Part shown: in pieces, positions 1-64,000 of the stretch
How the letters are laid out: each line of letters opens with the position of its first letter
How positions within the stretch are numbered: the stretch's first letter is position 1
NCBI GenBank assembly: GCA_030654695.1
Contig: JAURWY010000030.1
Span: forward strand, 1-64,000
Reading direction: 5' to 3'
DNA length: 64,000 nucleotides
Origin: Polaromonas sp.
Lineage (GTDB): Bacteria > Pseudomonadota > Gammaproteobacteria > Burkholderiales > Burkholderiaceae_C
Made by a program: the position numbers and the translations under genes
Notes under the pieces: generated by a model
Told to the model about the DNA's origin: nothing
Database searches by the model: none
The model's input: the letters and a program-made list of their open reading frames with translations, nothing else

Positions 1-111
1 ACCAGCCTGTCCACCGTGCGGCAGTGGGAGATCGGCGACAAGCACCCCAGCGGCCCGTCACAGAAGCTTTTGAGCCTGCTAGACCGCAAAGGGCTTGAGG
101 CGCTGATTTGA
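1..111 (+). CDS. C-terminal end of a HTH (XRE/HigA-NadS type) antitoxin-like protein, cut by the window edge
   Basis: Frame 1 is open from the first base to a TGA at 109-111 and gives 36 residues. They contain 'STVRQWEIGDKHPSGPSQ' and end in 'LLDRKGLEALI'. A 'VSxxTVxxWExGxxxPSGP' helix followed by a short 'LL' helix is typical of the C-terminal part of HigA/NadS-like HTH antitoxins, in which the HTH lies at the end of the protein. The cognate toxin, if present, should lie upstream outside the window. The family call is inference from this short tail; that it is the end of a real gene is fairly secure. Confidence 0.6.
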   Translation, partial: TSLSTVRQWEIGDKHPSGPSQKLLSLLDRKGLEALI

Positions 112-170
112 TGACATCTCCAGCAACCCAGCCAGCATCTGAGCCGCATGCTGCTTTTGACTGCACAATA

Positions 171-215
171 TGAAGGCTGAACCGGTATGAAGGAAAAAGT
201 GCAGCCTTCAGTCAG
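171..215. repeat. Left 45-bp palindromic repeat of the element
   Basis: Left copy of the boundary repeat. It holds a perfect 9-bp inverted repeat (171-179 with 202-210) around a 22-base centre that includes AACCGGT. The same 45-bp unit recurs at 1591-1635. It could be the transposase-binding end or a dispersed palindromic repeat that the element targets. Confidence 0.6.
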
Positions 216-289
216 CTGACGATGGCCAGCCATAATTACTTATTAAGAAATATAAAAAGTAAAATTTATAACTTTTTAGTTATAAATTT

Positions 290-1411
290 ATGTTGCTTTT
301 GATCGGAATTATTTTTGGGCTTGTCGCTGGCATATGCATCGGCACTCTCATCACGCGGAAATCACGACGTTTTTGGCAATGGCGGCTTGGGCGAAAGCTT
401 CAATTGATCGCCGCGCGCAATGAGATGAAAGGCTACCGCCACAAGCGCAAACGTCCCATGCTGACACGCTGGCAACAGTGTCTGTTGGGCTGGCTGCACC
501 ATGCTGCACCCACCTTGACCCGGTACACCAACTTCAGGCCAGAAACACTGGTTGGCTGGCATCGGCGCTTGTCCAAATTCAACTGGTGGATGAAGATTGT
601 TGCGGGCAAACGGCGTGCCGCAGGGCGACCCCGCATTGACGCATCAATTGAAAAAATTATCATTGACATCGACGCAGACAATCCCGGCTACGGCAGCATG
701 CGCATCAGCTTTATGGTGACGGAACAACTCGGTATAAAAATATCGCAAACAACCGTTCGAAACATTCTGAACCGCAACCTCTCCCGCCCAACCAAGCCTC
801 GCAACTCCGTGAGGGGCCAGCACTGGAATACTTTCCTAAGCAATCACTGCGGCACCATGGCATCCATGGACTTCAAGGTCACCTTTGATTGGCGGGGCAA
901 GTTACTCCACATTTTGAACGTGATGGACCATCAACGTCGTGAGCTTGTAGTGTGCCGGGCCACCTACAACCCAAGCAGTGAATGGGTGGCACAGCAAATC
1001 CGGGATGCCTACCCATTTGACGAGGCCCCAAAGCAGATGTTGATGGACCACGACTCTATCTTTTTGCCCTTGGTCCACAACTTGTTACCCAGCATGGGCA
1101 TCAAGGTCTTCCGGACCAGCGTGGGTTGTCCCTGGCAAAACGGTGTGGTGGAACGGTTTAACCGCACGCTGACTGTGGAACTGTTGAACCACATCATCCC
1201 CATCAGTGCCCAGCACACCAACCGCTTGCTGAAACAGTACATGAAGTTCTACAACACAGCCCGGCCACATCGGGCCAATGCTGGGCAATCGCCCAATCAG
1301 CAGGTGCAGGGAATTTCAGCGAATGAGGCTACTTTCATGCCAAGCACGTTGAGAGCGCAAGCCATTCCGTGGCTGGGTGGGCTGCACCACAGTTATCGCC
1401 GCGCAGCGTAG
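290..1411 (+). CDS. Transposase of the integrase-core (rve, DDE) type
   Basis: 373 residues. The N-terminus is hydrophobic (about 1-21) and followed by a basic stretch, as in the common single-ORF integrase-core transposases. A helical DNA-binding region with 'FRPETLVGWHRR' (about 82-92) and 'GRPRIDASI' (about 112-120) precedes the catalytic core. Likely acidic catalytic residues are D194 in 'ASMDFKV', D253 or D255 in 'LMDHDS', and E288 in 'WQNGVVERFNRT', about 35 residues downstream as expected for DDE enzymes. 'TARPHRANAGQSPNQQ' near the end matches the family's C-terminal motif. The gene is complete and is the only ORF in the element. The upstream region is very AT-rich. The fold is certain; the IS family is not assigned. 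Confidence 0.85.
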   Translation: MLLLIGIIFGLVAGICIGTLITRKSRRFWQWRLGRKLQLIAARNEMKGYRHKRKRPMLTRWQQCLLGWLHHAAPTLTRYTNFRPETLVGWHRRLSKFNWWMKIVAGKRRAAGRPRIDASIEKIIIDIDADNPGYGSMRISFMVTEQLGIKISQTTVRNILNRNLSRPTKPRNSVRGQHWNTFLSNHCGTMASMDFKVTFDWRGKLLHILNVMDHQRRELVVCRATYNPSSEWVAQQIRDAYPFDEAPKQMLMDHDSIFLPLVHNLLPSMGIKVFRTSVGCPWQNGVVERFNRTLTVELLNHIIPISAQHTNRLLKQYMKFYNTARPHRANAGQSPNQQVQGISANEATFMPSTLRAQAIPWLGGLHHSYRRAA

Positions 1412-1590
1412 CGAAATCAACCGTTTCGAATTCTGGATATCGGCAGCAACCGCCGAGAAATGAGTATGTCCGGATGTTTGGAAATACTTTTTTGAGAACG
1501 ACGAGACCGGCAATTTGCTTAGAAAAACAACTTGATATATCAGTGCACCTGTTCAAGTCGCAACCCCGAGTGCCTGGCGGTCATCCAAAA

Positions 1591-1635
1591 TGAAGGCGGA
1601 ACCGGTCAGACGGAATAAGTGCACCCTTCAATCAG
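1591..1635. repeat. Right 45-bp palindromic repeat of the element
   Basis: Second copy of the 45-bp unit, in the same orientation as the left copy and differing at seven positions. Its arms are less perfect (TGAAGG with CCTTCA). Recombinase-like coding sequence starts immediately after it. Confidence 0.6.
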
Positions 1636-2102
1636 TGCTAGCAGGCTTGCGTGTTAGCGAGATTGCCTGTTTGACAATTGGGGATGTGCGTGAGCATGAC
1701 GGCAGCATACGAACAGAAGTTTATCTAGCTGCTGCTCGTGTGAAGAACGCCAACGCACGTACGGTGTTCATCAACACACGCTTGCAGCAAATGTTGGCGC
1801 TTTATATTGCTGAACGCACGTGGCACACACTAGATCAGCCCTTGTTCTGCACCATACGCGGTGTGCGTTGTGGCTTCACAGCCAACACACTTGCGCAGCA
1901 CTTCCACTACTTGTACAAACGTGCGGGTGTTAAAGGTGCCAGCTCGCACTCAGGTCGCAAGACATTTCTAACCAGCTTGGCAAGTCAAGGCGTCAGCGTG
2001 TTTGTCTTGGCGGCGCTGGCTGGGCATAAGAGCATTGCTACAACACAGAAATATATTACGGTAAACGACGACACCAAGCGCCGTGCAGTTGAGTTGGTTT
2101 AA
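1627..2102 (+). pseudogene. Tyrosine recombinase, 5'-truncated catalytic domain
   Basis: From about 1636 the frame reads 'VLAGLRVSEIACLTIGDV', carrying the first catalytic Arg of a phage-type (tyrosine) integrase. It continues to 'SSHSGRKTFLTS' (the HxxR box), 'LAGHKSIATTQKY' (the third-box residue and the nucleophilic Tyr) and stops at 2102. The whole N-terminal SAM-like domain and the start of the catalytic domain are missing. An open frame from 1590 runs through the element's right repeat and is not a natural start. No matching N-terminal half lies on the left side of the element (111-170), so this is a remnant left by insertion plus deletion. A short expressed protein is unlikely to be active. 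Confidence 0.8.
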
Positions 2103-2830
2103 TACAAGTCGTCATCTGGTAACGCCAACATGGCTCGTAACTTTTCGCTTCTGTCCGTTGCCTGCGTGTGATTAGCTGCAAGAATTTCAGACTCAAGTGC
2201 AGGCTCGTACAACAAAGCGCATGCTGCTACTGTGAGTGCTTGCTGTTGGCATGACAGCTTGCGCTGTAGTTTGTCCTGCTTGTTAGAACCAGCTGCTGCT
2301 AGACAATACTTGTTGCGACTTCCGACAACACGTGCAACACCCACGCAGTCAATTGATATGTTGCCAGTTGGACTCGTGTTGAAATCTCTGTCCAGCCATG
2401 CACGTATTGCATTTTCGGTTTGTGCATCTACAGCACCCAACTGTTCATCCAAGTATTCACATGCACGTTCGTACTGGTGTTCTGCTTGCTGTCGCAGCTT
2501 GACAGCTTTGTTGTAGCGCGTTGAACTTCGGCTTGCTGCATCTGCGCGTGAATTAAACCTGTCTGCTGCAACAATCAGCTCGGCATAGTGCACGATGACA
2601 TCTGGTTTGCCATCGAGACTTATTACTTCCAATAAACTTGTTGGTGCCGACACCTCGCTGCAGTAACGCTCGTACTCGTCTGCAGTCAACACGCTGCGCA
2701 GCGCTCGTGACAACACGCCTACATCTGGATTGTTCAGCATCGCACACACACGTTCAAGCTGCGCAGATTCTTTGCCCGTTAGTGCACGGAACGGTTGCAA
2801 GGTATCCTGCACGCCGCACTGTCGCAGCAC
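2099..2830 (-). CDS. Hypothetical protein, unknown family
   Basis: 243 residues from a GTG at 2830 with no visible Shine-Dalgarno. I do not recognise the family. It is mixed charged/helical with a likely coiled coil around residues 95-130 ('KLRQQAEHQYERACEYLDEQL') and a possible second helical stretch near 185-200. There is no signal peptide or membrane segment. The reading frame stays open for about 28 codons upstream of the GTG and looks coding ('QLAQPLNASNLQHRAQS'), so the start is doubtful and the gene may be the continuation of the 2862-3113 ORF after a frameshift. It is convergent with the recombinase remnant; the two stop codons overlap. Confidence 0.55.
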   Translation of the reverse strand: MLRQCGVQDTLQPFRALTGKESAQLERVCAMLNNPDVGVLSRALRSVLTADEYERYCSEVSAPTSLLEVISLDGKPDVIVHYAELIVAADRFNSRADAASRSSTRYNKAVKLRQQAEHQYERACEYLDEQLGAVDAQTENAIRAWLDRDFNTSPTGNISIDCVGVARVVGSRNKYCLAAAGSNKQDKLQRKLSCQQQALTVAACALLYEPALESEILAANHTQATDRSEKLRAMLALPDDDLY

Positions 2831-2861
2831 CGACTGTGCGCGGTGCTGTAAGTTACTGGCG

Positions 2862-3113
2862 TTAAGTGGCTGTGCGAGCTGCGGGACTTTTACGAGGCGT
2901 TACCGTGCCAACTTTCTTTGCGCGTTTTTGTTTCAACTCAGGTGCCAAATCTTTAGCAGTAAATCCGTGCTGCTTGATGAATAGCTTTGCTTGAATCAGG
3001 TTCTGCTCACGTGATGCTCTCAGCAGAGTTTCAACCCTCGTGTTGCTCTCAGTTTGTTGCTTGAGTGCCGCTGCCAGTTCCGCGTTGCTGTCTGGATTTT
3101 GTGCATCTGCCAT
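2862..3113 (-). CDS. Hypothetical small protein, weakly H-NS-like motif
   Basis: 83 residues from ATG at 3113, preceded by AAGGTG at good spacing, so the start is well supported. The N-terminal half is a Gln/Glu-rich helix ('LAAALKQQTESNTRVETLL'), then 'FIKQHGFTAKDLAPEL' and a basic tail. The 'HGFTAKDL' segment recalls the linker of H-NS-type proteins, but the H-NS DNA-binding motif is absent, so this is only a resemblance. It may be translated into the downstream 2099-2830 frame if a frameshift joins them. Confidence 0.5.
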   Translation of the reverse strand: MADAQNPDSNAELAAALKQQTESNTRVETLLRASREQNLIQAKLFIKQHGFTAKDLAPELKQKRAKKVGTVTPRKSPAARTAT

Positions 3114-3213
3114 GTTGTCACCTTAGTTCTGTAGTGTGCAATGTTGCAAAGCCACTATACGCCAAGTAACAATTAAATACGCGAATTATTTAAAGACTTG
3201 TACGCATTAATTA

Positions 3214-3447
3214 TCAGTGCGCCAGCGTGCTCTTGTCATCAACCAGCAGTGGTGTGTCCTGCTTAACAGGCAGAGCAGCTTTCAAAGCCGTGCTGTAAGC
3301 CGCACGAGCAGTTTGCAGCACAGCCGCTTGTGCTTGTAGTCTTGCCAGCTCTGCATCACAGAACTGCAGGCTTTGCAGTTGGGCTTTAGCTTCATCTGAC
3401 AGGGTGTCGATGTCGTAGTCCATGTTGTCGATTTTGATGCTGGCCAT
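3214..3447 (-). CDS. DUF6447-like small protein
   Basis: 77 residues from ATG at 3447, with AAGGAA spaced well upstream. The sequence 'IKIDNMDYDIDTLSDEAKA' followed by 'QLQSLQFCDAELARLQAQ' matches my memory of the DUF6447 family of short proteins common in Betaproteobacteria: an N-terminal beta hairpin and then a coiled-coil helix. The function is unknown. It lies downstream of the large surface-protein gene on the same strand but is separated from it by a strong terminator, so it is probably transcribed on its own. Confidence 0.6.
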   Translation of the reverse strand: MASIKIDNMDYDIDTLSDEAKAQLQSLQFCDAELARLQAQAAVLQTARAAYSTALKAALPVKQDTPLLVDDKSTLAH

Positions 3448-3476
3448 GTAGTTTCCTTTTGATTGCTGCAGACGTT

Positions 3477-3510
3477 AAAAAACCCCACTGCCTTGTGAGC
3501 GGTGGGGTTT
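3477..3510 (-). terminator. Rho-independent terminator of the surface-protein gene
   Basis: Read on the minus strand, an AACCCCAC/GTGGGGTT stem (3502-3509 with 3481-3488) is followed by a run of T (3477-3482). It sits about 65 bases after the stop of the 3574-6162 gene. Confidence 0.8.
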
Positions 3511-3573
3511 GGAAAGAGTCTAACTTGACCCCTTGCTTGCGCTAGGGGTGGTTAGTTCTTTATGGGTGGCTTG

Positions 3574-6162
3574 TTAGATGTTATTTGCTTCAAGGTTGAG
3601 TTTGAGTAGATCAAGGTTAACTAAACCAGTCAATTGAATCAATTGGTCACCAGCATCCAACAAATCATTGCCACCATCGACGTAAACGTATGTGTTTCCA
3701 CCGAATTGGAAGATCGCTGCGTCATCGGCTGTGGCAGTAGAGGCTGCTGCAACTTGTGTCAATACGGCACCCAAAGTAGTTCCTGTCAGACCAGTAGTTA
3801 CCTTAACAAATAAGTCTGTTGCAACTGCAGTATCAACTACGAGGATGTCAGACTTGTTTGCATTCAGAGTTCCATCTGCATTGGCAACAAGAGTGAAGCC
3901 ATTTACTGTATCCATCTTGTCATAGGTTGATTTGACGGTGATAGCGTCTTTTCCAGCACCCAAGGATATTGTTTCAGCCAAGGTAAGGTTGCCAGTGTAA
4001 GTCAAGCCACCGAGCGGCAAGCCAGCGCTTGCTCCAGCCAATGCAGATTGAACACCACCCAATTGTGATGCATCAACTGTAACTAGCTTTGAAGCAGCGA
4101 CAGTGGTTGTACCTACAACTGCTGAGTTATCAATTACAACTGCACCAACCCCAGACAAGGTAACTGAAGTCAGGTTGCCGTTTTCAGACAACTGAAGTCC
4201 TGACGATGTAACAGCAAAAGTCGGAGCGATAGTCACCGTAGAAATGACATCAGCACTTGGCGCTTGCACGAAGTTAGCACCAGCAGTCAGATTAACAGTC
4301 AATGATTTCACATCGCCTGCAATTGTTACTGAGGATGCTGACTGATCACCAGCTGAACCAGTGTTAGTTGCAACAATATTTCCAACATTAACGGTTGCTG
4401 ATGCGGCATTGATACTTACTGTTTTGGATGCACCCGAGGCATTGACTGCAAGGTTGCCACCATAAGAAGTGTCAGTTAGGCTAGCTGCCAAAGCTGCTGT
4501 AGAGCCTTTACCAACGTAAGAAGCAGAAGTCAAAGCTGCAGTAATTGCCGTGTTGACAGTTTGTGCATCAGCCAACTTGGTGAACGTTGCAGTTGTTGCA
4601 CCTGCATCCAGAATTGTGAACTGGCTAACTTTGGAAGCATCCAACGATGTTGTTGTCACGAACTCAGCACGTTCAAAGCCGCTTGTTTGCGATGCGATAA
4701 GTGCCAATTCACCGGCATTCAATGCAGTACTTGCAGCAGTGAATTTCAGTTTGTCAGTACCTTCACCACCGTTCAGAAAAACATTGACTGACAGCAAAGT
4801 ACCTGCAATTGCGACTGTATCGTTACCCGTACCAGCATCAACGGTGACGGACCCTGTGCCTGTGCCAGAGACAGTAATGATGTCATTACCAGCACCACCA
4901 ACGATAGAAGCGGATGCCATTGTGGAACTAGCCGCAACAGTTTCGAAGGTTACGTCGAGAACATCGTTACCTGATCCACCGACAACAGTTGTGAGTGTTG
5001 ATTCGCTGATAGCAGCTGTAATTGCACCAGTTGAACCAGCTGCGTTAAAAGTCACCAACTTGTCCATGCCCGATGTAACAACAGTGGCACCGGAGGTCAA
5101 ATTCAGGTTCAAGGTCTTGATTGTGTCAGAGGCACCCAGCGCGTCAACCAATGTAATTGAACCTGCAGTTGCTTGAACATTGCCAGTTGCAGCTACGGCT
5201 TTAACCGTTCCTGAGACATTGGCCGTCACAACAGTAGTGGTTGCAGTAGCGGAGGAATTGTCATCCAAAGTTACCGAACCTGATGCTGCTTTGAGAGCAA
5301 TGTTTGCGGCAGTTGCGCCGGCTGTGTACTTGAGCGTATTCAGCATTGAAGCACCGCTCAATTCAACTGTCTGTGTCGTCAGCCCAGTTACTGTTGTGGC
5401 GCTGCCATCAATAGCAATTGCAGTGGAACCAACGAACTGGGCTGCATCTAGCGTCGCAATGAGAGTTTTACCAGCAGCTGCAGTGGTCGCAGCAGTCAGG
5501 TTAATAGCGGCAGTTGCATCGGCAGTAGCCGCAGTAGCGACAGCAGTGGTAGCTGCAGCTGCACCGGCATCAGCAGAAATTTTTGCGCTTGCAGCGGCAG
5601 ATGCAAGCGTATCAGCGCGGGCCAAAATTGTCGATTCCACAGTAATTGCAACACCAGCGGAATCCTTCTGTGCAGCAATAGCAGCGGCCTTGTACTGGGC
5701 CAAAGTGTAAGTTGTTGCAGGACTCACTGTCGCATCCGCGACAGCTTCGATATCAGCCTGCGCTGCTATCGCAGCAACAGCATCGGCAGCAAGTTTCAAT
5801 TGCGCAGCAGTGGCAGCCGCAGCAGTGGCAATGCTTGAAGCAGTCCCGGCCGCTGTCAAATCAGCTGCTGTTGCGACTTTAGTAGCCGTAGCTGTAGTTT
5901 TTGCAGCAAGGATGGCAGCATCGGCAACACTGATGCCAACAAAGTCCGAGCCTTTAACATTGATGTTTTCAACGTTCTTGACCGTCACGCCTGTCAGGCT
6001 GTTGTTCGAAGCAGCAGTTGCCGTGATGTTCAGGGTGTCAACACCTGCACCGCCGTCAATGGAGTCACCGGATGTCAGCGTTGTTGCAGCTGCACCAGTC
6101 GTTGGGTTCACAGCGCTTGCCGTGAACGTGTCGTTACCCGAAGTACCTACCAAAGTGTCCAC
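3574..6162 (-). CDS. Large secreted Ala/Thr-rich surface protein, S-layer/RTX-like beta-repeat protein
   Basis: 862 residues when started at the only available codon, GTG at 6162. It opens 'DTLVGTSGNDTFTAS' and carries several RTX-like Gly-Asp motifs ('GGSGNDVLDV', 'GGAGNDIITV', 'DAGTGNDTVAI', 'NGGEGTDKLKF' at about 400-480). There are long beta-strand repeats rich in T, V, S and A, an alanine-rich segment at about 85-240, and a C-terminus ('FQFGGNTYVYVDGGNDLL' then 'DLLKLNLEANNI') of the kind seen in type I-secreted S-layer-like proteins. There is no cysteine and no Sec signal peptide. Family knowledge suggests export by an ABC (type I) system and a role in the cell envelope; no transporter is in the window. 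The start is problematic: homologous-looking codons ('SFTLTAS') precede the GTG and run into a TAA. Confidence 0.75.
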   Translation of the reverse strand: MDTLVGTSGNDTFTASAVNPTTGAAATTLTSGDSIDGGAGVDTLNITATAASNNSLTGVTVKNVENINVKGSDFVGISVADAAILAAKTTATATKVATAADLTAAGTASSIATAAAATAAQLKLAADAVAAIAAQADIEAVADATVSPATTYTLAQYKAAAIAAQKDSAGVAITVESTILARADTLASAAASAKISADAGAAAATTAVATAATADATAAINLTAATTAAAGKTLIATLDAAQFVGSTAIAIDGSATTVTGLTTQTVELSGASMLNTLKYTAGATAANIALKAASGSVTLDDNSSATATTTVVTANVSGTVKAVAATGNVQATAGSITLVDALGASDTIKTLNLNLTSGATVVTSGMDKLVTFNAAGSTGAITAAISESTLTTVVGGSGNDVLDVTFETVAASSTMASASIVGGAGNDIITVSGTGTGSVTVDAGTGNDTVAIAGTLLSVNVFLNGGEGTDKLKFTAASTALNAGELALIASQTSGFERAEFVTTTSLDASKVSQFTILDAGATTATFTKLADAQTVNTAITAALTSASYVGKGSTAALAASLTDTSYGGNLAVNASGASKTVSINAASATVNVGNIVATNTGSAGDQSASSVTIAGDVKSLTVNLTAGANFVQAPSADVISTVTIAPTFAVTSSGLQLSENGNLTSVTLSGVGAVVIDNSAVVGTTTVAASKLVTVDASQLGGVQSALAGASAGLPLGGLTYTGNLTLAETISLGAGKDAITVKSTYDKMDTVNGFTLVANADGTLNANKSDILVVDTAVATDLFVKVTTGLTGTTLGAVLTQVAAASTATADDAAIFQFGGNTYVYVDGGNDLLDAGDQLIQLTGLVNLDLLKLNLEANNI

Positions 6163-6190
6163 ACTTGCAGTGAGCGTGAAACTTTAGTAC

Positions 6191-6470
6191 AATAAACAAT
6201 CGAGGCTGCAGGCGGCTTGCGGGCTTGTAGTTGTCTCCTTTTAAACTATCTGTCCGACCAAATTCATTCTTTAATTTATCTAGTATTTAGTACCGCGTCG
6301 AACTTTCGATGTGAATTTAATACTTTAAATTGATATTGAGAGGCGGTAGTTGTCAAAACCCGCCTTGGCGTCCCACCAATCTCCCACTTTGGCTTCATCG
6401 CCATTGAAATAAGAGATTAAAAAATAGTATTCAATTTTTTCTTATATTAATTTTTTTGTAATTTTATTCA
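6191..6470. other. AT-rich intergenic region between the surface-protein gene and the integrase
   Basis: No ORF. On the minus strand a strong Shine-Dalgarno (AAAGGAGA, about 6232-6239) lies some 70 bases upstream of the GTG used for the surface protein. There is no ATG between the two. The part next to the integrase (6410-6470) is very AT-rich with T tracts. A minus-strand promoter candidate is listed separately. No attachment site could be recognised. Confidence 0.6.
6330..6356 (-). promoter_or_regulatory. Possible promoter of the surface-protein gene
   Basis: On the minus strand a consensus -35 box TTGACA (6351-6356) is followed after 15 bases by TATCAA (6330-6335). The spacing is short and the -10 is only partial. 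It lies about 90 bases upstream of the strong Shine-Dalgarno. Confidence 0.3.
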
Positions 6471-6518
6471 ATGCCTTCCTGTCAATTAACGACCACTTTT
6501 TGTGAAGAACTCCTGGGG

Positions 6519-7664
6519 ATGCCCCGAGTCAGCAAGACAGTCAACTATTTCGATGTTGAGATCAAGGGCTTCATGCTGGAGCAGCGGGCGACGGGGGCGG
6601 GCACGTTTTATTTTCGTTACCGCGACGTCGCCACCAAGGTGCGGATGTTCCGCATCGGGGACAGCAAGGCCATTTCTTTACCCGACGCTCGCGCCATGGC
6701 GCACAAGGCCAGCAAGCTGGTGGCCGAGGGGGGTGACCCCAAGCTGGAGTCGCACCGGTTCAAAGACACGCCCACGCTGCTGCAGTTTGTGACGGACCGG
6801 TATTTGCCGTATGTGCAGTTGCGTAAAAAGAGCTGGACCACGGATGAGGTGCTGTTGCGTCTGCACTTGCTGCCGGCACTGGGCGCCAGCCGCATGACGC
6901 GCATCACGCGCTCGGACGTGGTGGCCTTGCAGCAAAAGCTGGTGCTGCATCCTTACGCGCCGGCCACCATCAACCGCATCGTTATTTTGCTCAAGCACGT
7001 GTTCAATTGCGCCTTGCGCTGGGACTGCCTGCCGCCCGGCTGCAACCCGTGCGTGGGCGTCACTGAAGTTAAAAACCACGCCACGATGGAGCGCTACCTG
7101 ACGCCAGAAGAGGTGACGCGCCTGTTTGCAGAAATTGACGGCAATGTGAACACGCAGGTGGGCAAGGTGGTGCGGCTGCTGCTGTACACCGGCGCCCGCA
7201 AGAGTGAGGTGCTGCACGCCACCTGGGACAACGTGGACCTGACGCGGCGGGTGTTGACGGTGCCGGTGTCTAAGTCGGGGCGGCCGCGGTACATCGCGCT
7301 GTCAGAGGCGGCGGTCGAGCTTCTGAACTCTTTGCCGCGAGAAGAGGGCATTCCTTGGGTGTTTTTCAACCCCAAAACGCGCAAGCCGCCGGTGAGCTTC
7401 TTTTATGCGTGGGACACGATGCGCAAAAATGTGGGCTTGGCAGACGTGCGGCTGCACGACCTGCGCCACTCTTTCGCCAGTTTCTTGGTCAATTCGGGCA
7501 GAACCCTGTACGAAGTGCAGCGCCTGTTGGGCCACCACGACCCGAAAGTCACCATGCGCTACGCCCATTTGTCGCAAGACTCCCTGTTGGACGCGGTTGA
7601 TTCCATTCATCAGCTGAACTTCAAGCAGGCGGTGGTGGGGGAGCAGCCTGGGGTGCGGGGTTGA
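6519..7664 (+). CDS. Tyrosine-type site-specific integrase
   Basis: About 381 residues from the ATG at 6519; an in-frame ATG at 6471 would add 16 residues, and neither has a clear ribosome site. The N-terminus resembles an arm-binding domain ('VNYFDVEIKGFMLE', 'FYFRYRD'), followed by a SAM-like core-binding region (about 95-175). The catalytic domain has 'YTGARKSEVLHATW' (Arg I), 'LHDLRHSFASF' (HxxR), 'LLGHHDPKVTMRYAHLS' (H and nucleophilic Tyr). All key residues are present, so it should be active. It is probably the integrase of the genomic island that includes the toxin-antitoxin genes downstream. No tRNA or clear att duplication lies nearby. Confidence 0.85.
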   Translation: MPRVSKTVNYFDVEIKGFMLEQRATGAGTFYFRYRDVATKVRMFRIGDSKAISLPDARAMAHKASKLVAEGGDPKLESHRFKDTPTLLQFVTDRYLPYVQLRKKSWTTDEVLLRLHLLPALGASRMTRITRSDVVALQQKLVLHPYAPATINRIVILLKHVFNCALRWDCLPPGCNPCVGVTEVKNHATMERYLTPEEVTRLFAEIDGNVNTQVGKVVRLLLYTGARKSEVLHATWDNVDLTRRVLTVPVSKSGRPRYIALSEAAVELLNSLPREEGIPWVFFNPKTRKPPVSFFYAWDTMRKNVGLADVRLHDLRHSFASFLVNSGRTLYEVQRLLGHHDPKVTMRYAHLSQDSLLDAVDSIHQLNFKQAVVGEQPGVRG

Positions 7665-7711
7665 ATTTGGGCGCTGGTACGCCATCAATCTTTAGGCAGT
7701 CAGCCTTGCAT

Positions 7712-7730
7712 TGTTACCGTATTGGTATCA
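7712..7730 (+). promoter_or_regulatory. Candidate HigA operator
   Basis: Inverted repeat TGTTACC-N5-GGTATCA (one mismatch) ending 9 bases before the higB start. Antitoxins of this family repress their own operon by binding such a repeat; the assignment to HigA is inference. Confidence 0.45.
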
Positions 7731-7739
7731 CAATGAGTC

Positions 7740-8033
7740 ATGCGGGTCATAGCCATATCAACACTTCGGGCATTTTGGGAAAAGCACCCAGATGCACAGA
7801 CTCCTCTAAGGGCATGGTATGCGCTGGCCAGCAGGGCGCAATGGAAGTCGCCTGCTGACATCAAGCAGGCCTACAGAAATGCCAGTTTCACGGCCAACAA
7901 CCGTGTCGTGTTTAACGTTAAAGGCAATGACTATCGATTGGTCGTGCTGGTGCGCTATGACAAAGGGTTGTTGTTTGTGAAATTTGTGGGCACTCATGAC
8001 CAGTACGACAAGATAGATGTTTTAACGGTTTGA
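7740..8033 (+). CDS. higB: Type II toxin HigB, mRNA interferase
   Basis: 97 residues. The sequence 'MRVIAISTLRAFWEKHPDAQ', then 'WKSPADIKQAYRNASF' and 'RVVFNVKGNDYRLVVLVRYDK', and the end 'FVGTHDQYDKIDV' follow the HigB/RelE-like RNase fold over the full family length. In this family the toxin cleaves mRNA at the ribosome. The toxin gene precedes the antitoxin gene (normal for higBA) and is separated from it by a few bases that hold the antitoxin's ribosome site. It is complete and has no disabling change that I can see. Confidence 0.9.
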   Translation: MRVIAISTLRAFWEKHPDAQTPLRAWYALASRAQWKSPADIKQAYRNASFTANNRVVFNVKGNDYRLVVLVRYDKGLLFVKFVGTHDQYDKIDVLTV

Positions 8034-8044
8034 AGGGGAAGAAA

Positions 8045-8428
8045 ATGGAAATCCGAACGATTCACAACAAAAAAGAATACAAAGCTGCTCTGGACGAAAT
8101 AGAGCAACTTTGGACTGCGCCATCCAAGTCAGCTGAGGCTGACCGCTTGGATGTTTTAACGCTGCTGGTGGAGCATTACGAGAAAACGCATTTCCCGATT
8201 GCAGACCCAGACCCGATTGAATTTCTTGAGCATGTCATGGACAGTCAAGGCTTGAGCCGTAAAGACCTTGAGCCGATCATCGGGCCGCGTGGTCGGGTCG
8301 CTGACATCTTGAATCGGACTCGCCCATTGACGCTTGAAATGATCCGACGGTTGGTCAGCCAGCTCAACTTGCCTGCAGACGTATTGGTCAAACCTTACGC
8401 ATTGCGCGAAGAATTTCTGGCAGCCTGA
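8045..8428 (+). CDS. higA: Antitoxin HigA-like HTH protein
   Basis: 127 residues from ATG at 8045, preceded by AAGGGGAAG; an in-frame TTG upstream overlaps the toxin stop but is less likely. The N-terminal helical part 'IHNKKEYKAALDEIEQLW' is followed by 'DPIEFLEHVMDSQGLSRKDL' and a HTH ('IIGPRGRVADILNRTRPLT', 'EMIRRLVSQLNLPADVLV'). This is the COG5499-type HigA arrangement. It should bind and neutralise HigB and repress the operon through the repeat at 7712-7730. Confidence 0.88.
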   Translation: MEIRTIHNKKEYKAALDEIEQLWTAPSKSAEADRLDVLTLLVEHYEKTHFPIADPDPIEFLEHVMDSQGLSRKDLEPIIGPRGRVADILNRTRPLTLEMIRRLVSQLNLPADVLVKPYALREEFLAA

Positions 8429-8701
8429 TACTGCTATTTTTTCTATGCCGCCAGGATGCTCGGGAGTCAGCTCACATATTGGCGCGATTCTTTGTTGTGC
8501 GACAGGATAAAACCATGGCCAAACCGAGCCCTACAGCTGAATATATTACTGTCACGGGTGCCGCACTCGGGCGATTTCAGGCCCCATTGCCGCTGGCAGC
8601 GTAGCTCGTCACGGCAACCATGCATCCTTTCAAGAAGACTCCGGCGCAGATGGTTGCGGCGGTAGCCGCGCTACAACTTGACGGATATCTGAAAGCAGCG
8701 A
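8429..8701. other. Intergenic region with two mini-ORFs between the toxin-antitoxin modules
   Basis: No gene of recognisable family. A 29-codon ORF (8515-8604, 'MAKPSPTAEYITVTGAALG') has AGGA seven bases before its ATG. A second 29-codon ORF in another frame (8620-8709, 'MHPFKKTPAQMVAAVAALQL') ends inside the next operator. They may be pieces of one frameshifted small gene or chance ORFs. Confidence 0.4.
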
Positions 8702-8726
8702 AAATGTAGTGTTGAACACTACATTT
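8702..8726 (+). promoter_or_regulatory. Perfect 12-bp palindromic operator of the phd-vapC pair
   Basis: Arms 8702-8713 and 8715-8726 (AAATGTAGTGTT and its exact reverse complement) are separated by one base. The palindrome lies 12 bases before the antitoxin ATG, where autorepression by a Phd-type antitoxin dimer is expected. A promoter probably overlaps it. Confidence 0.65.
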
Positions 8727-8737
8727 GAAGGATTGAG

Positions 8738-8974
8738 ATGAAAACTATCTCTGCTGGGGAGGCTAATCGCCACTTCTCCACTCTGCTGCGGGATGTTGCC
8801 ACTGGCGAAATTATCACGGTTCTTTCCCGTGGCAAGCCCGTTGCGACCATTTCACCTGCTCGCTTGGGTGACGTTGAACGCGCTGCGGCTAAGCTTAATT
8901 TGCTCGAACGGCTGCGTCAGCAAACGCCAGCAGGGGCGCGGCACTGGACACGTGACGAACTGTACGAGGGCTGA
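8738..8974 (+). CDS. Phd/YefM-family antitoxin
   Basis: 78 residues. 'ISAGEANRHFSTLLRDVATG' with 'EIITVLSRGKPVATISPAR' is the classic Phd/YefM DNA-binding fold. The C-terminal 'LLERLRQQ' to 'HWTRDELYEG' is the toxin-wrapping tail. The gene ends three bases before the PIN toxin start, so the two are co-translated. A GGATTGAG stretch serves as the ribosome site, and a perfect palindrome lies just upstream. It should neutralise the VapC-type nuclease and repress the operon. Confidence 0.9.
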   Translation: MKTISAGEANRHFSTLLRDVATGEIITVLSRGKPVATISPARLGDVERAAAKLNLLERLRQQTPAGARHWTRDELYEG

Positions 8975-8977
8975 TGG

Positions 8978-9430
8978 ATGAGAGTCGCCCTTGACACCAA
9001 CATCTTGGCTTACGCGGAAGGCTTGGGCGATGAACCACGTTGCAGCACTGCATTGCAGTTGCTTGATCAATTGCACGGCGCCGACGTTGTCTTGCCTGCG
9101 CAGACCTTGGGTGAGTTGTCGCGCGTCTTGACCGGTAAAGCCAAGCGCACCCCAACTCAGACACGCGACGCGGTATTGGGGTGGGCAGACAGTTTTGAAG
9201 TGGCAGACTCCACCTGGTTTGCTTTCCAGGCAGCGCTGGACTTGACCGTCGATCACCAATTGCCGATGTGGGACGCTTTGATTTTGGCGGTCGCCGCCGA
9301 AAATCACTGTCGAATATTGCTGTCAGAAGATTTCCAGAATGGCTTCACCTGGCGCGGCGTCACCGTGGTCAACCCGTTTGTCGAACCTCGCGCGCCATTA
9401 CTGGCCGGGTTGCTGCGCATATCGAATTGA
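8978..9430 (+). CDS. vapC: VapC-family PIN-domain toxin (ribonuclease)
   Basis: 150 residues. 'MRVALDTNILAYAEG' provides the first PIN aspartate (D6). 'LPAQTLGELSRVL' gives E46, 'PMWDALILAVA' gives D99 and 'LLSEDFQNGF' gives E117/D118, so the acidic Mg-binding cluster is complete. Family members cleave specific tRNA, rRNA or other RNA. It directly follows its Phd antitoxin. The final residues ('FVEPRAPLLAGLLRISN') differ from the normal PIN end and run toward the remnant of another PIN gene, which suggests that recombination replaced the last few residues. Confidence 0.88.
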   Translation: MRVALDTNILAYAEGLGDEPRCSTALQLLDQLHGADVVLPAQTLGELSRVLTGKAKRTPTQTRDAVLGWADSFEVADSTWFAFQAALDLTVDHQLPMWDALILAVAAENHCRILLSEDFQNGFTWRGVTVVNPFVEPRAPLLAGLLRISN

Positions 9431-9573
9431 ACGCCAGTCAGTCAGCTCAACTTGCCGCCCACGTCCGCAGCGAAGGGCTTGTGCTGGTGACGAACAACAT
9501 GGGTGAGTTTTCTCGTGTCCCGGCTCTGCAAACCGAGAACTGGTTGACCGCACCTTTGCCTTGCTCAATGTGA
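9428..9573 (+). pseudogene. Remnant of a second PIN-domain (VapC/FitB-like) toxin
   Basis: In a frame shifted from vapC, about 45 codons read 'QSAQLAAHVRSEGLVLVTNN', 'MGEFSRVPALQTENWL' and then a stop. 'LVTNNxxEFSRVPxLxxENW' is the conserved C-terminal end of VapC toxins. The rest of the gene, including the first catalytic Asp and the antitoxin gene, is absent. It is a degraded copy trapped at the 3' end of the intact module. Confidence 0.75.
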
Positions 9574-9651
9574 CCTTTTCTTGATCTAGATCTAATCAGC
9601 GTTGGCTCACCCGCCCTAGGATCAACTCGTTCTCAACAAGAGGAGTTGGTT

Positions 9652-10020
9652 TTGATTTCACAACAAGATGTTCAGGCTTATCGCCAGCAGTTGCAGGCCT
9701 TGCGCTCAGCCTTGCTGACTCAAATTGCAGAGCAGCGCGGCGGTAGCCGAAGCCGTGCCGATGTCGCTGCTGACCACTTCATGCACGCAGAGGACTCGCA
9801 CGCGCAAGTCACCTCGCAGCGGGACTTGGAGTTCGCCATCAACGAGCATGAAACCGCCGAACTGGCTGACCTGGAATTGGCGCTGTTGCGCTTGGACGCA
9901 GGCACGTATGGCGTCTGCATCGACTGCGCGGCACCCATTCCGGAGGCACGACTCAAAGCGCGGCCTGAAGCGCAGCGTTGCATGGCCTGCCAAGAAAAAA
10001 TTGAACACACCCATCTCTGA
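9652..10020 (+). CDS. DksA/TraR-family C4 zinc-finger protein
   Basis: 122 residues from TTG at 9652, six bases after AGGAG (9641-9645); a TTG at 9646 is too close to that site. A helical region, 'YRQQLQALRSALLTQIAEQ', leads to 'HETAELADLELALLRLDAG', then the zinc finger 'YGVCIDCAAPIPEARL' and 'RCMACQEKIEH' (CxxC-CxxC). It is shorter than true DksA and lacks the DxxDxA coiled-coil tip, so it is a DksA-like protein of unknown target rather than DksA. It probably forms a two-gene unit with the next gene, 15 bases downstream. Confidence 0.8.
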   Translation: MISQQDVQAYRQQLQALRSALLTQIAEQRGGSRSRADVAADHFMHAEDSHAQVTSQRDLEFAINEHETAELADLELALLRLDAGTYGVCIDCAAPIPEARLKARPEAQRCMACQEKIEHTHL

Positions 10021-10035
10021 GAAAGAAAAAAAGAA

Positions 10036-10410
10036 ATGACCACTTTTCATGCCGTCGTTTGGATTGACCAGCAAGAAGCCCACGTGCTGATGTTTGACCG
10101 CGAACACGTTGAGGCACAGCGCATCAAGTCGCGCAGCCACCACCAGCACCAAGGCAAGGCTACCGATTTATCAGGCTTGTTTGCAGACGTGGCTAACGCC
10201 TTGCAGAACGTGCACGAGGTGCTGCTGACGGGCCCAGGCTTGGTTAGGGATCAGTTACGGGATTGGTGCGTTCAGCATCAGCCCGCTGTGGGCAAGGCCA
10301 TCGTCGGCAGTGTTGCCAGCGACCACCCGAGCGACCCGCAATTGGCAGGTCTGGCGCGTCAGTATTTTAAAAAGTTTGACCGGATGGGTGCTAACCCATC
10401 CGCTTTATAA
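10036..10410 (+). CDS. eRF1-domain-like 'translational machinery' protein, unknown role
   Basis: 124 residues. 'AVVWIDQQEAHVLMFDREHV', a His-rich loop ('SRSHHQHQGK'), 'HEVLLTGPGLVRDQLRDW' and 'VGSVASDHPSDPQLAGLAR' match a small family usually annotated as translational machinery protein or eRF1 domain 3-like. The family's biochemical role is not established. It is 15 bases behind the DksA-like gene and ends in a terminator hairpin that overlaps its last codons. The fold call comes from motif memory; the function is unknown. Confidence 0.65.
   Translation: MTTFHAVVWIDQQEAHVLMFDREHVEAQRIKSRSHHQHQGKATDLSGLFADVANALQNVHEVLLTGPGLVRDQLRDWCVQHQPAVGKAIVGSVASDHPSDPQLAGLARQYFKKFDRMGANPSAL
10381..10410 (+). 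terminator. Terminator hairpin overlapping the end of the eRF1-like gene
   Basis: Perfect 9-bp stem CGGATGGGT/ACCCATCCG (10381-10389 with 10394-10402) and 4-base loop, followed by CTTTATAA. It lies inside the last codons and stop of the gene. The T run is short, so termination strength is uncertain. Confidence 0.55.
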
Positions 10411-10450
10411 ACTCAAATTAACTTTTGTAAGCGCCAGCCTTGGCCTTCAA

Positions 10451-11827
10451 TTAGGCTGGTGTTGTCGCCAGCTTGATCAAGCCTGACACATTGACGGCTT
10501 GCCCGATGGCCCAGCTGGCTTTCAGCAAGGCGGCTGTTTGGTCAGCACCCAACACCGAGTCCGACAGGCCGTGGAACTTGGCTTCCAGAAGACTGTCGGT
10601 CATCGGGTTTTGCAGCGAGCCAATGGCGTGCTCGACAAACACATGCACACGGCGACCATCGTTCAAGACGGCGGTGACGTCGGCGCTGGCTTCGTCAATT
10701 GAATCATCCACCGTGGCGATGACCTTGCGGCGCAGCGCCACCATGTCCGAGCGGTTGACGATGTCGTCGGAAAACTCGTCTTCGGCAGCGTAACCAAAAG
10801 TCAGGCCGGCGGCGCAGCCGTGGTAGACGCTGAACTTGGCTTGCAGGCCGTCGGCAGGTTCTTTTTTGCCGGTCAGCTCCAGCACCAGTGAATGCACTTT
10901 GAGTTCGATGCTTTGCACTTGGTCGGGCGTCACGCCTTGGGCGCGCAGCTGTGCGCAGGCATCGATGCTGGGGTGAATCACGATGCCGCAAGCGAAGGGC
11001 TTGAAGGAGTTGAAGGAGATCTCAAAGCGTTCGCCGAGTTCGCTGGTGATTTCGTTCCAGTCGTTCTTGGTCGAGACGGTTTGCATCATGCCGCGCGGTG
11101 CTTCCAGCGCTTTCGGGCTGGCGGTGAAACCTTTGCTGGCCAGCAGCGCTGACATCATGCCAGCGCGTGCTGCGCCACCTGGATGGAAGGGCTTGGTCAT
11201 GGTGCCGAATTGCTCGCGCATGCCAACGGGTTGCGAGGCTGCAATGCCCAGCGCCATGGCGGTTTGTTGCGTGTCCAGCTTGAGCAAACGGGCGCAAGCT
11301 GCAGCCGCACCCAGCGTGCCGGTGGAGCCGGTGATGTGCCAGCCGCGGTCGTAATGGTCGGGGTACATGGCGTTGCCAACGCGGCAGGAGACGTCGATGC
11401 CGAGCACCAATGCGTCTATGCATTCGCGGCCCGTCGAGCCGATGTGTTCCGCCAGCGCCAGAATAGCCGAGGCCACTGGGCCAGCCGGGTGGATGATGGT
11501 TTTCAGGTGCGTGTCGTCAAAGTCAAAGGTGTGCGAGGTGATGCCGTTGATCAGCGCAGCGCTGCCCATGTCGACTTTTTCGCTGCGGCCCAGCACGCTG
11601 GCTTGTGCTGCTGGCTGGAACATTTGTGCGGCTGCCAGCGCAGCGTCAGCGGCTTCGTGGTGGGCGGCACCGACAGCGCAACCGAGCCAGTTGGTGAAGG
11701 TCCGGTGCGCGTCGTGGTCGACCGCATCGCTCCAGCCGCGGGACGGATGGGTGGCGACAAATTTCGCCAGAATTTGCGTGATGGGCGGAGCGTTGTGGTC
11801 GGCGGCGACCTGGGTATTACGAGCCAT
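10451..11827 (-). CDS. MmgE/PrpD-family protein (2-methylcitrate dehydratase/aconitate-decarboxylase-like)
   Basis: 458 residues. 'SGITSHTFDFDDTHLKTIIHP'-type sequence ('NGITSHTFDFDDTH' at about 95-108), 'LGIDVSCRVGNAMYPDHYDR' and 'HITGSTGTLGAAAACARLL' are hallmark PrpD-fold motifs, and the length fits. Members dehydrate 2-methylcitrate, decarboxylate cis-aconitate or act on related tricarboxylates. There are no prpB/prpC/acnD genes here, so it is unlikely to be the housekeeping propionate enzyme. It lies downstream of a Bug-type solute-binding protein gene on the same strand with an 80-base gap that contains a hairpin. Uptake and catabolism of a dicarboxylate or tricarboxylate is an inference. 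Confidence 0.85.
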   Translation of the reverse strand: MARNTQVAADHNAPPITQILAKFVATHPSRGWSDAVDHDAHRTFTNWLGCAVGAAHHEAADAALAAAQMFQPAAQASVLGRSEKVDMGSAALINGITSHTFDFDDTHLKTIIHPAGPVASAILALAEHIGSTGRECIDALVLGIDVSCRVGNAMYPDHYDRGWHITGSTGTLGAAAACARLLKLDTQQTAMALGIAASQPVGMREQFGTMTKPFHPGGAARAGMMSALLASKGFTASPKALEAPRGMMQTVSTKNDWNEITSELGERFEISFNSFKPFACGIVIHPSIDACAQLRAQGVTPDQVQSIELKVHSLVLELTGKKEPADGLQAKFSVYHGCAAGLTFGYAAEDEFSDDIVNRSDMVALRRKVIATVDDSIDEASADVTAVLNDGRRVHVFVEHAIGSLQNPMTDSLLEAKFHGLSDSVLGADQTAALLKASWAIGQAVNVSGLIKLATTPA

Positions 11828-11870
11828 GGTGTCTTTCGGCAGAAGCTGCCAGAGGTTGCAGAAAAATGAC

Positions 11871-11894
11871 TCGTCACTGCGCTCGCAGTGACGA
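11871..11894 (-). terminator. Hairpin between the solute-binding protein and MmgE/PrpD genes
   Basis: Perfect 10-bp inverted repeat (11871-11880 with 11885-11894) and 4-base loop. On the minus strand it is followed four bases later by TTTTT. It could attenuate transcription into the PrpD-like gene or be a small REP-like repeat. Confidence 0.45.
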
Positions 11895-11907
11895 TGTATT
11901 TTGTTTT

Positions 11908-12879
11908 TTAGTTGTCGAGCTGAATGCCGCGTTCTTTGGCCAGCTTGGTCCAGCGTGCGATGTCATAACGGATGAATTCACTGAATTTTTCGGGTGTCAT
12001 GACGGTCGGTTCGATGGCTTCAATCGCCAGCTTTTCACGCATGTCAGGCGCGCGCAAGACGGTTGCCAATGTTTCATTCAGCACCTTGACGATGGGCGCG
12101 GGCATCCCCGCTGGGCCAACCACGCCGTACCACTGCTGCGCGTCAAAGCCCTTGAAGCCGGACTCATCCAGCGTTGGCACATCCTTGAACAGCGGGTGGC
12201 GCTGCAGGCCGGTGACGGCCAGCGGGCGCACACGACCTGATCGAATATGCGGTACCGCGGCGGCCAAGCCTGGGAACATGGCTTGTGTCTGGCCGCCGAT
12301 CAAGTCGTTGAAGGCCGGGGCAATGCCGCGGTAGGGAATGTGCACCATGAAGGAGTCCACTTGCTGCTTGAACAGCTCCATCGTCAAGTGCGTCAGGGAG
12401 CCTGCGCCGGCGGAACCGTAGCTGACCTTGCCCGGATTTTTTTTCAGGTAGGCGATGAACTCTTTGACGTTGTTGACGGGCAGCGCAGCGTTGACCACCA
12501 GCATGTTGGGCGTGCCACCGATCATGCCAATCGGCGTGAAGTCCTTGATGGCGTCGTACGGCAGCTTGCGTGTGGCCGGGCTGGTGCCGTGGGTGGCCAC
12601 GTAGCCTTGCATCAGCGTGTAGCCATCCGGGGTGGCCCGAGCGGTGGTTTGGCAGGCGATCACGCCGCCGCCACCGGCTTGGTTGTCCACAATGAAGGGT
12701 TGCTTGAGCAGGTTGCCCCAGCGCTCGGTCACGGTGCGGCCGACCATGTCGCTGCCGCCACCCGCAGACACCGGCACGATGTAGCGAATCGGTTTGGCCG
12801 GAAAGGCCGGTTGTGCCCAGCTCAAGGCGGGGGCGCCCAACAGGGCGGGTGTGGCGAATATGAGGTGACGACGTTTCAT
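11908..12879 (-). CDS. Tripartite tricarboxylate transporter (Bug/TctC) solute-binding protein
   Basis: 323 residues. An N-terminal signal peptide 'MKRRHLIFATPALLGAPALS' with processing near 'WAQPAFPAK' is followed by 'PIRYIVPVSAGGGSDMVGR', 'QAGGGGVIACQTTARATPDGY' and 'VNAALPVNNVKEFIAYLKKNPGK', all typical of the large Bug family of periplasmic carboxylate binders in Burkholderiales. No TctA/TctB membrane genes are adjacent, as is usual for orphan Bug proteins. Co-orientation with the MmgE/PrpD gene suggests a shared carboxylate substrate. The ATG at 12879 gives a normal signal peptide. Confidence 0.9.
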   Translation of the reverse strand: MKRRHLIFATPALLGAPALSWAQPAFPAKPIRYIVPVSAGGGSDMVGRTVTERWGNLLKQPFIVDNQAGGGGVIACQTTARATPDGYTLMQGYVATHGTSPATRKLPYDAIKDFTPIGMIGGTPNMLVVNAALPVNNVKEFIAYLKKNPGKVSYGSAGAGSLTHLTMELFKQQVDSFMVHIPYRGIAPAFNDLIGGQTQAMFPGLAAAVPHIRSGRVRPLAVTGLQRHPLFKDVPTLDESGFKGFDAQQWYGVVGPAGMPAPIVKVLNETLATVLRAPDMREKLAIEAIEPTVMTPEKFSEFIRYDIARWTKLAKERGIQLDN

Positions 12880-12913
12880 CTAAATCTCCGATGGGGTGGA
12901 TGGCTGGCAGCGT

Positions 12914-13282
12914 TCAGGGTTGCGGTTTGTCTGGCGTGATGTCGCGCACTTCAACGTCGACCACGTCGTTGCTGGCGACGCGGGGGCGCTCGTTCGGATG
13001 ACGGCCACGTTCGGCCAGTGGACTGGCTGGAGGACCGCTGGGCGCAGGTGGCGGTGGTTTGGTGCCCGGCCACATGCCCTGCATGCCTTTGCTAGAGAAC
13101 TGTTGAAAACGCCCAAAGACCATCGGCCCGGTCGGACGCTTGCCAGTGATCAGCGCTCGCAACAGGCTCAGCACCACCACCACCAAGGCCGCAGCCAACA
13201 GACTGGCCAGCGCAATGGCGGCAAACAGCCAGAAGACGAGGCGCATCACAAGCTGGAACAGACGGGTCATGAAAGCAGGCAA
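12914..13282 (-). CDS. Hypothetical single-pass membrane protein, proline-rich
   Basis: 122 residues starting at TTG 13282, which has AAGGA at six bases; an ATG four codons later would leave the site 18 bases away, so TTG is preferred. One strongly hydrophobic segment (about 8-42, 'LVFWLFAAIALASLLAAALV') is followed by a proline-rich cytoplasmic or periplasmic region and an acidic end ('DVVDVEVRDI'). I do not recognise a named family. It sits immediately downstream of ftsY and is probably co-transcribed with it. Confidence 0.7.
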   Translation of the reverse strand: MPAFMTRLFQLVMRLVFWLFAAIALASLLAAALVVVVLSLLRALITGKRPTGPMVFGRFQQFSSKGMQGMWPGTKPPPPAPSGPPASPLAERGRHPNERPRVASNDVVDVEVRDITPDKPQP

Positions 13283-13324
13283 ATAAATTCCTTGAAAAAA
13301 TGGGGGAGAGACAGTGACAAATGC

Positions 13325-14494
13325 TTAGCTTAGCAAAGCTTGCGCAAACTCGCGCGCGTTGAAGGTTTCAAGGTCTTCGACCTGTTCGCCGACACCGATG
13401 AAATACACCGGCACCGTGCGCCAAGTGGGGTGCGCTTTGGCCCGCTCACGCGCCCACAACGCAATGGCGGCCAGCACGCCGCCCTTGGCGGTGCCGTCGA
13501 GCTTGGTGACGATGAGGCCGGTGAGTTGCAAGGCTTCGTCAAAAGACTTGACCTGCGACAGGGCGTTTTGCCCGGTGTTGCCGTCGATCACCAGCAAAAT
13601 TTCATGCGGCGGCAGGCCGATGCCCGGGCTGCTGGCTGTACCGACGGTTTCAGCCCCCGCACCGGCTTTGGCGATGGTGCGCTTGATTTTTTTCAGCTCT
13701 TCCATCAGGTGCAACTGGGTCGGCAGCCGACCAGCGGTGTCAACCAGCACCACGTCCCGGCCGCGCGCCTTGCCGGCGGTGACGGCGTCAAAGCTCACAG
13801 ACGCCGGGTCGCCACCTTCTTGGCTGATGATCTCGACCGTGTTGCGGTCGGCCCAGACGGTGAGCTGTTCGCGCGCAGCTGCCCGGAAGGTGTCGGCGGC
13901 GGCCAGCAGCACGGAGGCACCGTGGTCGGCCAGATGCCGTGTGAGCTTGCCGATGGAGGTGGTTTTGCCCGCGCCATTGACACCGGCGACCATGATCACC
14001 GTCGGCAAAAATTCGCCGATGACCAGCGGCTTTTCAAGCGGCTTGAGCAGCAGGGTGATGGATTCGATCAGCACGTTCTTGACCGCGATCGGGTGCGTCA
14101 CACCACCGTCTTTGACACGGCGCTTGACGTCGTCCAGCAGGTATTGCGTGGCGCCCACGCCGGCGTCAGCCATCAACAAGGCGGACTCTAAGTCTTCGTA
14201 AAGCGCCTCGTTGATTTGGGTGCCGGTGAAAACACTCGAAATGCTGCTGCCAGTCTTGCGCAGACCGTCTGAGAGTTTGCTCAGCCAGCGCTGGCGCTCG
14301 GGCGGCACAGCGCCAGGCAGCGGAATGTCAATCGGCGTGACCAGCGCACTGCCAATCAGGCTGCCGGCAGCCTGATTGGCAGGGGTGACGGTTGGGACTG
14401 GGGCAGGGGCTGAAACAGGCGGCAGCGCGGCTACCGGAGTGGGCTCGGCTGGCGGGGCTGAAGGCTTGAGGATTTTCTTGAAGAAACTGAACAT
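13325..14494 (-). CDS. ftsY: Signal recognition particle receptor FtsY
   Basis: 389 residues. A Pro/Ala-rich N-terminal A domain (about 1-60) replaces the acidic one of enterics. The N domain begins near 'QRWLSKLSDGLRKTGSSISS'. The GTPase G domain has 'GVNGAGKTTSIGKL' (G1), 'VDTAGRLPTQ' (G3) and 'TKLDGTAKGG' (G4 and closing motif), ending 'EQVEDLETFNAREFAQALLS'. It docks the SRP-ribosome complex at the membrane for co-translational insertion of membrane proteins. It is divergent from the M16 peptidase gene, with 27 bases between the two starts. Confidence 0.97.
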   Translation of the reverse strand: MFSFFKKILKPSAPPAEPTPVAALPPVSAPAPVPTVTPANQAAGSLIGSALVTPIDIPLPGAVPPERQRWLSKLSDGLRKTGSSISSVFTGTQINEALYEDLESALLMADAGVGATQYLLDDVKRRVKDGGVTHPIAVKNVLIESITLLLKPLEKPLVIGEFLPTVIMVAGVNGAGKTTSIGKLTRHLADHGASVLLAAADTFRAAAREQLTVWADRNTVEIISQEGGDPASVSFDAVTAGKARGRDVVLVDTAGRLPTQLHLMEELKKIKRTIAKAGAGAETVGTASSPGIGLPPHEILLVIDGNTGQNALSQVKSFDEALQLTGLIVTKLDGTAKGGVLAAIALWARERAKAHPTWRTVPVYFIGVGEQVEDLETFNAREFAQALLS

Positions 14495-14521
14495 GAGTGG
14501 TCTTTGGAGTCAGGGTATTCT

Positions 14522-16069
14522 ATGAAACACACCTTGCCAGGTAAATTTGTTCCAACCATGATGATGCACCGCCTGCCTATGACCTTATTTTTTCTCAAGT
14601 CAGATCCGTCAGTGTCTATCTTGCGGGCGATGCTCGCGGTCACCGTCTTGATGGTTTCTTGCGTGTTCAGCAGTGTCTCAGCTCAGACTCTGCAGGCGGC
14701 AAAACCTGCAGCCCCCGCCGCTGCAGTGCAAGCGCAAGAGTTCACGCTGGCCAACGGCCTGACACTCATCGTCAAGCCAGACCGCCGCGCGCCCACCGTG
14801 GCGCACATGCTGTGGGTGCGGGTCGGCTCGATGGACGAGGTCGACGGCACCACCGGCGTGGCGCACGTGCTGGAGCACATGATGTTCAAAGGCACACCCA
14901 CACTCAAGCCGGGTGAGTTTTCTCGCCGTGTCGCCGCTTTGGGTGGCCGCGACAACGCCTTCACCAGCCGCGACGCCACGGCTTATCACCAGCAGATTCC
15001 CGCCAACCGACTTGAAGAGGTGATGCAGCTCGAAGCCGACCGCTTTGCCAACACGCAATGGGAGGACGACGAGTTCAAGCGCGAAATAGAAGTGGTCAAA
15101 GAAGAACGCCGTTTGCGCACCGATGATTCACCACGCGCTCAGCTCTATGAAGCTGCCAATGGCGTTGCCTTCACCGCCGCAGCGTATCGCCGGCCCATCG
15201 TCGGCTGGATGAGTGACCTCGACGCCATGACGCCTGATGATGTGCGCAGCTTTTACCGCAAGTGGTATGTGCCGAGCAACGCCGCCGTGGTGGTCGCCGG
15301 TGACGTGGACGTTGCGCAGGTCAAAGCGCTGGCTGAAAAATACTACGGTGTGATTCCCGCTGCGGCCACACCCGTGCGCAAACCGCGCCTTGAGCCGGTT
15401 CAAGCCGGCGTTAGACGCCTTGACCACAAGGCCAGTGCCAGCCAGGCGTACGTCAGCCTGATGTTCAAGGTGCCGCAAATGGACGCCAGCGGACTGGCTG
15501 ATGCGCCTGCAGACGCTTCGCTGCGCACTGCCAGCCAAGACGCGCTGGCCTTGACCGTGTTGTCGGCTGTGCTTGATGGCTACAGCGGTGCTCGCCTAGA
15601 TCGTGCGCTGACGCAGGGCGAGGGCCGCGTGGCCGACAGTGCCGGTGCTTACAACGGCTTGCTGGGTCGTGGGCCGCAGGTCTTTGTACTTGACGGTGTG
15701 CCTGCTCAAGGCAAGACCGCGCAGCAGGTGATTGACGCCTTGCGTCAGCAAGTCGCGCAGATTGCCAAAGACGGCGTCAATGAAGCTGAACTCAACCGCG
15801 TCAAGACGCAGTGGGTGGCGGGCGAGATTTACAAGCTGGACGCACTTTTCAGCCAAGCCCGTGAGCTGGGAAGCCACTGGGTCAATGGTTTTCCACTGGA
15901 CGCCAGCGCCCGCTTGGTGGCACGCTTGCGCAAGGTCAGTGCCGCTGAAGTGCAGTCCGTGGCGGCGCGTTACTTTGGTGACGACCAGTTGACGCAAGCG
16001 GTGTTGGTGCCGCAGCCGCTGGACCCGAACCGCAAGCCCCGCGCGCCGGCTGCTGGCTCGCGCCACTGA
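14522..16069 (+). CDS. M16-family zinc metalloprotease (catalytic member of a pair)
   Basis: 515 residues from ATG at 14522; a TTG at 14504 is also possible. After a long basic leader comes a hydrophobic export signal ('MLAVTVLMVSCVFSSVSA', about 42-59). The zinc motif HxxEH is in 'AHVLEHMMFKGT', with the distal glutamate in 'REIEVVKEERRLRTDD'. This is the catalytic half of a periplasmic pitrilysin/processing-peptidase-type enzyme. The non-catalytic partner follows 23 bases downstream, so the two probably form a heterodimer as in other M16B pairs. The start is uncertain because of the long leader. Confidence 0.9.
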   Translation: MKHTLPGKFVPTMMMHRLPMTLFFLKSDPSVSILRAMLAVTVLMVSCVFSSVSAQTLQAAKPAAPAAAVQAQEFTLANGLTLIVKPDRRAPTVAHMLWVRVGSMDEVDGTTGVAHVLEHMMFKGTPTLKPGEFSRRVAALGGRDNAFTSRDATAYHQQIPANRLEEVMQLEADRFANTQWEDDEFKREIEVVKEERRLRTDDSPRAQLYEAANGVAFTAAAYRRPIVGWMSDLDAMTPDDVRSFYRKWYVPSNAAVVVAGDVDVAQVKALAEKYYGVIPAAATPVRKPRLEPVQAGVRRLDHKASASQAYVSLMFKVPQMDASGLADAPADASLRTASQDALALTVLSAVLDGYSGARLDRALTQGEGRVADSAGAYNGLLGRGPQVFVLDGVPAQGKTAQQVIDALRQQVAQIAKDGVNEAELNRVKTQWVAGEIYKLDALFSQARELGSHWVNGFPLDASARLVARLRKVSAAEVQSVAARYFGDDQLTQAVLVPQPLDPNRKPRAPAAGSRH

Positions 16070-16092
16070 CCATTGAAATCGAAAGAAAAAAC

Positions 16093-17460
16093 ATGTTGAT
16101 TTCTAAATTCAGCGGCTCAGCAACGCGTGTTGTCTGGGCCGCCATCGTCGGACTGGCCGCCTTGCTGCAGAGCCAAGCCGCGCTGGCAGCCTTGCCGATT
16201 CAACACTGGATGCAGGCCAGCGGTGCCAAGGTTTATCTGGTTGAAAGCCACGGCATTCCGATGCTCGATGTGCAGATCGACTTTGACGCTGGCGACCGCC
16301 GTGACCCAGCTGACAAAGCGGGCTTGGCGACGATGGTCTCGACCATGAATGCCAAGGGCGTTGCGGCCAAAGCCGGAGCGCCAGCGCTGGACGAAAACCA
16401 ACTCAGCGAAGCGTGGGCCGATCTGGGGGCCACCTTCTCTGCGGGTGCGGGCAGAGACCGCATGAGCTTTTCGCTGCGCAGCTTGAGTTACCCAGATCTG
16501 TTGCCGAAAGCCGTGGCGCTGGCTGCCCGACAAATCGGCGAGCCAGCCTTTCCGGAAGCGATCTGGGTGCGCGAGCGTGAGCGTATCGGCGCCGCCATCC
16601 GCGAGGCCAACACGCGCCCAGCCACACTGGCAGCGAAGGCGTTTTCATCGGCGGTGTATGGCAATCACCCCTACGGTTTTGAGACCACCGAGGCTTCGAT
16701 GGCGCGTACCTCCGTGGCCGACATGCGTCAGTTTTACACGCGCTTTATTCAGCCTTGCCGGGCCAAGGTGAGTGTCGTGGGTGACGTCACGCGGGCCCAG
16801 GCGGATGCCTTGGTGAAAGCCTTGTTGGCGCGCTTGCCGCAGAGCGATGCGGCGCGTTGCGCCGCTTTGCCGCCCGTGGCCGAGGTGTCAGTGCTGACCG
16901 CGCCTGTCAACGAAGCCATTGCCTTTGAATCGGCACAAGCGCATGTATTGATCGGCCAGCCCGGCTACAAACGCTCAGACCCTGATTTTTTTGCCCTCAC
17001 GGTGGGCAACTACACCTTGGGCGGCGGCGGTTTTGTGTCGCGTCTGACCACTGAAGTGCGCGAAAAACGCGGCCTGACTTACAGCGTCTACAGCTACTTC
17101 TCGCCGAGCCTTCACGCCGGTGCTTTCACCATTGGTTTGCAGACCCGACCTGACCAAGCCGCGCAGGCTGTTCAAGTCGCACGCGAGGTGCTGGCAAAAT
17201 TCGTCACGGAAGGTCCGAGCGAAGCCGAACTCAAGGCCGCCAAGGACAACCTGATGGGCGGCTTCCCGCTGCTCATCGACAGCAATGCGAAACTCATCTC
17301 CAACGTCGCCAACATCGCCTGGAATAACTTGCCACTCAATTACCTAGACACCTGGACCGCTCAGGTTGAAAAAATCACGGCGGCCGACATCAAGGCCGCA
17401 TTTGCCCGCAAACTGCAGCCAGACCGCATGGTCACCGTGGTGCTGGGAGCCGGCGCATGA
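16093..17460 (+). CDS. M16-family peptidase-like protein, non-catalytic partner
   Basis: 455 residues. It has a Sec signal peptide (about 10-33, 'VVWAAIVGLAALLQSQAALA') and an M16 fold ('VYLVESHGIPMLDVQIDFDA', 'VYGNHPYGFETTEASMARTS', 'TYSVYSYFSPSLHAGAF') but no HxxEH motif; the corresponding place reads 'DKAGLATMVSTMNAKG'. It should therefore be structural, binding substrate for the catalytic subunit encoded upstream. Its stop overlaps the rsmD start (ATGA), so the peptidases and rsmD are probably one transcript. Confidence 0.9.
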   Translation: MLISKFSGSATRVVWAAIVGLAALLQSQAALAALPIQHWMQASGAKVYLVESHGIPMLDVQIDFDAGDRRDPADKAGLATMVSTMNAKGVAAKAGAPALDENQLSEAWADLGATFSAGAGRDRMSFSLRSLSYPDLLPKAVALAARQIGEPAFPEAIWVRERERIGAAIREANTRPATLAAKAFSSAVYGNHPYGFETTEASMARTSVADMRQFYTRFIQPCRAKVSVVGDVTRAQADALVKALLARLPQSDAARCAALPPVAEVSVLTAPVNEAIAFESAQAHVLIGQPGYKRSDPDFFALTVGNYTLGGGGFVSRLTTEVREKRGLTYSVYSYFSPSLHAGAFTIGLQTRPDQAAQAVQVAREVLAKFVTEGPSEAELKAAKDNLMGGFPLLIDSNAKLISNVANIAWNNLPLNYLDTWTAQVEKITAADIKAAFARKLQPDRMVTVVLGAGA

Positions 17461-18116
17461 GGCCGCGTTCCGAACAGGCCAAGCCTGCCCCAGCGGCCAA
17501 GCCGCCAAGCAAAGCCAAGGGCAAGCCGGGTCCGCGCCACAACAAGCCGCTGCCGGGCGAGGTCCGCATCATTGGCGGTCTTTACAAGCGCACCAAGCTG
17601 CCAGTGTCTGACAAGCCCGGCCTGCGCCCAACGCCAGACCGCGTGCGCGAAACCTTGTTCAACTGGCTGGGCCAAGACCTGACCGGCTGGCGCTGCATGG
17701 ACATTTTCGCGGGCACCGGGGTGCTTGGTTTTGAAGCGGCTTCGCGCGGCGCGGCAGAGGTTGTCTTGTGCGAGCAGGATGCCCAGCTGGTGCTCAAAAT
17801 GAAGGCCTTGCAAGACCGGCTGAAGGCCAATGCGGTGCGGGTTGAGCGTGGCGACGGCGTTGGCTTGCTGCGGCGGCAAAGCCCCGGCTCTATCCAGCTG
17901 GTGTTCATCGACCCGCCGTTTGACTCGGTGTTGTTTGAGCCGGCATTGAAGGCAGCTGCCGAAGTGATTTCAGACAAGGGTCTGGTCTATCTTGAAGCAC
18001 CACGCACTTGGACCACCGACGAGTTGACCCCGTTGGGGCTGGAGATTTACCGCAGCAGCAAAGCTGGTGCGGTGCATTTCCATTTGCTGGCGCGCTTGGG
18101 AGCCTTCACGGCTTGA
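17457..18116 (+). CDS. rsmD: 16S rRNA (guanine966-N2)-methyltransferase RsmD
   Basis: 219 residues. A basic, proline/lysine-rich N-terminal extension (about 1-32) precedes 'RIIGGLYKRTKLPV', the SAM-binding 'CMDIFAGTGVLGFEAASRGA' and the catalytic 'VFIDPPFD' (the DPPF N6/N2-amino methylase motif). It methylates G966 of 16S rRNA in the 30S subunit. The ATG overlaps the stop of the preceding M16 gene, and coaD follows 49 bases downstream, the usual rsmD-coaD order. Confidence 0.95.
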   Translation: MRPRSEQAKPAPAAKPPSKAKGKPGPRHNKPLPGEVRIIGGLYKRTKLPVSDKPGLRPTPDRVRETLFNWLGQDLTGWRCMDIFAGTGVLGFEAASRGAAEVVLCEQDAQLVLKMKALQDRLKANAVRVERGDGVGLLRRQSPGSIQLVFIDPPFDSVLFEPALKAAAEVISDKGLVYLEAPRTWTTDELTPLGLEIYRSSKAGAVHFHLLARLGAFTA

Positions 18117-18165
18117 AGGCACTTTCGTCGTCAAGGCTTTGGGCCCCGGGGGCATAATTCTGGAT

Positions 18166-19589
<1,424 letters not shown>

Positions 19590-19653
19590 GACGTGATGGA
19601 TGTGCTGTGTGCGGATGGTGCTTGGCACGACTGTAACGCGCCTAGGCCCCATG

Positions 19654-19690
19654 AAAAACGGCCCATGCCCTCTTGCGAGGAAATGGGCCG
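19654..19690 (-). terminator. Terminator of rplY
   Basis: On the minus strand the stem CGGCCCAT/ATGGGCCG (19683-19690 with 19659-19666) is followed by TTTTT (19654-19658). It lies about 45 bases past the rplY stop and overlaps the long in-frame leader of pth, supporting the later pth start. Confidence 0.8.
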
Positions 19691-19735
19691 AGGCCGCCGT
19701 CAGGCAGCTTTGGTCAGCAGGGCTCGGTAGAGAGC

Positions 19736-20395
19736 TTACTTCTTGGCGGCTGGCTTGGCTGCTGGTGCAGGCTTGCCTTTGCCGCCTTTGGCGTCTTTGG
19801 CATCAGCTGCTGGCGCTTCTTCGGCCGGGGCTTCTTCAACGATAGCCGTGACAGAAACCAACACTGGGTTGACTTGGCCTTTGGCCACAAACTTCACGTC
19901 TTTTGGCAACGTGATGTCTTTGACGTGCAGTGGCGCGCCTTTTTTCATCGCGCTCAAATCAACCGCGATGAATTCAGGAATGTCAGCTGGGAAGCAGGAA
20001 ATGGTCAGCTCGGTCAGCACGTGGTTGACCAAGCAGTTTTCGGTTTTGACAGCGGGCGAATTTTCTTCACCGCTGTAATGCACCGGCACTTTGATCGTCA
20101 TGCGTGTCGTGGCTTCAACGCGCTGAAAGTCAATGTGCAGAATTTGCTGTTTGAAGGGGTGCATTTGCAAATTGCGCAGCAAGACCTTGTGGACGTTGCC
20201 GGACAGTTCCATCTCGAGGATGGAAGCGTGGAAGGCTTCTTTTTTGATAGCGTGGAACAGTGCGTTGTGATCGAGTTCGATCATCGTTGCAGCGCCAGTG
20301 CCACCATAAACAATACCGGGCGTGCGGCCGGTGATGCGGAGACGGCGGCTCGCACCCGTGCCCTGCAATGCGCGCTCAAAAGCGGTGAATTTCAT
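19736..20395 (-). CDS. rplY: 50S ribosomal protein L25 (Ctc/general stress long form)
   Basis: 219 residues from ATG at 20395 with GGAG upstream. The L25 domain is about 1-95 ('[20 protein letters not shown]', '[20 protein letters not shown]'), and a TL5/Ctc-type beta domain continues to about 190. The C-terminal tail is Ala/Lys/Glu-rich low complexity ('[17 protein letters not shown]'). It binds 5S rRNA in the large subunit. It follows prs on the same strand, the standard prs-rplY-pth order in Proteobacteria. Confidence 0.96.
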
Positions 20396-20443
20396 ACTAT
20401 TTCTCCAGAAGAGGCAGGCCGCGACCAGCTCGCCTCGTGACGT

Positions 20444-20470
20444 AAAAGGCGGCCTCTAAAAGGGCCGCCC
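20444..20470 (-). terminator. Terminator of prs
   Basis: Stem GGCGGCC/GGCCGCC (20448-20454 with 20463-20469) with an 8-base loop and, on the minus strand, a TTTT run at 20444-20447, directly after the prs stop. It would reduce read-through into rplY. Confidence 0.75.
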
Positions 20471-20485
20471 ACTTTTTGTCTCGGG

Positions 20486-21484
20486 TCAGAACAAATTGTC
20501 TTGATCCGAGAACAAACTCATAACCGACTCACCTTTGGCAATCCGCTGAATGGTTTCGGCAATCAGCGGTGCAACAGAGAGTTGGCGAATTTTTTGGCAC
20601 GCCATGGCACTTTCGCTCAGCGAGATGGTGTTGGTCACCACGACTTCGTCGAGGGCATCGCTTTTAGCAATGCGGTCAATGGCGGGGCCCGAAAAAATCG
20701 GGTGCGTGCAGTAGGCGTAAACTTTTTTGGCGCCGCGCTCTTTCAGCACTTCGGCAGCTTTGAGCAGCGTGCCGGCGGTGTCAATCATGTCGTCCATGAT
20801 GACGCAGTTGCGGCCATCAATGTCGCCGATCACGTGCATGACTTCAGATACATTGGCTTTGGGGCGACGCTTGTCAATGATGGCCATGTCGCAACCGAGT
20901 TGCTTGGCCAGCGCACGCGCACGAACCACGCCACCAACGTCTGGCGAGACAACCATCAGGTCGTTGTAGTTTTGCTGGCGCAAGTCACCCAACAAGACCG
21001 GTGAGGCGTAAATATTGTCGACAGGGATATCGAAAAAGCCCTGAATCTGGTCGGCGTGCAGATCCATCGTCAAAACCCGTGAGACGCCGACCGCTTGCAG
21101 CATGTTGGCGACCACTTTGGCCGTGATGGGGACGCGGGCAGAGCGCGGACGGCGGTCTTGACGGGCGTAACCAAAATAGGGGATGACCGCAGAAATGCGC
21201 TCAGCAGAGGCACGCTTCAGGGCGTCCACCATGATCAGCAATTCCATCAGGTTGTCGTTGGTCGGTGCACAAGTTGACTGCACCACAAAGACTTCGCGAG
21301 CCCGCACGTTTTGCTGAATTTCGACGGTGACTTCGCCATCGGAGAAGCGTCCAACATGGGCCGCTCCCAATGAAATTCCGAGGTTCTTGGCAATCTCTTG
21401 GGCTAAGCCCGGATTGGCATTGCCTGTGAAAACCATGAATTCAGGGTGATGCGGAAGCATGAGGGGTCCAGCGGTGTTTGGCAT
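20486..21484 (-). CDS. prs: Ribose-phosphate pyrophosphokinase (PRPP synthetase)
   Basis: 332 residues from ATG at 21484; conserved sequence starts near '[20 protein letters not shown]', so a slightly later start is possible. Conserved parts are '[20 protein letters not shown]', '[18 protein letters not shown]' (ATP/ribose-5-P binding), '[20 protein letters not shown]' and the PRPP loop '[20 protein letters not shown]'. It makes PRPP for purine, pyrimidine, His, Trp and NAD synthesis. Confidence 0.97.
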
Positions 21485-21578
21485 TGAAACAATGAAAAAG
21501 CAAAAGACACACTAAAAAACACTGGGTATCCAATGCCCGCGCGGTTTTGTTTCACCGCCAATCTAAGGCACTAAATAC

Positions 21579-21626
21579 AAAAGGCCGATGCCCGGACTTT
21601 GAATCAAAGTCCGCGGCAAAGGCCCT
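21579..21626 (-). terminator. Extended hairpin downstream of tRNA-Gln, terminator-like
   Basis: An 8-bp stem GGACTTTG/CAAAGTCC with a 3-base loop is extended by TGCC/GGCA and GGCC/GGCC helices (21583-21624). On the minus strand a TTTT run follows (21579-21582). It separates the tRNA from prs about 95 bases further on and may terminate the tRNA transcript. Confidence 0.6.
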
Positions 21627-21633
21627 GTAAATT

Positions 21634-21711
21634 TGGCAGGGGTGGAAGGAGTCGAACCTGCGAATGCTGGAATCAAAATCCAGTGCCTTAACCAACTTGG
21701 CGACACCCCTA
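21634..21711 (-). tRNA. tRNA-Gln (anticodon TTG)
   Basis: Minus-strand cloverleaf of 78 bases including an encoded CCA. The acceptor TAGGGGT pairs with ACCCCTG, the D arm is CGCC...GGC and the anticodon stem CTGGA/TCCAG encloses the TTG anticodon. The T arm contains TTCGA, with one mismatched pair in its stem. The position between ispE and prs is typical for the group. Confidence 0.93.
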
Positions 21712-21820
21712 CACAGGACAACTGCTGTCACGTGGCCGCCTTGCGGCAGCCCTTAACTTCAGCAATCAACCTATAAACTTCACTCGTCGTCTCTAGAAAA
21801 CTTGTCCTAAAACCGGCATT

Positions 21821-22720
21821 TTACCAACCGGCTAAAGGATGTACCTCTAAATTTCTGCATTTTTTGACAACCCAGCCGCTTGGAGCTACCGGAATCATCG
21901 AATCATGCAAAATTTGCGCAAAAACTGCACTCCCTGAGCCGGTCATTCTGCCTTGCAACCCTTGTGCTGTGAGCCAGTCTAAAGACTGAACCAGCGGTGC
22001 GCAAAGTTTCTCAGCAACCGGCTGCAAGTCGTTCTGGCCAAATCCGTAAACACGGCCGTTGTCGTTTGCAGCAAAGCCTAGCATTGTAGCAGTTTGTGTG
22101 TCGCGTTTTAGCGCCTCCGCGCCAAAAATTTCGGGTGTTGACAGTCCTGCAGGGGGTTTGACGACTAAAAATTGCGCTGGCGGTAATTGGATGGGCGTCA
22201 GTTGCTCGCCAATGCCTTCAACCCAAGCGTGGCCTGCGCCAAGGAAAAACGGCACATCTGCACCCAGGCTCAGGGCGATCGACTGTAATTTATCGGCGGG
22301 CAGGCGGACGCCCCAGAGTCGCTGCAGCGCGCGCAGGCAACTGGCGGCGTCTGACGATCCACCACCCATTCCCGCCTGCGATGGAATATTTTTTTCAAGA
22401 CTGATGTTCACGCCCAGCGAAGTTCCTGTGGCGGCTTGCAACGCGCGGGCGGCACGCACCGTCAGGTCGTCTGCGGGCAGCGCATCGGCTGTGCTTGTTC
22501 CTAGGTCGGTGCGCGAAATAATGCCGTCTTTGCGCAGCTCAAAGTGCAGCGTGTCGCACCAATCGATGAGCATGAAGACCGACTGCAGCAAGTGGTAGCC
22601 GTCAGCGCGCCGTCCGGTGATGTGCAGAAATAAATTCAGTTTGGCTGGCGCCAGCACGTCGTAAACAGCCTTGAGTGGGGCGGCTGTGTGACTGGGCCGG
22701 GACGACTGTTTAGGCAGCAC
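21821..22720 (-). CDS. ispE: 4-diphosphocytidyl-2-C-methyl-D-erythritol kinase IspE
   Basis: 299 residues from GTG at 22720; the conserved part starts at 'LAPAKLNLFLHITGRRADGY', so about 24 extra residues precede the usual start. The GHMP-kinase ATP motif is 'PSQAGMGGGSSDAASCLRAL', and the third motif lies near 'GRMTGSGSAVFAQ'. It phosphorylates CDP-methylerythritol in the MEP isoprenoid pathway. It is three bases after lolB, so the two genes are co-transcribed. Confidence 0.95.
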   Translation of the reverse strand: MLPKQSSRPSHTAAPLKAVYDVLAPAKLNLFLHITGRRADGYHLLQSVFMLIDWCDTLHFELRKDGIISRTDLGTSTADALPADDLTVRAARALQAATGTSLGVNISLEKNIPSQAGMGGGSSDAASCLRALQRLWGVRLPADKLQSIALSLGADVPFFLGAGHAWVEGIGEQLTPIQLPPAQFLVVKPPAGLSTPEIFGAEALKRDTQTATMLGFAANDNGRVYGFGQNDLQPVAEKLCAPLVQSLDWLTAQGLQGRMTGSGSAVFAQILHDSMIPVAPSGWVVKKCRNLEVHPLAGW

Positions 22721-22723
22721 AAT

Positions 22724-23284
22724 TTAACGCGAAGGCGCGTCTAAGACGATGCGCAGCTCAGTCTGCGGCAGTGGCTGAAGGCGGCGGGCTTGAATGTGCC
22801 CTTCTGCTTGGCGCGTGAGATCAGCTGTCCATCCGTTGGACTGGGTGTCTTTGCCAGCGAGCCAGTCAAAGAGGGCGGTCACCGGCAGCGCGGCACCGGT
22901 GGATTGTTCGATCAGCGCGTCAATAGATGCGTAGCGGCGCGTCTCGCTGCCCGAATAAAGGGTTGCTTGCTGCGGCGACCATCGGGCAGCCAGGACGGTG
23001 TTTCCCAGCGGGCTGTTCAGCATCAGCTCCCCCTTGTTGGGATTGCCTTTGATTTCAAAGCCCCCCGAAAATGACTGTGGCGGCTCGGTTTGTACTTGCA
23101 GACTCAACCGCCCAGACCAGCTGTCTGCGCTCATGCTGTCACTGGGCTCGCGCGGCATTTGAACGCAGCCGCCCAGCCAAACCAGACTGGCGCAGGCCAG
23201 CCAGAACAGGCCGCTGCGCCAGTCCGGTCGGTCTGTTGTCGCTGCTGTGGAGGAGTTGGAAAAGCGGGTGAACACAAGACGCAT
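22724..23284 (-). CDS. lolB: Outer-membrane lipoprotein receptor LolB
   Basis: 186 residues from ATG at 23284 (a TTG three codons earlier also fits). Lipoprotein signal with lipobox 'VWLGGC' near residue 40 after an unusually long N-region. The mature part 'WSGRLSLQVQTEPPQSFSGG', 'LMLNSPLGNTVLAARWSPQQ' and 'LFDWLAGKDTQ' matches LolB. It accepts lipoproteins from LolA and inserts them into the outer membrane. LolC and LolD of the same pathway are encoded at 61158-63093. The lolB-ispE order is standard. Confidence 0.92.
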   Translation of the reverse strand: MRLVFTRFSNSSTAATTDRPDWRSGLFWLACASLVWLGGCVQMPREPSDSMSADSWSGRLSLQVQTEPPQSFSGGFEIKGNPNKGELMLNSPLGNTVLAARWSPQQATLYSGSETRRYASIDALIEQSTGAALPVTALFDWLAGKDTQSNGWTADLTRQAEGHIQARRLQPLPQTELRIVLDAPSR

Positions 23285-23297
23285 GGATCGCAAGGGC

Positions 23298-25079
23298 TCA
23301 GAGTTTGACGCGCAGGCGCTTCAGTGTTTCAAGCAGCGTTTCGTTTTCTGGATTCAGCTGTCGGCCTTCTTTCCAGATGGCTTGCGCACGTTCGCGCTGG
23401 CCCATTTGCCACAGCACTTCGCCTAGGTGCGCGGCAATTTCTGAATCCGGCCTGGCCTTGAACGCGGCTTCAAGCAGGCGCAAGGCTTCAGCCTGATTGC
23501 CCAAGCGAAATTCAACCCAGCCGAGGCTGTCTTGGATGAAGGGATCTGTCGGTGCAAAGGCGACCGCTTGTTGAATCAGTACTTTGGCCTCGGGTAAGCG
23601 CAGATTACGATCTGCGAGGGAGTAACCGAGGGCGTTGTAGGCCGCGTGGTAGTCGGGTTTCAGGCTGATCACATGGCGCAGCAGTTGCTCCATCTCGTCA
23701 AGCTTGTTCAGTTTTTCAGCGTTCATGGCTTGCTCGTAAATGAGCTCGATGTCGCTGGGGGCTTGGGTGATGGCTTGAGCGATCAGTTCGTAGGCGGGCT
23801 GGTACTGTTTGAATTCTTTCAGCAGCGTAGATTGGGCCATTAGCTTGCTGCGCTTGTCACTTTCTTTGCGCTCGGGCAGGTCGCGAATGAGCTGAAGGCC
23901 GTCTTGCAGTTTCCCCTGCTTTCCCAGCAGGCTGGCCCTGCGCATTTGTGCTTGCATCAGCATGTCTGGGTTTTCAATCCGCTTGAGCCAGGCTTGCGCG
24001 CCGGCTAAATCTTGGCGCATTTCGGCGATCTGCGCGAGTGCAAAAAAAGCCTGCGCCAAGCCGCGTGAATTTTCTTCTTCCGGGGCTTGTTGTTCGGCCA
24101 ATGCGACATATTTTTTCAGCGATGTTTCAGCCAGTGCCGGTTTTTTTTCTTGCAGTTGCAGCGAACCCAAGACCAGCCAGCCCTGTGCAAAATCAGGTTT
24201 TTCTTTGAGCAGAATCTGGAGTTGCGTCAATGCGTTGGCATAGCGCTCCGCATTGAGCAGATTACGCACATAAGCCATGCGAAGCTCGGGCGAGGCTGGC
24301 GTTGCGCGGACCAAGTATTGGCTCACCATCGCCTCCGCTTGCGGACGCTTCGGGTCCATCAATTCGAGGGCGACGAGCACCGGTCCTTCGGCCTGTGCAT
24401 CCGCAGCTTGGCCACGGTTGGCGGCCTCCAAAGCACCCGCCATGTCCCCGGCGGCCAGCCGAAGCCGCCCCGCCATCGCCCAAGCCGGCGCTGCAGTGCC
24501 AGGCTGGCTGAAGTACGGCGCCAAAGTTTGTTCAACCAAGGTCGCAGCGAGTTTTTTGTCGCCAGTACGGGCATACAGACGCGGCACTGCGGCGAAGGTT
24601 TGTGGCCGCTCCATGGTGGGCGTCAACTCGACCAAAGACTTGAGAGGCTCTGCTGATTCCGCTACGCGGTTTAAAGCCAGCAAAATTTGCAGCGTGTAGC
24701 GGCTGGCTTCAATCGACGTGGGATGCGTCTTTTTCCAGGCACGCGCTGCTTGCAAGGCGGCCTCACCAGAACGCGATTGCAAGGCGAGTTCGGTGGCGCG
24801 CTGATACAGCTGAACGTCTTTGGTTTTTTGGGCCGCGTCGAGAATCAAGGACACGGCGGGTCCTGGTTCGCCCGCGCCCGCGCTGAGTTCGCCAATGAGC
24901 AGCTGATAAAAAAGTTGCGCATCCAGTGCCGAAGAGGGAATCTGGACTTCTTTGGCTTTTTGGCCTCCCAGCGTCGCCACGGGGCTTTGGCCAGAGGCCG
25001 GCACCGCTGGGGCTGTGTACCCGGTGGCTGGCGCAAGCGCTAGCCACAATCCAGCGAGAGTGCAAAGAAAATGTTTCAT
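23298..25079 (-). CDS. TPR-repeat periplasmic protein
   Basis: 593 residues from ATG at 25079 ('MKHFLCTLAGLWLALAPATG'), with a clear Sec signal peptide. A longer in-frame reading back to 25400 overlaps mutM and is rejected. The protein is nearly all helical TPR units, most evident at about 130-330 and 400-590 ('AYNALGYSLADRNLRLPEAK', 'DSLGWVEFRLGNQAEALRLL', 'HLGEVLWQMGQRERAQAIWK'). It probably acts as a scaffold in the periplasm; its partners are unknown. It is commonly found upstream of lolB and divergent from mutM in this group. The starts are 22 bases apart. Confidence 0.88.
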   Translation of the reverse strand: MKHFLCTLAGLWLALAPATGYTAPAVPASGQSPVATLGGQKAKEVQIPSSALDAQLFYQLLIGELSAGAGEPGPAVSLILDAAQKTKDVQLYQRATELALQSRSGEAALQAARAWKKTHPTSIEASRYTLQILLALNRVAESAEPLKSLVELTPTMERPQTFAAVPRLYARTGDKKLAATLVEQTLAPYFSQPGTAAPAWAMAGRLRLAAGDMAGALEAANRGQAADAQAEGPVLVALELMDPKRPQAEAMVSQYLVRATPASPELRMAYVRNLLNAERYANALTQLQILLKEKPDFAQGWLVLGSLQLQEKKPALAETSLKKYVALAEQQAPEEENSRGLAQAFFALAQIAEMRQDLAGAQAWLKRIENPDMLMQAQMRRASLLGKQGKLQDGLQLIRDLPERKESDKRSKLMAQSTLLKEFKQYQPAYELIAQAITQAPSDIELIYEQAMNAEKLNKLDEMEQLLRHVISLKPDYHAAYNALGYSLADRNLRLPEAKVLIQQAVAFAPTDPFIQDSLGWVEFRLGNQAEALRLLEAAFKARPDSEIAAHLGEVLWQMGQRERAQAIWKEGRQLNPENETLLETLKRLRVKL

Positions 25080-25101
25080 CAAGCCATGATAATTGATGAC
25101 C

Positions 25102-25917
25102 ATGCCAGAACTCCCCGAAGTTGAAGTCACCCGCCTGAGCTTTGCCGACCGCATTGCCGGGTCAACCATCATCTCAGTGACGATGGGCAAGCCCTTGCGC
25201 TGGGCGCTCGGTTGTGCGCCAGAGAGTTTGCTCGGGCGCCAAGTGCTGCAAGTCCGGCGGCGTGGTAAATATCTGTTACTGGACCTCAGCCGCGGCTTGC
25301 TGCTGGTACATCTGGGGATGTCGGGCAGCGTGGTCTTTGCCGACCATCTGCCCGCGCTCGGCAAGCACGACCATTTTGAGATGCAGACCTCGTTGGGCAC
25401 CTTGCGTCTGAACGATCCACGTCGCTTTGGCGCGGTGGTGTATGCGCCCAGCGAGGCTGACCCGATCGCGCAAAAGTTGCTGGGGCACTTGGGTGTGGAA
25501 CCTCTCGGCGACGCGTTTGACTTGACCGCGTTTCAGCTCGCGCTGAAGTCCCGGCAAACAGCCATCAAACAAGTGCTATTGGGCGGCGAGATTGTGGTCG
25601 GTGTGGGCAATATTTATGCGTCTGAAACTTTGTTTTTGGCAGGCATCCGGCCCACAGTCCGGGCCGCCAAGATCAGCAAGCCGCGCGCCGCGCTGCTGCA
25701 TGCTGCTATCAAGCAAGTGCTGGCTGACGCGGTTGCCAAAGGTGGCAGCACGCTGCGTGATTTTTCAAATGCGCACGGCGAGCAAGGCCACTTTCAGTTA
25801 GAAGCGATGGTCTACGACCGGGCTGGCCTGCCATGCCGGCGCTGCGAAGCGCCCATCCGCCGCATCGTGCAGGGGCAGCGTTCCACCTTTTATTGCGTCA
25901 ATTGCCAAAAACCTTGA
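25102..25917 (+). CDS. mutM: Formamidopyrimidine-DNA glycosylase MutM (Fpg)
   Basis: 271 residues. The start is fixed at ATG 25102 because processed Fpg must begin with Pro-Glu ('[14 protein letters not shown]'), Pro2 being the Schiff-base nucleophile. The beta-clamp Lys is in 'MGKPLRWAL', the H2TH region is '[20 protein letters not shown]', and the zinc finger ends the protein ('[20 protein letters not shown]', 'CVNC'). It removes 8-oxoguanine and formamidopyrimidine from DNA. mutY follows 19 bases downstream, giving a compact oxidised-guanine repair unit. Confidence 0.97.
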
Positions 25918-25936
25918 ACTCTCAGACTCCCTGCGC

Positions 25937-27049
25937 ATGACGAAAATTCTTTCCGCCAGCCCATCGGCTGCATCACCACCCCGTGCTTTACCGCTGCGCT
26001 TTGCCACCGATGTGGTGGCTTGGCAAAAGCAACACGGCCGCAGCAGTTTGCCTTGGCAAAACACACGAGATCCGTATCGTGTTTGGTTGTCTGAAATCAT
26101 GCTGCAGCAAACGCAGGTGAGCACAGTACTGGACTACTACGCGCGCTTTTTGCAGCGCTTTCCAGACGTTTCCACTTTGGCCGTGGCCGAGCTCGACGAG
26201 GTGCTGGGGTTCTGGAGCGGCTTGGGTTATTACAGCCGCGCCCGCAATCTCCACCGCTGCGCCCAGCAAGTGGTGAGCGAGCATGGCGGCATTTTTCCGG
26301 CGTCAGCGCTGACCCTGCAAACCTTGCCCGGTATTGGCCGCTCAACCGCCGCGGCTGTTGCCTCGTTTTGTTTCAGCGAACGCGTGGCTATTTTGGACGG
26401 CAACGTCAAACGCGTGCTGACGCGCGTGCTGGCGTATTCGGCTGATCTGGCCCAAGCGTCTGCCGAACGCACTCTGTGGGACTTGGCGGGTGAGCTGCTG
26501 CCGCCAGCCGAGCACATGCCAGCCTACACGCAAGGCGTGATGGACTTGGGCGCATCGGTCTGCTCCACGCGGCAGCCGCAATGCCTGATTTGTCCGGTGC
26601 AAAGCTTGTGTGCGGCGCATCGCGAAGGTCGGCCCGACAGTTACCCGGTGAAGACGCGAAAACTCAAACGCTCATCGCACGCGTTGTGGTTGCTGTGGGC
26701 GCAGCGCACCGATGGTGCGGTGTGGTTGGAGCGGCGTCCAACGCGCGGCATCTGGGGCGGTTTGTACTGCTTGCCAGTGTTCGACAGTGAAGCCGCGTTG
26801 AGCGATGCCGTGCCCGTCGCTGCACGCGTCAAGCTGGCGCCGCAAACGCCTTTTGTGCATGTGTTGACGCACAAGGATTTGCACCTGAAACCCTTCGTGA
26901 GTCAGTTGACGGCCCGCCAGACGTTGGCCGATGAGCTGACCGCGCAAGAGCGCGGCGGTGCCTGGTTTGGACCGACGGCTTGGCAGGCGCTGGGGCTGCC
27001 AGCACCAGTCCGCAAACTGCTTGAAGCTGGCACTGAATCTGGCACTTGA
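25937..27049 (+). CDS. mutY: Adenine DNA glycosylase MutY
   Basis: 370 residues. 'WLSEIMLQQTQVSTVLDYYA' carries the catalytic Glu, 'LPGIGRSTAAAVASFCF' is the HhH, and the catalytic Asp is in 'AILDGNVKRVL'. The 4Fe-4S loop is 'CSTRQPQCLICPVQSLC' (C-x6-C-x2-C-x5-C). The C-terminal NUDIX-like domain ('WLERRPTRGIWGGLYCLP', 'HVLTHKDLHLKPFV') recognises 8-oxoG. It excises A mispaired with 8-oxoG. Adjacent to mutM, acting in the same GO repair pathway. Confidence 0.97.
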   Translation: MTKILSASPSAASPPRALPLRFATDVVAWQKQHGRSSLPWQNTRDPYRVWLSEIMLQQTQVSTVLDYYARFLQRFPDVSTLAVAELDEVLGFWSGLGYYSRARNLHRCAQQVVSEHGGIFPASALTLQTLPGIGRSTAAAVASFCFSERVAILDGNVKRVLTRVLAYSADLAQASAERTLWDLAGELLPPAEHMPAYTQGVMDLGASVCSTRQPQCLICPVQSLCAAHREGRPDSYPVKTRKLKRSSHALWLLWAQRTDGAVWLERRPTRGIWGGLYCLPVFDSEAALSDAVPVAARVKLAPQTPFVHVLTHKDLHLKPFVSQLTARQTLADELTAQERGGAWFGPTAWQALGLPAPVRKLLEAGTESGT

Positions 27050-27170
27050 CGCTGAGCCTTTGAGCGCTGAGACGCGTCTGCAAAGGGAAAACACTGAGGT
27101 GCGCAAGACGAATCATCATTAGCATGGCAACTGTTTTTTGTTGAACTCTTTTCCCCATTCAGGAGACGCC

Positions 27171-27650
27171 ATGCCCAACTACTCACTCAACGTCGACGGA
27201 GCCCAACGGGCGGTACAAGCCGAGGCTGATGAGCCGCTGCTGTATGCCTTGACCGACAAGCTCAAACTCAAGGGCCCCAAGTTTGGTTGTGGCTTGGCCC
27301 AGTGCGGCACCTGCACGGTGTTGGTCGATGGCAAGGCGGTCAGGTCGTGTGTCACGCCGACCAGCTCGGTGGTGGGCAAATCGATTCGCACCTTGGATGG
27401 GTTGGCTAAAAACGGCCAGTTGCATCCGGTGCAAGAAGCCTTTGTACACGAGCAAGCGGCGCAGTGTGGTTACTGCTCGAACGGCTGGATCATGCACAGC
27501 GTGGCCTTGCTGGAGAAAACGCCCAAACCCAGCCAAGCCCAAATCAAGCAAGCTTTCACCAATGTGCAATGTCGCTGCGGCACACAAATGGCCATCATGC
27601 GGGCGGTCAAACGCGCCAGCGACACCATGACCCCGACCGCCAAAGCCTGA
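27171..27650 (+). CDS. iorA: Isoquinoline 1-oxidoreductase-type 2Fe-2S subunit
   Basis: 159 residues from ATG at 27171, with AGGAG upstream. The plant-type cluster motif 'CGLAQCGTCTVLVDGKAVRSC' and the second 2Fe-2S motif 'CGYCSNGWIMHS' with 'CRCGTQMAIMRAV' are both present. This is the small electron-transfer subunit of a xanthine oxidase-family enzyme that lacks a separate FAD subunit (IorAB type). It is followed ten bases later by the molybdenum subunit. The substrate cannot be read from sequence; aldehydes or N-heterocycles are known for the family. Confidence 0.9.
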   Translation: MPNYSLNVDGAQRAVQAEADEPLLYALTDKLKLKGPKFGCGLAQCGTCTVLVDGKAVRSCVTPTSSVVGKSIRTLDGLAKNGQLHPVQEAFVHEQAAQCGYCSNGWIMHSVALLEKTPKPSQAQIKQAFTNVQCRCGTQMAIMRAVKRASDTMTPTAKA

Positions 27651-27660
27651 AGGAATCACC

Positions 27661-29955
27661 ATGAACACACCCAAGCTTTCTCGTCGTGAATTCATGCAGA
27701 CCCAAGGCGCGCTGATCGTCGGCGCCAGTGGATCTGTGTTTGTCGGTGATGCGCTGGCGCAAGCCGCTGCGCCCGTCGTCATTGGCCCGCAACCGACGGC
27801 ACTCGACACCTGGATTCGCATCGCCACCAACGGCCATGTGACGGCCAACTTTGGCAAGATGGATTGTGGCCAAGGCCTAGACACCGCCATTGCGCAAATC
27901 GTTGCCGAAGAACTTGACGTGTCGATAGACTCGGTCAGCGTGGTGATGGGCGACACGCGACTCACGCCCAACCAGGGCGGTGGCAGCGGCAGCACCGGTT
28001 TGCGCATGGGTGCTAAACCGCTGCGCAATGCAGCGGCTGAAGCGCGTCGCTTGTTGGTGGAATCAGCCTCGGCCCGTTTGGGCGTGGCAACCAGCGAGCT
28101 GGCCACCGAAAATGGTCGCGTTTTCGTGAAAGCCAATACCGCTCAGAGCGTGAGCTATGCCGACTTGATTGGTGGCAAAGACTTTGGCGCGTCTTTGAAG
28201 TGGAACAACGCGATTGGCAACGGCATGAACGCGCAAGGCGTGGCCAAGCCCAAAGATGTCTCGCAATACAAGATCGTGGGCCAAGGTATCAGGCGCAAAG
28301 ACATCGCCGACAAGGTGGGCGCTGTCGAGCACTACACCGCCCACATTCGCCCTGACAACCTGCTGCACGCTCGTGCGGTACGCCCGCCTGTGGCGGGTGC
28401 CATACCAGTGTCGGTGGACGCCGCGTCGATTGCCGACATTGCGGGCGCCAAGCATTTTGTCAAAGGTGGCTTCGTCGCCGTGTTGGCTGAGACCGAATGG
28501 AACGCGGTGCGGGCAGCGCGTCAACTCAAGGTCACTTGGTCAGAGGTGCACAACCCGCTGGGCGGTGGTGAAGGCCAAGTGTTTGAGCACATCCGTGTAG
28601 CACCCGTCACCGCGTCCAACGCTGTTCCTATGTTTGGCGGTAAAAAAGCCTATGACGCCAAGCCGACGATGGCCGCCTTGGCTGCGTCCAAGCGCGTGAT
28701 CGAGGCCGATTACGAGTGTGCCTTTCAATCGCACGCACGCATGGCCGCTTCGTGCGGCGTGGTCGATGTCAAAGGCGACCAAGTGCAGGTCTGGGCCGAT
28801 GTGCAAAAGCCGCATTACTTGCGTGAAGGGATTGCCAAGTTCTTGGGCGTCCCGCAAGAAAATGTGCAAGTGAAGTGGATGCACGGTGCCGGCTCCTATG
28901 GCCGCAGCGATGCCGATGAGGCACCGTATGAAGCGGCGCTGTTGTCCAAAGAGTTTGGTCGACCCGTGCGCATGCAGTGGTCACGTGCCGAAGGCATCGC
29001 CTGGGACCCCAAAGCGCCGGCCGCCGTGATCACCATGAAAGCGGGCTTGGACGAGGCCAACAACGTGACGGGCTGGTTGCTCAAAGCCAAGGGATTCAAC
29101 GGCTGGGACGTCAAGTTCAACGCCGAGAGCCCAGAGCACACCTTGGTCGGCATGCAAACGGGCCATAAAAAATGGAACGCTTACAACTTCAACGTGCCCG
29201 AAGAAAGCTACAAGTTCAACAACCATGTGCAATGGTGGGAAACCATTCCACCGTACTTGGAGCAAGCATCGCCCATGCGTACGGCCCACATGCGTGCGCC
29301 GCAAGAAATGCAAACGCGCTTTGGCCAAGAGTGCTTCATCGATGAGGTGGCGCACGCTGCTGGCATGGACCCAGTGGCTTTTCGCCTCAAGCACATGCAA
29401 GACCCGCGTGAAGCCGACGTGGTGAAAGCCGCTGCAGAAAAACTGGGCTGGACGACGCGGACCAAGGCTCGCGGCAAATCCACCGCCAAGGTGATGACCG
29501 GACGTGGCATGGCTTTGCATTCGGGTTATCAGTCCTACGCGGCGGTGGCGTGCGAGGTCCAAGTGCACCGCGACACCGGTCGCATTTGGGTCAAGAAGCT
29601 GGTGGTGGCCAACGACTGTGGCTTGATCGTCAACCCGATGGGCGTGCGCGCTGCGATCGAGGGACAAATCATGCAGGGCATCAGTCGCGCTCTGTATGAG
29701 GAAGTGCATTTCGACTCGAATAGCGTCACCAGCGTGGACTGGAACAGCTACCGCATTGCCAACTTGGATGACCTTCCTGGCCAGGTGGAACTTGTGTTGC
29801 TCAACCGTCCCGACAAGCCGATTGGCGGTGCCGGTGAGCCGGCCATCGTGTGCTTACCTGCGGCGATTGCCAATGCGGTGTTTGACGCCACGGGCGTGCG
29901 CATTCGACGCTACCCGCTGGCACCGGCACGCGTCAAGCAAGCGCTGAGGACCTGA
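27661..29955 (+). CDS. iorB: Isoquinoline 1-oxidoreductase-type molybdopterin-binding large subunit
   Basis: 764 residues. A twin-arginine signal 'SRREFMQTQGALIVGASGSV' (about 7-26) ends near 'DALAQ'. Molybdopterin-contacting segments include 'ATNGHVTANFGKMDCGQGLD', 'NQGGGSGSTGLRMG', 'MRAPQEMQTRFGQECFID' and the active-site Glu in 'PIGGAGEPAIVCLPAAI'. The family binds Mo-molybdopterin-cytosine dinucleotide. The complex should be folded and loaded in the cytoplasm and exported by Tat with its 2Fe-2S partner. No XdhC-type maturation genes are adjacent. Confidence 0.92.
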   Translation: MNTPKLSRREFMQTQGALIVGASGSVFVGDALAQAAAPVVIGPQPTALDTWIRIATNGHVTANFGKMDCGQGLDTAIAQIVAEELDVSIDSVSVVMGDTRLTPNQGGGSGSTGLRMGAKPLRNAAAEARRLLVESASARLGVATSELATENGRVFVKANTAQSVSYADLIGGKDFGASLKWNNAIGNGMNAQGVAKPKDVSQYKIVGQGIRRKDIADKVGAVEHYTAHIRPDNLLHARAVRPPVAGAIPVSVDAASIADIAGAKHFVKGGFVAVLAETEWNAVRAARQLKVTWSEVHNPLGGGEGQVFEHIRVAPVTASNAVPMFGGKKAYDAKPTMAALAASKRVIEADYECAFQSHARMAASCGVVDVKGDQVQVWADVQKPHYLREGIAKFLGVPQENVQVKWMHGAGSYGRSDADEAPYEAALLSKEFGRPVRMQWSRAEGIAWDPKAPAAVITMKAGLDEANNVTGWLLKAKGFNGWDVKFNAESPEHTLVGMQTGHKKWNAYNFNVPEESYKFNNHVQWWETIPPYLEQASPMRTAHMRAPQEMQTRFGQECFIDEVAHAAGMDPVAFRLKHMQDPREADVVKAAAEKLGWTTRTKARGKSTAKVMTGRGMALHSGYQSYAAVACEVQVHRDTGRIWVKKLVVANDCGLIVNPMGVRAAIEGQIMQGISRALYEEVHFDSNSVTSVDWNSYRIANLDDLPGQVELVLLNRPDKPIGGAGEPAIVCLPAAIANAVFDATGVRIRRYPLAPARVKQALRT

Positions 29956-29959
29956 CGTT

Positions 29960-31216
29960 TCAGGCGTTTGCTTTGACGGTGCTGACGGTGCTGAGATTGG
30001 GCAAGAACCAAGCGACCAGTCCCAGCGCCGGTAGGTAGGCGCAGAGGTGATAAATAAACACGATGCCCTGTGCGTCGGCGATGTAACCCATGACGGCAGC
30101 ACCGAGTCCGCCGAGTCCGAACGCCAGTCCAAAGAACATCCCTGACACCAGGCCAACGCGGCCTGGTATCAGCTCATGGGCGTACACCAAGATGGCCGGA
30201 AAGGCTGAGGCCATCAGCATGCCGATGATGATCGTGAGCACGCCTGTCCAGAACAGGTCAGCATAGGGCAGCGCCAACGTAAACGGTAGGGCGCCCAAAA
30301 TGGAAATCCAAATCATGGGTTTGCGGCCGATCCGGTCTGTCAAGGCACCACCGACCAAGGTACCCACTGCGATCGAGGCCATGAAAACAAACAACTGAAC
30401 CTGCGCGGCTTGTACCGGCAGTTGGAAGCGTTCGATCAAATAAAAAGTAAAGAAGGAGGTCAGGCTCGCGCTGTAGACGTTCTTTGAAAACAGCAGCAAC
30501 ATCAGCACACTGACCAGAAAAAAGACCCGGGCGCGTGTCAAGTTGTGCGTTTGGGTCGTTGTCCGTGCCGCCGCATGGCTGGGTTGCGAGCGTGCCCGGT
30601 ACCACATGCCAATGCGGGTTAAAAGCCCTACGGCAAGGAGCGCCGCGAGCGAGATCCAGGCAATGGCGCCTTGGCCGCGTGGCAGGACGATAAAGGCAGC
30701 CAGCAGCGGACCGACGGCCTGTCCGATGTTGCCGCCAACTTGAAAAAAGGCTTGGGCGCTGCCATAGCGGCCACCAGACGCCATGCGTGCAACGCGTGAG
30801 GCCTCGGGGTGAAAAATCGCAGAGCCGGTACCGACCAGTGCAGCCGCCAACAGAATCGCCATGTAGTTGTGTGCGACCGACAGCAGCAGCAAACCGATCA
30901 GCGTTGAGCACATGCCCAGCACCAGTGAGTAAGGTTGCGGGCGTTTGTCGGTGTAAAAGCCGACGGTTGGCTGCAACAACGAGGCCGTCAATTGAAAGGC
31001 CAGCGTGATGATGCCGATCTGGGCAAAGTCCAGATTGAACTCCTGCTTGAACAGCGGATACAAGGCAGGGATCAGGGACTGAATGAGGTCATTGAGCAGG
31101 TGACAAAAGCTCAGTGAGATCAAGACCGGCACAGCCGCCGCTTGTGCGGTCAGACCATTGTCGGGCGCGGTCATTGCGCTCTTGGGGCGTTCCGTTGAGA
31201 TCGCTAGATTGTTCAT
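29960..31216 (-). CDS. MFS transporter, fosmidomycin-resistance (Fsr)-like
   Basis: 418 residues from ATG at 31216; a longer in-frame reading to 31312 overlaps rapZ. About 12 membrane segments. 'ISLSFCHLLNDLIQSLIPAL' starts TM1 and is characteristic of Fsr-type pumps; 'GSAIFHPEASRVARMASGGR' and 'FQVGGNIGQAVGPLLAAFIV' are the family's loop 4-5 signature. E. coli Fsr exports fosmidomycin; the natural substrate here is unknown. It is downstream of rapZ on the same strand and convergent with the iorAB pair, with a four-base gap. Confidence 0.87.
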   Translation of the reverse strand: MNNLAISTERPKSAMTAPDNGLTAQAAAVPVLISLSFCHLLNDLIQSLIPALYPLFKQEFNLDFAQIGIITLAFQLTASLLQPTVGFYTDKRPQPYSLVLGMCSTLIGLLLLSVAHNYMAILLAAALVGTGSAIFHPEASRVARMASGGRYGSAQAFFQVGGNIGQAVGPLLAAFIVLPRGQGAIAWISLAALLAVGLLTRIGMWYRARSQPSHAAARTTTQTHNLTRARVFFLVSVLMLLLFSKNVYSASLTSFFTFYLIERFQLPVQAAQVQLFVFMASIAVGTLVGGALTDRIGRKPMIWISILGALPFTLALPYADLFWTGVLTIIIGMLMASAFPAILVYAHELIPGRVGLVSGMFFGLAFGLGGLGAAVMGYIADAQGIVFIYHLCAYLPALGLVAWFLPNLSTVSTVKANA

Positions 31217-31266
31217 GGTTGATGCTGCGCCAATAGCTGGCGCGTTAGTCAGTGAATGCTTAAAGG

Positions 31267-32166
31267 TCAGCGCAAGGCGTCGAGTTCTCGGTGTCGCTTG
31301 AGTGTTTGCCATTGCTGGTTGAAGGCCAGCGTCAGCGCTTCCACCAAGTACACCGACCGGTGTTGGCCACCGGTGCAGCCAATGGCCACCGTGACATAGC
31401 TCCGGTGGTCACGGACCAGCGCCTGCAACCAACGTTGAATGAACTGCTCAATACTGCTGAACATCTCAGCCACTTCAGGGTGCGACCGCAGGTAGTCGGC
31501 GACCGGTTGATCACGCCCAGTGAGGTCGCGCAACTCACTTTCGTAATGCGGATTCGGTAGCATCCGGACGTCAAAAACAAAGTCCGCGTCCAGTGGCACG
31601 CCGCGTTTGAAGGCGAAGGATTCAAACACCAGCGTGAGGCGGTCGACAGGCGCAGATATCAGCGTTTTGACATAAGCCTGTAACTGCGACGAACGGATGA
31701 TGCTGGTGTCCAGCACCAGCGCTTGCTCACGCATGTCACCGAGCAATTCGCGTTCGAGCTCAATGGCTTCGACCAACGCCCGGTGCTGGTCTGCAACGCC
31801 GACGCGTGACAACGGATGCATGCGTCGCGTTTCTGAAAAACGTCGCACCAGGGTGTCGGTGCTGGCATCGAGAAAAATAGATTTGACGGCCATGCCTTGC
31901 TCGCGAAGTGCCCGCAGTTGCTGCGGCACTTGCGGTAGCGAGGCGGCGCTGCGAACGTCCATGGCGATCGCTACGCGGCTCGCGCCATGCTTCAGTTCAA
32001 GCTCGACAAAGCTGTTCAGCAACTCGGGCGGCAGGTTGTCTACGCAGTAGTAACCGGCGTCTTCAAGCGCGTTCAGCGCCACTGATTTTCCGGAGCCGGA
32101 CATCCCGGTGATCAGCACCATGTCCATGGCTTGCGCGTTGCTTGTGTTCTTCATGTCGTTGCTCAT
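31267..32166 (-). CDS. rapZ: RapZ (YvcJ-family) nucleotide-binding RNase adapter
   Basis: 299 residues. A Walker A '[20 protein letters not shown]' is near residues 18-37. '[18 protein letters not shown]' and the C-terminal '[18 protein letters not shown]' are diagnostic of RapZ/YvcJ. In E. coli it delivers the sRNA GlmZ to RNase E and senses GlcN6P; in other bacteria the role differs, so only the family is certain. The ATG overlaps the recN stop (ATGA). Confidence 0.93.
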
Positions 32167-33806
32167 TGGCCGAGCATTTCTTTGGCGTGCGCCAGTGTGG
32201 TGCCGGAGAGTTTTTCGCCGCCCAGCATGCGCGCAATTTCGGCGACGCGTTGTTCGTTGTCAACGGCACCCACGGTGCTGGCGGTGCCCGTTTTGTCGCT
32301 GCGTTTGGCCACCACCAGGTGCTGGTCGGCACAGGCGGCGACTTGCGGCAGGTGGGTGACGGCCATCACTTGACGGTCTTTGCCGAGTTGCTTCATGAGC
32401 CGGCCAACCGTTTCTGCCACCGCGCCACCGACGCCAGAATCCACCTCGTCAAAAATCAGCGTTTCGGCCTGACCGAGTTGGCTGGTGGTGACCGCAATCG
32501 CCAGCGCGATGCGCGACAGTTCGCCGCCAGAAGCCACTTTGCCAACCGGCCTCGGCGTGCTGCCGCTGTGGCCAGCGACTAAAAATTCAGCTTGTTCCAG
32601 CCCGTGCGCTGCGGCTTGTTCGAGATTGCCAAGCGTGACTTGAAATTGGCCGCCCTGCATGCCCAAACCTTGCATCGCAACGGTGATGGCTTTGCCCAGC
32701 GCCGGTGCTGCTTTGGTGCGCGCGGCCGTGATGATTTTGGCTTCAGCCAGATACGCGGTTTGTGCGTTGCCGACCGCGCGCTCGAGCGCCGCCAAATCGG
32801 TGGCGGCATCCAGCTTTTGCAGCTCTTGCCGCCAGCTCGCCAGCAACTCGGGCAACTCGGCCGGCGGGCGTTTGTAGCGGCGCGCCAAGCTGACCCAACT
32901 GGCGAGTCGTTCATCCAATTCGTTGAGGCGCTGCGGTTCCAGCTCGGAATGTCGGGCATAGCCATTCAGGGAATGCACGGCGTCTTCAGCTTGTGCCAAG
33001 GCGCTGTGCAGTACTTCTAACGGACCGGTAAATTGCGGCTCAATGTGCGCTTGCGCTTGCAGTGCCGAAATGGCCCGACCCAGCTGGCTGGTGGCGTTGT
33101 CGTCGGCATCTTGCAAAGCATTCAGCGCCGCTTCTACGGCGTCTCGCAAGGCCTGCGCGTTCGACAGGCGGCTGTGCTGCGTGTTGAGCTCATCCCATTC
33201 GTCGGTACCGGGTGCCAGCTTGTCTAGCTCGCCAATTTGCCAGGCCAGTCGCTCTTGTTCGCGCTGCAGGCTGTCTTGTGCGCTGCGGGCTTCGTCCAGT
33301 GTTTTTTGGGCGGCACGCCAAGCTTGCCAGCAGGGACTTAATTTGTTCAGCGACACGCCTGCATAGGCGTCCAGCAAACCGCGCACTGAGTCTGGGCGGG
33401 TCAGGCTTTGCCACGCGTGCTGGCCGTGAATGTCAACCAACTGATCGGCGATGTCTTTGAGCTGCGAGGCGGTGGCCGGGCTGCCATTGATCCATGCACG
33501 GCTCTTGCCCTGCGCATCAATCGTGCGCCGCAGCAGCAAGTCGTCTTCAATCGGCAGGCCTTTGTCTTCAAGCCACGTCAGCAGCGGTGCGGTGCAGCTG
33601 AACGTGGCACTGATCTCGCAGCGCTCTGCGCCTTCGCGGACCACGGCGGCGTCAGCGCGGGCACCCAGCGCGAGTTGCAACGCATCAATCAAGATCGACT
33701 TACCGGCGCCGGTTTCGCCTGTGAGCACGGTGAAGCCGCTGGCGAGTTCAAGCTCCAGTTCGCGAACGATGACAAAGTCCCGGAGGTAAATACGTTTGAG
33801 GCTCAT
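32163..33806 (-). CDS. recN: DNA repair protein RecN
   Basis: 547 residues. N-terminal Walker A '[20 protein letters not shown]', central coiled coil (about 150-370) and a C-terminal head with '[20 protein letters not shown]' (signature) and '[20 protein letters not shown]' (Walker B). It is an SMC-like ATPase for double-strand-break repair, normally SOS-induced; I could not see a clear LexA box within the short nadK-recN junction. It lies three bases after nadK in a nadK-recN-rapZ operon. Confidence 0.95.
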
Positions 33807-33809
33807 GAC

Positions 33810-34685
33810 TCAGGCAACGCCTTCGTTCCAGTGCAGTTTTTTGCGCAAGGTGTCGAAGTAGCTCCAACCGACTGGGTGCAAAAAGCGCACCTGGTGTTCA
33901 GAGCGCCGAACGATGATGCGGTCGCCGTGCAACAGACTGGTCAGGGTTTGCATATCGAAGTTGGCGCTGGCGTCGCGGCCGGCCACAATTTCGACGGCGA
34001 TCTCGCCTTTGTCAGACAGCACGATCGGTCTATTTGCCAAGTTGTGTGGGGCGATCGGCACCAAGATCCAGCCGCCAATCGACGGATGCAACAAGGGCCC
34101 CCCCACCGACAGCGAGTAAGCCGTGGAGCCGGTGGGTGACGCAATGATCAAACCGTCAGCCCGCTGGTTGGCCACAAAGCGGCCGTCGACTTCAACCCTT
34201 AGTTCGACCATGCCGGCCGAGACGCCACGGTTCACCACAACGTCATTCATGGCGGTGGCATTGAAAACGCAGTGACCACCACGGACCACTTTGGCTTGCA
34301 TCATCCAGCGCGGGTCTTCGTCGTAGTGGCCTTGCAGAATGGGTGCCAGTGTGGTTTGGTATTCCTCAAAAGCGATGTCGGTGATGAAGCCCAGCCTGCC
34401 TTGGTTGATGCCGACCAAGGGCACGCCAAACTGCGCCAGTTGCCGGCCAATTCCGAGCATGGTGCCGTCGCCGCCAACCACCAGACCGAGGTCGCATTGC
34501 GCGCCAATTTGCGCAACATTGAGAATCGGGTAAGTGGTGATGCCAGCATTGCTGGCGGTGTCTTCTTCAATCGCCACCTCGCAACCCTGCGCGCCCAAAA
34601 ACTGTGCGATGCCTTCAAGCGCCGACCGCGAGCCCTGGGCGTGGTACTTGCCAATCAGGGCAACGTGGCGGAATTTTGACTTCAT
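33810..34685 (-). CDS. nadK: NAD kinase
   Basis: 291 residues. '[20 protein letters not shown]' is the GGDGT catalytic motif, and '[20 protein letters not shown]' with '[19 protein letters not shown]' forms the NAD-binding domain. It phosphorylates NAD to NADP with ATP or polyphosphate. Start at ATG 34685, divergent from hrcA (49-base gap), the conserved hrcA/nadK arrangement of many Proteobacteria. Confidence 0.96.
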
Positions 34686-34734
34686 TTTTAAATTACATCA
34701 CAACCGAGACGCTTGAATCCGTAGAATCGCCAGC

Positions 34735-35751
34735 ATGCTTGATGATCGTGCGAAGTTATTGCTCAAAGCGCTGGTAGAGCGCTACATTGCCGACGGCCAG
34801 CCGGTCGGCTCGCGCACGCTGTCCAAGGCCTCGGGGGTGGAGTTGTCGCCGGCCACTATCCGCAATGTCATGAGCGATCTAGAGGAGCAAGGGCTGATCA
34901 TCAGCCCGCACACCTCGGCTGGGCGAGTACCCACGGCCCGGGGTTATCGGCTGTTTGTCGACACCATGCTCACGCTGCAACCTGCGCATCTTGGTTCAGG
35001 CTTGATGGGGGGGCATCAGTTGGCACCCGACCAGCCGCAAAAAGTTCTGACCAACGCGGCGCACATGCTTTCTAATTTGTCGCAGTTCGTTGGCGTGGTG
35101 ATGGCGCCCAAGCGGACGTCGGTGTTTCGGCACATTGAATTTCTCCGGCTGTCAGACCGGCGCGTGCTGGTCATCATCGTGTCGCCTGACGGTGATGTGC
35201 AAAACCGGGTGATCTTCACGGAGACTGATTTTTCGCAGAGTCAGCTGATAGAAGCCGCTAACTTCTTGAATTCTCATTACGCTGGCATGGCCATGGAAGA
35301 AGTCCGCGAGCGCCTTAAAAATGAGGTCGAAGCCCTGCGTGGCGAAATTGCCAGCCTGATGCAGGCGGCCGTCAAAGTCAGCGCAGAAGCGATCGAGGCT
35401 AGCGACGAAGTCGTGGTCTCTGGCGAGCGCAACCTGTTGGCCGTCAGCGACTTTTCAGGCGACATGAGCAGCCTGCGCAAACTGTTCGATTTGTTTGAGC
35501 AAAAAGCCCAGCTCATGCGGTTGTTGGACGTTTCCAGCCGCGCTGAAGGTGTGCGTATCTACATTGGCGGCGAAAGCCAGGTCATTCCGTACCAGGAACT
35601 GTCTGTAGTGACGGCGCCGTATGAAGTTGATGGACAAGTCGTCGGCACACTGGGTGTGATCGGCCCGATGCGCATGCCGTACGAGAAAATGATTCAAATC
35701 GTCGACATCACGTCCAAGCTGGTGAGCACGGCTTTGAGTCACAGTAAATAG
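34735..35751 (+). CDS. hrcA: Heat-inducible transcription repressor HrcA
   Basis: 338 residues. A winged HTH at the N-terminus ('[20 protein letters not shown]', '[20 protein letters not shown]', '[20 protein letters not shown]'), then a GAF-like domain and an inserted domain, ending '[20 protein letters not shown]'. It represses groE/dnaK-type operons by binding CIRCE elements with GroEL help. I see no CIRCE repeat in the 49-base region upstream. No Shine-Dalgarno is visible; a TAGAAT box lies only seven bases before the ATG. Confidence 0.96.
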
Positions 35752-35835
35752 AATTCGATCTCTCGGGGGCCTTGCATCGGCTTTGAATGCCTCCAACTTG
35801 CATTGGTTCGGCTTCAACACTTCAAAGGTAATTCC

Positions 35836-36765
35836 ATGCTCGGTGCTTTTACTCAACGCTTTGGCCAGTGGCTCGCCATTGCCGCCATGCTGGGCTTTGG
35901 TTTTGCTTTCGCTCAGTCAGAACCGACTTTGAACCAGGTCTACGAGGCCGCTCAGTCCGGGAAAATGGACCAGGCGCAGACCATGATTCAACAAGTCTTG
36001 GTGGCTCACCCGAACAGCGCCAAAGCGCACTTTGTACAGGCTGAGCTGTTTGCCAAGCAAGGGCTGAACGGTCGCGCCAGCGACATGCTGGCGACCGCCG
36101 ACAAGCTGTCCCCTGGCCTGCCATTCGCCAAGGCTGAAGCAGTTCAGAGTTTGCGCGCCAAAATTTCTGCCCGGCCTGTTCAGCAGGCGTCAAGTAACGG
36201 CAATTCATCGACCAGCCATCTCAACACTTCTGTCGGTCCGGCATCGTCCGCATCCAGTTTTTCTTGGGGTACGCCACTTCTGTTGGCGGGTGGTGTGATG
36301 TTGATTGGTTACTTCCTGTTCCGACGTAAAAACCCGCCTGTCGAGTTTCATGCGCAGCAGCCTTATGCCAATCAAGCCAATCAAGCCCCCGTGGGCAGCC
36401 AACCGGGTAACGGTTTGAGCGGCCCACAAACCTTCGGTATGGGCGGCCCGTCTGCTGCTGCACCGGGCTATGCTCAGCCGCCTGCCAGCGGAGGCATGGG
36501 ACGCAACATTGCCGGTGGTCTGGCCACTGGCTTGGCGGTGGGTGCGGGCATGATGGCCGCTCAAGCCATCGGCAAAAGTCTGATGGGCAACAACGAAGCC
36601 AGTCATGACTCATCGTCCCGTCTGGCCAATAACAACAGCAATAACTACGAACCGATTGCTGACAACAACAGCAACATGGGCGGCCAAAATTTTGGCGTCA
36701 CAGACAACGGTTCTTGGGATGACGGCGGCAGCGCCGACGTGGGCGGTGGCGACTGGGACAGCTAA
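35836..36765 (+). CDS. Hypothetical exported TPR protein with a membrane anchor and Gly/Asn-rich tail
   Basis: 309 residues from ATG at 35836 (AAAGG seven bases before). The signal peptide is about 1-27 ('IAAMLGFGFAFAQSEPT'). One TPR-like helical repeat region (about 30-95) follows ('QVYEAAQSGKMDQAQTMIQQ'), then a Ser-rich linker, a membrane segment (about 137-155, 'WGTPLLLAGGVMLIGYFLFR'), a low-complexity Pro/Gly/Asn part and a hydrophobic 'GGLATGLAVGAGMMAAQAIG' stretch. It ends in a Gly/Asp/Trp-rich 'DDGGSADVGGGDWDS' like the tail of TPM-domain and related membrane proteins. Function unknown. The next gene's ATG directly follows its stop. Confidence 0.7.
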   Translation: MLGAFTQRFGQWLAIAAMLGFGFAFAQSEPTLNQVYEAAQSGKMDQAQTMIQQVLVAHPNSAKAHFVQAELFAKQGLNGRASDMLATADKLSPGLPFAKAEAVQSLRAKISARPVQQASSNGNSSTSHLNTSVGPASSASSFSWGTPLLLAGGVMLIGYFLFRRKNPPVEFHAQQPYANQANQAPVGSQPGNGLSGPQTFGMGGPSAAAPGYAQPPASGGMGRNIAGGLATGLAVGAGMMAAQAIGKSLMGNNEASHDSSSRLANNNSNNYEPIADNNSNMGGQNFGVTDNGSWDDGGSADVGGGDWDS

Positions 36766-37470
36766 ATGTTGATGCTTAAACGCCGATCACTGCTGGCGCT
36801 GTTGGTGCTCCCCACCGGCTGCGCTATTCAGTACCTGCCGCCACTGGCGACCACCACTATGCACAGTGGCGGACCAGCCGGTTCCGTCCGACCTCCAGCG
36901 TTGGGGCAAAGTTGGACCTACAGCAAGTTCAACTTCTACAACAGCCAACTGCTGGACACAGTCAAAGAAGAAGTTGTCAGCTTAGATGGTGGCATTCGCA
37001 TCAGCCGCCGTTCAACAAACAATGTGGATTTGGGTGATGAATTTCAGCCCGTCTGGGGCCAGGTCAAGCAAGATCCGTATTGGGATCTGCTGCAAACCTA
37101 CGAAACATCTATGCCATTGTGGTTAGACAATTTCACCGTAGGGGCAAGCCAAACTAACGACATGCATTACCAGTCCGGGACGTCATCGTTTCGCTATTGG
37201 ATCAATGCCACAACGACGGTGACAGCTTGGGAAAAGGTCCAACTTGCCAGCGGCACGTTTGACACAGTTCGCATCGATAAGCGAATCCGGCTCAGCCATC
37301 ACGACATCAGCAGACTAGACACGACCAGACGTGACACGCTTTGGTTCGCCCCTGAAATCGGTCGCTGGGTCGTGAGGGAAACAGATGGCGATTACAGGCT
37401 GGCAGGTAGACGAGGCGGCTGGGACGGACGTGAAGACCACTTTCGTTGGCAACTGGAGAGCTGGACTTAA
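36766..37470 (+). CDS. Hypothetical lipoprotein
   Basis: 234 residues. N-terminal basic start, hydrophobic stretch and lipobox 'LPTGC' (Cys about residue 19). The rest is beta-rich with many Trp and Tyr ('GQSWTYSKFNFYNSQLLDTV', 'SFRYWINATTTVTAWEKVQL', 'DTLWFAPEIGRWVVRETDGD'), resembling DUF3108-like or other unnamed lipoproteins that report on 'apparent' surface sugars, but I cannot assign a family. Its ATG begins right after the stop of the preceding gene, so the pair is co-transcribed. Confidence 0.7.
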   Translation: MLMLKRRSLLALLVLPTGCAIQYLPPLATTTMHSGGPAGSVRPPALGQSWTYSKFNFYNSQLLDTVKEEVVSLDGGIRISRRSTNNVDLGDEFQPVWGQVKQDPYWDLLQTYETSMPLWLDNFTVGASQTNDMHYQSGTSSFRYWINATTTVTAWEKVQLASGTFDTVRIDKRIRLSHHDISRLDTTRRDTLWFAPEIGRWVVRETDGDYRLAGRRGGWDGREDHFRWQLESWT

Positions 37471-37512
37471 AAAGAACAGCATGCCGCTGCCCCTTACAAT
37501 CGCCGCTGGTTC

Positions 37513-37589
37513 GGGGCGTTAGCTCAGTTGGTTAGAGCAGAGGACTCATAATCCTTTGGTCGAGTGTTCAAGTCACTCACGCCCTACCA
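37513..37589 (+). tRNA. tRNA with CAT anticodon (Met, or lysidine-modified Ile2)
   Basis: 77-base cloverleaf. Acceptor GGGGCGT with ACGCCCT, D arm GCTC/GAGC, anticodon stem GAGGA/TCCTT around CTCATAA (anticodon CAT), T arm GAGTG-TTCAAGT-CACTC, encoded CCA. The body (TTAGCTCAG, TTGGTCG, TTCAAGTC) resembles E. coli tRNA-Ile2 as much as elongator Met, so the amino acid is not settled. It is not initiator Met: no GGG/CCC anticodon stem and no unpaired first acceptor base. Confidence 0.85.
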
Positions 37590-37610
37590 TTCAATACCGC
37601 GTCAGATATA

Positions 37611-37645
37611 GAAAGCCTGCTATTTAAAAGATAGTGGGCTTTTTA
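37611..37645 (+). terminator. Terminator after the CAT-anticodon tRNA
   Basis: A 12-bp stem with two G-T pairs (37612-37623 with 37631-37642) and 7-base loop runs into a TTTTTATTTT stretch, 22 bases after the tRNA end. Confidence 0.7.
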
Positions 37646-37915
37646 TTTTGGGCGACTTCTGAGCGTCTGTAGGCCATCTGTAGGCAAATAGCCTAAATGC
37701 TTGACTTCCGAAGGTGTGGCGGGCAAATCCAAGCCTCAAACGACTTTGGATGACGTGTTTCATAGCAACTCGAACGCTACACAAAAGACGGTCGCTTCGC
37801 TTCAATTGATAGTTCGTACAGCTGACCCTTGCGTGGTCATCTGATCCATCTTTGTCAGGAGTCAGTCTTGAGCGCCCTCGTTTTCGAATTGCGACAGCCG
37901 GCGGGGAATTGAGGT
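37646..37915. other. Gene-free stretch between the tRNA terminator and the GGDEF gene
   Basis: No credible ORF on either strand. Repeated CTGTAGGC-like words occur near 37667-37686. The GGDEF gene's ribosome site (GAGG) is at the right end. No phage or integrase remnant is visible despite the adjacent tRNA. Confidence 0.5.
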
Positions 37916-39667
37916 ATGGCTCTTCAGCAACGCGGCGTTGAGAGGCGAGATCTATGGTCTGACAGCGAGCGTCGATCGGCTCGGTATTTTCATCATTTGA
38001 TCGACATCAGCCCAGACCCGTTTTTCACCATTGATGCACAGGGCAAGATTGTCGACAGCAACTCGGCCGCGGTCATCATGACGGGGATGACCAGCACGGC
38101 TTTGGTGGGCAGTGTCTTTGCCGACTATTTCACCAATCCGGTCGAAGCGCACGAGAAGTGTCAACAAGTTTTGACGCAAGGCTTCCTGAATGACTGCCCC
38201 ATGGGAATTCGCCACGCATCAGGCAGAACGCACGATGTTCTTTGCAATGCGCGAGTGGTTCGGGACGAATCAGGCAAGCCGCTGAGCGTGCTGGTCATTG
38301 CGCACGATGTGACGGCTAAAAACCGGGCGGAAAGAGATTTCCGTGAGTATCAAAAAAGGGCTGATTTCGCCCTGGAGAAAACACACACTGGGGCATGGGA
38401 GCTGAATCTTGTTGATCACACATCGCATCGGTCGCTGGAACATGATCGTATTTTTGGCTACACAGAGCTCCTGCCCAACTGGTCGTATGAGATGTTTTTG
38501 CAGCATGTGCTGTTGGATGACCGGGCAGCGGTTGACCAAAAATTTATCGAAGCGATCAAGCAAAATCAGCAGTGGAACTTCCAATGTCGGATTCGCCGCA
38601 TTGACGGCGAAATACGCTGGATCTGGGCCGTCGGCGAACAGCAAAATAGCCTTGATGGCGAGGGTCAGCGAATGGTCGGCATTGTGCAAGACATCACCGA
38701 GCAAAAAAAGACAGAAATGGCGATACGGGACGCGGAGTTTCGTTACCGAACAGTGGCAGATTTAACCTCAGACTGGGAGTATTGGTCGTTGCCTGACGGT
38801 ACGTTGCGCTACGTGTCGCCGTCGTGCGAGGAAGTCTCCGGGTACACAGCGGATGAGTTTTATGCTGACCCCGGACTGTTGACACGGGTGATCCATCCAG
38901 ATGACCAAGCGCTGTTCGCCGGGCACACGCATCAGACATCAGAGCGCGGAACGCCAGCGCCGATACTGTTTCGAATTCAAACCAAAGACGGCGAGACCCG
39001 ATGGATTTCTCACGTCTGTCGTCCCGTCTTTGATGAGGCTGGAAACCCGAATGGTTTTCGCGGCAGCAATCGGGACGACACAGACCGTAAAAAAATGGAA
39101 GATCAAGTGCGTGAGTTGGCTTTTTATGACGAGCTCACACAGTTGCCGAATCGCCGCTTGTTGGTCGACCGCCTGATTCATGACATGGCGTCCGTCAAAC
39201 GCAGCAGCCGATATGGCGGGTTGATGTTTGTTGATCTGGACAACTTCAAGCCGCTCAATGACTTGCACGGACACAAAATGGGCGACCTGCTGTTGGTCGA
39301 AGTCGCGAAACGGATGCAGTCGTGTGTGCGCAGTATTGACACCGTCTCGCGTTTTGGGGGCGACGAGTTTGTGGTGTTGCTGAGTGATTTTGGTTTGGAC
39401 AAAGCGGAATCCGCAACACAAGCCAAAATTGTGGCTGAAAAAATTCGGGCCAAACTGGCTGAGCCCTATCGCTTCCCCCTCAAGATTAAAGGTAAGCCAG
39501 ACACGACGATAGAGCATCGCTGCACCGCCAGCATCGGGGTGGTGACGTATGGCGGCCATGAGGCCAGCGAGGAAGACATCCTCAAATGGGCCGACAAGGC
39601 CATGTACCAAGCCAAAGATGCTGGCCGAAACACCGTCAGGTTTTATGAAGCGCCAGACGCCGCTTGA
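37916..39667 (+). CDS. Diguanylate cyclase with three PAS domains
   Basis: 583 residues. PAS1 is at about 20-130 ('LIDISPDPFFTIDAQGKIVD'), a PAS_3-fold PAS2 at about 140-255 ('CRIRRIDGEIRWIWAVGEQQ') and PAS3 at about 260-385 ('DLTSDWEYWSLPDGTLRYVS', 'TRWISHVCRPVFDEAGNPNG'). The GGDEF domain is at about 400-575 with an intact 'SRFGGDEFVVLL'. An RxxD inhibitory site ('RSID') lies five residues before GGDEF, so product inhibition by c-di-GMP is expected. No membrane segment: it is a cytosolic sensor, perhaps for redox, light or small ligands through the PAS pockets. c-di-GMP typically favours surface attachment, which fits the nearby tad pilus locus, though the link is inference. Confidence 0.92.
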   Translation: MALQQRGVERRDLWSDSERRSARYFHHLIDISPDPFFTIDAQGKIVDSNSAAVIMTGMTSTALVGSVFADYFTNPVEAHEKCQQVLTQGFLNDCPMGIRHASGRTHDVLCNARVVRDESGKPLSVLVIAHDVTAKNRAERDFREYQKRADFALEKTHTGAWELNLVDHTSHRSLEHDRIFGYTELLPNWSYEMFLQHVLLDDRAAVDQKFIEAIKQNQQWNFQCRIRRIDGEIRWIWAVGEQQNSLDGEGQRMVGIVQDITEQKKTEMAIRDAEFRYRTVADLTSDWEYWSLPDGTLRYVSPSCEEVSGYTADEFYADPGLLTRVIHPDDQALFAGHTHQTSERGTPAPILFRIQTKDGETRWISHVCRPVFDEAGNPNGFRGSNRDDTDRKKMEDQVRELAFYDELTQLPNRRLLVDRLIHDMASVKRSSRYGGLMFVDLDNFKPLNDLHGHKMGDLLLVEVAKRMQSCVRSIDTVSRFGGDEFVVLLSDFGLDKAESATQAKIVAEKIRAKLAEPYRFPLKIKGKPDTTIEHRCTASIGVVTYGGHEASEEDILKWADKAMYQAKDAGRNTVRFYEAPDAA

Positions 39668-39753
39668 GCTGACATCAAGGAGTGGGCGACAGCGTTCTTT
39701 TCATGCCCTAGGCTTTTAAAACCCGGGGTTGGTGCCTGATTTGTTCAGATCTC

Positions 39754-39783
39754 TTCAGACGAGCAAAATTTTTAAGCTAGAAT
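39754..39783 (+). promoter_or_regulatory. Promoter of tRNA-Arg
   Basis: TTCAGA (39754-39759), 18-base spacer, TAGAAT (39778-39783), ending ten bases before the mature tRNA. The position and -10 box fit a tRNA promoter; the -35 is weak. Confidence 0.5.
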
Positions 39784-39793
39784 ACACGGCTTA

Positions 39794-39870
39794 GCGGCTG
39801 TAGCTCAGTTGGATAGAGTACTTGGCTACGAACCAAGGGGTCGTGGGTTCAATTCCTGCCAGCCGCACCA
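39794..39870 (+). tRNA. tRNA-Arg (anticodon ACG)
   Basis: 77-base cloverleaf. Acceptor GCGGCTG with CAGCCGC, anticodon stem TTGGC/ACCAA around TACGA (ACG, read as ICG), T arm with TTCAATT, encoded CCA. A perfect terminator hairpin follows nine bases downstream. Confidence 0.95.
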
Positions 39871-39878
39871 TATGAATC

Positions 39879-39917
39879 AAGGACTTAGCGTCGAAAGACA
39901 CTAAGTCCTTTCTTCTT
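39879..39917 (+). terminator. Terminator of tRNA-Arg
   Basis: Perfect 10-bp stem AAGGACTTAG/CTAAGTCCTT (39879-39888 with 39901-39910) and 12-base loop, followed by TCTTCTTT. Confidence 0.75.
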
Positions 39918-39950
39918 TGTGGACTGCAGAAATATTTCTTTTGTCGAGCT

Positions 39951-40718
39951 ACTGCGCCCGACACGTTCGACGGTATCGTTTCACTTAGCAAAGAAGTCAA
40001 TGGCGGCTTCGTGCGTGAAAGGCGAATCGATGGTCCCATTTATGTCGCTAGCACGCTGTCATTGACTTTACCCAAGACGATGCAGCGGTGCGCGTTATCA
40101 GGCACATGGCGCAGCAAAATCTCCACGCTGTTCTGATGCCTTTTGACTGTGAAACCATTCGCCTCGTCAACCGCGTGCAGGGCCGTTTGGGTCTTCAGTC
40201 GATTCCCATGCCAGGCTTGGCAAGGCTGAATATGTTTGACGACAAATGGACATTCCATCAGTTTTGTTTGGCCAACGACTTGCCGGTGCCATTGACACGG
40301 TTGATGGGCCCGAAATCGAATCTCGATTTCAACCTGATCGAAGCCGAATTTGGCTTGCCCTTTATCGTCAAGCCTACCAATTCACCCCGCTCTTCGCTTA
40401 AAAATACATTGAGGGCATTGACATGGACATCAACTTGTTCTCGGTGGCTGGCCAGCTTCGGGCGGTGTCTATCCACAGACCTGGCAAGTCGTTCATTGAC
40501 TTCCAGTCCCACTCCCAGCTCGAAGACATGGCCGACAAAATCTGCCGTGCCAGTCATTACAACGGCTTGATGAATGTGGATGTACGTCTTGATGCCCACA
40601 CGGGTGATATTTTCTTGATTGAATCCAACCCGTGCCTTTGACCTCTACGGCTTCAGTGAACTTCTGCGGAATGTTCCCGCCATGCTCCAAAGAGCCTGGC
40701 AACGGCTGCAGGCCAGCG
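39951..40718 (+). pseudogene. Decayed ATP-grasp ligase
   Basis: Four fragments in different frames read as one protein. The first, 'FDGIVSLSKEVNGGFVRERR' to about 40065, is followed by 'DDAAVRVIRHMAQQNLHAVL', 'LNMFDDKWTFHQFCLANDLP' and 'EFGLPFIVKPTNS' to about 40385. Then come 'KYIEGIDMDINLFSVAGQLR' to 'DIFLIESNP' (about 40404-40632) and 'FDLYGFSELLRNVPAML' to the end. 'DKW...PVPLT', 'PFIVKPT', 'YIEGIDxDINL' and 'LIESNP' are ATP-grasp hallmarks (carboxylate-amine ligase type). At least three frameshifts are present, with a deletion between 'KPTNS' and 'KYIEG', and no start. It is not functional. It lies just after tRNA-Arg, and its end overlaps tadC. Confidence 0.75.
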
Positions 40719-41654
40719 TCATTTGGAGAACATCGACGAAATCTGAATCACCGCAGGCCCGATGAGCACAGACAAGAGTGCCGGGAAGATAAAGAAGATC
40801 AGCGGGATCAGCATTTTGACCGGCACTTTGGCCGCGATTTCTTCTGCACGTTGCATGCGCTTCATGCGCATCACTTCCGACTGAATCCGCAGCGACTCCG
40901 CCACGCTGGTGCCAAATCTATCGGCTTGCACCAGCATCGAAACCAGTCCATCCAAGTCTTCCAGGTTGATGCGCAAAGCCAGATTTTTCAATGCCGTTGA
41001 ACGGCCTGAGCCAGCCCGTATTTCAAGCGCCGCCAAATTAAATTCTTCCGCGAGAATCTTGCTGCTGCGGGCAATTTCCAGTGACACACGGTTGATGGCT
41101 CCGTCCATGCCAAGGCCCGCTTCAGTGCAAATCACCAAGAGGTCAATCAGGTCGGGCAGCGTGTCGCGCATCTCGTCAGAGCGTCGGAGCGTCATCCATC
41201 TCAGGTAAATGTCGGGCAGGTAATAGCCGACCGCAGCCAACGACACCGCATACAAGGCCAAACGTGGGTAGGGCGTTGCCGGCGACCAAAGTGCGATCAG
41301 CAAGGCCGCCATCAGTGGCAAGGCCAGCGTCAAGACCGTCTTGATGGAGAAATAAGTTTGCGCTGCAGTCGGCCCCCTGAAACCGGCACGAATAAACTTC
41401 AGCCTGAGTTGCGAGTTTTGCCAGTCGCCTTCGGGCACGGACAGCTTTGACATGGACAGAAGCAGCGCATGCCAGCCCCCTTCATGCTGTGCGGATAGCG
41501 GTTCGCGAACTGCCGCCGTTGAGCCTGCGCTCTGCGTTTGCTTCAAGCGCTGCTTGATCTTTCTCTGGCGGATCAGTTTGGCAAGGCCTAGCAACAGCAA
41601 AGCGTAAGCCAAAAATGCCACAGCCATCGCGATCATGAAGCGTTCATCAGTCAC
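40719..41654 (-). CDS. tadC: Flp pilus inner-membrane platform protein TadC
   Basis: 311 residues from GTG at 41654. Type II secretion F (T2SSF) domain at about 165-295 ('DLIDLLVICTEAGLGMDGAI', 'MLVQADRFGTSVAESLRIQS', 'MLIPLIFFIFPALLSVLIGP') and membrane segments near the N-terminus (8-25), middle (about 105-150) and C-terminus. TadB and TadC form the membrane base that TadA rotates or pumps for pilus extension. It is the last gene of the tad operon, 12 bases after tadB. No tadD follows. Confidence 0.93.
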   Translation of the reverse strand: MTDERFMIAMAVAFLAYALLLLGLAKLIRQRKIKQRLKQTQSAGSTAAVREPLSAQHEGGWHALLLSMSKLSVPEGDWQNSQLRLKFIRAGFRGPTAAQTYFSIKTVLTLALPLMAALLIALWSPATPYPRLALYAVSLAAVGYYLPDIYLRWMTLRRSDEMRDTLPDLIDLLVICTEAGLGMDGAINRVSLEIARSSKILAEEFNLAALEIRAGSGRSTALKNLALRINLEDLDGLVSMLVQADRFGTSVAESLRIQSEVMRMKRMQRAEEIAAKVPVKMLIPLIFFIFPALLSVLIGPAVIQISSMFSK

Positions 41655-41665
41655 AGCGCATCACC

Positions 41666-42646
41666 TCATACCTTGATCTGGACGATTTTCCACATCCACA
41701 CAGCCCCCAGAACAATCATCCCTAGGTTGACCAACATCAGTGTTTGCCCAGACGAGGTGGTCCATAGGGTGGACATGTAAATTGGGTTCAAAACGGAAAG
41801 AATGCCGCCTAATGCGAAAGGCAAACTGCCAATCATGATGCCGGACAGTTTGCCCTCCGCAGCGAGGATTCTTATCTTGCCTTTGAGCTTGATGCGTTCG
41901 CGCACGGTCTGCGACAGCATGGTGAGCAACTCCGTCAGATTGCCGCCGGTTTTGCGTTGAATCATCAGCGCTATGACCAAAAAATTCAGGTCACTGCTGT
42001 TGATACGTTCAATCATCTGCGCCATGGCATCGCCAAAGGTCATGCCGAGTTTGATGTGCTCAAAGGCGGTCTTGAATTCAGGTCCGATAGGGTCTGGTAA
42101 TTCATCGCCCACCATGCCAATGGCGACTGACAAGCCGTGGCCAGCCCGCAGGGCTCGCGTCATGAAGTCGAGGGCCTCGGGCAGTTGCTCTTCAAAGCGC
42201 AAGCGGCGCTTTTTTTCACGTTGTAGGAGGTACACCCACGGCAAAGAAAAAGCAGCCAGACCAGCGGGGAGAGTCATCACCCAGGGTGCTTTCAGCAGCA
42301 AGGTGGGCGCCAGCCAGACCAGCAGCCCGAGCCCGGCGCTGAGGGCCATGACCTCGGCCGTCGTGTGCGTACTGCCCGAGCGCGTCAGCAGCAGGCCCAG
42401 CGCACGCACACCCGGTGCATGTCCCAAAATCCATTGCAACCAGACTTGCTCAAGGTCACTGCCAGATTTGAGCAACTGGCTTTGCGGATCTTTCCGGCGC
42501 CGCAGTGCAATATCCTTCAGCCGACTCGACAAGGCTCGCGAATCAGCGCTGAATCGCCTTGACCACAGTGTCGACAAGGCGATCGCGGCACCTGCGACAA
42601 GTAGAAATATCAGTGCCAGTCCAGCAAAGAGCAGGTTGTCCGTCAT
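41666..42646 (-). CDS. tadB: Flp pilus inner-membrane platform protein TadB
   Basis: 326 residues. T2SSF domain at about 160-285 ('EALDFMTRALRAGHGLSVAI', 'RINSSDLNFLVIALMIQRKT', 'GGNLTELLTMLSQTVRERIK') and membrane helices at the N-terminus (4-26), about 105-145 and the end. It pairs with TadC. The ATG overlaps the tadA stop (ATGA). Confidence 0.94.
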   Translation of the reverse strand: MTDNLLFAGLALIFLLVAGAAIALSTLWSRRFSADSRALSSRLKDIALRRRKDPQSQLLKSGSDLEQVWLQWILGHAPGVRALGLLLTRSGSTHTTAEVMALSAGLGLLVWLAPTLLLKAPWVMTLPAGLAAFSLPWVYLLQREKKRRLRFEEQLPEALDFMTRALRAGHGLSVAIGMVGDELPDPIGPEFKTAFEHIKLGMTFGDAMAQMIERINSSDLNFLVIALMIQRKTGGNLTELLTMLSQTVRERIKLKGKIRILAAEGKLSGIMIGSLPFALGGILSVLNPIYMSTLWTTSSGQTLMLVNLGMIVLGAVWMWKIVQIKV

Positions 42647-44151
42647 GGCTGTGCCGCGAGTCCTTGTTCGTCCAAAGGATGGGTTGGATCGAACAAACTT
42701 TCGTCGAGAGTGATGCCGTAGGTGATGAGCTTTTCGGCCAACTGGGGTCGGACCCCCGTGGCTCTGAAAAAGCCCTTCACCGAGCCATCCGGGTTCATCC
42801 CTTGACGGTCAAAAAAGAAGATTTCCTGAGTCGTGATGATGTCGCCTTCCATGCCCGTGATTTCATGGATGCTGGTGATTTTTCGGCTGCCGTCATTCAA
42901 GCGACTGGCCTGCACAATGACGTTGATCCCCGAACTGATTTGCTGCCTGAGGGCCCGCACCGGCAAGTTGACGCCGCCCAGTCCGACCAAATTTTCCAAG
43001 CGCGACAGCGCATCGCGCGGCGAGTTGGCGTGCACCGTGGTGAGCGAACCGTCGTGGCCGGTGTTCATGGCTTGCAGCATGTCGATCACTTCGCTGCCGC
43101 GCACTTCACCCAGCACGATGCGGTCTGGCCGCATGCGCAGGCTGTTTTTGACCAGCGCACGCATGCTCACTTCGCCGGTGCCTTCCAAGTTGGGTGTGCG
43201 GGTTTCGAGCCGCACCACATGGCTTTGCTGCAGCTGTAATTCTGCGGTGTCTTCGATGGTGATGATGCGTTCCCCTTCGGGGATGTAACCTGACAAAATA
43301 TTCAGCAACGTGGTCTTGCCGGAGCCCGTGCCGCCAGAGATCAAAATGTTGACTTTGGATTTGACGAAACCTGCCAACAGCTCGGCCATGCCCGCGGTCA
43401 AGGCGTGCTTGGCAATCAGGTCGGCCATTCTCAAAGGGATGACTTCAAAGCGGCGAATCGACAAGGCTGGGCCGTCAATCGCCACCGGCGGCACGATGGC
43501 GTTCACGCGCGAACCATCGGCCAACCGCGCATCTGCCATCGGGCTGGACTCGTCGACACGCCGACCCACGCGCGAAACAATCTTGTCGATGACTTTCATC
43601 AAGTGGTCGTTGTCGTTGAAGCGGGTGTCGACCAATTCAAGTCGCCCCTTGCGCTCGACAAACACCTTGTCAAAACCATTCACCATGATCTCGCTGATGC
43701 TGTGGTCGGCCAGCAAGGGTTCTAGCGGGCCAAGCCCGAGCACTTCGTCTTGCAGATCGATGATGAGCTGTTGATGCTCATGCTCATTGACAGGCAGTTG
43801 CCCCTCGGCAATCAGCAGGTCGACCATGTGTGCCAATTGGCTGCGAACCTGTTCTTCGGGCAGGCTTTCAGCCGCCGCCAGATCCATCCGTTTCAGCAGG
43901 GCTTTGTGAAGTCCGATCTTGGTCGCGAAGTAACCCGGCGACAGATCTTTGGTGACCGTCCTGACGACGGCTGGCGCGGAAATAGCCCCATGCGGCGGCG
44001 TTTGCGTGGCCGCTGCGGTGACCTTGGGCAACACTGCCGCAGCGTCAGGCTCGGTGGCTGAAGGCGCAACTTTTTCAGAGGCGAGTTTGGGCGCCGGCTT
44101 GAAGGCCTCGCCTTTGGTCCACGCGGCTATTTGATCCCGAAGTGTTGCCAT
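42643..44151 (-). CDS. tadA: Flp pilus assembly ATPase TadA (CpaF)
   Basis: 502 residues. A variable N-terminal extension (about 1-75) precedes a VirB11-type ATPase. 'EIMVNGFDKVFVERKGRLEL' is the N domain, 'VNILISGGTGSGKTTLLNIL' is Walker A, 'RIITIEDTAELQL' is the Asp box, 'RPDRIVLGEVRGSEVIDMLQ' is Walker B, and the His box 'NTGHDGSLTTVHANSPRDAL' follows. It powers Flp pilus assembly (and retraction in some systems) at the cytoplasmic face. Its first 25 bases overlap the end of tadZ, so translation is coupled. Confidence 0.96.
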   Translation of the reverse strand: MATLRDQIAAWTKGEAFKPAPKLASEKVAPSATEPDAAAVLPKVTAAATQTPPHGAISAPAVVRTVTKDLSPGYFATKIGLHKALLKRMDLAAAESLPEEQVRSQLAHMVDLLIAEGQLPVNEHEHQQLIIDLQDEVLGLGPLEPLLADHSISEIMVNGFDKVFVERKGRLELVDTRFNDNDHLMKVIDKIVSRVGRRVDESSPMADARLADGSRVNAIVPPVAIDGPALSIRRFEVIPLRMADLIAKHALTAGMAELLAGFVKSKVNILISGGTGSGKTTLLNILSGYIPEGERIITIEDTAELQLQQSHVVRLETRTPNLEGTGEVSMRALVKNSLRMRPDRIVLGEVRGSEVIDMLQAMNTGHDGSLTTVHANSPRDALSRLENLVGLGGVNLPVRALRQQISSGINVIVQASRLNDGSRKITSIHEITGMEGDIITTQEIFFFDRQGMNPDGSVKGFFRATGVRPQLAEKLITYGITLDESLFDPTHPLDEQGLAAQP

Positions 44152-45275
44152 ATAGATTTAGATTTCTCGGTTGGCGTTCGCCCTGTCAGTTCCGCTGCCC
44201 ACGCGGTGAATGTTTTGGCAAAGTCTGATTTCGGTTTCAGTAAAACGGCAGCAACGCCTCTCAGCAGCGATGCTTCAACGCCGTCCGTCTCCAGCGGCAA
44301 CACGCGACTGACCCGCAGGCCAACGGTCTTTTCGAAATCAGCAATGCGCACGATGGATTTGCTGTTGAACGCATTCACAACCATCGACAGCTTGGCTGTG
44401 GCATAACCCAAGCTCTCCCACATGCGCAAGATCTGACTGGCGTGGCGTACCGAGGGGACATTCATCGTCGTCACCAGCACCAATTGGTCGAGCAGTTCCA
44501 GCGCGCTCAGACTGATCGTGTCCAGCTGCAAGTCAAGCAGTACATAGTCGTAGTGCTGCACGGCGATGCGGATCAGGCGATCGACATAACTGGGCGTGAT
44601 GAGCATCAACTGGGCAATCGTTTGCGGTGACGGGATCACATGAAAATTGGCCGAGATGTGGTGCGTCATGCCCTCTAGGAGGGCGCCATCTAAGCGCTCG
44701 ATCTCGTTGGCGAAATCAGCCAGGTTGTGCATCGCGGTGTCGCGGGTCAGGAACAACTCGACATCGCCAAACGGCAGCGACAGGTCGATCAGCAGCACGC
44801 GTAAGTTGGGGGCTTGGCTTAATTCAACCGCCAAGTTGGCGGCCACACAGCTGGCACCATCGCCGCCCTTGGCTGGCATGACGCCGATGCAGCGGCTGAG
44901 ATGTCCGACGGACAGAGTTGAAGTGTGATGTCGGGTATCGGCTCGCGCCACTGCCGCAGTGATCGCATCCGTTGCGTCGGTCGAAATGACTTCTCGAATG
45001 CCGGCACGCATCGCACGCATGAGAAATCCCGACTCGGGGCTGTTGCATACCAAGACGACGGCCACATGCGGCAGCGCCTCACACAGGGTTTCAATTTTTT
45101 CGATCAAGGACTCGGATGGCTCAAACCCGCCCAACAGCACCAAGTCTGGTTTGCTCGCCACCACAAGCGTTTGCAGGTCTGACAGCGCGCCCTGCAAATG
45201 GGTGACTTGGTGCTGTGCCTCAAAGGTGGCGGCAGGCAAGGGCCAAGCTTGGCTTGAAAACAAAACGATGTGCAT
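44127..45275 (-). CDS. tadZ: TadZ/CpaE pilus-localisation protein (ParA/MinD-like)
   Basis: 382 residues from ATG at 45275 ('MHIVLFSSQAWPLPAATFEA'). Further upstream codons belong to the previous gene. An atypical receiver-like domain (about 1-125, 'LVLLGGFEPSES') is followed by a MinD/ParA-like ATPase domain. Its P-loop is 'GVMPAKGGDGASCVAANLAV', in which the usual GKT/S is replaced by GAS. The Walker B-like part is 'YVLLDLQLDTISLSALELLD'. TadZ marks the pole or site where the Tad machine assembles. The missing P-loop Lys suggests weak or absent ATP hydrolysis, as in other atypical TadZ proteins. Confidence 0.9.
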   Translation of the reverse strand: MHIVLFSSQAWPLPAATFEAQHQVTHLQGALSDLQTLVVASKPDLVLLGGFEPSESLIEKIETLCEALPHVAVVLVCNSPESGFLMRAMRAGIREVISTDATDAITAAVARADTRHHTSTLSVGHLSRCIGVMPAKGGDGASCVAANLAVELSQAPNLRVLLIDLSLPFGDVELFLTRDTAMHNLADFANEIERLDGALLEGMTHHISANFHVIPSPQTIAQLMLITPSYVDRLIRIAVQHYDYVLLDLQLDTISLSALELLDQLVLVTTMNVPSVRHASQILRMWESLGYATAKLSMVVNAFNSKSIVRIADFEKTVGLRVSRVLPLETDGVEASLLRGVAAVLLKPKSDFAKTFTAWAAELTGRTPTEKSKSIWQHFGIK

Positions 45276-45280
45276 GGTGC

Positions 45281-45745
45281 TCAGCTGCAGCTGCTGTTCA
45301 GTTCGCCGGCGATGACATTGCTCATCGCCTCCCGAACCTGGGCACTGCGGTAGGCCGGGATGGGCAAGGTGATGGCAGACACCGGAATCAGCAACTGCGC
45401 CTGCAGGTCGCGCAGGCTGGCTTCGACCAGCGTGCAATTGGCTTGCGTGCAGTTGCTGGGCGAGTAGGTGAACACCAGCCAGTCGCTGCGCGTGCCGATC
45501 ACGATCTGGCCTGAAGCTTCAACAAAGTACCGAACCCGTTCCCTGATCCGCGCTTGCTGCACGGCACCGGTGTCACACACGCTGGCCAAGCGACTGGCCA
45601 GGCGTGAGGCTTCGACCGCGGTATTCATGACGATCATGAAGCGGGCGAACTCGATCACGGCGATCATGGCCATGAAAAAAACCGACAAGGACAGCGCAAA
45701 TTCGACCAAGGCCGAACCCGCCTGTTGGCGTGTTGGCGGGCACAT
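45281..45745 (-). CDS. tadE: TadE-like pseudopilin, first copy downstream
   Basis: 154 residues from ATG at 45745, which shares a base with the preceding stop (TGATG); a TTG one codon earlier is also possible. 'QQAGSALVEFALSLSVFFMA' then 'MIAVIEFARFMIVMNTAVEA' is a TadE domain: a Gly before a hydrophobic helix with Glu at +5 of the mature protein, as in prepilin-like substrates. The C-terminal part has paired Cys ('SNCTQANCTLVE'). A minor pseudopilin of the Flp pilus. It ends six bases before the tadZ start. Confidence 0.88.
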   Translation of the reverse strand: MCPPTRQQAGSALVEFALSLSVFFMAMIAVIEFARFMIVMNTAVEASRLASRLASVCDTGAVQQARIRERVRYFVEASGQIVIGTRSDWLVFTYSPSNCTQANCTLVEASLRDLQAQLLIPVSAITLPIPAYRSAQVREAMSNVIAGELNSSCS

Positions 45746-46254
45746 CAATTGATCTGCCTCATGGTCACGCTGATGGGCCCAAACGTCAGGCTCGTGGTGT
45801 CCCCCACCACGCCGGATAAAAAGCCGGCGAAGTACAACGGGTGCTGGTAGCTCGTCGCCGTGACGGTCACCAAGTTGATGGTGGTGGCGCTGGTGACGGT
45901 CAGGTCAGCCGTGGTGCGCTGCGACCGGTGGGTGCTCGGTGCGTTGATGGCATCGGCCACCGACACGCTAAAGCCGCTGGCTGAAAACCCTGGCAACAAG
46001 ACGCTGCCGGCGCAGGGCTTGGTGCTGCTGGGGCTGCCATGGGTCAGCAGGCACTCAGCTTCAATGTGGCCTGTCCCGGGTGCTTTGGTGGAGAGGTGGC
46101 GGGTGGCGCTGCGGGCCTGATTGACCACAATTTTGTAGGCGGCAATGGCTTGCGAAAATTCGACGGATGCGAGCGTCAAAAACAGCAACAAGGGGAGCAG
46201 CAAGGCCAGCTCGACCAGCACTGCACCGCCGCTTTGTTGGCCTCGTCGCATCAT
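45745..46254 (-). CDS. TadE/TadF-like pseudopilin, second copy
   Basis: 169 residues. 'QQSGGAVLVELALLLPLLLF' with 'LASVEFSQAIAAYKIVVNQA' is a TadE-type pseudopilin N-terminus. The body is Ser/Thr-rich and ends 'SLTFGPISVTMRQIN'. The ATG overlaps the tadG stop (ATGA). Together with the following tadE gene it gives two minor pseudopilins (TadE and TadF roles). Which is TadF cannot be decided from sequence. Confidence 0.87.
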   Translation of the reverse strand: MMRRGQQSGGAVLVELALLLPLLLFLTLASVEFSQAIAAYKIVVNQARSATRHLSTKAPGTGHIEAECLLTHGSPSSTKPCAGSVLLPGFSASGFSVSVADAINAPSTHRSQRTTADLTVTSATTINLVTVTATSYQHPLYFAGFLSGVVGDTTSLTFGPISVTMRQIN

Positions 46255-47459
46255 TGCACCAGCACCGGCACCAGCGGACCGCTGGCATCGGTGCCGCCTG
46301 GAAGACCAGCCGTTCTGCAGCCGGACAGGGGGTCATCGGCACGGCCTCTGAACTCGATTTCTGCATCTTCTGTGGGTGTTTTCGGACTCAGCATCAGCGC
46401 ACAAGCCCAGCCCAAAATAGGTTTGGCACCCGAGCCGCAGGCTGAACTGCTGCACGCCACCACCGGCATCGGCACCAGCCGACGTGACGATGCACCGTAT
46501 TGCGTGTGGACGTTGGCTGGTGAGGTGTAGCTGGGGATGTGTCCTTGAAAAGCCTGCCGGCTGGGTGCCCTGTTTTGCGTGTAGTCGCTGTAAGCGCCGC
46601 CCACCGGTGGGGGTCGATAGCCGTAGCCGGTGAGGTCCGGAATCGCCAAGGCCGGGTCAAGTCCGCTGCCGCCTTGCTTGTAAACCCCGAAGCGGGCGTT
46701 CCAGCCGTCGTCCAGCGAGGTGACGACGCCGGTATGGATGCCGATGCAGCGGTCGGCGGCAGTGGGCACCTCGCAAAAGCCAAAGCCAACGAAGGCTTGC
46801 GCGTAAGGCTCCAGACTGCCGGAGGCGTCGATACCCAGCACATTGGCCCACGTGAAGAAGCCGCTGACTTGCGAGGTTCCCAGCGCGATCAGGTCACCGA
46901 GTTGGTAGCCGAAGGTGTTGGCGTTCGGACCAGCGCCTTGGCATATCGCCATGGGGATGGCGCAAACGCTTTGCGACGGCATGACGGTGGCCGTGGCCGT
47001 GGCCACCAAATTCGACGTCCCGATGCCCACTAGACCCATGAAAAAATGCCGCAAGCTAGGCTGCGTTACCGCGCAGCGGGCAAAGCGAGAAGCCGCTGCG
47101 GCGCCACCGCTGGCGGACTGGTAACTGCCGTTCAAGGTCGTGCTGAAGGTGGGGCTGACTTGGTCGGTGCTCACCAAATCAGCTTGGAAGTTTCGCCGGT
47201 TGCGCGCCCCGCCGACGAACTGTCCTGCCAAAGCACCGCGACTGGGCGCATCTGACAAACCATTGAGCTCCAGCACGGCGGCCAAGGCGCAGGCATCGGC
47301 GGCATTTTGCAGCTCGGCCTGGACCAGTTGCAGCCGACTGGCGTCGATCGCCAAGCCGACAAACCCCAGCATCACCACCATCGCCAACGCGGTGGCGACG
47401 GCGAACACCCCGCGCTGCTGCTGAGCCCGACGCACTGGGGCGCTGGCTCGTTCAGTCAT
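46251..47459 (-). CDS. tadG: TadG-like Flp pilus assembly protein
   Basis: 402 residues. 'QQRGVFAVATALAMVVMLGF' and 'VGLAIDASRLQLVQAELQNA' followed by 'ADACALAAVLELNG' is the TadG N-terminal domain (transmembrane helix plus 'AADAAALAAA'-type sequence). The long periplasmic part has several Cys ('SQSVCAIPMAICQGAG', 'AADRCIGIHTGVV') and no VWA metal-binding site that I can see, so it is shorter than VWA-bearing TadG. Its role is stabilising the apparatus or anchoring the pilus. Overlaps the lipoprotein stop (ATGA). Confidence 0.88.
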   Translation of the reverse strand: MTERASAPVRRAQQQRGVFAVATALAMVVMLGFVGLAIDASRLQLVQAELQNAADACALAAVLELNGLSDAPSRGALAGQFVGGARNRRNFQADLVSTDQVSPTFSTTLNGSYQSASGGAAAASRFARCAVTQPSLRHFFMGLVGIGTSNLVATATATVMPSQSVCAIPMAICQGAGPNANTFGYQLGDLIALGTSQVSGFFTWANVLGIDASGSLEPYAQAFVGFGFCEVPTAADRCIGIHTGVVTSLDDGWNARFGVYKQGGSGLDPALAIPDLTGYGYRPPPVGGAYSDYTQNRAPSRQAFQGHIPSYTSPANVHTQYGASSRRLVPMPVVACSSSACGSGAKPILGWACALMLSPKTPTEDAEIEFRGRADDPLSGCRTAGLPGGTDASGPLVPVLVQ

Positions 47460-47740
47460 GGCAGTTGCGGTGTGAAGCTGGTGGCCGGTGGCGGCAGCAA
47501 ATAGCGGTCATAGGCCGGCTTGAGTTCGCTGGCGGCCGGTGGCTGTGGCGCATTTTCCGAGCGGCGCAGCGAGGGCGGTAGCCGCTGCGCCTCTAACGCT
47601 TTTTGCAACGACAGGCCTTGGTCTTTCTGATCGACCAACACCGGCGAACAGCCTGGCAGGGCCAGCAGGGTGAGGCCTGTCACGGCCACCATCCAGTGGG
47701 CTTTGCCGATGGCCAGTGGCCCAGCTTTAAGGTTTGGCAT
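47456..47740 (-). CDS. Small lipoprotein of the tad locus
   Basis: 94 residues from ATG at 47740, preceded by GGAGA at good spacing; its first 14 bases overlap the end of the secretin gene. The signal is 'MVAVTGLTLLALPGC' with lipobox 'LPGC' near residue 30, then a Gln/Pro-rich short chain. It is in the place where other tad loci encode a pilotin-like or accessory lipoprotein (TadD, CpaO, RcpB), but it has no TPR and is too short for TadD. Assignment as secretin pilotin is speculation. Confidence 0.75.
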   Translation of the reverse strand: MPNLKAGPLAIGKAHWMVAVTGLTLLALPGCSPVLVDQKDQGLSLQKALEAQRLPPSLRRSENAPQPPAASELKPAYDRYLLPPPATSFTPQLP

Positions 47741-49154
47741 TGGGTTCTCCTGCCAAGGGGGCGGGCTCCGGTTTGGCGCCCTGCAGCTGGTTGTCGAGGA
47801 AAAATTCACGCCGTGTGGGCGGCCGCACCGAGTCCGTCGGCAAACTGGGCGGCGTTTCAGTGGCTTGCACCAAGCGCGCGCGCACCACCACCACCAACTC
47901 GGTCAGGTCAGCCACAAACTGGTTGCTGCGAAACAGCGCCCCCAAAATTGGGATCTCACCCAGAATCGGAAAGGCGTTACGGTTGGCAGAGCTGCTGTTG
48001 CGCACCAAGCCGCCGATGACCAGACTTTGTCCGTCTTGCAGCTGCACGGTGGTGGAGACCCGGCGCGTGGTGAAGGCGGGCAGCAGTGCGCTCCCGCTCT
48101 GATTACCCGAGTTGATGGATTCCTTGGATATTTCAGAGACCTCGGGCGCTACTTTCAGACTGATGCGTCCACCGTCCAGCACGGTGGGCACAAACTTCAG
48201 TCCGACGCCGAACTCGCGTTCTTGCAGCGTCACGGCGCTGCCCCCAGTGCCGACCGATTGCGTGATCGGGATGTAAACCTTGCCGCCCACTAAAAAGCTG
48301 CCCTCTTGACCGCTCATGGCGACGATGGTCGGTTCGGCCAAGATGCGCACCAAACCATCTTGCTTTTCAGCTTCGAGATTGATGGCGTTGCCGTTGCTGA
48401 AAAGCAGTCCTGCCGTAGCGCCACCACCCCCCAAAAAACTCGATAAAACATTCCACCGGATGTCTCCGCCACCGGCGGCTTGAACCCGCAGGCCGAGTTT
48501 GTCCAGCAGCGACTTGGAGACCTCGGCAATGCGCACGTCCAGCATCACTTGCTGAGCGTCGCGAATGCGCAGCAGGTTGATGACCTGCGATTGACCGCTG
48601 GAACCGCCCGAGGCTGATCCGCCAACGCTGCTGGCGAGGTAGCGGTTCAACTGCCGCGTGTAGGCTTGGGCCAGTTGCACAGCAGTATCTGCCGCGCCAA
48701 CATCGGCGACGCTGCCGCGCAGCACAATCGAGCCAGAGGCCATCATCAGTTCAATGTCCTGCTCTTGTGGGAGCGCTGTTTTCATCGACTCCTCCAAAGG
48801 ATCCAAGTCCGCGCTGACCTTCACAATGAGCGACACCGGTGGCCCGCTTTGACGCCACAGCAAGAAGTTGGTGGTGCCCACAGATTTACCCAAGACAAAC
48901 AACTCGGTGCGAGACGTCAGTCTGTAGTCAGCCACCTTCGGGTCACCGACAACCACCCGACTGACCGGCTCAGGCAGTGGCAACACCACGACGTGTCCGA
49001 CCACCGCTTGCATCGTGCTTTGCCAGCGCACTTTTGAGCTTGCAGGCGCGGCGGACTCTGCCGCACTGGCGGCGGACAAGGGCTCAAACTGCCCGCCGCT
49101 CACGCCGATACCAATAGCCAAGGCTGCCGCCGCAGCGTTCTTTCGGGCGCTCAC
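47727..49154 (-). CDS. cpaC: Flp pilus secretin RcpA/CpaC
   Basis: 475 residues from GTG at 49154, overlapping the cpaB stop (GTGA). After a signal peptide, the N-terminal secretin domain has 'VVLPLPEPVSRVVVGDPKVA' and 'LFVLGKSVGTTNFLLW', with a BON-like part ('DIELMMASGSIVLRGSVADV'). The secretin core carries 'QVMLDVRIAEVSKSLLDKLG', 'VRILAEPTIVAMSGQEGSFL' and 'GGLVRNSSSANRNAFPILGE'. It forms the outer-membrane pore for the pilus. A C-terminal tail of about 40 residues is Pro-rich. Confidence 0.94.
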   Translation of the reverse strand: MSARKNAAAAALAIGIGVSGGQFEPLSAASAAESAAPASSKVRWQSTMQAVVGHVVVLPLPEPVSRVVVGDPKVADYRLTSRTELFVLGKSVGTTNFLLWRQSGPPVSLIVKVSADLDPLEESMKTALPQEQDIELMMASGSIVLRGSVADVGAADTAVQLAQAYTRQLNRYLASSVGGSASGGSSGQSQVINLLRIRDAQQVMLDVRIAEVSKSLLDKLGLRVQAAGGGDIRWNVLSSFLGGGGATAGLLFSNGNAINLEAEKQDGLVRILAEPTIVAMSGQEGSFLVGGKVYIPITQSVGTGGSAVTLQEREFGVGLKFVPTVLDGGRISLKVAPEVSEISKESINSGNQSGSALLPAFTTRRVSTTVQLQDGQSLVIGGLVRNSSSANRNAFPILGEIPILGALFRSNQFVADLTELVVVVRARLVQATETPPSLPTDSVRPPTRREFFLDNQLQGAKPEPAPLAGEPNAKP

Positions 49155-49981
49155 AACTCACTCCCGACACCGCGTTGAATGCCGCGGTATTCTTCGACGC
49201 TGCTGGGCGCTTGTCGGGCCACGGCAGCTGCCCGCGTGCCCGTGGTGCTGGACGCAGTGGTTGGTAGGGTGACGTTCAGGTTTGGGCCGCTTGGACGGGC
49301 TGATTCATGCATCAGGTCATCCAGCCTTGTACCGGCTGACGTCAAGGGCTGTCGATCCAGCTCGTTGCGCAGCGCCAATGACAAGCTGCCCACGCTGCGG
49401 GCCAAGTCAAGTCGCTCAGATTCCGCAGGCGTCAGTTCCAAGGTCACAGCATTCACAACTTTGGGTTTGGCTGGGTCCGCGGCGGTTTCTTGCGCTACCG
49501 CCAAGACCTTAACGCGGTCTAAAACAATTTTTGAAAAGGGTTCGTTGCGGGCATCGCGTGCGCTCACCAACACATCGACGTAACTGCCTGGCAAAGCAAA
49601 GCCTGCCACGCCAATCACATCGTTCACGCGCACCGTGATAGCGCGCTTGCCGGCCTCCAGCGTGGCGGACAAACCGCCCTTGACATCGACCGGCGCCAAG
49701 CGGGATTCCAGTATGGGTTCCCCGGGGACCAAAGGTTGGCGGACCACACGGCCAACGACTTTCTCAACACTGTCGAAACCACCCTGCGGTGCTGTCTGTG
49801 CAGGCCACTGCAGGACTCGCAAATTGTTGCTTGCCAGCGGCATACCCGCATCGACCACACTGGCCGCAACCACCACCCGTGGCCCGGCTTTTGAAGCCCC
49901 GACACCCACCCAGCGGGCCACCAAGAAGACGGCAACCGCCCCAACCAATAAGGCGATTGAAATCAGCACTGAGGGTTTCAA
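49151..49981 (-). CDS. cpaB: Flp pilus assembly protein CpaB/RcpC
   Basis: 276 residues. The start appears to be TTG at 49981 with GGTGG a few bases upstream; no ATG fits. One N-terminal membrane helix (about 3-22, 'VLISIALLVGAVAVFLVARW'), then a SAF domain ('VVAASVVDAGMPLASNNLRV' to about 95) and the conserved 'KRAITVRVNDVIGVAGFALP' with 'GSYVDVLV'. A periplasmic connector between the inner membrane and the secretin. First gene after flp; the gap to flp is 36 bases. Confidence 0.92.
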   Translation of the reverse strand: MKPSVLISIALLVGAVAVFLVARWVGVGASKAGPRVVVAASVVDAGMPLASNNLRVLQWPAQTAPQGGFDSVEKVVGRVVRQPLVPGEPILESRLAPVDVKGGLSATLEAGKRAITVRVNDVIGVAGFALPGSYVDVLVSARDARNEPFSKIVLDRVKVLAVAQETAADPAKPKVVNAVTLELTPAESERLDLARSVGSLSLALRNELDRQPLTSAGTRLDDLMHESARPSGPNLNVTLPTTASSTTGTRAAAVARQAPSSVEEYRGIQRGVGSEL

Positions 49982-50017
49982 TTGAATCCACCGGGGCTGG
50001 TTTTAGAGCCGGCAACC

Positions 50018-50221
50018 TCACTGATTGGCGGTGGTTAGTGCATTTTTAATCGTGGTGAAGGTCACTCCGAGTTCCACACCCAAGGCGGTCAGTATGACTA
50101 CCAGAACGACTGCGATGAGCGCAGCAATCAAGGCATATTCGATCATTGTGACGCCTTGCTGGCGTTGGCCGAAATGGCTCAGATGACGGTTGCATGACAG
50201 GGCGTTGAAGTATGTTTTCAT
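50018..50221 (-). CDS. flp: Flp major pilin
   Basis: 67 residues from ATG at 50221, with GGAAGG upstream. The leader ends at Gly in 'FGQRQQG' and the mature pilin begins 'VTMIEYALIAALIAVVLVVI', the classic class IVb Flp N-terminus with Glu at +5 followed by Tyr. The mature length is about 43 residues. It is cleaved and methylated by a TadV/CpaA-type prepilin peptidase, which is not encoded in this window. First gene of the operon, so transcription likely starts in 50222-50445. Confidence 0.95.
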   Translation of the reverse strand: MKTYFNALSCNRHLSHFGQRQQGVTMIEYALIAALIAVVLVVILTALGVELGVTFTTIKNALTTANQ

Positions 50222-50306
50222 ACAAACCTTCCAAGGAAGTACGGCGACCAAAGGGATAAAAACTCAAATAAATAAAAGCGGTTAAAGCTTTCTTATTTGC
50301 GTTTTC

Positions 50307-50335
50307 ATCATCTTGAGAAGCCGTTTCCCTGTCAA
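50307..50335 (-). promoter_or_regulatory. Possible promoter of the tad operon
   Basis: On the minus strand TTGACA (50330-50335) followed after 17 bases by GATGAT (50307-50312). The -35 is consensus and the -10 poor. It is about 85 bases before the flp start. Confidence 0.3.
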
Positions 50336-50380
50336 CGGCATCGCGCATGTCTTTGGTGAGCAGATGTAGCTGCAGGCGAC

Positions 50381-50409
50381 TACTTGTGTAAGTGTTGCAA
50401 TACTTGTGT
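50381..50409. repeat. Direct repeat TACTTGTGT upstream of the tad operon
   Basis: Two identical 9-mers at 50381-50389 and 50401-50409, exactly 20 bases apart (about two helical turns), with a CTGCA word on both sides (about 50370 and 50413). The spacing is that expected of a regulator's tandem site. The regulator is unknown. Confidence 0.4.
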
Positions 50410-50445
50410 CAACTGCAGAGGCTTGATCGCCAGCGGATCAGATGT

Positions 50446-52113
50446 TCAGCGTCGGCAGGCCCGCGTGATGTCCATCTCTGCTTGGTAAAGCCCGGTCTTC
50501 ACATCGGCGCTGCCGAGCACAGTGTGAAACCAGTTGTCGTGCGACCAAGGCTTGGCTTGCTGGGTGCGTAAACACGCATCGTCAACCGCCCAGTGCTGGC
50601 GCATGGCCGGTGAGACCCACAAAGCCATCGGCACATGGGTCTGCTCTTTGGGCGCCATTTTGTAAGGCATGCCGTGCAAGTAAATGCCGTTTTCACCCAA
50701 CGATTCGCCGTGGTCCGAGACGTACCACATCGCCGTGGGTTGCGGCTGCGTTTTGAGCCAGCCAACGGCTTGGCCAAGAAAGTAGTCGGTGTACGCGATG
50801 CTGTTGTCGTAGGCGTTGCGCAAGGCTTGGGCATCGCAAGAGGGCAGGGCGTTGTCGGTGCACTCCGGCAAAAACGCTTTGTGGCTAGGCGGTGACCGTT
50901 TGTAGTAAGCCGGGCCATGGCTGCCCATCTGGTGCATCACCACCACGGTGCCGATAGCGCGGCGCTCGGCTGACAGCGCGGCCACCCGTTCGGACAGACC
51001 GTCGAGCATGATTTCGTCCCAGCACTCACCTGCGGAGCAGAATTTCGGCTCTTTGAGTTCGCTGGTGTTGACAGTCGCCACACGGTCGCAAACACCTTTG
51101 CAGCCAGATTGGTTTTCCAGCCAAAGGACGGCCCAGCCGGCCTTATGCAGCACGTCGAGCAAGGACTCGTAATTCGCCGTGCTGTCAGCTTTGGCTTGGC
51201 GGTCCAAGTGTGAAAACATGCAGGGTACGGAGATCTGTGTGTTGGTGCCGCAAGACTGCACCTGACTGAAAAAATACAAATCGCCTTGGGTCTGCAAGGC
51301 TTGCATTTGTGGCGTGGTGGGGCGCTGGTAACCGGCGATGCCGAAGTTGGCAGCCCGGGCGGTTTCACCCACCACCAATAGCAGCAAGGGTGCCGCGGCT
51401 TTGTCGGCGATAGGGCGAGCGCTGGCGTCGTCGCCAATGCTTTGCAAAGGCTGCTGGCGTTGCGCTTGTTCGGTTTTGGCCAGTCGGCCCACCGCATAGA
51501 CGGTATTGAACGGGTTCAGCATGTAACGCAAGCTGGTGTGGTTGCGCATCAATGAGGCCAGGTCTTGGAACACCAGCAGCAGCAAGACGGCGGTCAGCGC
51601 CGAGCCGACCAACACCGCGCCAAGTTGATGCGACCAGCGCTGCCAGCCGACGCAAACCCCGGGCTGCAAACGCCACCACCAAAGCCCCGGCACGCCGACC
51701 CCCAGCACCAAGGTCAACAACAAGGTGAGCGACAGCAGATCCCGCACTTCTGCGGTGTTGGTTTGCGTGGCGTTGGCGACCATGGTTGGGTCAATGACAA
51801 CGCCATACATGGCCATGAAATAACTGGCGGTCATGCTCATGACGAGGAGTAAAACACCTCCCGGTTTGCGCCACCAAGGCCAGACCACCACGTTCACAAA
51901 GACCCACATGAGCATCGTCAAAGCGGCCCAGATGCCGATCAGCCCGGCGTAAGCACGCAGGCTGTTGACCTCCGGTAATTGGGTCAAGGCCCACCAAAAA
52001 GGCGCGTTGCCCAGCGTGCTGAGCACCAGCGCCAAACCAGCGCTGACCAGCCAAGGGTGGCGCCCCTGCATCGCGGTGCTTGGACGCAACCTGTTCAACC
52101 ATTTCAAAGACAT
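50446..52113 (-). CDS. eptA: Phosphoethanolamine-lipid A transferase (EptA family)
   Basis: 555 residues from ATG at 52113. Five N-terminal membrane helices (about 20-195), then a periplasmic sulfatase-fold domain. The metal and catalytic motifs are 'LLLLVVGETARAANFGIAGY' (Thr nucleophile in GET), 'CGTNTQISVPCMFSHL' and 'WYVSDHGESLGENGIYLHG' (DHGE), with 'VVVMHQMGSHGPAYYKRSPP'. Several conserved Cys for disulphides. It transfers phosphoethanolamine to lipid A phosphate, giving resistance to cationic peptides in related bacteria. It is divergent from a PAP2 phosphatase gene, which suggests coordinated lipid A or phosphoethanolamine handling. Confidence 0.93.
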   Translation of the reverse strand: MSLKWLNRLRPSTAMQGRHPWLVSAGLALVLSTLGNAPFWWALTQLPEVNSLRAYAGLIGIWAALTMLMWVFVNVVVWPWWRKPGGVLLLVMSMTASYFMAMYGVVIDPTMVANATQTNTAEVRDLLSLTLLLTLVLGVGVPGLWWWRLQPGVCVGWQRWSHQLGAVLVGSALTAVLLLLVFQDLASLMRNHTSLRYMLNPFNTVYAVGRLAKTEQAQRQQPLQSIGDDASARPIADKAAAPLLLLVVGETARAANFGIAGYQRPTTPQMQALQTQGDLYFFSQVQSCGTNTQISVPCMFSHLDRQAKADSTANYESLLDVLHKAGWAVLWLENQSGCKGVCDRVATVNTSELKEPKFCSAGECWDEIMLDGLSERVAALSAERRAIGTVVVMHQMGSHGPAYYKRSPPSHKAFLPECTDNALPSCDAQALRNAYDNSIAYTDYFLGQAVGWLKTQPQPTAMWYVSDHGESLGENGIYLHGMPYKMAPKEQTHVPMALWVSPAMRQHWAVDDACLRTQQAKPWSHDNWFHTVLGSADVKTGLYQAEMDITRACRR

Positions 52114-52199
52114 ACCTATGCGTCCGGCACTTGCGTGAAAAAAGATGAGATTGTAATAAAATTGACCATCAATAACCATAAAATTAAGGCCAATGCTTT

Positions 52200-52961
52200 G
52201 TGCGCCTGTCAGTCACCCTCTTTTCCTCACATGTCATGACCCATTCGCCTGTTTCGGTCCTGCCTTGGTATGCGCCCTTCCAAAAGCCGCTGTTGTGGTG
52301 GACTTTGGCGTTGACCATCGCTTGGGATGCGCTCGGGCTTGACCGCTGGGTGATGGCGGCGATTGGGACCTCACAAGGGTTTCCGTTGCGCGACCATCCC
52401 TTCGTGGTGGAGGTGCTGCACAACCAGCTCAAAAATGCCATGTTGGTGCTCTACGGGTTGGCTTGGCTCATGGTTTTTTGGCCACTCGGACCGGTGTGCG
52501 AGTTCAGTCGGCGACAGCGTTGGGCAGCTATTGTGGGCGTGAGCTTGAGTTTGCTTGTCATTAGCAGCTTGAAGCGCGTTAGCACCACCAGTTGCCCTTG
52601 GGAGTGGGCAGAGTTTGGCGGTCTGGCGCAGCCGCTGTCCTATTGGGCTTGGGGCGTTTTGGATGGTGGTTCTGGCCATTGTTTTCCGGGCGGTCATGCC
52701 TCGGGTGCCTTGGCTTTTTTGAGTCTGGCATGGGCCGGCATGAGTGCCGAGTCGCTGGCGTCACAGCGCTGGGGGCACCGATTGTTGTGGACGATTTTGG
52801 GGCTGGGGGCCCTGATGGGCCTGTCCCAGACCCTGCGCGGTGCACACCCGCCCAGCCATTCGATCTGGACGGCTTGGATTTGTGCGGCTATCGGCTGGGG
52901 CTGTGTCTGGGCTTCAAGCCGATGGTTTGTGCGCTCGGAGGTGCTCGTTGTCCGCGTTTGA
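52200..52961 (+). CDS. PAP2-family membrane phosphatase
   Basis: 253 residues from GTG 52200 (AAGG about ten bases before); ATG at 52236 would give 241 residues and is almost as likely. Five or six membrane segments. The PAP2 motifs are 'LKRVSTTSCPWEW', 'GHCFPGGHASGALAFLSLAW' and 'QTLRGAHPPSHSIWTAWICA' (SRxxxGxHxxxD-like, the last Asp replaced). Members dephosphorylate undecaprenyl-PP, phosphatidylglycerol phosphate or lipid A (LpxE/LpxT types). Divergence from eptA suggests a lipid A 1-phosphatase or transferase, which is inference. Confidence 0.85.
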   Translation: MRLSVTLFSSHVMTHSPVSVLPWYAPFQKPLLWWTLALTIAWDALGLDRWVMAAIGTSQGFPLRDHPFVVEVLHNQLKNAMLVLYGLAWLMVFWPLGPVCEFSRRQRWAAIVGVSLSLLVISSLKRVSTTSCPWEWAEFGGLAQPLSYWAWGVLDGGSGHCFPGGHASGALAFLSLAWAGMSAESLASQRWGHRLLWTILGLGALMGLSQTLRGAHPPSHSIWTAWICAAIGWGCVWASSRWFVRSEVLVVRV

Positions 52962-53015
52962 TGTCCCATTGAAAAAGTGGCTCGACTGTTAACAAAACTT
53001 GGCCTGAGCGCAACG

Positions 53016-53052
53016 AAAAAACCCCGTCCTGCACCGCAGAGACGGGGTTTTT
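53016..53052. terminator. Bidirectional terminator between the PAP2 and response-regulator genes
   Basis: Stem AAAAACCCCGTC/GACGGGGTTTTT (53016-53027 with 53041-53052) with a 13-base loop, A-rich on the left and T-rich on the right. It fits the ends of the two convergent genes. Confidence 0.85.
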
Positions 53053-53073
53053 TTTATAACCAGTGGGGCTGTT

Positions 53074-53682
53074 TTACAGCAAGCCTTTGGTGCGCGCCAA
53101 GTGGCTGGCTTGTGACCGGCTTTTCACGTTGAGCCTTCGGAACAGGCGCCACAGGTGCACTTTGACGGTGTGCTCGCTGATTTGCAGTTCTTCGGCAATG
53201 TCACGGTTGCTCAGACCTCGGTCCAGCATAACCAGCAACTGTTTTTGTCGCTTGGAGAGCTTTTCTGGGACGGCACCAGCCTCGGCGTCTGGGTCGTCAA
53301 CCAAAAATAACCGAAGCGCATTGGTGATTTCAGTCGCGCCGGCTGACTTCTGGATGTAAGCGTCAGCACCTGCTTCTATGGAGAGATCTTCGTAATCCAG
53401 CGCTGGAGAGGCCGACAGCACGACCAAGGGCACATCAGGGTACAAAAGTTTGAGCTCGCGCACACCGGACACACCATGCGTATCGGGCAACTTGAGGTCA
53501 AGGCAGATCAGTTCTGGGGTGCCATGCTTTTGAATTGCGGGCGAGACAGCCGCCACGCGGTCGAGCTCAACAATATTGGCTTTGCTGTTGAGGCGGCGAA
53601 TCAGCATGACGACGGCTTCCCGCATCAGGGGATGGTCATCTACAACAAAAATGCTCATCGGCTTAGGAGTGTCAGTGGTCAT
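53074..53682 (-). CDS. LuxR/NarL-type response regulator
   Basis: 202 residues. Receiver domain: acidic pair D15/D16 in 'FVVDDHPLM', phospho-acceptor D62 in 'LICLDLKLPD', 'PLVVLSASPALDYEDL' (Ser at the switch) and Lys in 'YIQKSAG'. The C-terminal LuxR HTH is 'LSKRQKQLLVMLDRGLSNRD' and 'IAEELQISEHTVKVHLWRLF'. No histidine kinase gene is adjacent, so it is an orphan regulator. Its targets are unknown; the neighbouring lipid A genes or pilus locus are possible. Confidence 0.92.
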   Translation of the reverse strand: MTTDTPKPMSIFVVDDHPLMREAVVMLIRRLNSKANIVELDRVAAVSPAIQKHGTPELICLDLKLPDTHGVSGVRELKLLYPDVPLVVLSASPALDYEDLSIEAGADAYIQKSAGATEITNALRLFLVDDPDAEAGAVPEKLSKRQKQLLVMLDRGLSNRDIAEELQISEHTVKVHLWRLFRRLNVKSRSQASHLARTKGLL

Positions 53683-53826
53683 GAAAATTTAAATAGAAGA
53701 GTTGAATACCGAATCAATCTTATTGTCAGATGTTATCAGTTGACTTTCGCAAAAAAACAGTACTACTACGTACATGTAATATTTTATTCGGTAATGACTG
53801 GCTATTTGGGTAATATTTATTGGATA

Positions 53827-55113
53827 TCAGGCCAGCAGGGCCAAGGCTGCGGCCACGTCTTCAGTGCTAACACCTTCTACTGGCTGGAGTTTGGCTTGAG
53901 ATTCGGCCACAGCGTCCGTTCCGCGCGACTGCAGTTGTGCAATGGCCGCAGCCGCTTCACGCGGTGATTCAAAGCTCAGGCTTTGCAGCAGCAAACGGCC
54001 GCGCGCATCGACCAGTTTGAAGTAGAAAAGACCGTCTTTTTCGCGGTATTGTTTGAGTGTCGGCAGGGCTACTTTGGCGGGCTTGGTGGTCCGACTTTCT
54101 GCGCTGCTACGCAGATTGCGCAGGCCAACGTTCTGCCGCAGGGTGGCCATGAAGGGCGTTGCCAAACGCCGTGCCTTGAGGGCACCGGCTTGCAAAATGT
54201 CTTCCAGCTTGCCGGGATCGTTGATCAGCGCTTCATAGCTTGCGCGCATGGGGGCGACTTCGCGGTCGATGCGCTCAAACAGCATTTGCTTGGCATCGCC
54301 CCAAGCAATGCCATCGGCAAAAGCCGTGCGCAGGGCAGCAGTTTCTTCGGCGCTGGCAAAGGCTTGGTAAATCTCAAACAGAGCGGAGCCTTCGCAGCGC
54401 TTGGCTTCGCCGGGGGCTTTGGAGTCGGTGACGATGCCGGCGATTTGCTTGCGCAACTGCTCACGCGGCGCAAACAGCGCAATCGTGTTGTCGTAACTCT
54501 TGCTCATCTTGCGGCCGTCGAGCCCAGGCAGCGTCGCCACCGAGGCTTCAATCGCCGCTTCGGGCAAGACCAGGTGCTCGCCATACAAATGGTTGAAGCT
54601 CTGGGCGATGTCGCGGGCCATTTCGATGTGTTGAATCTGGTCACGCCCAACCGGCACTTGGTGCGCTTTGAACAGCAAAATATCCGCAGCCATCAACACC
54701 GGGTACATGAACAGGCCCGCCGTGACATCGGCATCGGCATCCTGGCCGCCAGCGGTGTTTTTGTCGACCGAGGCTTTGTACGCATGGGCGCGGTTCAGCA
54801 GGCCCTTGCCGGTGACACACGTCAGCAACCAAGTGAGTTCTGGAATTTCTGGAATGTCGGATTGCCGATAAAAAGTGACTCGCTCAGGGTCCAGCCCTGC
54901 GGCCAACCAAGTGGCGGCAATTTCTAGCGTGGAGCGCTGGATGCGGGCGGGCTCGCCCACCTTGATCAACGCGTGGTAGTCGGCTAAAAAGTAAAAACTC
55001 TCAGCGCCGGGTGCCAAACTGGCCCGAACGGCCGGGCGAATGGCGCCCACATAGTTGCCAAGATGGGGCGTGCCCGAAGTGGTGATGCCGGTCAGGACGC
55101 GCAGTGGACTCAT
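53827..55113 (-). CDS. trpS: Tryptophanyl-tRNA synthetase TrpS with C-terminal extension
   Basis: 428 residues. Class I motifs: 'TSGTPHLGNYVGAIRP' (HIGH-like) and 'LDGRKMSKSYDNTIALF' (KMSKS). The core ends near residue 330. About 90 extra residues follow after 'SSAESRTTKPAKVALPTLKQ', with 'YREKDGLFYFKLVDARGRLL' and 'LQSLSFESPREAAAAIAQLQ', resembling a DUF1508/YegP-like stress-protein module. The extension is familiar from Comamonadaceae TrpS; its role is unknown. It charges tRNA-Trp. It lies upstream of the response regulator on the same strand. Confidence 0.95.
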   Translation of the reverse strand: MSPLRVLTGITTSGTPHLGNYVGAIRPAVRASLAPGAESFYFLADYHALIKVGEPARIQRSTLEIAATWLAAGLDPERVTFYRQSDIPEIPELTWLLTCVTGKGLLNRAHAYKASVDKNTAGGQDADADVTAGLFMYPVLMAADILLFKAHQVPVGRDQIQHIEMARDIAQSFNHLYGEHLVLPEAAIEASVATLPGLDGRKMSKSYDNTIALFAPREQLRKQIAGIVTDSKAPGEAKRCEGSALFEIYQAFASAEETAALRTAFADGIAWGDAKQMLFERIDREVAPMRASYEALINDPGKLEDILQAGALKARRLATPFMATLRQNVGLRNLRSSAESRTTKPAKVALPTLKQYREKDGLFYFKLVDARGRLLLQSLSFESPREAAAAIAQLQSRGTDAVAESQAKLQPVEGVSTEDVAAALALLA

Positions 55114-55187
55114 GAGAACTCAGATTTCAAAAGATGCAAGGATTGCAAAAAAGGGGGAACGCCGTGGCTTTGGCTTGAACTGGGGAG

Positions 55188-55856
55188 TTAGCGCAGCAAG
55201 AAGGCCAATGGCGACAAAAATGCTTGCAGCGCACTGTAGGTCACCGACATCAGTGGCTGCATCCAGAACGAACTGATCACGCCGGTCAGCACCAGGCCCA
55301 TGACGATGAAAAAGCCCCAGGGCTCGACGCGAGACACCATGTTGGCTTGTCGCCACGGCAGCAAGCCAACCAAAATGCGGCCGCCGTCGAGAGGCGGCAA
55401 TGGGAACAGATTAAAGACAAACATGACCACGTTCACCAACATGCCGGCACGGCACATTTCCAGCACAAAGCGCTCGGTGATACCGGCAGACGCTGCAAAG
55501 TAGAACAAAGCACCCCACAACAGGGCCTGTAAAAAGTTGGCGCCGGGGCCCGCCAATGCGACCCAGATCATGTGTTGCTTGGGGTTGCGCAGGTTGCCAA
55601 ATTGCACCGGCACAGGTTTGGCGTAACCAAACAAAAAGGTGCCCGCAGTGGCGATGTACAGAACCAGTGGCATGACGATGGTGCCAACCGGGTCAATGTG
55701 TTTGAACGGATTCAAAGTCACCCGTCCCATCGACCACGCCGTGTTGTCGCCAAAGTAGCGAGCCACATAGCCATGGGCGGCCTCGTGCACGGTGATGGCA
55801 AAGACCACGGGCAGGGCGTAAATAGCGACAGTCTGAATCAGGTTGGCAAAGTCCAT
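55188..55856 (-). CDS. Site-2 protease (M50) family membrane metalloprotease
   Basis: 222 residues, about six membrane segments. Zinc motif 'AITVHEAAHGYVARYFGDNT' (HExxH) and the third ligand in 'FNLFPLPPLDGGRILVGL' (NPxPxLDGG type). It is the minimal class without PDZ or CBS domains and cleaves transmembrane segments of unknown substrates. It is upstream of trpS on the same strand (74-base gap). Confidence 0.92.
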   Translation of the reverse strand: MDFANLIQTVAIYALPVVFAITVHEAAHGYVARYFGDNTAWSMGRVTLNPFKHIDPVGTIVMPLVLYIATAGTFLFGYAKPVPVQFGNLRNPKQHMIWVALAGPGANFLQALLWGALFYFAASAGITERFVLEMCRAGMLVNVVMFVFNLFPLPPLDGGRILVGLLPWRQANMVSRVEPWGFFIVMGLVLTGVISSFWMQPLMSVTYSALQAFLSPLAFLLR

Positions 55857-55885
55857 GCGCAGATTGTCTCAGACACCGAGCGCCT

Positions 55886-56521
55886 TTACAGGCCGAGCAC
55901 GGCCAAGTCGCCACGGCCTTGCCGGATGACAACGGCTTCACCACCGTTGCTCATGCCGGTCAGATCGATCACTGTGGTGGCTTCGAGCGGGCAGGCGCCA
56001 GCGTCAATCACCGCGGCCAGCTCATGCTCAAACTGGCGCCGGATGTCTTCAGCGTCATTCAGTGGCTCAGTCTCGCCGCGGGGAATCAGTGTGGTCGCCA
56101 ACAGTGGTGAGCCGTGCAACTCAAGCAAGGCTTGCAGGGTTTTGTGGTCGGGCACGCGCAGGCCGATGGTCTTGCGCGATGGGTGGCTGAGCCGGCGCGG
56201 CACTTCTTTGCTGGCTTCCAGAATGAAGGTGTAAGGGCCGGGCGTGGCGGCTTTGAGGAGCCGGAATTGCTGGTTGCCAACGCGCGCATAGTTCGCCAGC
56301 TCGCTGAGGTCGCGGCAAAGAATGGTCAGGTGGTGCTTGTCGTCGACGCCGCGGATGCGGCGCAGACTGTCGGCGGCGGTTTTGTCGTCGAGCTGACAGA
56401 CCAGCGCGTAGCTTGAATCGGTGGGCACGGCCGCCACCCCCCCGCCGGCCAGTAGCGCGACGGCCTGCTTGAGAAGGCGCGGTTGCGGGTTGTCGGGATG
56501 AATTTCAAAAAATTGGGCCAT
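55886..56521 (-). CDS. TsaC/YciO-family (Sua5/YrdC) protein, YciO-like
   Basis: 211 residues. 'GGVAAVPTDSSYALVCQLDD', 'RIRGVDDKHHLTILCRDL' and 'PGPYTFILEASKEVPRRLSH' define the dsRNA-binding YrdC fold. The Lys-x-Arg-type catalytic residues appear as 'RKTIGLRVPD'. True TsaC makes threonylcarbamoyl-AMP for t6A37. The length and 'PSRKTIGLRVPD' suggest the YciO subgroup, whose role is less clear. It is followed 29 bases later by the M50 gene. Confidence 0.85.
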   Translation of the reverse strand: MAQFFEIHPDNPQPRLLKQAVALLAGGGVAAVPTDSSYALVCQLDDKTAADSLRRIRGVDDKHHLTILCRDLSELANYARVGNQQFRLLKAATPGPYTFILEASKEVPRRLSHPSRKTIGLRVPDHKTLQALLELHGSPLLATTLIPRGETEPLNDAEDIRRQFEHELAAVIDAGACPLEATTVIDLTGMSNGGEAVVIRQGRGDLAVLGL

Positions 56522-56553
56522 GGGCAGATTGTCTCAGTGGACGCCGGTTGAGC

Positions 56554-57459
56554 TCAGGATTCAACGGGTTGCAGCTTGACCTGTTTCAGGGCTTGGCTCT
56601 CGCGGGCTGTTAGCCAAGCGCCGAGTGCGCCGCACAGCGCGATCATGCCGATGCCGATCAGCGACCAGCCATCGGGCACATGTGAAAAAACCAGCCAGCC
56701 ACCGAGCATGGCGAAGCCGATCTGGGCATAGAAAAAAGGCGTCATGGTGGCCGCCGTGGTGCGCGTGTAGGCGAGGATCAGTAAAAAATGGCCAGCTGTG
56801 GCGGCCAAGCCCATCAACATCAGGCCGGCCCAGAGCCACCACGACGGCAATGACGTCCAGACAAAAGGCAGCGCCAGCGATGCGATCAGCGTGCCGACCC
56901 AGCCGGTATAAAAATGCATGGTGACCGGATCCTCGGTACGGGCGAGTTTGCTGGTCAGCACCTGAAACCAACTGTTGGTGAACACCACCACCAAGGGGAA
57001 GATGATCGACCAACCAAAGTGCGCACTGCCTGGACGGATGATGATGAGTGTGCCAATAAAGCCACCGATGATCAGCGACCAACGCAAGCGTGAGACTTTT
57101 TCACCCAGCGCCGTGGCAGCCAACAAGGTGATCGCCAGCGGCACGATGGCGACGATGGAAGTGAACTCGGCCACCGGCATGTGTTTGAGGCTCAAAAAAG
57201 CGAACAAGCTGCTGGCCAGCAACAGCAGGCCGCGCAACAGCTGGAATTTGGGGTGGGCCGTTCGCAAGGAGCGCCAGCCACGCGTGGGCAAGACCACCAT
57301 GGTGGTGGCCACGGCCTGAAAGAAATAGCGAAACCACAGCGCCATCAACAAGGGCACGCCAGCGCTGATGACTTTGGTGGTGGTGTCAAGCGTGGCGAAA
57401 CAGGCCACCGCCGCAATGACCAGCGCAATGCCCCATGCGGCCGAAGGCGCGAGCCTCAC
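56554..57459 (-). CDS. DMT-superfamily transporter (EamA)
   Basis: 301 residues from GTG at 57459, overlapping the PHP-gene stop. Ten membrane segments in two EamA repeats (about 8-140 and 150-290; 'LKHMPVAEFTSIVAIVPLAI' and 'YTRTTAATMTPFFYAQIGFA' are the repeat signatures). It is probably a small-molecule exporter; the substrate is not predictable. Confidence 0.9.
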   Translation of the reverse strand: MRLAPSAAWGIALVIAAVACFATLDTTTKVISAGVPLLMALWFRYFFQAVATTMVVLPTRGWRSLRTAHPKFQLLRGLLLLASSLFAFLSLKHMPVAEFTSIVAIVPLAITLLAATALGEKVSRLRWSLIIGGFIGTLIIIRPGSAHFGWSIIFPLVVVFTNSWFQVLTSKLARTEDPVTMHFYTGWVGTLIASLALPFVWTSLPSWWLWAGLMLMGLAATAGHFLLILAYTRTTAATMTPFFYAQIGFAMLGGWLVFSHVPDGWSLIGIGMIALCGALGAWLTARESQALKQVKLQPVES

Positions 57460-58316
57460 AGGATGCGGTCTTCCAGCAATTCCCAGACGGGTCTCAGTTG
57501 GCCCGGTAAAAAGGGCAGGGTGCCAAGGTCGGTATGGCTCTCGACGGGGCTGTGAAAGTCACTGCCGCGGGATGCCGCCAAGCCAAATTCACGCGCGGTG
57601 TCGGCGTATTTGATGTATTCCTGCGCGGTGTGACTGCCAGTCACCACTTCGACTGCCAAGCCGCCATGGTTTTTGAATTCGGTGAAGAGCGCGTACTCTT
57701 CATTCGGCGTGAATTTGTAGCGGGCCGGGTGCGCGATGACCGCCACACCGTGCGCTTGGGTGATCCAAGTGACAGCGTTTTGCAGGGTGGCCCAGCGGTG
57801 CGGCACGAAGCCGGGTTTGCCTTCGGTCAGGTATTTGCGAAAAACCTCGGCCGTTTCTTTGCAGACGCCGGACTCGACCAGAAAGCGCGCAAAGTGCGTG
57901 CGCGAAATGAGTTCTGGGTTGCCGACAAATTTCAGGGCGCCTTCGTAAGCGCCTTGGATGCCAACCTTGGCCAAACCGTCAGACATTTCCATCGCACGTT
58001 CGCGTCGGCCACCACGCGTGTCGTGCAAACCCTGTTTCAAAGCCGCGTTGTCGGGGTCAAAGCCGAGGCCGACGATGTGCACGGTTTCGCCTGCAAAAGT
58101 GACTGAGATTTCAGTGCCGGTCAGGTAGTGCATGCCTTGGGCTTTGGCTGCTGCTGCTGCGCGGTGTTGGCCGCCGACTTCGTCGTGGTCGGTCAGGGCC
58201 CACAATTCAACACCATTGAGCTTGGCGCGCTCGGCCAGCGCTTCAGGGGTGAGTGTGCCGTCAGAGACGATCGAATGGCAATGCAAGTCCGCATTCAGGA
58301 TGTTTTTTGAGATCAC
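57456..58316 (-). CDS. PHP-domain phosphoesterase, RNase AM/YciV-like
   Basis: 286 residues from GTG at 58316. 'NADLHCHSIVSDGTLTPEAL' and 'ALTDHDEVGGQHRAAAAAKA' are PHP metal motifs I and II. 'RTHFARFLVESGVCKETAEV', 'HPARYKFTPNEEYALFTEFK' and 'ASRGSDFHSPVESHTDLGT' supply the rest. This is the family of 3',5'-nucleotide phosphatase/RNase AM (Rnm), which trims 5' ends of 5S/23S rRNA in E. coli and removes 3'-phosphoadenosine phosphate. GTGA overlap with the next gene. Confidence 0.9.
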   Translation of the reverse strand: MISKNILNADLHCHSIVSDGTLTPEALAERAKLNGVELWALTDHDEVGGQHRAAAAAKAQGMHYLTGTEISVTFAGETVHIVGLGFDPDNAALKQGLHDTRGGRRERAMEMSDGLAKVGIQGAYEGALKFVGNPELISRTHFARFLVESGVCKETAEVFRKYLTEGKPGFVPHRWATLQNAVTWITQAHGVAVIAHPARYKFTPNEEYALFTEFKNHGGLAVEVVTGSHTAQEYIKYADTAREFGLAASRGSDFHSPVESHTDLGTLPFLPGQLRPVWELLEDRIL

Positions 58317-58362
58317 GCTTTTATTCTAGGCTTGTTGGTCAATTCGAGCACATCGGCCTGCA

Positions 58363-60099
58363 TCAAAGTTCAGCGCCTTCCACCAGAAACCGGACCCGCC
58401 GCACGCCTTGCCATTCGTCGGCGTCCAGCCGGAAAGCCAGCGTGACCTTGGCCGGCAGCGATTCAGTGCGGCCGAACCAGATGCCATCGACGGCTTGACC
58501 TTGGTGTTTGAGTTTGAGCGCGAGGTGCTTTTCGCCGACCAGTCGCTGTGAGACCACTTCGAGTTCTTCGCTGAACGTCGGCGCAGCAAAACCTTGTCCC
58601 CAGACGGCCGTGTGCAACGTGTCGACGACGTCGGTGCGCCGGTATTCGGGCGCCAACGGGCCGTCGGTATCAAGCCGGCGCGTCAAGGTGCCAGCGTCTA
58701 GCCACTCATGGGCGACTTCTTGCAAGGCTTGTTCAAACGTGTCGAAGTTTTCTTCGTCGATGGTGCAGCCAGCGGCCATGGCATGACCGCCAAAACGCAG
58801 CAACACCCCTGGATGGCGTTTGGCCACCAAGTCCAGCGCGTCACGCAAATGAAAGCCCGGAATCGAGCGGCCTGAGCCTTTGAGCTCGTGCTCTTTGCCG
58901 GGCGCTTGGCTGGCCGCAAAGACAAAGGTCGGGCGGTGCATTTTGTCTTTGATGCGCGAGGCCACGATACCGACCACGCCTTCATGAAAATCAGGGTCAA
59001 AAATCGCGATCGCGGGTGGCGGCGCTTCGTCTTCGTCAATCATCGCGTCAGCCGCCAGCTCGGCCTGCTCGCGCATACCGGCCTCGATGTCACGGCGCTC
59101 ACGGTTGATGCTGTCGAGCGTTTTAGCGAGTTCTTCGCCGCGGCCCAAGTCATCGGTCAGCAGGCATTCGATGCCCAGCGTCATGTCGGACAAGCGTCCA
59201 GCTGCATTGATGCGCGGGCCGAGTGCAAAGCCGAAATCGAAGGCGGTGGCCACATTCGCTTGTCGGCCCGCCGCCAAAAACAAACCTTTGACGCCGGCTT
59301 GCAGCGCACCCGCACGAATGCGCTTCAGACCTTGCGCCACCAAGCGGCGATTGTTCGGGTCGAGCTTGACCACGTCGGCCACCGTACCAAGGGCCACCAG
59401 CGGCAGCAAGGCGTCGAGTTTGGGTTGGCTGGCGGCGTCAAACACGCCGCGTTTGCGGAGTTCGGCGCGGAGCGCGAGCAGCACATAAAACATCACGCCG
59501 ACGCCGGCGATGGACTTGCTTTCAAAGCTGCAAGCGGGCTGGTTCGGGTTGACGATGACGTCTGCGTCGGGCAGCACAATTTCACCGTCCAACAGCGCTG
59601 GCAAGTGGTGGTCGGTCACCAGCACTTGCATGCCGAGCGCCTTGGCCCGCGCCACACCGTCGATGCTGGCGATGCCGTTGTCGACGGTCACCAACAGGTC
59701 AGCGCCGGCGGCCTTGACGCGCTCAGAGATGGCCGGCGTCAAGCCATAGCCGTCGACCACGCGGTCGGGCACCAAGTAACTCACACTGGAAAAATTCAGC
59801 GGCGCACCGAGCAGCCGCAGACCGCGCACGCCGACAGCGCAAGCGGTCGCGCCGTCGCAGTCGTAGTCGGCGACGATGCAGATCTTGCGTCCCGCCGCCA
59901 TGCTGTCGGCCAGCAGCACCGCGGCTTCGGCAGCGCCGTGCAGCGCACTGGGCGGCAGCAATCGCGCCAAGCTGTCGTCAAGTTCATCCGGGCTGAGCAC
60001 GCCGCGAGCGGCATATAACTGCGCCAGCAGCGGGTGCACACCGGCTTGTTGTAAAGCCCAAACGCTGCGCGGTGGCGCATCTCTGACAGTGATTTTCAT
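58363..60099 (-). CDS. recJ: Single-stranded-DNA 5'-3' exonuclease RecJ
   Basis: 578 residues from ATG at 60099; a longer in-frame reading to 60285 overlaps the previous gene. DHH motifs: 'ICIVADYDCDGATACAVGVR', 'VTVDNGIASIDGVARAKALG' and 'LVTDHHLPALLDGEIVLPDA', 'GVGVMFYVLLALRAELRKRG'; C-terminal DHHA1 'LKGSGRSIPGFHLRDALDLV' and 'RFGGHAMAAGCTIDEENFDT'. It resects DNA in recombination and mismatch repair. ATGA overlap with the rpfE-like gene. Confidence 0.97.
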   Translation of the reverse strand: MKITVRDAPPRSVWALQQAGVHPLLAQLYAARGVLSPDELDDSLARLLPPSALHGAAEAAVLLADSMAAGRKICIVADYDCDGATACAVGVRGLRLLGAPLNFSSVSYLVPDRVVDGYGLTPAISERVKAAGADLLVTVDNGIASIDGVARAKALGMQVLVTDHHLPALLDGEIVLPDADVIVNPNQPACSFESKSIAGVGVMFYVLLALRAELRKRGVFDAASQPKLDALLPLVALGTVADVVKLDPNNRRLVAQGLKRIRAGALQAGVKGLFLAAGRQANVATAFDFGFALGPRINAAGRLSDMTLGIECLLTDDLGRGEELAKTLDSINRERRDIEAGMREQAELAADAMIDEDEAPPPAIAIFDPDFHEGVVGIVASRIKDKMHRPTFVFAASQAPGKEHELKGSGRSIPGFHLRDALDLVAKRHPGVLLRFGGHAMAAGCTIDEENFDTFEQALQEVAHEWLDAGTLTRRLDTDGPLAPEYRRTDVVDTLHTAVWGQGFAAPTFSEELEVVSQRLVGEKHLALKLKHQGQAVDGIWFGRTESLPAKVTLAFRLDADEWQGVRRVRFLVEGAEL

Positions 60100-61124
60100 A
60101 AGGTCTCCAGCAGGCCCAGCAAGGGCTTGGGTTTGAATAATTGTTTGACGCGGCCAACAAGGCTCAGGGGCGCGCTTTCGAAGGTCAGGGCGCTGCGCTC
60201 GCCGCAGAGCGTCAGCCGCAGGACTTCGCCGGCCGATTGCCGGGCCAGCCAGTCTTTGGCCTCGAGTGCGTCGAGCGCGGCCCAAGCCTCAGCGTAGGCT
60301 TGCCAGTCATCGCGCAGGGCGGCGTTGGCCAGCGTGCGGGGGGCGCTGAATTTCTGTTGTTCGGGCGTTGCGGCTGTGTGTTGTTCAGGCAAGTCGCCAG
60401 TGCCGCTGAACCAAATCGAGTTGACCGGCAGTTGTCGCTGGCTGCTGCGCGCATCATTGATCGGGTGGGTGTAAAGCAGCATTTGCATTTCGTTTTGCAG
60501 ACGGCGCAGCGTTTTTCCGCTGCTGCCGGCGGGCAACCAAGGATCGACGCTGCGGCCGAGCGCGCGGTCTAGCGAGGCGGTTGGCAAATTGTGAAAGAGC
60601 TCGCCTTCCGCCAGCCAGCGCTGTGGCGCCACGTAATGCAGGCGAATGTCGTCAGACTCGAAATACATCTGCATGGCGGCCATGAGGGCACGGGAATCGG
60701 CTTCGCTCAGCGCCAAGGCTTCGGGGTCGGTCAGCGTGGCGTGTTCGCGGCCCATGAGCCAGTGGCACGGTGTCACGTGGGCCCAGTGGCGAGTCTGGGT
60801 TTCTTGGCTGGCTTCGCGTGGGCTGCGTTGTTCATGCTCGCGGGCGGCCCAAGGAATCAAACCATCTGGCAGCGGGTGGCTGGCCAGTCCGTGCAGCCGG
60901 GCCAGCGCCCGCTCATGGGGTGGCGACATCGACAGTGCGTCGCCGGTGTCCGTGTGCAGCAGCTGCATGCCTTGCAGCAGCTTGGCGAAATGGCGGGTGT
61001 TCGCTGGTGGGAGCGCTTGGAGTGCGGCCAGCCAGCTGGTGTCGGCGCAGGCCGCGAAGGGCAGCAGCAGATGGGGGACAGTCAGCGCTGAGGCCGAAGC
61101 GCTGGGTGTGGAAACGGTGGACAT
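60096..61124 (-). CDS. RpfE-like protein of unknown function
   Basis: 342 residues with no signal peptide or membrane segment. Conserved-looking parts are 'WAHVTPCHWLMGREHATLTD', 'LALSEADSRALMAAMQMYFE' and 'LPVNSIWFSGTGDLPEQ'. In Xanthomonas the rpfE gene lies beside recJ, and proteins of this type are often called RpfE-type regulatory or phosphoglycerate-mutase-like, but no phosphoglycerate mutase metal-binding site is visible. Function unknown. It precedes recJ with an ATGA overlap and is divergent from lolC, with 33 bases between the starts. Confidence 0.75.
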   Translation of the reverse strand: MSTVSTPSASASALTVPHLLLPFAACADTSWLAALQALPPANTRHFAKLLQGMQLLHTDTGDALSMSPPHERALARLHGLASHPLPDGLIPWAAREHEQRSPREASQETQTRHWAHVTPCHWLMGREHATLTDPEALALSEADSRALMAAMQMYFESDDIRLHYVAPQRWLAEGELFHNLPTASLDRALGRSVDPWLPAGSSGKTLRRLQNEMQMLLYTHPINDARSSQRQLPVNSIWFSGTGDLPEQHTAATPEQQKFSAPRTLANAALRDDWQAYAEAWAALDALEAKDWLARQSAGEVLRLTLCGERSALTFESAPLSLVGRVKQLFKPKPLLGLLETL

Positions 61125-61157
61125 GCCGCTATTGTCCGGGATGCCACAATCACCCGC

Positions 61158-62414
61158 ATGCAGATTCCCTATGAGTTGATATTAGGTTGGCGTTACACGC
61201 GCGCTGGCCGGTCTACCCGGCGTAACGGCTTCATCTCCTTTATCTCTGGCGTCTCCATGCTGGGCATAGCGCTGGGCGTGGCCGCGCTCATCATCGTGCT
61301 GAGCGTGATGAACGGCTTTCAAAAAGAAGTCCGCGACCGCATGCTCGGTGTCATTTCGCACATTGAAGTGTTTGCCCCCGGCGGCGCGGCCTTGCCCGAT
61401 TTGGCGCAAACCATGGCCGAAGTCCGGCAGAACAACCAGGTCATTGGCGCCGCCCCTTTCATCGCGGCACAAGCCTTGCTGGCACGCGGCGAAGACATGA
61501 AAGGCACCTTGGTTCGCGGGATTGATCCGGTGCTAGAAGGTGGTGTTTCCGAGCTTGGTGCGCTGCTCAAGGATGGTGTTTTTCAGCGCTTGGTGAGCGG
61601 CGAATTTGGCGTGGTGCTGGGTGCCGAACTGGCGCGGGCTATGGGTGTTCGTCAGGGCGACAGCGTCACCTTGATTGCCCCCAGCGGGCAGGTGACACCG
61701 GCCGGCGTGGTGCCCAGGCTCAAGCAGATGACGGTGGTCGGCACCTTTGACTCCGGTCATTTTGAATACGACTCGGCGCTGGTGCTGATGCACCAGGACG
61801 ACGCGGCCAGAATCTTCCGGCTGGAAGGCCCAACCGGCATCCGCATCAAGCTGCGCGACCTGCACCAAGCCCGCGAAGTGGCCCAACAACTCGCCGGCTC
61901 GCTGAGTGGCAACTTATTGATACGCGACTGGACGCGTCAAAACCGCACTTGGTTTGCCGCTGTTCAGCTTGAAAAACGCATGATGTTCATCATCCTCACC
62001 TTGATCGTTGCGGTGGCGGCTTTCAACTTGGTCAGTACGCTGGTGATGACGGTCACCGACAAGCGCGCCGACATTGCCATCTTGCGCACGCTAGGCGCCA
62101 GCCCGAAAAGCATCATGGGGATTTTCATGGTGCAGGGCGCCATGGTCGGTGTGATTGGCACGCTGTCGGGCCTGCTGCTGGGGCTGGGTGTGGCCTTCAA
62201 TATCGATGTGATCGTGCCGGCGCTGGAGCGGCTGTTGAACGCCAGCTTTTTACCGCGTGACATCTATCTCATCAGTCGCATGCCGAGTGAGCCGCAGTAC
62301 GCTGACATCATGCCGATCGCTGTGATTTCGCTGGTACTGGCTTTTCTGGCCACCATTTATCCGAGCTGGCGTGCCAGTCGCGTCAACCCGGCGGAGGCCC
62401 TGCGCTATGAGTGA
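61158..62414 (+). CDS. lolC: Lipoprotein-releasing ABC transporter permease LolC/LolE
   Basis: 418 residues. TM1 '[20 protein letters not shown]', a large periplasmic MacB-like domain (about 50-265), then three C-terminal helices (about 275-400) including '[20 protein letters not shown]' and '[20 protein letters not shown]' (coupling region). It works with LolD to extract outer-membrane lipoproteins and hand them to LolA. A single permease gene here implies a LolC/E homodimer (LolF-like) or a second permease elsewhere. Its end overlaps lolD by eight bases. Confidence 0.94.
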
Positions 62415-63093
62415 CATCAACACAGAAGTGGTCTTGAGTGCCAAGGGGTTGACCAAACGATTTCAGGAAGGCTCGCTCGACGTGACGGTGCTGCGCGGTG
62501 TGGACCTGCAGGTGCATCGCGGCGAAACGCTGGCCATCGTCGGCGCCTCGGGTTCAGGCAAAAGCACACTGCTGCACATGATGGGTGGGCTGGACGCGCC
62601 GACCAGCGGCTCGGTGCAACTCAAGGGTCAAGATCTCTCGACGCTATCGGCCACGGAACAAGGTCGTCTGCGAAATCTGCAGCTCGGTTTTGTCTACCAG
62701 TTTCATCACTTGTTGCCGGAGTTCAGCGCGCTCGACAACGTCGCCATGCCTTTGTGGATTCGTCGGGACATGCGTGAAGATGCCAGCAAAACCGCGGCGG
62801 CCATGCTGGCGTCGGTGGGTTTGGAAAACCGCTTGCATCACCGGCCTTCAGAGCTGTCTGGCGGTGAGCGTCAGCGTGTCGCGATCGCCCGGGCGTTGGT
62901 GACGCGGCCAGCCTGTGTGTTGGCTGATGAACCGACCGGTAACTTAGACCGCAGCACCGCAGACGGCGTGTTCGAGTTGATGCTGCAACTGGCTGGCCAG
63001 CATGGCACGGCGTTTGTCTTGGTGACCCATGACGAAACGCTGGCGGCGCGTTGTGGCCGCCAGTTGCGTCTGGTGCTCGGCCAGCTGAATTGA
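62407..63093 (+). CDS. lolD: Lipoprotein-releasing system ATP-binding protein LolD
   Basis: 228 residues from ATG at 62407. Walker A '[18 protein letters not shown]', Q-loop '[14 protein letters not shown]' (typical of LolD), signature '[18 protein letters not shown]' and Walker B '[17 protein letters not shown]'. Energises LolC for sorting lipoproteins to the outer membrane, upstream of LolB (encoded at 22724-23284). Confidence 0.96.
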
Positions 63094-63121
63094 CGGCGGT
63101 CAGTCGACGAGCAAGAACGGC

Positions 63122-63967
63122 ATGACTTCATGGATCGACACACACTGTCACCTAGACGCACCCGAGTTCAGTGCTGACGTGCTGGCCGTGCGCGAACGCG
63201 CGCGGCAGGCGGGCGTTCGCCTCTGCGTGATTCCAGCGGTGGCAGCCGCGCATTTTGAGAGCGTTCGCAGCTTGGCGCACACCTGTGGTGACGGCTATGC
63301 GTTGGGCATTCATCCGCTGTTTGTCGGGCGGGCGGCGGATGCTGATTTGGCCCAGCTGGACGCTGCGTTGCTGCGCCACCGGGATGACCCTCGCCTGCTG
63401 GCGGTCGGGGAAATTGGGCTTGATTTTTTTGTCCCAGAACTCAAACTGAGCCCGTTGCGCGAGCGCCAAGAATTTTTTTACCGTGAGCAACTCAAGCTGG
63501 CGCGCCAGTACGGGCTGCCGGTGATCTTGCATGTGCGGCGCTCGGCTGACAGGCTGTTGAAGTATTTGCGTGAGCTGGCCCCGCCTGAGGGCTGGCGCGG
63601 CATTGCGCACGCCTTCAATGGCAGTCAGCAGCAGGCCGAGGCCTTCATCGGTTTGGGCTTCAAGCTGGGGTTTGGCGGCGCGCTTACTTTTGACACAGCG
63701 CGGCAAATTCGCCAGCTGGCGACGAGCTTGCCGCTGGACGCGCTGGTGCTGGAAACCGACGCGCCCGACATGCCGCCGCACTGGCTTTACCAAACCGCCC
63801 AAGCGCGTGCGGACGGTGGCGCACAAGGGCGCAACGAACCCGCTGAATTGCCGCGCATTGCGCAGGTGCTGGCCGAGCTGCGCGGCATCAGCGCGTACGA
63901 ATTGGCGCTGGCCAGCACGGCGAATGCGCTGGCGGCCTTGCCGCGTTTGAAGGGATTGCTGGCGTGA
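63122..63967 (+). CDS. tatD: TatD-family metal-dependent hydrolase
   Basis: 281 residues. 'WIDTHCHLDAPEFSAD' (HxH), 'LLAVGEIGLDFFVPEL' (Glu and Asp), 'FFYREQLKLARQYGLPVILH', 'RGIAHAFNGSQQQAEAFIGL' and 'LVLETDAPDMPPHW' (TDxP) define the metal site of TatD-type nucleases/hydrolases. Members act as 3'-5' DNA exonucleases or D-aminoacyl-tRNA deacylases. It begins 28 bases after lolD. Confidence 0.93.
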   Translation: MTSWIDTHCHLDAPEFSADVLAVRERARQAGVRLCVIPAVAAAHFESVRSLAHTCGDGYALGIHPLFVGRAADADLAQLDAALLRHRDDPRLLAVGEIGLDFFVPELKLSPLRERQEFFYREQLKLARQYGLPVILHVRRSADRLLKYLRELAPPEGWRGIAHAFNGSQQQAEAFIGLGFKLGFGGALTFDTARQIRQLATSLPLDALVLETDAPDMPPHWLYQTAQARADGGAQGRNEPAELPRIAQVLAELRGISAYELALASTANALAALPRLKGLLA

Positions 63968-64000
63968 ACGCAGAGAAGAAAGGTGAGCAGAACGACATAC
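63964..64000 (+). CDS. Possible start of the next gene, cut by the window edge
   Basis: A GTG at 63964 overlaps the tatD stop (GTGA) and opens a frame 'VNAEKKGEQNDI' to the last base. The overlap and the AAGGG before it suggest a co-translated gene, but twelve codons are too few to identify it. Confidence 0.35.
   Translation, partial: MNAEKKGEQNDI

What the first reader, a model, noticed from the sequence alone, without database searches (positions are those of the whole stretch)
171..1635. Transposon bounded by large palindromes arranged as direct repeats
Most insertion sequences end in inverted repeats. Here a 45-bp unit, itself a near-palindrome (TGAAGG...CCTTCA, AACCGGT inside), sits at both ends in the same orientation. 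Because each unit is self-complementary it can serve as direct or inverted end, form a hairpin, or be a pre-existing repeat that the element targets. It could reflect hairpin-guided or repeat-targeted insertion by an integrase-core transposase.
Basis: partly seen in the sequence, partly recalled or inferred. Interest (0 to 1): 0.55.

Follow-up and report, generated by a model that had tools for sequence, protein, structure and literature searches.

The report
Transposase inside a palindromic-repeat array
The paired palindromes are real, but they look like two of four same-facing copies in a short array rather than the two ends of one transposon: a jumping-gene enzyme sits among toxin-antitoxin genes bounded by the same repeat, beside a surface-layer-like gene.

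Summary
In detail: near-palindromes at 171-210 (u3) and 1591-1630 (u4) lie in the same orientation, 34/40 identical. They do not look like a pair of transposon ends. The genome search found four copies at up to 3 mismatches; the other two are on contig C12, whose last 141 nt equal the window's first 141. Order: u1 - gene pair - u2 - toxin-antitoxin genes - u3 - transposase - u4 - tyrosine recombinase without its start. Two of the three stretches between units lack the transposase. A solo unit lies about 4 kb from a 72%-identical transposase in Rhodoferax (E=0.0012). A sequence like u4 follows the stop codon at about +178 to +228 in Rhodoferax (p 0.001-0.002) and more weakly in Stutzerimonas (p 0.008-0.048, uncorrected); no left unit exceeded shuffles there. 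Best reading: an IS481/IS3-like DDE element with a unit at its right boundary, inserted beside an existing unit, working like IS1202-family elements at dif sites but not a member. Left end, target duplication and activity are not shown. A cassette array worked by a site-specific recombinase is a serious rival.

The parts
171..210 (+). left unit (u3): near-palindrome with a 9-bp stem; best read as the end of the preceding toxin-antitoxin stretch
   Evidence: together with 56 nt before it (115-170) it matches unit u1 and its upstream on C12 (83.5% over 97 nt)
1591..1630 (+). right unit (u4): right boundary of the transposase module
   Evidence: similar sequence after the stop codon in L035 (+177/178 to +221/224, p 0.001-0.002) and L036 (+193/195 to +228, p 0.008-0.048), uncorrected for 16 comparisons; L036 and L037 share 20 of 21 nt there; L037 against u4/u1 not significant (p 0.2-0.3)
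290..1411 (+). IS481/IS3-like integrase-core transposase, 373 aa, open frame; D194, D253 and E288 identical in the three proteins aligned
   Evidence: rve_3 E 1e-14; IS481 model E 1.7e-31, but 109.8 bits against cut-off 224; that these three are the catalytic residues is inferred from their spacing
262..289 (+). perfect 12-bp AT-rich inverted repeat with 4-nt loop, ending at the transposase start codon
1440..1456 (+). short hairpin TCGGC/GCCGA after the transposase stop, also in L035, L036 and L037
   Evidence: read by eye in the alignment; window 1428-1457 matches L035 at 86.7% over 30 nt
1633..2102 (+). tyrosine recombinase without its first codons
   Evidence: Phage_integrase E 2.2e-19; DNA similarity to the gene in L057 starts at 1633, 2 nt after u4 (a tblastn alignment starts at 1608 but matches poorly inside the unit)
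1..111 (+). end of a helix-turn-helix antitoxin-like gene (L038 7156-7560 on C12) before the left unit
   Evidence: HTH_3 28.8 bits against cut-off 23

Best explanation
The palindromic units are boundary sites of a small array of modules that all face one way. The transposase module carries, or directly abuts, one unit at its right boundary (u4); the left unit (u3) belongs to the preceding toxin-antitoxin stretch. The module is an IS481/IS3-like DDE element that most likely inserted, in a fixed orientation, beside a unit already present: an earlier junction u3|recombinase became u3|transposase-u4|recombinase. Shown: four same-facing units, two of which (u1, u2) do not flank the transposase; a u4-like sequence after the transposase in the closest relative and, more weakly, in a second; no left unit above shuffles in those two; recombinase similarity starting 2 nt after u4. 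Inferred: that the transposase recognises the unit, that insertion is site-specific, and that the outer tip is TG...CA. Not shown: the left end, a target duplication, any activity.
For: Four direct units, no others in the genome at up to 3 mismatches, on two contigs that share an exact 141-nt end. u4-like sequence in L035 and L036; L036 and L037 share 20 of 21 nt. Hand-aligned right tips read TGAAGGGTGC (window), TGTAGGGTGC (L036, L037) and TGGAAGGCGC (L035), compatible with the TG...CA termini reported for IS481EU (passages of PMC10045372). Solo unit in the L035 genome. A second same-facing trace of this rare element near the first in L037 (C-terminal remnant 1.7 kb upstream) and in L035 (5' fragment 1.2 kb upstream). 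Recombinase similarity begins 2 nt after u4.
Against: No left end or target duplication was found for the four close elements. The tip matrix cannot decide: u3 scores 8.7, and so do sites at -456 in L035 and -204 in L036, all below the 95% background of 9.6. L037 against u4/u1 is not significant, and the p values are uncorrected for 16 comparisons. The unit model did not find the L035, L036 or L037 right-hand sequences at E up to 10. Right-hand sequences of L035, L036 and L037, the solo unit and u4 do not fold clearly better than shuffles (z -1.5, +1.7, +0.1, -0.2, +0.2). The L035 repeat includes a DUF6447-like gene and may be a segmental duplication. The C12-C25 join rests on an assembly overlap. 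No empty site. Solo units are equally expected of a cassette array.
Confidence: 0.45

Rival explanations
1. Cassette array: the units are recombination sites of a site-specific (probably tyrosine) recombinase, each module is a gene or genes plus a 3' site, and the transposase module is one passenger cassette.
For: Four same-facing units around unrelated gene sets, toxin-antitoxin genes among them; u1 and u3 share a 97-nt end; stem letters differ between species while parts of the inside persist; the Rhodoferax solo unit lies near a ParD-like antitoxin gene.
Against: No paired integron boxes in the 9.7 kb array stretch on either strand; no recombinase is shown to act on the units and the adjacent one lacks its start; one toxin-antitoxin pair faces the other way; the stretches hold several genes and gene remnants.
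Confidence: 0.25
2. One reading: u3 and u4 are the element's own left and right ends (171-1630), self-complementary or direct terminal repeats; solo units are scars left when the repeats recombined.
For: TGAAGGCTGAAC on the left and TGAAGGGTGCAC (reverse complement of the right) agree in 10 of 12 as an inverted tip (read); a distant relative, L043, may have inverted repeats at similar distances (score 25; shuffle 95% point 24, maximum 28).
Against: No left unit above shuffles in L035 or L036; whole-unit similarity is direct (62), not inverted (18, below the shuffle 95% point); u3 with the 56 nt before it matches u1, not the transposase side; no target duplication visible by eye.
Confidence: 0.15
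3. The units are ordinary local repeats or relics spread by tandem duplication in a decaying island, with no role in mobility; the transposase landed there by chance.
For: The region holds gene remnants; u4's hairpin is no better than shuffles; within-array covariation is not above shuffles.
Against: A u4-like sequence at a similar distance after the stop in L035 and L036; recombinase similarity begins 2 nt after u4. Not a clear intrinsic terminator: 2 sites found in 1-2200 with 2.9 expected, one of them overlapping u3.
Confidence: 0.1

Closest known systems
IS1202 family (ISAjo2, ISAba32) at dif/pdif sites of dif modules in Acinetobacter
   Same: DDE insertion sequence of about 1.5 kb found in one orientation beside a recombination site that bounds gene modules (PMC10132070: abstract and passages)
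   Different: Those encode 441-457 aa transposases with 24-26 bp terminal inverted repeats and 5-bp duplications; here 373 aa and neither of the other features found; the dif arm letters given in that paper (TTATGTTAATT/TTATGTTAAAT) are not in the units
IS481 family
   Same: Best family model for the transposase; possible TG...CA tip
   Different: Score below the curated cut-off; no inverted-repeat pair or target duplication found
Integron gene cassettes with attC sites
   Same: Same-facing imperfect palindromes between gene sets, toxin-antitoxin cargo
   Different: No paired attC boxes; no integron integrase recognised beside the array; the genome was not searched for one
Insertion sequences that hit REP or other palindromes (PMC1525189, search listing only; IS1272 inverted-repeat replacing, PMC5678879, abstract)
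   Same: Palindromic target
   Different: Here only four copies of the palindrome, and a unit-like sequence follows the transposase in other genera

Membership tests
IS481 family | transposase reaches the curated family score | tested here: not met
   109.8 bits against cut-off 224 for NF033577; the IS3 model also below its cut-off, 89.6 against 160
IS481 family | terminal inverted repeats | tested here: inconclusive
   best flank pair below the shuffle 95% point for window, L036 and L037; L035 26 (95% point 22, maximum 28). Among six distant relatives L007 is clear (40, maximum 27), L047 and L043 marginal, L044-L046 below, though L044 has 49-nt repeats further out
IS481 family | target duplication (2-15 bp, PMC10045372 passage) | tested here: inconclusive
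   no shared bases by eye outside 171 and 1630; the true left end is unknown
IS1202 family | 441-457 aa transposase with 24-26 bp inverted repeats and 5-bp duplication | tested here: not met
   373 aa; no such repeats; ISNCY_2 model 22.5 bits against cut-off 250; no direct comparison with ISAjo2 made
IS1202 family | fixed orientation beside a recombination site | tested here: inconclusive
   units and transposase face one way in the window array and in L035/L079, but the unit is not shown to be a recombination site
Integron cassette array | attC boxes RYYYAAC...GTTRRRY (recalled) | tested here: not met
   0 pairs 40-160 nt apart in 9,749 nt of C12 end plus window start, either strand
Integron cassette array | integron integrase in the genome | not tested
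   the fragment beside u4 fits XerA/XerC models better than integrase_gron
REP / REPIN repeats | many dispersed copies per genome | tested here: not met
   4 copies in one region; of 87 genomes of the genus only the own genome matched

The most novel reading that the evidence does not exclude
A gene-cassette array of a new kind: 40-nt palindromic sites that are neither attC nor dif bound toxin-antitoxin modules beside surface-layer-like genes, and a DDE transposase travels as a module carrying the same site, inserting next to existing sites so that the array grows in one direction.
Probability: 0.2. Interest if true: 0.75.

Novelty: new variant of a known kind. Interest (0 to 1): 0.42.

Why it matters
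If right, it adds a second, independent case of a DDE insertion sequence that settles in one orientation beside a module-bounding site, as IS1202-family elements do at dif sites, with a different transposase subgroup and a different site. It would also give a tractable example of how toxin-antitoxin modules gather beside surface-layer-like loci.

Tried and rejected
Inverted-repeat ends: local alignment of 5' and 3' flanks against 200 shuffles put window, L036 and L037 below the 95% point; L035, L043 and L047 were marginal and only L007 clear. Left tips by a small matrix: nothing exceeded the 95% background of 9.6; window u3 8.7, L035 8.7 (-456), L036 8.7 (-204), L037 6.4 (-362). So this test neither confirms u3 as a left end nor excludes left tips in the relatives.

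Integron sites: no paired boxes in the array (four pairs per strand occur by chance in 20 kb of L079). Terminator: not above expectation. Rfam at gathering scores: three tRNAs in the window, nothing in L038. Spread of the unit: own genome only among 87 of the genus; in 299 genomes of the family the own genome and 8 others matched a shorter pattern, the 8 all with 3 mismatches, which I took for chance without inspecting them (the reversed control hit 1 genome); plasmids gave only weak hits for u1 (7 records, best E 0.2) and for the L036 right-hand sequence (10 records, best E 0.4); four viral-contig pattern scans gave 0, 0, 1 and 0 stretches, the one lying inside a phage reading frame.

Transposase relatives: 3 loci in the genome-contig scan; 22 of 101 genomes, own included, at E 1e-3, the best other 44% identical; 1 of 399 in the family (own) and 6 of 369 in the class (own included) at E 1e-40; 1 of 56 Stutzerimonas genomes, the source; 457 plasmid records, each under 60% identity; 3 phage records; no viral-contig locus confirmed; no solved structure matched. 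Empty site: the L036 locus matched only its own genome of 56, with at most 5 candidates scored in the others. No structure was predicted.

Full report
What is there. The window starts contig C25 of a 3.45 Mb genome in 34 contigs. Near-palindromes lie at 171-210 (u3) and 1591-1630 (u4) in the same orientation, 34 of 40 positions identical; the direct alignment scores 62 while 300 shuffles reach at most 28. A genome search with up to 3 mismatches found four copies and none for the reversed control. The other two, u1 and u2, are at C12:218236 and C12:219308. The last 141 nt of C12 are identical to the first 141 nt of the window; a search with window 1-170 found that stretch on these two contigs only. 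So C12 most likely runs into the window, giving four same-facing units with about 1.1, 2.3 and 1.4 kb between starts.

What lies between. Between u1 and u2 are a small two-gene pair, toxin-antitoxin-like by layout (no Pfam match; the second gene has a weak NsnC match), and remnants of antitoxin genes: one by search, one by eye. Between u2 and u3 are a TumE toxin with an HVO_A0114-type partner on the other strand, an HTH_37 antitoxin-like gene and an HTH_3 gene with a sub-threshold MqsA match, plus a stretch similar to RelE/ParE-HTH pairs of plasmids. Between u3 and u4 is the transposase. After u4 comes a tyrosine recombinase without its start: DNA similarity to a 70% identical gene on a viral contig begins at 1633, 2 nt after the unit. 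Six recombinase matches in the genome include no separate start fragment. u1 and u3 also share the 56-57 nt before the unit (83.5% over 97 nt); u2 shares about 14 of these with u1, and u4 shares only a few bases.

The transposase. It is 373 aa with an integrase core (rve_3, E 1e-14). The best family model is IS481, then IS3, both below their cut-offs. Close relatives are rare: Rhodoferax L035 (72%, with an internal stop codon), Stutzerimonas L036 (60%) and Comamonas L037 (56%).

Which unit goes with it. In 400 nt after the stop codon L035 matches u4 and u1 at +177/178 to +221/224 (p 0.002 and 0.001), and L036 at +193/195 to +228 (p 0.048 and 0.008). L037 does not reach significance against either (p 0.31, 0.21), nor does its remnant copy, but it shares 20 of 21 nt with L036 at that place. 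Four more distant relatives (L043, L044, L045, L047) show nothing. These are 16 comparisons, uncorrected, against approximate shuffles. In 700 nt upstream, no unit exceeded shuffles in L035 or L036; L035's inverted match and L037's direct match equal the 95% point, the latter beside a remnant of an earlier transposase copy. The right unit therefore seems tied to the transposase, the left one not.

Solo units. A covariance model of the four units, run over 20 sources (219 kb), found one further match below E 0.5: Rhodoferax L079 8900-8946, E 0.0012. It faces the same way as the L035 transposase, which starts about 4 kb further on, and lies near an integrase-like fragment (by eye; no Pfam match) and a ParD-like antitoxin gene. 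The model did not recover the L035, L036 or L037 right-hand sequences, so their kinship rests alone.

Structure. Hairpin strength clearly exceeds shuffles for u1 and u3 only; u2 is weak, and u4, the solo unit and the right-hand sequences of L036 and L037 are not above shuffles, with L035 weak (z -1.5). Within the array covariation is not above shuffles. Stem letters change between species, which hints at structure but rests on few sequences. A role for a hairpin is therefore open.

Mechanism and standing. The simplest account is an IS481/IS3-like element with a unit at its right boundary, inserted beside an existing unit. [quoted passage not shown] Membership there is not claimed: protein length and ends differ. 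Whether the unit is the element's own end or an adjacent target is open; the hand-aligned tips favour an end, the solo units favour a site. A cassette array remains the main rival.

Literature. Four searches (118, 27, 4 and 77 papers, of which 15, 15, 4 and 15 were listed) showed no description of this arrangement in their listings; the library holds open-licence papers only, so this is no proof of absence.

Noticed in passing
window 3574-6162 (-); L079 15897-19328 (-); L036 4564-6999 (-): In three of the four close transposase loci a large RTX/DUF4214-type gene (surface-layer label recalled) lies nearby, convergent with the transposase; the window's match to the RTX model is under its cut-off. 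Near window, C12 and L035 there are also DUF6447-like small genes, under the Pfam cut-off. L037, with 4.7 kb held, shows no such gene among its listed frames.
   Followed up: partly
window 290-350: The transposase begins with a strongly hydrophobic stretch (19-residue mean 2.7), seen also in L035 and G040/L006 and more weakly in L036 and L037: possibly a membrane-facing N-terminus, unusual for a transposase.
   Followed up: partly
window 1376-1408: The C-terminal motif GGLHHxY recurs in eight relatives read here (L035-L037, L043-L047) and is absent from L007, suggesting a distinct subgroup of integrase-core proteins.
   Followed up: no
L044 717-765 and 2426-2474: A distant transposase relative is flanked by 49-nt inverted repeats (92%) that also enclose a further reading frame: ordinary ends occur in this wider group.
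   Followed up: no
window 262-289: Perfect 12-bp AT-rich hairpin ending at the transposase start codon, possibly a translation control.
   Followed up: no
window 2862-3113 (-): Small protein with a KQHGFTA motif, also seen by eye near the recombinase relative on viral contig L057 (4781-5029), hinting that 1633-3113 is a phage or plasmid remnant.
   Followed up: no
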